Positions 1 through 22,562 of a stretch of 22,562 nucleotides of DNA are shown here, in pieces. The number at the start of each line of letters is the position of its first letter. Within the stretch, counting starts at the first letter, position 1. The notes under the pieces are model-generated. The model saw only the letters and a list, made by a program, of their open reading frames with translations. It was not told the origin of the DNA and did no database searches. This DNA is from a virus. Location of the stretch: positions 1 to 22,562 of IMG/VR virus record IMGVR_UViG_3300042691_000979. One strand, 5' to 3'. Both the position numbers and the translations under genes were made by a program.

Positions 1-2
1 GG

Positions 3-1583
3 GTGCTCGAGGCGCGCCTCGAGGACGGGCGCGAGGAGTACATGCGCGACACCGTGCACGCCTGCGCGGTCGAGCTCACCGGCACCACCGGCGCCTGGCC
101 GACCGCCGACGAGCTGTTCGCCGTCGCCTGGCCGCAGTTTCAGCGGAAGGTCGACCTGTCCCGCCCCGGCCGCATCACCGCCGCCAACGCGCAGGACGAG
201 ATGCGGGCCAAGTGCGCCGCCTGGACGCGCAAGGCGGCCGCAGGAGGCCACGGCGAGCTCGAGAAGCTGGTCGAGGGCTACCAGTCACGGCAGCGCGCTT
301 CCGCGCGTCCTGGGCCAGCGGCGGGGCAGCAGCAACCATCCGGGAATCCTGGAGGGTTCGAGGCCGGGCAGGGAGGGCAGGGACAGGCCGGGCCGGGCTG
401 GCCGGGCGGGCAGCAGGACGAGCCACCGGTCGACCTCGCGCGCCCCTTCACGATCCGCCCGACCTCCGAGATCCCGCGCAGGCGCTGGCTCTACGCCGAC
501 AGCTACATCCGGTCCTTCGTGAGCGTGCTCGCGGCGCCCGGCGGCGCCGGCAAGACCACCCTCTACGTCGTCGAGGCCCTGTCGATCGCCACCGGCAAGC
601 CGCTGCTCGGGATCACCCCGGCCGAGCGCACCGGCGTCTGGATCATGAACCTCGAGGACCCTGCCGACGAGATGGAGCGCCGGATCGGCGCCGCCGCCAA
701 GCACTACGGCCTCGACCAGGCCGACATCGAGGGCAGGCTGTTCGTGGACGCCGGCCGCGACAAGCCGCTGCTCATGGCCCAGCAGACCCGCGACGGCATC
801 ACCATCCACAAGCCGATGGTCGACGCCATCGTCGCCAAGATCCGCGCCAACAAGATCGGCGTGCTGATCGTCGACCCGTTCGTGGCGAGCCATTCGGTCA
901 GCGAGAACGACAACCAGGCGATCAACGCCGTGCTCGCCCTCTGGCGCCTCATCGCCGACCTGACCGGCTGCTGCATCGTGCTCGTCCACCACTTCCGCAA
1001 GCTGAACGGCGAGGAAGGGTCGATCGACAGCGTCCGCGGCGGCTCCGCCATCATCGGCGCCGTTCGCACCGCCCGCGTCATGAACACCATGACCGAGGCC
1101 GAGGCCGCCAAGCTCGGCATCGAGGACACCCAGCGGCGCCGGTTCGTCAGGGTCGACAACGCCAAGAACAACCTCGCGCCGCCGGCCGACCATGCCAGCT
1201 GGATCGAGCTGGTCTCCGTCGACCTCGGCAACGGCTCCGGCATCTCCGACCAGGGCGGCGACAAGGTGGGCGTGGCGACGGCCTGGGAGCCGCCGTCCGC
1301 ATGGGAGGGCGTGACCGAGCAGCACATGCGCGACGTCTACAACTACCTCGACAGGCACGGGCCGCAGCGATGGTCCCCAGAGGCAGAGGAAAACAGCTGG
1401 TTCGGGTGGCAGGTGATGAAGATCTGCGGGATCGAGGAAGCGGAACGAAACAAGGGCAGGGTGAAGTCCATGCTCGCGACATGGCAGCGATCTGGCGTGC
1501 TCCGCAGGGCTGACCACCCCGACGCAAAACGGGTCAAGCGCCCGCACTATTTCGCCGGGAAGCTGCCCGAGAGGAGTTCGTAA
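3..1583 (+). CDS. AAA ATPase / RepA- or DnaB-like replicative helicase (5' end cut by window)
   Basis: The visible 526 residues contain a RecA-fold ATPase core like that of the AAA_25/RepA helicase family. A Walker A motif (APGGAGKTT) lies at about residues 178-186, a Walker B strand (VLIVDP) at 287-292, and a sensor-like strand ending in VHHFRK at about 324-333. A Gly/Gln/Pro-rich linker at about 100-140 separates this core from an N-terminal helical segment that may be the tail of an upstream primase-type domain. The C-terminal 90 residues look like a winged-helix region. The first codon read is GTG at position 3, directly at the window edge, so the true start is probably upstream. The likely role is unwinding or loading at the phage replication origin. 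The repeat cluster directly after the stop codon fits that role. The ATPase call is firm; the helicase role is inferred from the family. Confidence 0.85.
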   Translation: MLEARLEDGREEYMRDTVHACAVELTGTTGAWPTADELFAVAWPQFQRKVDLSRPGRITAANAQDEMRAKCAAWTRKAAAGGHGELEKLVEGYQSRQRASARPGPAAGQQQPSGNPGGFEAGQGGQGQAGPGWPGGQQDEPPVDLARPFTIRPTSEIPRRRWLYADSYIRSFVSVLAAPGGAGKTTLYVVEALSIATGKPLLGITPAERTGVWIMNLEDPADEMERRIGAAAKHYGLDQADIEGRLFVDAGRDKPLLMAQQTRDGITIHKPMVDAIVAKIRANKIGVLIVDPFVASHSVSENDNQAINAVLALWRLIADLTGCCIVLVHHFRKLNGEEGSIDSVRGGSAIIGAVRTARVMNTMTEAEAAKLGIEDTQRRRFVRVDNAKNNLAPPADHASWIELVSVDLGNGSGISDQGGDKVGVATAWEPPSAWEGVTEQHMRDVYNYLDRHGPQRWSPEAEENSWFGWQVMKICGIEEAERNKGRVKSMLATWQRSGVLRRADHPDAKRVKRPHYFAGKLPERSS

Positions 1584-1731
1584 TGCTCCACTGCTCCACC
1601 TCGTTTGCGCCACCTCAAAACACTGGAGCAAGCCACCTGTTTCTGCTGCTCCACCACCACCCCTATAGGGGGTGGGGGTGGTGGAGCAGAGGTGGCGGTG
1701 CCGCTAACGAGAAAAGAAAAAGTGCTCCACC
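1584..1731. repeat. Iteron-like cluster: six copies of TGCTCCA in both orientations
   Basis: The heptamer TGCTCCA, usually extended to TGCTCCAC or TGCTCCACC, occurs forward at 1584, 1592, 1647 and 1723, and reversed at 1624-1630 and 1682-1688. The first two copies are directly adjacent. The cluster fills most of the 160-bp gap (1584-1743) after the replicative ATPase. Repeats of this kind are typical of origin iterons or of operators for an early regulator; which applies here cannot be told from the sequence. A purine-rich run (GAGAAAAGAAAAAG) sits at 1709-1722, just before the last copy. Confidence 0.65.
1646..1689. other. Long imperfect hairpin/cruciform inside the repeat cluster
   Basis: Bases 1646-1658 are perfectly complementary to 1677-1689 (13 bp). 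The stem continues with 1659-1663 pairing to 1669-1673. This leaves a GGG bulge at 1674-1676 and a TATAG loop. The outer ends of both arms are the TGCTCCACC repeat. No T-tract follows, so it does not look like an ordinary intrinsic terminator. A cruciform at an origin or a protein-binding palindrome is a reasonable reading. Confidence 0.6.
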
Positions 1732-1743
1732 TGCGGTGACGCC

Positions 1744-2277
1744 ATGAAGGCGGCGGAGCTCTCCCTCGCCCAAGCCATCCTCGACGGCGTGGACGCGGCG
1801 GTCAGCACGGCGGAGCGGACCTGGGGCGTCGGCCGGCTCAGGCTGCTGGTCGATGACGACCTCAGGGCGCGGTGGGACAGGCAGTGGCTGGCATGGTGCC
1901 GGGCTTGCGAGGCCTACGACCTCGCGGCGATCCGCAACCAGGGCGCGGCGGTCAGGAGGGCCATCGCCGTCCTCGAGGCCGAGGCGATCGCGGCGGGGCA
2001 CAGGCCGTTGCTGCCGGATGTCTGGGAGGTCGGCCACGAGGGCAGGGCCATCGCCGTGTGCCGGACCTCGCCGGAGGCGGGGATCGTGGCGCGGGAGCGG
2101 CGAGACCTCGAGGTGTGGACGGTCGAGGAGCTCGTGCGCGTGGCGCTGTCAGGCAGGCAGCTGGTGTCGGCGGTGAAGCAGCACTTCCCGGGCGCAGAGG
2201 TCGTGGCGATGCGGTCGCCGGACTTCGACTGGACCCGCGGCGACGAGCTGCCGGCGGATCTGCACGGGGCAGGGTGA
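1744..2277 (+). CDS. Conserved hypothetical phage protein, 177 aa
   Basis: This 177-residue soluble protein has no signal peptide or membrane segment. The pattern of RTWGVGRLRLLV at about residues 25-36, followed by helices and then a HFPGAEVVAMR segment at about 147-157, matches what I recall of an uncharacterised family in alphaproteobacterial phages and prophages. Its function is unknown. It follows the repeat cluster and overlaps the next gene by one base (TGATG at 2275-2279), which suggests translational coupling. The ATG at 1744 is the first in frame after the gap and has only a weak GGTGA-type ribosome site. Its place between replication and packaging genes suggests an early or regulatory role, but nothing in the sequence proves it. 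Confidence 0.7.
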   Translation: MKAAELSLAQAILDGVDAAVSTAERTWGVGRLRLLVDDDLRARWDRQWLAWCRACEAYDLAAIRNQGAAVRRAIAVLEAEAIAAGHRPLLPDVWEVGHEGRAIAVCRTSPEAGIVARERRDLEVWTVEELVRVALSGRQLVSAVKQHFPGAEVVAMRSPDFDWTRGDELPADLHGAG

Positions 2278-2873
2278 TGGGGCGGCGGCGGGATCGGATG
2301 GAGGGTGTCGTGGTCGAGCGCAGGCGGAAGGCGGCCGAGGTCATCGAGCTCGGCGACATGATGCGGGCCACACCCGAGCGGGCGCAGCACGACGAGATCG
2401 AGATGGGCGAGAGGCTGCTGTTCTCGATCGACGGCGGCAGGGCCAGGACGCAGCGGAGCTACGGGCAGCGGGTGATGACGCAACGTCCGGTCGACCGGTA
2501 CCTGCGGCAGGGCTGGATCACGCAGCGGCAATGGGCGGCGGCGGACCGGATCGCGGCGCTGTGGCATGTGGCCGGGCTCGAGCCGAAGGTCACGGCTAAC
2601 TGGAACCCGAGCACGCAGGCCGGCGTCCTCGGCAACGTCGGCATGGCGGCGAGCGAGCGCCAGGCGCATGCGCGCATGGAGCTGCGGCGCGTGCTGGCGC
2701 GGTGCGGGGGGCAGATCGGTGCGGCGGTGGTGGTGGCGGTGGCGTGCGACCGCGAGAGCGCGAGCAGCTGGGCCGCGCGCATGGGATGGCCGCAGGAACA
2801 TGGCCTAGGAGCGCTCAAGCTGGCGCTGGAAGCGGCGGCGGACGACCTAGGGCTTGACAGGTCACGGAGGTGA
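2277..2873 (+). CDS. DUF6456-like protein, possible DNA-binding regulator, 198 aa
   Basis: Residues about 66-193 resemble the DUF6456 domain known mainly from Alphaproteobacteria. They show VDRYLRQGWITQRQWAAADRI (72-92), then EPKVTANW (102-109), and a late segment running from GWPQEHGLGALKLAL to DDLGL (170-193). The family pattern as I recall it has a helical start, a GPRVT-type motif and a closing GWP...LALDRL stretch, which fits well. The basic N-terminus (MGRRRDRMEG) and helical content would suit a small DNA-binding regulator, but this is inference. The start overlaps the stop of the preceding gene (TGATG); an alternative ATG at 2298 cannot be excluded. Confidence 0.7.
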   Translation: MGRRRDRMEGVVVERRRKAAEVIELGDMMRATPERAQHDEIEMGERLLFSIDGGRARTQRSYGQRVMTQRPVDRYLRQGWITQRQWAAADRIAALWHVAGLEPKVTANWNPSTQAGVLGNVGMAASERQAHARMELRRVLARCGGQIGAAVVVAVACDRESASSWAARMGWPQEHGLGALKLALEAAADDLGLDRSRR

Positions 2874-2883
2874 TCGGCATGAT
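2854..2883 (+). promoter_or_regulatory. Candidate sigma70 promoter upstream of the packaging genes
   Basis: A perfect TTGACA at 2854-2859 is followed after 18 bases by CATGAT at 2878-2883 (4 of 6 matches to TATAAT). It lies over the end of the DUF6456-like gene and points to the putative small terminase gene at 2959. Spacing is slightly long and the -10 is imperfect, so support is moderate. Confidence 0.4.
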
Positions 2884-2905
2884 CTTGGCAGTCTGGCGAA
2901 CTGCG

Positions 2906-2928
2906 CGGCGGAACCGCCGTGTTATACA
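2906..2928 (+). promoter_or_regulatory. Extended -10 promoter with adjoining operator-like palindrome
   Basis: TGTTATACA at 2920-2928 fits an extended -10 element (TGn plus TATACA). Immediately before it, 2906-2919 form a 6-bp inverted repeat (CGGCGG, AA, CCGCCG). A repressor-sized palindrome touching a -10 element suggests regulated transcription of the terminase operon. No good -35 stands at the usual distance, which is common for extended -10 promoters. Confidence 0.4.
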
Positions 2929-2958
2929 GTATCGCCTCAACCAGATGGCGCGAGAATA

Positions 2959-3381
2959 ATGGCCGGTCGGGCAGGCGCGGGGCGCTACTCCGGCAAGCTG
3001 TTCGAGGAAGCGGTGCGGCGCGCGGCGTGCGCGCAGATCCGCGCGGGCGACCAGAAGGGCTGGCGCAAGCTCGACGCGATCGCGCTTCGCCTGGTCGACA
3101 AGGCGGTCGACGGCGACCTCGAGGCGATGAAGACGGTGGCCGAGCGCCTCGACGGCAAGGCGGTGGCGCACATCGAGGCGTCGGGCGACGGCTCGCTGCT
3201 GGCGGGCTTCGCGGCGATCCTGGCGGCGGTGAACGAGGAGCGCCGCCGGCGCGCCGAGGGCGGCGAGCTCGAGGCGCCGATCGTGGACGTGACGCCCGAC
3301 AATGGTGCAATGCAGCAACACGCGGAAGTAGAGCAGCCCGATCCCGAGGGCCTCGAAAGTGCAGAAAAGCCCGTGGAATAA
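2959..3381 (+). CDS. Putative terminase small subunit, 140 aa
   Basis: This is a mostly helical protein with a basic N-terminus. Residues 38-77 (LDAIALRLVDKAVDGDLEAMKTVAERLDGKAVAHIEASGD) carry the pattern of small-terminase-like proteins of many proteobacterial phages, in which a GD-xx-A-x-K-x-x-x-x-R-L-D-G-K stretch follows a DNA-binding helical start. The C-terminal 45 residues are acidic and probably disordered. TerS proteins bind the packaging site and pass DNA to the large subunit; the neighbouring large terminase gene supports the call. ATG at 2959 is chosen over the upstream TTG at 2854 because the promoter-like elements lie between them and the protein pattern starts after it. A non-TerS DNA-binding protein remains possible. 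Confidence 0.55.
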   Translation: MAGRAGAGRYSGKLFEEAVRRAACAQIRAGDQKGWRKLDAIALRLVDKAVDGDLEAMKTVAERLDGKAVAHIEASGDGSLLAGFAAILAAVNEERRRRAEGGELEAPIVDVTPDNGAMQQHAEVEQPDPEGLESAEKPVE

Positions 3382-3402
3382 GGGTTTCGCATTTTCGATA
3401 AT
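3374..3402 (+). promoter_or_regulatory. Weak candidate promoter for the large terminase
   Basis: GATAAT at 3397-3402 (5 of 6 to consensus) sits 17 bases after TGGAAT at 3374-3379 (3 of 6). It lies in the only AT-rich patch of the gap (3391-3411), which also forms an ATAAT/ATTAT inverted repeat with short TCG/CGA extensions (3395-3415). If used, it would give the large-terminase transcript a leader of nearly 400 nt. Confidence 0.3.
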
Positions 3403-3469
3403 CATCATTATGCGATGGTGCAGCGCACACTCGCTGCAATCTCAACGACTTGCGCGAACCGCGCTCAGA

Positions 3470-3502
3470 CCGCCTGCCGACGCACCGCGGTGCGCCAGGC
3501 GG
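3470..3502. repeat. Hairpin with nested perfect palindrome
   Basis: CCGCCTG at 3470-3476 pairs with CAGGCGG at 3496-3502. Between them lies the perfect 14-bp palindrome CGCACCGCGGTGCG at 3481-3494. Nothing T-rich follows, so this is not a standard terminator. It could act as a protein-binding palindrome. Confidence 0.6.
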
Positions 3503-3525
3503 CGGGATGGCGCGCAGCAGCACGA

Positions 3526-3544
3526 GCCGGCGTCCAGCGCCGGC
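3526..3544. repeat. 7-bp GC-rich hairpin
   Basis: GCCGGCG at 3526-3532 pairs perfectly with CGCCGGC at 3538-3544 around a five-base loop (TCCAG). It lies 13 bases before the 92-nt inverted-repeat element and belongs to the same structured gap. Confidence 0.5.
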
Positions 3545-3556
3545 GGATGGCCGCGA

Positions 3557-3648
3557 CGCGCTAGGATGACTCAGGAGCAACGGAAGGCGCGGGGTGTATT
3601 CAGCCTGCGCTACCGCGGCTTCCCGCGTTCCTGAGTCATCCTAGCGCG
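3557..3648. repeat. 92-nt element with perfect 20-bp terminal inverted repeats
   Basis: Bases 3557-3576 (starting CGCGCTAGGATGA) are perfectly complementary to 3629-3648. Inside, CGCGGG at 3588-3593 can pair with CCCGCG at 3622-3627. AGCC plus GCG at 3602-3609 can pair with CGC plus GGCT at 3614-3620, closing a four-base loop. The whole element can therefore fold into one long rod on either strand. There is no flanking target-site duplication that I can see and no transposase. It may be a structured RNA, a packaging site, or a very small non-autonomous repeat element. Confidence 0.7.
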
Positions 3649-3805
3649 ATTGCGCGCCATCGGCCGCCTGCCGGGCGCCGGCCGGCCGCCGATCGGCACC
3701 TGGCCGGACCCCCCCCGGCCTCCCGGCCGCGGCGGGGGCGGCGGCTGCAGCGGCCCGCCCAGTAGCACCCCCCCCTACCGGGGCCTCGACACCAACCGGA
3801 GTCCC

Positions 3806-5242
3806 ATGCCCCCCGCGAAAAAGATCGCGAAGCAGGCGACCCCGACCGCCGACGAGTTCGCGCAGCTGATCGCCGCCTGGGCGGACGACCCGGTGCTGTT
3901 CGTGAAGACGGCGCTGCAGGCCACGCCGGAGCCCTGGCAGGCGAAGGCGCTCGAGGCGGTGCGCGACAACGACAAGGTGGCCATCCGCTCCGGCCACGGC
4001 GTCGGCAAGACGACCTACCTCGCGTGGCTGGTGCTGTGGTGGCTGATGACCCGCCACCCGGCGAAGATCGCCGCCACGGCGAACACGGCGCACCAGCTGT
4101 CCGACGTGCTGTGGTCCGAGATCGGCAAGTGGCACCGCCGGATGCCGGAGGTGCTGCGGCGGCTTCTCGAGGTGAAGAGCGACAAGGTCGAGGTTGCCGG
4201 CGTGCCGGACAGCTTCGCGGTGGCCCGCACGGCCCGGCGCGAGCAGCCGGAGGCCCTCCAGGGCTTCCACAGCACGAACATGCTGTTCGTCATCGACGAG
4301 GCGTCCGGCGTGGACGACCTCGTGTTCGAGGTCGGGCAGGGCGCGATGTCGACCGCCGGCGCGAAGACGGTGATGACGGGCAACCCGACCCGCACCAGCG
4401 GCTACTTCTACGACGCGTTCCACCGCATGTCTGCGTCCTGGCACACGATGAAGGTCGGCTGCGCGGACAGCACGCAGGTGTCGCCGGGCTTCCTGGCGGA
4501 GATGGCCCAGCGCTACGGCGCGGGCTCGAACGTCTACCGCGTGCGGGTGGAGGGCGAGTTCCCGCTGGCCGACGACGACAGCGTCGTGCCGGCGCATCTG
4601 ATCTCCGCGGCGATGGACCGCGACATCGAGCCTGCGCCGACCACGCCGATCGTGTGGGGCCTGGACGTTGCGCGCTACGGCGACGACCGCTCCGCGCTGG
4701 CGAAGCGCCAGGGCGAGCGTCTGATCGAGGTGAAGACCTGGCAAGGCGCCGACCTGATGGAGACGGCGGGCCGGATCTTCAACGAGTACAGCGTCTGCAA
4801 CTTCAAGACCCGGCCGGCGGCGATCTACGTCGACTCGATCGGCCTGGGCAGCGGCGTGCTGGACCGGCTGCGCGAGCTCGGGCTGCCGGTACGGGGCGTG
4901 AATGTGTCGGAGGCGCCGGCCGTTGGCGAGCGCTACCTGCGCCTGCGCGACGAGCTGTGGTTTCGCGTGCGCGAGTGGCTCGAGGCGCGCGGCTGTTCGT
5001 TGCCGGACGACGACGAGCTGGCGGCGGAGCTCGGCACGCCGCGGTTCAAGATCCTGTCGACCGGCAAGCTGAAGGTCGACTCGAAGGACGAGATGAAGAA
5101 ACGCGGCGGCAAGTCGCCGGACAAGGCGGACGCTGTCTGCCTGACGTTCGCGGCGAATGGCGCGGCGTTGTCCACGGGCTCGAGCGGCGCGTGGACATGG
5201 AAGAAGTCGCTCGACTACGGCCAGGGGGCCTGGATCGTATGA
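3806..5242 (+). CDS. terL: Terminase large subunit (ATPase/nuclease)
   Basis: This 478-residue protein has both modules of a packaging motor. In the ATPase half, Walker A is SGHGVGKTT at residues 62-70, Walker B with the catalytic Glu is MLFVIDEAS at 159-167, and a coupling-type TGNPT lies at 191-195. In the nuclease half, RNase-H-fold acidic residues are visible at D287 (GLDVARYGDDRS), D343 (YVDSIG) and D439/D442 (SPDKADAV). It cuts concatemeric phage DNA and pumps it into the prohead through the portal. Length is normal for the family. ATG at 3806 is chosen because homology starts soon after it and GGAG lies at 3798-3801; the open frame extends to 3650 but that part is low-complexity Pro/Gly. 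The stop overlaps the next start (ATGA at 5239-5242). Confidence 0.96.
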   Translation: MPPAKKIAKQATPTADEFAQLIAAWADDPVLFVKTALQATPEPWQAKALEAVRDNDKVAIRSGHGVGKTTYLAWLVLWWLMTRHPAKIAATANTAHQLSDVLWSEIGKWHRRMPEVLRRLLEVKSDKVEVAGVPDSFAVARTARREQPEALQGFHSTNMLFVIDEASGVDDLVFEVGQGAMSTAGAKTVMTGNPTRTSGYFYDAFHRMSASWHTMKVGCADSTQVSPGFLAEMAQRYGAGSNVYRVRVEGEFPLADDDSVVPAHLISAAMDRDIEPAPTTPIVWGLDVARYGDDRSALAKRQGERLIEVKTWQGADLMETAGRIFNEYSVCNFKTRPAAIYVDSIGLGSGVLDRLRELGLPVRGVNVSEAPAVGERYLRLRDELWFRVREWLEARGCSLPDDDELAAELGTPRFKILSTGKLKVDSKDEMKKRGGKSPDKADAVCLTFAANGAALSTGSSGAWTWKKSLDYGQGAWIV

Positions 5243-5538
5243 AGTCACCGGCATGGACCCGCAAGGCGGGCCAGAACCCGCGCGGCGGGCTGAACGCTGC
5301 GGGGCGCGCGTCGTACAAGGCGGCGACCGGCGGCACGCTCCGGCCGCCGGTGAAGAGCGGCGACAACCCGCGTCGTGCGTCGTTCCTCGCGCGCATGGGA
5401 AATGCGCCTGGGCCAGAGCGCGACGAGAAGGGCAAGCCGACCCGCCTGCTGCTGTCATTGCAGGCCTGGGGCGCGTCCTCGAAGGCGGATGCGCGCGCGA
5501 AGGCGCGCGCGATCTCGGCGCGGAACAGGAGCAAGTAG
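5239..5538 (+). CDS. DUF6321-like small phage protein, 99 aa
   Basis: This small, strongly basic protein starts with AWTRKAGQNPRGGLNAAGRASY (residues 5-26). It continues with a SFLARMGN segment (about 48-55) and the block DEKGKPTRLLLSLQAWG (62-78). This order matches the DUF6321 family, found mostly in phages and often near packaging or head genes. The C-terminus is rich in Lys, Arg and Ala. The biochemical role is unknown; a basic nucleic-acid-binding or head-associated protein would fit. It overlaps the large terminase stop by four bases and is followed one base later by the next gene, so it belongs to the packaging operon. Confidence 0.75.
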   Translation: MKSPAWTRKAGQNPRGGLNAAGRASYKAATGGTLRPPVKSGDNPRRASFLARMGNAPGPERDEKGKPTRLLLSLQAWGASSKADARAKARAISARNRSK

Positions 5539-5539
5539 G

Positions 5540-7114
5540 ATGGTCCAGCCGTACTACTCGCCGACCGGAAACCTGCGCGACGACTTCTACCTGCGCTATG
5601 GCGTCTACCCGACGCCCATGACCGACACGCGCACGGGCATGATGAACATCGCGCAGGATGCTCTGCAGGCCGGCAAGTTCGCCGGTCAGATGCTGATCCC
5701 GCAGAACATGACCGACCTCGGGCTGATGGTGGCGGGCACCGCGATGGGCGGACCGGCTGGCCTGCTCGCCACGCCGGCGCGGCGTGCCATGACCGGCGGC
5801 GCAATGATGGCGCTCGATCCGGATGAGGCGATGGCGGCAAAGAGGAAGGCAGCGGAAGACCTGCTCGGGCTGTACAAGCAGACGACCGCCGGGCGCATTC
5901 AGAATGCGACGCGCCAGCAGGGCGGCTACAGCGTGAACCTCGCAACAGGCGAGATCCCATCGACCGGATTGATGATGGGCAAGTATGCGAACACCGATCC
6001 GCGCAACATGGTTGTGGACGGGCCGTTGACGCGCGCAGCGATCGGCGAGCATGCGGTGACCAACCAGCAGGCGTTCAGCCGTCCTGATCAGTTCTTTGGG
6101 ACATGGAGCGATCCGGAGAGCGGCAAGACCTATCTCGACGTCTCTCGCAAGTTCGAGCCACAGGATATCCGCGCTGCGACCAAGTTCGGCGAGCGCACTG
6201 GCCAGCTTGCTGGCTATGACGTCGGCGCTGGCAAGAGCTTTCCGGTCGGGCGCCTCGAGGACTTCGTGCAGGGGCCGGAGTTCGCGCGCAGGCAGACCGA
6301 GCTCGCAGAGCAGGGCTACGACTACATGCGGCGCATGGGACAGACGCCGGAATGGTGGCCGATGCGCGGCACGGTCGTCGAGGATGTCTACGGCACGCAG
6401 AACCTTCCGTACATTGCCGGCTACACGGCATCCACGGCGCCCAACACGCCGCCGCGTGTGAACATGCAGCAGGCGTCCGAGTACATGCGGCGGCAAATCG
6501 CCGGCGAGCCGATCGTGCAGCCCGACTGGCGCGCGCCGGAGGGCCTGTTGTCGCTGGCTCCCGGCAAGCAGATGCCGCTCGAGCAGTCTCGCAGGCTGAA
6601 CCTTGCGCGCACCAGCCGCGGCGATCTCGAGGCCCTGTCGCGCGAGAAGGTCAATCGCGAAGGGCAAGCATTGATGGGCGACCCGAACGCAGTCGTTGTC
6701 GATCGCTGGCACATTCGCACTGCGGAAGATCCGACTCGCGGCGTGTATGTCGCGCCGCAAGAGGGCGTTATCGGAGACTCTCGGAACTACCGTCTGATCG
6801 AGCAGGCGATATCCGATGTCGCTCGCTCGCAGGGCGACACGCCTGGCAGGTTCTCCTCGATGAGCTGGACCGGCGCTCGCGAACGCGCGCGTCAGACTGG
6901 CGACCTGTACGGCGTGCCATATCGCGCAGGCTCGATCCCGGCCGAGAGCTACGGCTATCCGGCGCACATGAACGACTTGATCAACGCCAAGGCCGCACAG
7001 CTCGGCACGAGCCCGGCCGAGGTGGTCCGCCTTCTGCGTACCGGCGCGATCAGCCTTCTGAGTTCTGCGCCTGTTGCCGTTGAGCTCGGCGAGCGGCTCG
7101 GGCTGCCCGAATAG
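5540..7114 (+). CDS. Two-module phage protein of polyvalent type, with DUF7178-like C-terminal region
   Basis: This 524-residue protein lies between terminase and portal. Residues about 55-95 are Gly/Ala/Met-rich and hydrophobic. Residues about 128-240 form one module (GGYSVNLATGEIPSTG, then PDQFFGTWSDPESGKTYLDVSRKF, then GQLAGYDVGAGKSFPV) that I recognise as a recurrent unit of phage polyvalent proteins but cannot name. Residues about 285-440 resemble DUF7178: AGYTASTAPNTPPRVNMQQA, then LEALSREKVNREGQALMGDPN followed by AVVVDRWHIR. The KV...GDPNAVVVD arrangement recalls the helix-hairpin-helix glycosylase lyase motif, an unproven idea. Third-position codon bias looks weaker than in neighbours, hinting at separate origin. 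ATG 5540 follows an AGGAG site one base after the preceding stop. No enzymatic function can be claimed. Confidence 0.7.
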   Translation: MVQPYYSPTGNLRDDFYLRYGVYPTPMTDTRTGMMNIAQDALQAGKFAGQMLIPQNMTDLGLMVAGTAMGGPAGLLATPARRAMTGGAMMALDPDEAMAAKRKAAEDLLGLYKQTTAGRIQNATRQQGGYSVNLATGEIPSTGLMMGKYANTDPRNMVVDGPLTRAAIGEHAVTNQQAFSRPDQFFGTWSDPESGKTYLDVSRKFEPQDIRAATKFGERTGQLAGYDVGAGKSFPVGRLEDFVQGPEFARRQTELAEQGYDYMRRMGQTPEWWPMRGTVVEDVYGTQNLPYIAGYTASTAPNTPPRVNMQQASEYMRRQIAGEPIVQPDWRAPEGLLSLAPGKQMPLEQSRRLNLARTSRGDLEALSREKVNREGQALMGDPNAVVVDRWHIRTAEDPTRGVYVAPQEGVIGDSRNYRLIEQAISDVARSQGDTPGRFSSMSWTGARERARQTGDLYGVPYRAGSIPAESYGYPAHMNDLINAKAAQLGTSPAEVVRLLRTGAISLLSSAPVAVELGERLGLPE

Positions 7115-7253
7115 CATCGTCTCGCGCATCCATCGCGCGCTTGTTCTCGATCTTCCAGCCGATGAAGCCGCGGATCATCCGCGCCTCTTCGTTGCTGACG
7201 TATTCGCCGTTCCGCTTCGCTCGGTGGACACCGAGTTCGATCAGCTCGCCCAT
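7050..7253 (-). CDS. Small opposite-strand protein, 67 aa
   Basis: This is the only minus-strand gene I accept. It encodes MGELIELGVHRAKRNGEYVSN, then EEARMIRGFIGWKIENKRAMDARDD, then an Arg/Ala/Gln-rich tail. It looks like a compact helical, charged protein. Codons end mainly in G or C, as in real genes of this genome. A GGGG ribosome site stands about eight to eleven bases upstream on the minus strand. It fills the otherwise empty 173-bp gap before the portal gene and overlaps the 3' end of the preceding + strand gene by 65 bp. Its function is unknown. It could be a small regulator or defence-type protein with its own promoter, or a chance frame. Confidence 0.5.
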   Translation of the reverse strand: MGELIELGVHRAKRNGEYVSNEEARMIRGFIGWKIENKRAMDARDDAIRAARAARRAQRQQAQNSEG

Positions 7254-7287
7254 TGAGCATCCCCGTCAATGAGTCTGGACCTGTAGC

Positions 7288-9345
7288 ATGGACATGAATC
7301 CAGAGTACAGCGGCTCGGAAATTGACGACGCCCCCCTTGCGTCCGAGATGATGGACGACGGCGAGCTGCAGTCGATCCTGCGGGCCGAGTTCGACGACGC
7401 GCGCGACTACCACACGAACCAGCTCGGCAACGAGCGGCAGAAGGCCGGTGACTACTACCTCGGCGCCAAGTTCGGCAACGAGCAGGAAGGCCGCTCGTCG
7501 GTGGTGTCGACCGAGGTCGCCGACACCATCGAGTACGTCATGCCTTCGCTCATGCGGATCTTCGCTTCGACCGACGAGGCGGTGCGGTTCATGCCGCGCG
7601 GTCCCGAGGACGTCGAGGCGGCCGAGCAGGCGAGCGAGTACGTCAACTGGGTGCTCAACAACGAGAACCAGGGCTTCACGATCCTGCACAACTGGTTCAA
7701 GGACGCGCTGCTCAACAAGATGGGCGTCGTGAAGTACTGGTGGGACGAGAAGGTCGAGACCAGCACCGAGGAATACGAGGGCCTGTCCGATCCCGAGTTC
7801 GCGCTGTTGACCAGCGACGCGGCGCTCGAGATGGTGAAGCACGAGGAGACGATCGTGCAGGCCGCGGTCGTCGATCCGATGTCCGGCGCGATGATGTCGC
7901 CGCCGATCGTGTCGCATGACGTGACGGTGCGGCGGCGGCGCAAGTACGGCTGCATCAAGATCGACAACGTGCCGCCGGAAGAGTTCTTCGCGAACAAGCG
8001 CGCCCGCTCGCTCGAGGACGCGCGCTTCGTGGCGCATCGCACCGAGATGACGGCGAGCGACCTCATCGCAATGGGCTACGACCGCGACCTGGTCGAGAGC
8101 AAGGCCGGCGCCTCGAGCGACCTCGAGACCGATGCGGAGCGCAACCGTCGCTTCGCTGATTTGGCCGACAACGACCCGGCCGACGTTTCGCAGCGCGGCG
8201 TGCTCGTGACCGAGTGCTATGTGCGCGTCGACGTCGACGGCGACGGCATCGCCGAGCTGCGGCGGGTCGTGTGCCTGGGCGACGACATGGAGGTCGTGGA
8301 GAACGAGCCGTTCGACCACATCCCGTTCGCGCTGATGTCGCCCATCCTGATGCCGCACAAGCTGGTTGGCCGATCGCTGGCCGAGCTCGTGATGGACCTG
8401 CAGCTGATCAAGTCGACGGTCCTGCGCCAGCTGCTCGACAACCTGTACCTGTCGAACAACAGCCGCGTGGTCGTGGTCGACGGCCAGGTGAACCTCGACG
8501 ACCTGCTGACCAACCGCCCCGGCGGGATCGTCAGGGCGGCGGCGCCTGGCATGGTGTCGCCGCTATCGGTGCCGCTGGTAGCGCAGCAGGCGTTTCCGAT
8601 GCTCGAGTACCTGGACGGCGTGCGCGAGCAGCGCACCGGCATCAACCGCGCGTCGATGGGCCTCGAGGCGGACAAGCTGCAGTCGACCACCGCGATCGCG
8701 GTGCAGGCGCAGATGACTGCGTCACAAGGCAAGATCGAGATGATCGCGCGCGTGTTCGCCGAAACCGGCATGCGCGCGCTGTTCAAGGGGCTGCTGCACC
8801 TTGCGACCAAGTACGAGCAGCGCGCGAAGATCATCCGGCTGCGCGGCAAGTTCGTGCCGATGGACCCGCGCAACTGGAAGACCGAGTACGACGTCTCGGT
8901 CAACGTCGGGCTCGGCACCGGCCAGGTGCAGGAGCGCATGCAGGCGCTGATGATGATCATGGGCAAGCAGGAGCAGCTGATCGCGCAGCTCGGGATCAAC
9001 AACCCGGTGGTCAGCCCCAACCAGTACCTGCAGACGCTGAAGCAGATCGTGACGCTGGCCGGCTTCAAGAACAGCGAGCAGTTCTTCAGCGCGGAGATCG
9101 ATCCTGCGGCGCTGGCCCAGGGCCAGCAGGCAGGGCCGTCGCCGGCCGACCTCGAGATGCTGAAGGTGCAGGCGAAGATGCAGGCCGATCAGGCGAAGGC
9201 GGCGAACGACATGAAGATCGCGCAGGTCAAGCTCGCGGCGGATGTCCGTCTGCGCGAGCAGGAGCTCGCCGCAGAGATGGCGCTCAAGCAACGCGAGCTC
9301 ATGCTCAACCCGCGCGCCAGCACCAACATCGCGAGGCCCAGCTGA
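7288..9345 (+). CDS. Portal protein (SU10-type)
   Basis: This 685-residue protein forms the dodecameric ring at the special capsid vertex through which DNA enters and leaves. The N-terminal third shows the pattern of SU10-like and related podovirus portals: DYYLGAKFGNEQEGRSSVVSTEVADTIEYVMPSLMRIF at about 55-92, then a helical stretch with WVLNNENQGFTILHNWFKDAL at about 121-141. The core continues with MPHKLVGRSLAEL and VREQRTGINRASMGL segments typical of portals. The last 70 residues, after AGPSPADLEM, form a long charged coiled coil. Length is within the family range. The start used is ATG 7288, with a second ATG two codons later. It is followed by a one-base overlap with the next gene and lies upstream of scaffold and capsid, as expected. 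Confidence 0.93.
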   Translation: MDMNPEYSGSEIDDAPLASEMMDDGELQSILRAEFDDARDYHTNQLGNERQKAGDYYLGAKFGNEQEGRSSVVSTEVADTIEYVMPSLMRIFASTDEAVRFMPRGPEDVEAAEQASEYVNWVLNNENQGFTILHNWFKDALLNKMGVVKYWWDEKVETSTEEYEGLSDPEFALLTSDAALEMVKHEETIVQAAVVDPMSGAMMSPPIVSHDVTVRRRRKYGCIKIDNVPPEEFFANKRARSLEDARFVAHRTEMTASDLIAMGYDRDLVESKAGASSDLETDAERNRRFADLADNDPADVSQRGVLVTECYVRVDVDGDGIAELRRVVCLGDDMEVVENEPFDHIPFALMSPILMPHKLVGRSLAELVMDLQLIKSTVLRQLLDNLYLSNNSRVVVVDGQVNLDDLLTNRPGGIVRAAAPGMVSPLSVPLVAQQAFPMLEYLDGVREQRTGINRASMGLEADKLQSTTAIAVQAQMTASQGKIEMIARVFAETGMRALFKGLLHLATKYEQRAKIIRLRGKFVPMDPRNWKTEYDVSVNVGLGTGQVQERMQALMMIMGKQEQLIAQLGINNPVVSPNQYLQTLKQIVTLAGFKNSEQFFSAEIDPAALAQGQQAGPSPADLEMLKVQAKMQADQAKAANDMKIAQVKLAADVRLREQELAAEMALKQRELMLNPRASTNIARPS

Positions 9346-10130
9346 TGGCGATCACCGGCTTGCTTTCGACCGCGCCGACGGCGACGCCCGGCGCCGGCAC
9401 CAACAGCCAGTTCCTCGATCAGTACATGCGCGAGTACGACCGGCTCGAGCGGCAGTGGCTCTCGAGCATGGGCCAGAACATGGTGCAGTACCCCGCCGGG
9501 CGCCCGTACACGCCCGGCCCGTTCGCACAGATCACGCCGGCGCCCGTTGCGTCCGAGCTCGCGCCGCCGCCATCGGCGTTCGCGCCGCAGGGTGGCGGCG
9601 GACCTGGCGGATTCCCTGGCGGGCCGATGAACTCGATCGACAGGACGCCCGGCAATGCGTTCGGCGCGACGCCGATCAATCGCGGGATGAATGCTGGCCT
9701 AATGGCTGGTTCGTTGTTCGGCGGGCCGATTGGCCTTGGTGCTGGCGCCCTGGGGCTCGGCATGGCGGCCAACAACATCGCTGCGAACCAGGCGATGCGC
9801 GATTTCTACGGCGCTCCGGCCATGACCTTCGGCCAGCAGCTGGGCGGCATGTTCGGCGGCGGACTTCTCGGCGCGCTTGGCATCGGCAACTCGAGCGGAC
9901 TCGGCATCACGCCAGAGACGGCGCAGTTGGCATATGGCTACGGAGTCGACCGCAACATGGACGTCGGCCCGGTCGTGAGCGCGGCGCCGATCGGGTCCGG
10001 CCTTGCCGGCATGTTCGGCGGCGCCGCCGGATACGGCTACGGCCCTGGCGAGAGCCCGACCGCAGTTGGCGGCATGGACTACAGCAGCACGCCAGGCGCC
10101 GACACGCTCGGCGACACGGGCATGTACTGA
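9345..10130 (+). CDS. Glycine-rich, probably membrane-active virion protein, 261 aa
   Basis: The first 50 residues contain a short charged helix (FLDQYMREYDRLERQWLSSM). A Pro/Gly linker follows at about 52-97. Then come long Gly/Ala/Met/Leu segments at about 117-143, 166-181 and 216-232, which look like glycine-zipper hydrophobic helices. Such composition is typical of phage proteins that enter or cross membranes during DNA ejection. The gene lies between portal and scaffold with one-base overlaps on both sides, which supports a virion component made in amounts tied to the portal. No known family was recognised with certainty, so the ejection or membrane role is inferred from composition and position only. 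Confidence 0.65.
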   Translation: MAITGLLSTAPTATPGAGTNSQFLDQYMREYDRLERQWLSSMGQNMVQYPAGRPYTPGPFAQITPAPVASELAPPPSAFAPQGGGGPGGFPGGPMNSIDRTPGNAFGATPINRGMNAGLMAGSLFGGPIGLGAGALGLGMAANNIAANQAMRDFYGAPAMTFGQQLGGMFGGGLLGALGIGNSSGLGITPETAQLAYGYGVDRNMDVGPVVSAAPIGSGLAGMFGGAAGYGYGPGESPTAVGGMDYSSTPGADTLGDTGMY

Positions 10131-10405
10131 TGGAAAAGCTCCGCCTCGACGTCGACCGCGGTGCGAAGGCGGGGGCGCTGATGCGCGACCCGCTGTTCGC
10201 CGAGACGTTCGACGCGCTGGCGGCGACCTACGCCGACGCCTGGGCGGCGACGTCGCCGTCCGACGCGGCGAAGCGCGAGGAGATCTACAGGCTGCAGCAC
10301 AACCTGCGTGCAGTCAGGAAGCACATCGAGCAGGTCGCGGCCGGCGGCAGGGTTGCCGCGCGCGAGCTCGAGGAGCTGAAGACCCGGCGCTTCCGGGTCT
10401 TCTGA
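10130..10405 (+). CDS. Small helical phage protein upstream of scaffold, 91 aa
   Basis: This charged, all-helical protein (RGAKAGALMRDPLFAETFDALAATYADAWAAT, then an EEIYRLQHNLRAVRKHIEQV helix) resembles small proteins of unknown function often found just before the scaffold gene in podoviruses. It starts with a one-base overlap with the preceding stop (TGATG). The last codons (LKTRRFRVF) are formed by a perfect 10-bp hairpin that ends directly at the stop codon. No catalytic motif is visible. A structural or assembly-helper role is possible but unproven. Confidence 0.7.
   Translation: MEKLRLDVDRGAKAGALMRDPLFAETFDALAATYADAWAATSPSDAAKREEIYRLQHNLRAVRKHIEQVAAGGRVAARELEELKTRRFRVF
10378..10402 (+). 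terminator. Strong hairpin at gene end: attenuator or processing site
   Basis: GAAGACCCGG at 10378-10387 pairs perfectly with CCGGGTCTTC at 10393-10402 around the loop CGCTT. It lies within the last codons of the 91-aa gene, directly before its TGA. Only a weak pyrimidine stretch (TCTTCT) follows, so full termination is doubtful. Partial termination, RNA processing or 3'-end protection before the scaffold and capsid genes are alternatives. Confidence 0.45.
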
Positions 10406-10459
10406 AGGGGAGGCTGAGACAACCCGCAAGGGATCTCGCCACTACACACGAGCACACAC

Positions 10460-11437
10460 ATGTCGACCAGCACCAACCCCGACGCGGGGAGTGCGCCGAT
10501 CAGCCTCGACCAGGCTGCATCTCTCCTGCTGTCTCGCGACGCCCCTCCTGCGGAGGACAAGCCGACCGAGGCCGCGACCACCACCGACGAAACACAGCCG
10601 GCTGATCAGCCGAGCGGCGATATCGAGGACGCCGCGACCGGTGACCAGCAGGCAACGGATGAGCCGGCGTCGCAGCCGACGCAGCCAGAGCAACCGACGT
10701 TCTCCGTCCGCGTGGACGGCACGGAACAGAAGGTCACGCTCGACGAGCTGCTCAACGGCTATCAGCGGACCGCCGACTACACCCGCAAGACGCAAGCGAT
10801 CGCGGAGCAGCGCAAGCAGGCCGAGGCGGAACTCGCCGCGGCCCGTGTCGAGAGACAGCGCTACGCCGAAACGCTGCGTCAGCTCGAGACGCAACTAGCA
10901 CAGACGCAGCCGGAGCCCGACTGGAACAAGCTCTACGCCGAAGACCCGCTTGAGTACGTCAGGCAGAAGGATGCTTGGCGTGATCGACGGGAGCGGCAGC
11001 AGGCACTCCAGGGCGAGCAGGCGCGTCTCGCTCAACTCCAGCAGGTCGAGCAGCGTGCGCTGCTCGAGCAGCACCTGGCAGTCGAGCGGCAGCGGCTCGT
11101 CGAGGCCATTCCGCAATGGCGAGACGAGCAGACTGCAGCGAAGGAGCGCGAGGCGATCGTGACGTGGGCGAAGCGGGCTGGCTTCTCCGACCAGGAGATT
11201 GCGCAGTCCTACGACCACCGAGCGGTCAACGTGCTGCGCAAGGCGATGCTCTATGACGAGCTCATGGGCAAGAACCTTGCGGACAAGCAGACGCCAAGGC
11301 CGGCGCCAGCGATGGCGCGGCCGGGCATGCCGCCGAGCAAGAACGAAACCTCCTCGAAAGCCCGCCGAGAGGCTCTCTCCCGGCTGTCGAAGTCCGGTCG
11401 CATCGAGGATGCGGTCGACTTCCTGATGCAGAGGTAA
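10460..11437 (+). CDS. Head scaffolding protein
   Basis: This 325-residue protein has the usual scaffold build. An acidic, Thr/Gln/Pro-rich disordered N-terminus covers about residues 1-80. The conserved segment FSVRVDGTEQKVTLDELLNGYQRTADYTRKTQ lies at about 81-112. Long coiled coils rich in Glu, Gln and Arg run from about 110 to 230, and a basic C-terminal helix ends in SKSGRIEDAVDFLMQR. The VDG...VTLDELLNGYQR...DYTRKTQ signature is common in phage scaffold-type proteins. It sits directly before the major capsid gene, as expected. It guides capsid assembly inside the procapsid and then leaves. A 54-bp leader with a poor ribosome site separates it from the preceding hairpin. No protease domain is seen. 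Confidence 0.9.
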   Translation: MSTSTNPDAGSAPISLDQAASLLLSRDAPPAEDKPTEAATTTDETQPADQPSGDIEDAATGDQQATDEPASQPTQPEQPTFSVRVDGTEQKVTLDELLNGYQRTADYTRKTQAIAEQRKQAEAELAAARVERQRYAETLRQLETQLAQTQPEPDWNKLYAEDPLEYVRQKDAWRDRRERQQALQGEQARLAQLQQVEQRALLEQHLAVERQRLVEAIPQWRDEQTAAKEREAIVTWAKRAGFSDQEIAQSYDHRAVNVLRKAMLYDELMGKNLADKQTPRPAPAMARPGMPPSKNETSSKARREALSRLSKSGRIEDAVDFLMQR

Positions 11438-11443
11438 TCGAAC

Positions 11444-12388
11444 ATGGCGACCTACAAGACCTCCGACGCCGTCGGCGAGCGCGAAGAGCTCGCGGACGTC
11501 ATCTACCGCATCGACCCGACCGACACGCCGATCTTCTCGGCGCTGAAGAAAGAGAATGCGCGCGCCGTCTACTCCGAGTGGCAGGTGCAGGAGCTCGCCG
11601 CCGCCTCGGCGACGAACTACAACAACGAGGGCGCGGACTACAGCTACGTCAACCCCTCCGCGACGACCCGCATGGGCAACTACCACCAGATCTCGGTGAA
11701 GGCGGCTTCCGTCTCCGGCACGCTCGACGCGGTGGACAAGGCGGGCCGCGATCGCGAGACGGCCTACGTCAAGACGCTCAAGGGCCTCGAGCTGCGCCGC
11801 GACATCGAGAAGTACCTCGTGTCGGACGTGGCGAAGAGCTCGAGCGATCCGCGCAAGGCCGGCACGCTGTCGACCTGGATCACGAACGTGAGCGTCGCGG
11901 CGTCGTCCGCCGCGCCGACTGGCGACGGCACCGACACGCCGACGCTGTCCGGCACCGACCGCGCGATGGCGATCAGCCAGATCGACGCGGCGATGCTCGC
12001 GGCGTTCGAGGACGGCGGCAAGCCGTCGATCATCACCATGTCGCCGACGAACAAGCAGGTCTTCTCGAACCTGTCGTCGGCCTCGGTGGCGACGAACCAG
12101 ATCATCACGTCGGCGAACAAGGACGCGGCCTACGTCGGCGCGGTGTCCCTGTATCGCTCCGACTTCGGTGAGCTGAACGTCGTGGTCGACCGGTTCCAGG
12201 GCAACGACCGCCTGTTCCTGCTCGACACCGACTACGCCTCGATCACGACGCTGCCCAACCGCAACTTCGTGGTCGCCGACGTGGCGCCGACGGGCGACGC
12301 GACCAAGTTCGCGATCCTCGCGGAGTGGTCGCTCAAGGTCTCGGCGCCCAAGGCGCACGCGGCCGTGTACGACCTGACCGGCGCGTAA
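11444..12388 (+). CDS. Major capsid protein (DUF5309 / SU10-like)
   Basis: This 314-residue protein has an HK97-fold type signature of the SU10/DUF5309 capsid family. It starts MATYKTSDAVGEREELADVI and continues with the TDTPIFSALKKENARA segment at about 26-41, which marks the family. A variable-repeat-like SGTLDAVDKAGRDRETAYVKTLKGLELRRDIEKYLV stretch forms the long spine helix (about 86-124). The C-terminal half carries GKPSIITMSPTNKQVF and the closing strand AILAEWSLKVSAPKAHAAVYDLTGA. It builds the icosahedral head. Position after the scaffold and before a strong terminator supports the call. A GAGG site stands nine bases before the ATG. Residue positions are approximate. Confidence 0.94.
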   Translation: MATYKTSDAVGEREELADVIYRIDPTDTPIFSALKKENARAVYSEWQVQELAAASATNYNNEGADYSYVNPSATTRMGNYHQISVKAASVSGTLDAVDKAGRDRETAYVKTLKGLELRRDIEKYLVSDVAKSSSDPRKAGTLSTWITNVSVAASSAAPTGDGTDTPTLSGTDRAMAISQIDAAMLAAFEDGGKPSIITMSPTNKQVFSNLSSASVATNQIITSANKDAAYVGAVSLYRSDFGELNVVVDRFQGNDRLFLLDTDYASITTLPNRNFVVADVAPTGDATKFAILAEWSLKVSAPKAHAAVYDLTGA

Positions 12389-12413
12389 GCGTCGCCAGCA
12401 GCACGCCTACCTG

Positions 12414-12447
12414 GGGGCGGCAGGGAAACCTGCCGCCCCTTTCTCTT
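12414..12447 (+). terminator. Strong intrinsic terminator after the capsid gene
   Basis: A perfect 11-bp stem (GGGGCGGCAGG at 12414-12424 with CCTGCCGCCCC at 12429-12439) closes a GAAA tetraloop and is followed by TTTCTCTT at 12440-12447. This is the clearest intrinsic terminator in the window, placed 26 bases after the capsid stop codon. It would let head-gene transcripts end here and lower expression of the tail genes. Confidence 0.85.
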
Positions 12448-12471
12448 GCAAGAAACCGCACGGGATCTTCC

Positions 12472-12786
12472 ATGCGAAAGCTCGTGAAGAGCGACCCTGC
12501 CACCGGCACGCGGACGTGGCTCGAGTGGGACGGCGACACGCCGATCTTCGCGCTCGAGCAGAACGTCGACGCGATCGTGGACGCGAACAAGAACGCGCAG
12601 AACGACGTCGGCAAGGGCTCTTTTCTGCGTCACCGCGGACCGCAGAAATACGCAGAAATCCCTGCGGCGATCTTCTGGGCGAAGGTCAAGGAGTTCGGCT
12701 GGCCGCGTGACAACCCGCAGGCCTGGCGGCACTTCGTGAACCATCGCGACTACCGCCACTTCCGCACCATCGGGGCAAGCATCTGA
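12472..12786 (+). CDS. Small conserved virion-region protein, 104 aa
   Basis: This small protein of 104 residues follows the capsid terminator. The central part (SFLRHRGPQKYAEIPAAIFWAKVKEFG) and C-terminal WRHFVNHRDYRHFRT resemble a family commonly found right after capsid genes in SU10-like and related podoviruses, where a Pro-x-x-V/I helix precedes an NDP-x-Y-x-x-LRT-type end. The function is unknown. ATG 12472 is chosen because it follows the terminator; the open frame extends upstream only through the terminator and capsid end. The last base overlaps the start of the next gene (TGATG). Confidence 0.7.
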   Translation: MRKLVKSDPATGTRTWLEWDGDTPIFALEQNVDAIVDANKNAQNDVGKGSFLRHRGPQKYAEIPAAIFWAKVKEFGWPRDNPQAWRHFVNHRDYRHFRTIGASI

Positions 12787-13400
12787 TGGCGATCACGACC
12801 TATTCGGAACTCAAGACCGCGGTCTCGAACTGGCTTGCGCGCAGCGACCTGACCGACCGCATCCCTGAGTTCATCGCGCTCGCAGAAGCTCGCATGTCGC
12901 GCGCGCTCGAGACGCGCACGCAGGAGAAGCGCGCAACCTCGACGCTCACGGCCGGCGACGCATACGTCCTCCTGCCGAGCGACCTGCGGTCGGTGCGATC
13001 GGTCAAGCTGCAGACGTCGCCGGTCGAGGTGCTCGACTACCTGTCGCCCGAGGCGATCGACATCACCTACCCGTCGAGCGGCAACGGCATGCCGCGCGCC
13101 TACACGGTGATCGGCAGCGAGATCAAGTTCGCGCCGGCGCCGGACGACGACTACACCGCGGAGATCACCTACCTCACCGGCGTGCCGGCGCTGTCCGATG
13201 CAGCGCCGACGAACACGCTGCTGACGCGATACCCCGACGCCTACCTCTACGGCTCGCTCGCGGCGGCCGCTGTCTACCTGATGGACGACCCGCGCGTGCC
13301 GCAGTTCGAGCAGCTGTGGAGCCGCGCTCTCACCGAAATCACGACCAGCGAGGACGCGGCCAAGTTCGGCGGCAGCTCGCTGGTCATGCGCCTCGCGTAA
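12786..13400 (+). CDS. Head-to-tail adaptor protein
   Basis: This 204-residue protein has the start typical of adaptor proteins that bind the portal: TYSELKTAVSNWLARSDLTDRIPEFIALAEARMSRALETRTQEKRA at about 4-49. A beta-rich middle follows (YVLLPSDLRSVRSVKLQ), then helices (RYPDAYLYGSLAAAAVYLMDDPRVPQFEQLWSRAL). The RIPEFIALAEARMSR-type segment is common to the P22 gp4/T7 gp11-like connector group in podoviruses. It would form a ring below the portal and connect it to the tail hub. Start ATG at 12786 overlaps the previous stop by one base. Position right after the capsid-linked gene agrees. Confidence 0.8.
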   Translation: MAITTYSELKTAVSNWLARSDLTDRIPEFIALAEARMSRALETRTQEKRATSTLTAGDAYVLLPSDLRSVRSVKLQTSPVEVLDYLSPEAIDITYPSSGNGMPRAYTVIGSEIKFAPAPDDDYTAEITYLTGVPALSDAAPTNTLLTRYPDAYLYGSLAAAAVYLMDDPRVPQFEQLWSRALTEITTSEDAAKFGGSSLVMRLA

Positions 13401-13410
13401 GGAGCCCGCC

Positions 13411-13848
13411 ATGTCGAAGTCCAATGCCTTCGAGCAGAGCCTGCTCGAGCTGCTGTTCAACAACAGCAACATCGCGAACGTCGGCGACGCGACCGGCCTG
13501 CGCGGCTCGAGCACGGCAGGCAGCCTCTACCTCGCGCTGCACACGGGCGACCCTGGCGAGGCCGGCTCGCAGACCACCAGCGAGTGCGCCTACACGAGCT
13601 ATGCGCGACAGGCTGTCGCACGCTCGGTCGCTGGCTTCACGATCTCGGGCAACACCGCCTCGCTCGCCGCCAACGTGGACTTCCCCGAGGCGACCGGAGG
13701 CAGCGAGACGGCGACGCACTTCTCGATCGGCACGAGCTCGAGCGGCGCCGGCACCGTCCTCTACAAGGGGAGCATCACGCCGACCATCGCGATCTCGTCT
13801 GGCGTCATCCCGCGGGTCAAGTCCGGCTCCATCGTCACTGAGGACTGA
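13411..13848 (+). CDS. Beta-rich phage structural protein, 145 aa
   Basis: This protein has an N-terminal helix (SNAFEQSLLELLFNNSNIANVGD) and then SLYLALHTGDPGEAGSQTTSECAYTSYARQAVARS, a common signature of phage proteins annotated as tail-fibre- or baseplate-like. The C-terminus is a Gly/Ser/Thr-rich beta structure ending in VKSGSIVTED. A strong AAGGAG site at 13399-13404, overlapping the preceding stop, sets the ATG at 13411. The most likely role is a minor virion or tail protein. Family membership is recalled from the LALHTGDPGEAG pattern rather than a known structure, and no enzymatic function is visible. Confidence 0.7.
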   Translation: MSKSNAFEQSLLELLFNNSNIANVGDATGLRGSSTAGSLYLALHTGDPGEAGSQTTSECAYTSYARQAVARSVAGFTISGNTASLAANVDFPEATGGSETATHFSIGTSSSGAGTVLYKGSITPTIAISSGVIPRVKSGSIVTED

Positions 13849-13854
13849 CGCATC

Positions 13855-14778
13855 GTGGCTGTCATCGTCGCAGCCTCGCCGGAGATCTCGCTCGACAGCC
13901 TGACGACGTCGATCGACGCGCTAGCCGACTCGCTCGACATCATCGGCCTGTCGCGCGGCGTCGCGACTTGCTCGGCGCAGTCTGGAAGGGTCGTCGCGGC
14001 GTTTCCGCAGGCGTCGCTCGATAGCTTCTCGACGTCTATCGATGCTCTCGACGGGACGATCGACGACCTGGGCCTCGCCAAAGGCTCTGCGACGGTATCG
14101 GCGGCCGCCGCCAGGGTTGCGGGCGCGTCGGCTTCTGTCGCGTCCGGAGCCTCGACGTCGTCTGCTGCCGCATGCGCGCTGGCCTCGACCTCCGCCGCTG
14201 CTTCTGGCGTGGCGGCCGGTGCTGCTGCGTCGGCCCGGATTGTTGGCACCACGGCTACCGCTGCTGGCTCTTCGAGCGTGATCGCCTCGAGCGGCGCCAC
14301 GGTCGGCGTCCAGGCGACGGCTGCAGGGACTGGCACGGCCGCCGCGCTGGCGGCGAGGTTCGTGCAGGCCAGCGCGGATGTGTCGGCTGGTTCGGCGAGC
14401 GTGTCGGCGATCGCCGTGCCGACGCTGGCAACGTCGCTCGTCGCCAGCGCCGGGACGGCAACGGTATCGGCGGCGACGGTCATGTTCCGCGCCGCCAGCG
14501 CAACTGCAGAAGGTGCCGCCACGGCTTCCGCCGTGGCGTCAGCATTGGCGCTGGCAACGCCGTCTGCAGCTGGCTCGGCGGCTGCAAGCGCCGCCGCGCT
14601 GCGGATCGGCTGGGGCCTCGGCGTCGAGGGCGCAGAGAGCTGGACGCCGCAGGCGGCTGGCGCAGAGGCGTGGAGCGACGTCGCCACGGGCGGCGAGGCT
14701 TGGAGCGAGGCGGCGGCCGGCGCAGAAGCCTGGTCGACTGTCGCGAACGGCAACGAGACCTGGGCAGAGGCGGCATGA
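13855..14778 (+). CDS. Ala/Ser-rich low-complexity virion protein with C-terminal Trp repeats, 307 aa
   Basis: This protein has three parts. Residues 11-34 and 53-76 are two copies of a motif (SLDSLTTSIDALADSLD and SLDSFSTSIDALDGTIDD). Residues about 77-245 are nearly all Ala, Ser, Gly, Thr and Val, a low-complexity stretch with no visible fold. Residues 258-307 are five exact-length 10-residue repeats with the pattern G-x-E-x-W. The start is a GTG at 13855 preceded by a GAGGA site; no ATG is near. The stop overlaps the tail-hub start (ATGA). Similar Trp repeats occur in virion proteins of other phages. A fibrous or decoration role is inferred. Confidence 0.7.
   Translation: MAVIVAASPEISLDSLTTSIDALADSLDIIGLSRGVATCSAQSGRVVAAFPQASLDSFSTSIDALDGTIDDLGLAKGSATVSAAAARVAGASASVASGASTSSAAACALASTSAAASGVAAGAAASARIVGTTATAAGSSSVIASSGATVGVQATAAGTGTAAALAARFVQASADVSAGSASVSAIAVPTLATSLVASAGTATVSAATVMFRAASATAEGAATASAVASALALATPSAAGSAAASAAALRIGWGLGVEGAESWTPQAAGAEAWSDVATGGEAWSEAAAGAEAWSTVANGNETWAEAA
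14626..14775 (+). repeat. Five tandem 30-bp units encoding 10-residue Trp repeats
   Basis: The units encode EGAESWTPQA, AGAEAWSDVA, TGGEAWSEAA, AGAEAWSTVA and NGNETWAEAA. All five have exactly ten residues with G at 2, E at 4, W at 6 and A at 10. The bases differ at many third positions, so the repeats are old or selected at the protein level. They end directly at the stop codon. Confidence 0.85.
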
Positions 14779-16220
14779 TCGAGCTCGGACAATGGCTGCC
14801 TGACCAGCCGGCGCTGGGTAGCGCCGGCGTGACGGTCGCCAAGAACGTGCTGCCGGCCGCTCGCGGCTACAAGCCGTTCCCCGACCTGTCGGCGCTGTCC
14901 CAGGCGGCCAGCGAGCGCCTGACCAACCTGGCTGCGACCAAGAGCGCCGCCGGCACGGTGACCATCTACGCCGGCGGCCTGTCCAAGCTGTTCAAGTTCG
15001 TCAAGGCGACCGGCGCGCTCGCGGATGTCAGCAAGAGCGGCGGCTACGCGACCGCATCGACGGACCGGTTCTACTTCACGACGTTCGGCGATCGGCTCAT
15101 CGCGTGCAACAACGTCGACCCGCTGCAGTTCGTCTCGATCGCCAGCGGCGGCAACTTCGCCGACCTGGTCGCGTCGCTGTCGTCCAAGTTCATCACCACG
15201 GTGCGCGACTTCGTCGTGACCGCCAATGTCACCGAGAGCGGCACGGCGACGCCGTACCGCGTGCGCTGGTCTGCGCTGAACGACGCCACGAGCTGGACTG
15301 TCGGCACCAACCAGGCCGACTACCAGGACATCGCCGACGCCGGCGCCATCACCGGCCTGGCCGGCGGCGAGTTCGGCGTGGTGTTCCTCGAGCGCGCGAT
15401 CGTCAGGATGCAGTACGTCGGCTCGCCGCTGGTCTTCCAGTTCGACCGCGTCGAGACCGCGCGAGGCTGCGAATACCCTGGCAGCGTCGTGCAGCTCGGC
15501 AGCGCGTGCTTCTACATCGCGTCGGACGGGTTCTACGTCTTCGACGGCAACGCCTCGAGGCCGATCGGCAGCGAGCGCGTCAACCGGTGGTTCTTCGACA
15601 ACTCGAACGCGGCGTATCGAGACCGGATCACGGCGGCGGTCGATCCGCTCAACCAGCTGGTCATGTGGTCGTTCCCGTCCGCGCAGAGCGGCGGCGGACC
15701 TGATCGGCTGATCGTCTACAATTTCGCGATCGACAAGTGGGCCTACGCGGAGGTCACCAACGACTTCGTCGCGCCACTGTTCAATGCGTCCTACACGCTC
15801 GACGACCTCGACAGCATCTCGGGCTCGCTCGACGCGCTCGGCGTGTCGCTCGACAGCTCGGCGCTCAAGCTCGGCAAGTTCGTGTTCGGCGGCGGCGTCT
15901 CGAACAAGATCGGCACCTTCACCGGGTCTAACCTCGCCGCCACGATCGAGACCGCCGAGGCCAACCTCGTCGAGGGCGGGCACGCACTGGTGACGCAGGT
16001 CACGCCGCACACGACCGGCGGCACCGTCACGGTGCAGGTCGGCGAGCGCGCGCGCCAGCAGGACAGCGTGAGCTTTGGCTCCGCGTCGTCGCTGAACGAC
16101 GCAGGCTTCTGCCCGGTTCGATCGGCGAACAAGTACCACCGCGCTCGGCTCAACCTGAGCGGCGAGTGGTCCTACGCGCAGGGCATCGACCTGGCGGCGA
16201 GCCGCATGGGTAAGCGCTGA
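14775..16220 (+). CDS. Tail hub / P22-gp10-like beta-propeller protein
   Basis: This 481-residue protein opens with GQWLPDQPALGSAGVTVAKNVLPAARGYKPFPDLSAL (about 5-41), a start known from podovirus tail proteins related to P22 gp10 (packaged-DNA stabilisation, tail hub). Repeated beta blades follow: TVTIYAGGLSKLFKF, DRFYFTTFGDRLIACN, RWSALNDATSWTVG, AGGEFGVVFLERAIVRMQY, ACFYIASDGFYVFDGNASRPIGSERVNRWFF and DRLIVYNFAIDKWAYAEV. This is a propeller-like layout. Residues 341-361 contain a DDLDSISGSLDALGVSLD motif shared with the neighbouring Ala-rich protein. It would close the tail tube below the adaptor. The exact family name is not certain. Confidence 0.8.
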   Translation: MIELGQWLPDQPALGSAGVTVAKNVLPAARGYKPFPDLSALSQAASERLTNLAATKSAAGTVTIYAGGLSKLFKFVKATGALADVSKSGGYATASTDRFYFTTFGDRLIACNNVDPLQFVSIASGGNFADLVASLSSKFITTVRDFVVTANVTESGTATPYRVRWSALNDATSWTVGTNQADYQDIADAGAITGLAGGEFGVVFLERAIVRMQYVGSPLVFQFDRVETARGCEYPGSVVQLGSACFYIASDGFYVFDGNASRPIGSERVNRWFFDNSNAAYRDRITAAVDPLNQLVMWSFPSAQSGGGPDRLIVYNFAIDKWAYAEVTNDFVAPLFNASYTLDDLDSISGSLDALGVSLDSSALKLGKFVFGGGVSNKIGTFTGSNLAATIETAEANLVEGGHALVTQVTPHTTGGTVTVQVGERARQQDSVSFGSASSLNDAGFCPVRSANKYHRARLNLSGEWSYAQGIDLAASRMGKR

Positions 16221-16534
16221 TGGCCGACAACCAGTTCCGCGCGCTTCCGCTCGCTCATGGCGCGCGCGATGTCTACGAGGTCGTGAACAGCCTGCGCGAT
16301 GGCAAGGTGAACTCGACCGGCAGCGTGACGCTGACGGCGAGCTCGGCGACGACGACGGTGACGGACCTGCGCGCCGGCCAGGACAGCGTGATCCTGTTCA
16401 TGCCGACGACCGCGAACGCGGCGGCGGCGGCCGGCGGCATGTATGTGAGCACGCGCGGCAAACAGAGTTTTACGCTGACGCACGCGAACAACGCGCAGAC
16501 GGACCGCACGTTCGCCTATGTCGTTCTCGGATAG
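16220..16534 (+). CDS. Small beta-sandwich phage structural protein, 104 aa
   Basis: This short Ser/Thr/Ala-rich protein has many short strands and a clear C-terminal signature KQSFTLTHANNAQTDRTFAYVVLG. I recognise this from small structural proteins of many phages and prophages, often next to tail genes. It starts with a one-base overlap with the hub stop and ends inside the next gene. A decoration or tail-component role is likely, but the function is not established. Confidence 0.7.
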   Translation: MADNQFRALPLAHGARDVYEVVNSLRDGKVNSTGSVTLTASSATTTVTDLRAGQDSVILFMPTTANAAAAAGGMYVSTRGKQSFTLTHANNAQTDRTFAYVVLG

Positions 16535-16871
16535 CTGGAACAAGGCGCGGCGCATCCTGGCGCCGGCGATCGAGCACGGCGGCACGCACGACGAGAAGGA
16601 CGTCTTCGACGCCATTGTCTCTGGCGCGGCGCAGCTGTGGATGCAGGGCGACAGCGCTGCGGTGACGGAGATCGTGAGCTACCCGCGCGTCAAGGCGTGC
16701 CGGGTCTGGCTGGCCGCCGGCGGCCTCGAGGACATCCGGTCGATCGAGCGGCAGATCGAGGACTGGGCGAGGGGCGTCGGCTGCGGCCGGCTCGAGATCA
16801 TCGGCCGAAAGGGCTGGTTGAAGAAACTGAAGCACGCAGACGCGCGCGTGCTGATGACGAGAGGGATCTAA
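16518..16871 (+). CDS. Conserved phage protein, possibly GNAT-like fold, 117 aa
   Basis: The start overlaps the preceding gene by 17 bases in another frame. It has an alpha/beta layout: QLWMQGDSAAVTEIVSYPRVKACRVWLAAGGLEDIRSIERQIEDWARGVGCGRLEIIGRKGWLKKL. The GC-x-x-LEI-x-GRKGW ending, after two strands and a long helix, recalls the C-terminal half of a GNAT fold. The acetyl-CoA-binding loop (Q/R-x-x-G-x-G/A) is not visible, so an active acetyltransferase is doubtful. Similar proteins appear in tail or ejection clusters of podoviruses. The ATG at 16518 is the first in frame. Confidence 0.65.
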   Translation: MSFSDSWNKARRILAPAIEHGGTHDEKDVFDAIVSGAAQLWMQGDSAAVTEIVSYPRVKACRVWLAAGGLEDIRSIERQIEDWARGVGCGRLEIIGRKGWLKKLKHADARVLMTRGI

Positions 16872-16874
16872 GAC

Positions 16875-17690
16875 ATGAGCGGTGGCGGATCGAGGACCGA
16901 GTATGTGACTTCTGCGCGCACGAACGAGCCTGCGGCGTTCATCAAGCCGTTTCTCGAATACGGAGCGCAGGAGGCACAGAACCTCTACCAGAGCTCGCTT
17001 CCGTCCTACTACCCGGACTCGACGGTCGTCGGGTTCGCGCCGCAGCAGGAGATGGCACTGCGCGGCATGGAGCAGCGCGCGCTCGCAGGCTCGCCGATCA
17101 CCGCGGCGGCCCAGCAGAACGCGGCGAACGTGCTCGGCGGATCGTTCCTCATGGGCGGCAACCCGTACCTGCAGCAGGCGATCCAGAACGCCTCGCAGCC
17201 CACGATCGACGCGGTGCAGTCGCAGTTCAGCGCGGCCGGCCGCCTAGGCAGCGGCGCGAACATGGACGTGCTCTCGCGCAACGTCGGGCAGATCGCCCAG
17301 AACATGGCGTTCGCCAACTATGGCGACGAGCGGCAGCGACAGATGCAGGTGCTGGGCATGGCGCCGCAGCTCGCCGCGCAGGACTACGCCGACTTCAACG
17401 CGCTCGCCGGTGTTGGCGATGCGCGCCGCCAGCAGGCCCAGGCCGAGCTGCAGGACCAGGTCAACCGCTTCAACTTCGAGCAGAACACGCCGGCGGAGAA
17501 GCTCGCCAAGTACATGGCGCTGGTTGGCGGCGGCCAGTTCGGCTCGACCGGTACGGACACGCGGCCGGTGTTCTCCAACCCGCTGGCCGAGGGCCTCGGG
17601 CTGGCGACCGGTGCGGCGGGGCTCGGGAACATGCTGTTCGGCAAGCCGTCCGCATTCAGCGGCGGCGGGCTGCTCCGTGGACTGTTCTGA
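16875..17690 (+). CDS. Putative ejection (internal virion) protein, 271 aa
   Basis: The sequence shows LPSYYPDSTVVGFAPQQEMALRGMEQRALAGSP at about 43-75 and NPYLQQAIQNASQPTIDAVQSQFSAAGRLGSGANMDVLSRNVG at about 94-136. Long Gln/Ala-rich helices follow, and the protein ends in a Gly-rich hydrophobic tail (NPLAEGLGLATGAAGLGNMLFG, then FSGGGLLRGLF). This layout is typical of small podovirus ejection proteins of the T7 gp14/P22 gp7 role, which leave the virion and form a channel in the cell envelope. It is the first of three such genes in a row. A GAGGG site precedes the ATG. The specific role is inferred from layout and place. Confidence 0.75.
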   Translation: MSGGGSRTEYVTSARTNEPAAFIKPFLEYGAQEAQNLYQSSLPSYYPDSTVVGFAPQQEMALRGMEQRALAGSPITAAAQQNAANVLGGSFLMGGNPYLQQAIQNASQPTIDAVQSQFSAAGRLGSGANMDVLSRNVGQIAQNMAFANYGDERQRQMQVLGMAPQLAAQDYADFNALAGVGDARRQQAQAELQDQVNRFNFEQNTPAEKLAKYMALVGGGQFGSTGTDTRPVFSNPLAEGLGLATGAAGLGNMLFGKPSAFSGGGLLRGLF

Positions 17691-17702
17691 TCGGAGGCGC
17701 AG

Positions 17703-19055
17703 ATGGCAACGCAAGACGAAATGCTCGCCGGCCTCCTCGGAGGCATCCCTGGCGGCCCGCTCACGACCGGCCTGCTGGCGACGAGCGCCGGCCTGCTCTC
17801 GGCCGGCGGCCCCTCCTACGAGCCGCGGTCGTTCGGTGGAGCCCTGGGCGCCGGCATGATGTCCGGGCTCAACGCCTACCAGCAGGCGCAGCAGAACTCG
17901 CTCTCGCAGTACGTCGCGGCGACCAAGCTCGCGCAGCAGATGCGCCAGCAGGAGGCGATCAATTCGCTCGCCGCCAACATGGACCCGCGCCAGCGGGCCG
18001 TCCTGCTCGCCAACCCGGAAGCGGCGACCGGCGCGATGGCGAAGGACTTCTGGACGAAGACCGACCTCGACAAGAAGATCGGCGACTACACGCGCAATCT
18101 GAACCATCCCGACCCCCTGGTCCGAGACGCGGCGGTCGCGCAGCTGAGCGCGGAGACGCCACAGTTCAAGGCGCTCGTGGCACGCATGACCGCTGGGGCG
18201 TCTGAGCGCGGCCGGTTCGACGCAGTCTCCACCGGCGAGCTCGCGGCGCGGGCAGGCGCCGAGGCCGGCGCTCGCGAAGCCGCCACGCTCCCCTTCGCCG
18301 GCCCGAGGGCCGCGGCGATTGCCGCCGGCAGCTTCTACTCCACGCCCCAGCGGATCGGCGACAACCTGGTCATGATCCCTGCGCCCGGCGCTCCGACGCT
18401 CCCAGGAGCTCCCAGGATGGGCGCTGGAGCGCCACAGCCCGGCGGCGGTGCTCCCGGTGCCCCGGCGGTGCCTGGCGCTCCTGCGGGCCAGCCTGGCGCT
18501 CCCAGCGTCGTCTATAGCGCGCCTCGAGATCCGGAGAAGACGGCGTCGATGGAGGACTCTGCCAGGCAGAACTTCGTCAAGATGCCGGAGGTCGCGAACT
18601 ACAAGGAGGTGGTCTCCGCATTCAATTCCGCGACCACCGCCGGCAACACGCTCGCCGGCGACCTCAACCTCGTCTACGCCTTCGCAAAGGCGATGGACCC
18701 CGGATCGGTCGTCCGCGAGGGCGAGCAGGTCATGATCCAGCGCACCGGCGGAGTTTTCGACCGGCTCAAGGGGATGGTCGACTCCATCACCGGCGGCGCG
18801 CGGCTGACGCCAGAGATCCGCATGGCGCTGATGAACGAGCTGAACACGCGCGTCCTTTCGCTGCAGCAGCAGCATGACTCGGTGCGCGCTCAGTACGAGG
18901 CACTGGCTCGTCAGCGCGGGCTCAACGTCGACAACGTCATCGACAAGGCGCCGACAATCAATCTGCCGATCGTCAGGTCTCAGGCAGACGTCGACCGGCT
19001 GATGCCTGGTCAGATGTACCGCGACCACCAGGGCAACCTTCGGGTCCGAGGCTGA
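17703..19055 (+). CDS. Putative ejection protein with collagen-like linker, 450 aa
   Basis: The N-terminus is Gly/Ala-rich and hydrophobic (residues 8-57), as in membrane-inserting ejection proteins. Helical Gln-rich parts follow (59-200). A linker rich in PGAP and GAPG units lies at 226-268. Residues about 288-410 form a conserved helical domain (FVKMPEVANYKEVVSAFNSA, then AKAMDPGSVVREGEQVMIQR and LTPEIRMALMNELNTRVL) that I recognise from internal-virion proteins of many podoviruses. The C-terminus ends in GQMYRDHQGNLRVRG. GGAGG upstream of ATG 17703 sets the start. It is the second of the three ejection genes, with the next gene only two bases after the stop. Confidence 0.75.
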   Translation: MATQDEMLAGLLGGIPGGPLTTGLLATSAGLLSAGGPSYEPRSFGGALGAGMMSGLNAYQQAQQNSLSQYVAATKLAQQMRQQEAINSLAANMDPRQRAVLLANPEAATGAMAKDFWTKTDLDKKIGDYTRNLNHPDPLVRDAAVAQLSAETPQFKALVARMTAGASERGRFDAVSTGELAARAGAEAGAREAATLPFAGPRAAAIAAGSFYSTPQRIGDNLVMIPAPGAPTLPGAPRMGAGAPQPGGGAPGAPAVPGAPAGQPGAPSVVYSAPRDPEKTASMEDSARQNFVKMPEVANYKEVVSAFNSATTAGNTLAGDLNLVYAFAKAMDPGSVVREGEQVMIQRTGGVFDRLKGMVDSITGGARLTPEIRMALMNELNTRVLSLQQQHDSVRAQYEALARQRGLNVDNVIDKAPTINLPIVRSQADVDRLMPGQMYRDHQGNLRVRG

Positions 19056-19057
19056 TC

Positions 19058-21040
19058 ATGGCGGAGATCGACTACGGCAACGACCGGCTCGTGGCGCCGG
19101 CCGGCGGCGGCTCGCCGCCGGCAATCAACTACGGCACCGACCGCATCGTGCAGCCTGGCTATGGCGGCATGGACGTCGACACGAGAGGTGCTCCGGGCTC
19201 GGTCAGGGCAGCAGTCGGCGGCGCGCCGCAGGCAGACCGACTGGCGACGCTGCGCGCATACTTTCCAGACGCGCGTCCATTCGGGCCGGATAATTTCATC
19301 TACACCGATCCGCAGACCAATCGACCGACGCTGTACAATCCGCGCGGCCTGGATGTCGGCGACCTGTACAGCATCAGGCCAGAGGCGGCCGAGGCCGTCG
19401 GCGGCTTTCTAGGTGGAATGCTTGCCGCGCCGGTTGCTGCTCGCATGGCACCGCAGACCGGCGGGAAGTCCATTTCGATTGGCATTCCCGCAGTCGCCGC
19501 CACCGGAGCGACCGCCGGCAGGGAACTCGAGAACCTGTACGCGACCAACGTCGAGGGGCGCGTCGACACGCGATCTGGCGGGCGCCAAGCCGCAGACGCC
19601 GCGACGACGTTCGGCGTCAACGCGGCTGGCGGGTATCTCCTGCCAATGCTGGCGCAGGGCGCGAAGCGCGTCCTCGGCGGCGGCGGTCAGGTTGCGGCCG
19701 AAAGGCTCGCCGCTTTCGAGCGCCAAGACGTCACGCCGCGCGCAGGTGCTGTCTCTGGCAGCGGCGTCATCCAGTCGGCAGAGAGCGCAGCTGGTTCGTT
19801 CGGCGGCGCCGGCGTGATGAAGGACGCCTACTCGAAGACGATCGACGAGGTGACGGCGGCCGCGCGCAAGGCCGCCAGCAACACCGGCACGATCATGGAG
19901 GGGCAGGGGCTTGCCGACACGCTGCGCCGCGGGCTCCAGCAAGCCGGAGAGCGGTTCCGCGATCGGCAGGAGACGCTCTACGGCAACGTCTACCAGTTCT
20001 TCGGCAAGCAGACGCCGATCAAGGTCGACAACACGCTCGGGTTTCTGCAGCAGGAAACAGCCGCTTTTGCTGGCGCTCCTGAGATGCAGAAGAAGCTCGG
20101 CGCGGAGGCGATGGATTACCTGCAGAGGCTGCAGAAGGACGCTGCCGGCGGCACCATCCCCTTCGAGGTCGTTCGCAAGCTGCGAACCGAGATCGGCGCG
20201 CGTCTCGAGCGCCCCGTGCTTGTCGGCGACGAGAGCAGGTCGCTGCTGAAGCAGATGTACAAGTCTCTGTCGGATGATCTCGACGCCGGCATTGCCGGTG
20301 CTTCGCCTGGCGCGCAGAAGCAGTGGGAACTCGCGAACCGCTACACGCGCGTGCAGATGCAGCAGCAGCTCGACTTCGTCGAGAAGATGGCGACGCAGGA
20401 GTTCGACAAAAAGGTCTTGTCGATGCTCAACGGCGAGCTTGGCAAGGACGGCGGGCAGCTGCTGCGAAAGATCCGCTACAACCTGACGCCGGAGCAGTTC
20501 GACGACGTCGTGGCATCGGTTGTCGCGCGCACCGGCGTCGATCCCAAGACCGGCGCGTTCTCCCCCGCTCGGTTCACTACCGAATGGGGAAAGATGTCGT
20601 CGGAAGCCAAGGGCGCGCTGTTCGGCGGCCAGCGCTACAACGAGTTGCGCCAGTCGCTCGACGACATCGCGAAGATCTCTGGCGCGCTTGAAGACAGCGC
20701 GAAGATGCTCAATCGGTCCAACACTGGCCGCGTCGCCCTGTTCTCGACCCTGCTCGGCATGGGCGGCGCCGGCGCCAGCGCCGGCATGGAGGGCGCTCTT
20801 GCGACAGCAGCTGCTGGCGCCGGCGGGTTCGCAAGCAGTTACGGCGCCGCCAAGCTGCTTGCGAACCCGACATTCGCAAAATGGCTGGCGAGCGGAATGA
20901 AGATCGGAGGCGGGCAGGACGCGGTCGCCGCGCACCTTGGCCGCCTCGCCTCTGTCGCGGCGATCGAGCCCGAGCTCAAGGACGTCATCAACCAGTACGA
21001 GGCCGCCGTGCGATCGGCGTTGCCGCAACGGCAGAGGTGA
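19058..21040 (+). CDS. Large putative ejection (internal virion) protein, 660 aa
   Basis: This is the largest of the ejection cluster. Residues 4-12 and 23-32 are two copies of an I-x-YG-x-DR-x-V motif. LRAYFPDARPFGPDNFIYTDPQTNRPTLYNPRGLDVGDL (about 64-102) is a start shared by many podovirus internal-virion proteins. A glycine-rich hydrophobic region follows at 110-155, then long helical stretches. Near the end there is a hydrophobic Gly/Ala segment (about 560-605) followed by LLANPTFAKWLASGMKIGG, also typical of these proteins. No transglycosylase or peptidase motif is visible, unlike T7 gp16. The likely role is to form the channel or enter with the DNA. Its stop is followed three bases later by the fibre gene. 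Confidence 0.78.
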   Translation: MAEIDYGNDRLVAPAGGGSPPAINYGTDRIVQPGYGGMDVDTRGAPGSVRAAVGGAPQADRLATLRAYFPDARPFGPDNFIYTDPQTNRPTLYNPRGLDVGDLYSIRPEAAEAVGGFLGGMLAAPVAARMAPQTGGKSISIGIPAVAATGATAGRELENLYATNVEGRVDTRSGGRQAADAATTFGVNAAGGYLLPMLAQGAKRVLGGGGQVAAERLAAFERQDVTPRAGAVSGSGVIQSAESAAGSFGGAGVMKDAYSKTIDEVTAAARKAASNTGTIMEGQGLADTLRRGLQQAGERFRDRQETLYGNVYQFFGKQTPIKVDNTLGFLQQETAAFAGAPEMQKKLGAEAMDYLQRLQKDAAGGTIPFEVVRKLRTEIGARLERPVLVGDESRSLLKQMYKSLSDDLDAGIAGASPGAQKQWELANRYTRVQMQQQLDFVEKMATQEFDKKVLSMLNGELGKDGGQLLRKIRYNLTPEQFDDVVASVVARTGVDPKTGAFSPARFTTEWGKMSSEAKGALFGGQRYNELRQSLDDIAKISGALEDSAKMLNRSNTGRVALFSTLLGMGGAGASAGMEGALATAAAGAGGFASSYGAAKLLANPTFAKWLASGMKIGGGQDAVAAHLGRLASVAAIEPELKDVINQYEAAVRSALPQRQR

Positions 21041-21043
21041 ACC

Positions 21044-21895
21044 ATGCCTATCCGCGACTACTCACAGACCGCCGGCTCCAACACCTCCATCTCGTCGATC
21101 AACATCGCCGAGGGGTGTCCGCCGTCGAACATCAACGACGCGATCCGCCAGGCGCTCGCCGACATCCGCGAGGTGCAGGCGAGCTCCACGATCGCCTCGG
21201 CCGCGACGTGCAACATCGGCGCGGCGAATGCCGAGTACCTGGCGGTCAGCGGCACCACGACGATCACCGCCTTCGACAGCGTGGCGGCCGGCGTCTACCG
21301 GGTGCTCAAGTTCGACGGCGCGCTGACGCTGACGCACAACGCCACGTCGCTGATCCTGCCCGGTGGCGCCTCGATCACCACCGCGGCGAACGACGTCGGC
21401 GGCTTCCGTTCGCTGGGCTCCGGCAACTGGCGGTGCGAGTGGTTCAGCCGCGCGACCGGCGCGGCGGTCATCACGCTGCCGATCGCCAACGGCGGCACCG
21501 GCAGCACCACCGCTTCGGCAGCTCGCACGGCGCTCGCGGTGCCCGGCCTGGCGGACGTCAACTCGTTCACCGTCGCCAATCGCGGCGCGATCACCGCGCT
21601 GACGGACGGCGCAACGATCACGCCGGACTTCGCAGCGGCGAACAACTACAGCCTGACGATCGGCGGGAACCGCACGCTCGCCAATCCGACCAACCAGACC
21701 GCCGGCCAGTCCGGCGCGATCGTCATCACCCAGGACGGCACCGGCAGCCGCACCCTGGCATATGGCTCGAACTGGAAGTTCGCCGGCGGCACCGCGCCGA
21801 CGCTGACGACCACGGCGAGCGCGGTGGACGTGCTGCTCTACTACGTCGAGAGCGCTAGCCGCATCACCGCGGCGATGCTCAACGACGTGAAGTGA
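21044..21895 (+). CDS. Tail fibre protein, 283 aa
   Basis: This beta-rich Thr/Ala/Gly-rich protein carries the hallmark tail-fibre segment LPIANGGTGSTTASAARTALAVP at about 145-167. The N-terminus (PIRDYSQTAGSNTSISSINIAEGCPPSNINDAIRQALADI) is a conserved fibre start seen in podoviruses and prophages, probably the part that joins the virion. The C-terminal half contains repeated ITLPI/ITPDFA/LTIGGN strands. It probably carries or precedes the receptor-binding protein encoded next. An AGAGGTGA site overlaps the previous stop and sets the ATG at 21044. Confidence 0.85.
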   Translation: MPIRDYSQTAGSNTSISSINIAEGCPPSNINDAIRQALADIREVQASSTIASAATCNIGAANAEYLAVSGTTTITAFDSVAAGVYRVLKFDGALTLTHNATSLILPGGASITTAANDVGGFRSLGSGNWRCEWFSRATGAAVITLPIANGGTGSTTASAARTALAVPGLADVNSFTVANRGAITALTDGATITPDFAAANNYSLTIGGNRTLANPTNQTAGQSGAIVITQDGTGSRTLAYGSNWKFAGGTAPTLTTTASAVDVLLYYVESASRITAAMLNDVK

Positions 21896-21899
21896 CGCC

Positions 21900-22562
21900 A
21901 TGATTGTCCCCGGCTCCGCGAACGCTCTGCTGCTGGCCTCGCTTGCGGGCTACCAGATCCCCTACTCGCTTCGGTTTCGCGCGAGCAACAGCGCGTATCT
22001 GACCCGCACGCCCTCTGCTGCGGATGCCACAAGAACAAAGGCCTCGATCTCGATTTGGTTGAAGCGTGGCGCTTTGGGCGGAAGATCTAGCATCTATGCA
22101 ATAAATTCCGCAGGATCTGCGGGGGCTTCCAATCAGATCACCATGATCTTTGATAATGCTGGATCAAATGGAGACAACCTTACCTACAACAACGGCTCGG
22201 TAAACCGAACCTCTACCTCTGTGTATCGAGATCCCTCGGCGTGGTACAATTTGTGCCAAATCTTTGACACCACGCAGGCGACTGCCGCTGATAGGGTGAA
22301 AACCTATATCAATGGTGTTCTTCTTACGGACATTAACATTGGGCAAGATTTTACGCTCAATTCAAATACCCCGTTCGGTCAATCGGGCGTTACTGAATAT
22401 ATTGGAAGACGCGATAGCGGTCTCTACTACGACGGCTACATGGCTGAAATTGTCTTTGTTGTCGGCCAAGCCCTGACTCCCTCCTCCTTCGGACAGACCG
22501 ACGCAACGACCGGCGTGTGGGTGCCGAAGAAGTACGCTGGCAGCTACGGCACCAACGGCTTC
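21900..22562 (+). CDS. Tail fibre or spike with LamG-like lectin domain (3' end cut by window)
   Basis: The frame is open from ATG 21900 to the last base without a stop (221 residues), so it is partial. Residues about 20-195 have the strand pattern of a LamG/concanavalin-A-like jelly roll: YSLRFRASNSAYLTRTPS, ASISIWLKRG, AWYNLCQIFDTT, VKTYINGVLL, EYIGRRDSGLYYDGYMAEIVFV. The ending GQALTPSSFGQTDATTGVWVPKKY is typical of phage tail fibres with such domains. The likely role is binding a surface sugar or receptor. From about 22030 to 22450 the G+C content drops to about 42-50% with rare codons (ATA, AGA), against about 75% just before, which suggests module exchange. Confidence 0.82.
   Translation, partial: MIVPGSANALLLASLAGYQIPYSLRFRASNSAYLTRTPSAADATRTKASISIWLKRGALGGRSSIYAINSAGSAGASNQITMIFDNAGSNGDNLTYNNGSVNRTSTSVYRDPSAWYNLCQIFDTTQATAADRVKTYINGVLLTDINIGQDFTLNSNTPFGQSGVTEYIGRRDSGLYYDGYMAEIVFVVGQALTPSSFGQTDATTGVWVPKKYAGSYGTNGF

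Follow-up and report, generated by a model that had tools for sequence, protein, structure and literature searches.

What is the role of the long inverted repeat that separates the two terminase genes of an uncultured phage? The window (the whole stretch of DNA that was analysed, 22,562 nucleotides) is a 22.5-kb fragment of a podovirus-like phage genome encoding SU10-type portal, capsid and adaptor proteins. A preliminary description of the locus offered three options: a structured regulatory RNA, a packaging site and a tiny non-autonomous mobile repeat. The first is the best supported of the three, by the retained and compensated pairing in relatives and by a bias towards the + strand. The element is real, conserved and structured, it is confined to a small phage clade, and it is ordinary in kind. 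It is apparently a structure without an earlier description.

Position and predicted fold of the element

The element is situated in a 424-nt gap between the stop of terS at position 3381 and the start of terL at position 3806. It is co-directional with both genes and is near the start of a late module that extends in the same direction for at least 18 kb. The features of the region are as follows.

2854-2883, + strand: promoter-like site TTGACA-N18-CATGAT upstream of terS, not kept in every relative
2959-3381, + strand: putative small terminase gene terS, 140 aa, assigned by position and a weak, below-cut-off match to DUF5681
3378-3432, + strand: Box A, a conserved palindromic block right after terS, with the core TTTTCGATAATCATCATTATGCG at 3392-3414
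3549-3658, + strand: whole rod-like hairpin; every pair of the + strand RNA fold of lowest energy falls within it
3557-3576, + strand: left arm of 20 nt, CGCGCTAGGATGACTCAGGA, which varies more than the right one
3601-3609, + strand: inner block CAGCCTGCG, part of the loop and of the 3' side of the upper stem, invariant in all nine aligned sequences
3629-3648, + strand: right 20-nt arm, TCCTGAGTCATCCTAGCGCG, nearly invariant
3709-3775, + strand: C-tract/G-tract cassette, a neighbour of the hairpin, found in 47 of 54 TerL relatives and absent from contigs L029 and L031
3806-5242, + strand: large terminase gene terL, 478 aa (PF03237, phrog_2/5902), with relatives that are 88-93% identical

A GGAG ribosome-binding site lies just upstream of terL. 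The stretch was thought to be gene-free, and no credible gene does cross the element. Every frame contains a stop in both the window and contig L024, and the frames differ among relatives. A protein-coding element was therefore ruled out, there being no frame that is open throughout. Only the window, L022 and L029 conserve the promoter-like site, which is replaced in G001-G003; this limited conservation counts against an RNA role. Given such a site 5' of terS, the hairpin would lie in a + strand transcript, with the nearest promoter-like sequence about 700 nt upstream of it. The interval 2854-2950 also holds a conserved inverted motif 5' of terS. Box A is 85-95% identical in relatives, and its counterpart in distant relatives has the similar sequence CATAATGGACCTTATGCG.

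The two 20-base arms are perfect inverted copies of each other, exactly as first described, and the opinion that chance hardly gives such a repeat was sound: about 2e-5 arm pairs of this kind are expected in the window from its base composition, with loops of 3-100 nt. They form the longest close inverted repeat of the 22.5 kb, the runner-up being 15 bp long. When folded as RNA, the segment 3547-3658 has an energy of -83.2 kcal/mol (z = -10.8), and none of 200 shuffled sequences was equally stable. The lower duplex of the minimum-energy fold joins 3557-3578 with 3627-3648 as 22 continuous base pairs, one of them G-U, and is extended outside the arms by five further pairs (3552-3556 with 3650-3654) across a 1-nt bulge. 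Above the 22-bp duplex there is a 3x3 internal loop, followed by an upper stem in which 3582-3586 pairs with 3619-3623, 3588-3592 with 3613-3617 and 3593-3598 with 3606-3611, closing on the loop 3599-3605. These upper pairs differ from the inner pairs proposed earlier (3588-3593 with 3622-3627, and 3602-3609 with 3614-3620). The predicted fold is a single rod having no branch points, as had been supposed, but it is longer than the supposed 92 nt, since the pairing reaches from 3549 to 3658. Elsewhere in the window, an inverted repeat of 15 bp (20824/20855) occurs in the region 20761-20870, within an open reading frame at 19058-21040, where the local fold is very stable.

GC-rich sequence folds readily, and the hairpin could on that ground be a product of chance or a bidirectional intrinsic terminator having no other role. 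The small expected number of such repeats and the conservation of the structure speak against chance. A T-run follows neither arm, a terminator scan found nothing at the element, and the intrinsic terminator was rejected as a candidate for want of the combined GC-rich hairpin and T-run. Both versions of this explanation are extremely improbable.

Distribution among phages

Relatives were gathered from IMG/VR by terminase similarity and by motif scans. The element is present in nine contigs (the window, L021, L022, L023, L024, L025, L028, L029 and L031), which represent about four lineages with TerL proteins that are 88-100% identical. Each of the nine has one copy, invariably in the terS-terL gap. 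The nine sequences were used to build a covariance model, R1, which recovers the element in every one of these contigs; applied to 80 loci, four longer relatives and the contigs from the final motif scan, R1 detected no further copy. Weak matches in G001 and G002 (E 0.19 and worse) were left out of the counts. The element was not found in more distant TerL relatives. A pattern scan of 84,980 bacterial and archaeal species genomes did not detect the right arm, and a search of the same genomes for a terL relative, a host or a prophage found none. No Rfam covariance model scored above its gathering threshold; the matches below threshold were to miRNA-type rods, which are meaningless here. The matches of a 14-mer scan were mostly scattered chance matches within coding sequence.

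This distribution bears on the suggestion that the element is a small non-autonomous mobile repeat of the REP or MITE type. Perfect terminal inverted repeats are in keeping with such an origin, and the 15-mer TAGGATGACTCAGGA recurs in five marine phage contigs that are unrelated. However, each genome has a single copy, which is always at the same locus, the pattern occurs in none of the 84,980 genomes, and the marine matches are limited to the 15-mer and a short motif. Other matches to the 15-mer are mostly scattered and single. The mobile-repeat option thus found no support, as there are no dispersed copies and the place of the element is fixed; we consider it very improbable.

The marine contigs (L006, L013, L014, L015 and L017) carry the arrangement TAGGATGACTCAGGA-N17/19-GTGTATGATCCTACC near an integrase gene and share CTAGGATGACTCAGGA with GTGTATGATCCTACC downstream. 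The same contigs have an identical block of 47-52 bp near the integrase, which may be an attP site. Order and orientation in L006 are unlike those in the other four. There is no terL nearby and no C/G-tract cassette in these contigs, and the motif is not kept in their relatives, including 19 integrase relatives. The match was therefore treated as unrelated or due to chance, and is probably unrelated to the element.

Genes for an S24-type repressor and a phage integrase are present in the close relative contig G002, and the phage group is therefore probably temperate. Long perfect dyads are known at single-strand origins, resolvase sites and attP sites, and in a phage group having these genes the hairpin might serve replication or recombination. 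The integrase of G002 is, however, about 10.7 kb away from the element. There is no overlap with a tRNA, and the right-arm block is in no bacterial genome scanned. An attP site was rejected because the element is not adjacent to the integrase and the right-arm pattern has no bacterial attB match. A replication or recombination hairpin in general appears improbable.

Conservation of the fold and the strand it favours

Identity to the more distant relatives is 87-93% in the right-arm block (3627-3656) and 63-80% in the left-arm block (3549-3578). The spacer preceding the element has an identity of only 38-52% to the same relatives, so that the hairpin stands out as a conserved island. Even with 22-31 differences from the window in about 108 sites, the sequences of relatives have fold energies of -67 to -77 kcal/mol and keep the lower duplex with mismatches. 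Sequences mutated at random to the same extent have a mean of about -42 kcal/mol, and none of 300 controls per sequence matched the observed value. Standard pairs occupy 95.2% of the pair cells; sliding the structure by 1-3 columns lowers this to 33-42%. Changes on both sides are seen in four pairs (8 cells), whereas shuffles gave 2.5 +/- 1.2 and none of 500 was as high. As the independent lineages number only about four, and the doubly changed pairs likewise four, this covariation is suggestive. Retention and compensation of pairing in the relatives indicate that the element is held for its fold. Lack of conservation, or drift of the arms without compensation, had been named as grounds for abandoning a function, and neither was observed, even though the left arm still drifts more than the right.

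The number of variable columns is about 8 in the left arm and about 2 in the right. Selection for a plain duplex would not predict this difference, which counts against the RNA explanation preferred below. As judged from the alignment, the right arm and CAGCCTGCG are under a constraint that goes beyond the fold, suggesting that their sequence is also read by some protein or RNA.

The consensus fold has an energy of -58.1 kcal/mol and 39 pairs on the + strand, and -37.6 kcal/mol and 31 pairs on the complement. In every sequence, + strand RNA is more stable than - strand RNA by 9-20 kcal/mol, against about -2 +/- 6 in the random-mutation controls, but these values were computed on structures predicted with + strand RNA energies, and the bias partly favours itself because the pairs were chosen by those energies. 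When the two arms are taken by themselves, G-U departures are about as frequent as A-C ones; with DNA parameters, only L029 shows more than a small strand bias. Taken together, the modelled energies favour a single-stranded + molecule, that is mRNA or, less likely, single-stranded DNA, over a dyad in duplex DNA.

Since the fold was kept while the sequence changed, the element is probably a regulatory or processing element of mRNA and not a mobile repeat. The explanation that we prefer, tentatively and with slightly less than even confidence, is that the terS-terL transcript contains a cis-acting hairpin, in the simplest case a signal for RNase III-type processing or for mRNA protection. Transcription of the + strand would run from terS across the gap into terL and the late genes. 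The transcribed gap would then fold into a rod whose lower duplex of 22-27 bp is nearly continuous and is followed by an internal loop and the upper stem. This rod might be a processing signal of the RNase III type or might form a barrier by which the 5' end and the stability of the terL mRNA are set, and in either case the expression of terL would be uncoupled from that of terS. The action of RNase III on the hairpin is suggested by its shape alone. In L029 and L031 the hairpin ends 29 nt before the ATG of terL, just upstream of the GGAG. If the explanation is true, an intergenic hairpin would be a simple point of post-transcriptional control for the terminase subunits, whose amount and timing of synthesis have to be right; annotation at the level of genes misses such RNA control points.

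The hairpin might also be an undescribed phage RNA device, recognized by sequence in the terminase transcript and bound by a terminase subunit or RNA polymerase, which would tie expression of terL or of the late operon to the state of packaging. This is unlikely.

Comparison with known phage systems

The packaging-site option is best examined by comparison with Sinorhizobium phage phiM5 (MF074189), whose TerL is 50% identical in amino acid sequence to that of the window and which has a direct terminal repeat in the same place, just upstream of terL. The annotated repeat is 357 bp long and ends 36 nt before terL. The end of the repeat coincides with the C-tract/G-tract cassette, which in the window is situated about 60 nt downstream of the hairpin. 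This cassette consists, upstream of terL, of a C-tract, a short loop, a G-tract, often an ATAT-rich motif, and another C-tract. Its members include L032-L065, C72C1 (L191) and phiM5 (L192), and its tracts are the only C or G runs of at least 7 in the window. G001 (L031) has no C or G run of this length in 29.5 kb. As the end of the phiM5 repeat (...ACCCCCCCCCGCCC..GGGCTGGGGGCAGCGCATATATC) matches the cassette, the terS-terL gap is probably a genome-end region. Inspection of contig ends relative to terL showed no alignment on one base, and no similarity was detected between terS and genes of phiM5 or C72C1. Short direct terminal repeats are likewise present in the LUZ24-like phage tf, which belongs to the broader morphological group (PMC3517423).

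A packaging role is possible, given the correspondence of the region with the annotated phiM5 repeat; the hairpin or its arms would then act as DNA, either as part of a TerS-binding site or as part of the genome-end site. The near invariance of the right arm is what would be expected of a DNA site bound by a protein. Among phages with a phiM5-type TerL, though, the hairpin was found only in the nine closest contigs. The TerL family as a whole lacks it, phiM5 has the cassette but no long hairpin of such kind in its repeat, and L029 and L031 keep the hairpin without the cassette. The better pairing of the + strand is likewise not predicted by binding to duplex DNA. The stronger part of the packaging-site option is the correspondence of the region with the phiM5 terminal repeat; the weaker part is the assignment to the hairpin, since the cassette is likely the terminus feature of the TerL family. 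Packaging is the main rival to the RNA explanation, but we regard such a role of the hairpin itself as doubtful. The family-wide cassette, being a probable mark of genome ends, could help to predict packaging sites in uncultured phages.

A second comparison is with the putL and putR RNAs of phage HK022, which are about 70 nt long, form two stem-loops and exert their effect in cis over 10 kb or more (PMC9378689). As RNA, the element would likewise be structured, comparable in length and able to act in cis on a long operon. It might alter how RNA polymerase or the ribosome behaves for the late operon, by antitermination of the put or EAR type, or be an autoregulatory hairpin bound by TerL or TerS. 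The early position of the hairpin in the late module, the long-range precedent of HK022 and the conservation of the right arm and CAGCCTGCG beyond pairing are in accord with such action. The put RNAs, however, are near early promoters and have two stem-loops, whereas the element is one unbranched rod between late genes and does not belong to the class of about 70 nt with two stem-loops. Its distance from the nearest promoter-like site and the lack of an Rfam match also weigh against this explanation, which seems fairly unlikely.

The closest resemblance of an RNase III-type or protective hairpin is to the sites in phage T7, where RNase III cuts mRNA precursors at hairpins, of which the early transcript has five (PMC4858673). 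R1.1 and the other T7 sites are long imperfect hairpins between co-transcribed phage genes, and the present hairpin would occupy a similar place, assuming that terS and terL are co-transcribed. Stems of the R1.1 type exceed about 11 bp of duplex and frequently include an internal loop, and the element, having 22 + 5 bp and a 3x3 internal loop, agrees with this description. It differs from the T7 hairpins in that it belongs to another phage group, no sequence relation being shown, and in that its lower duplex is longer and nearly perfect.
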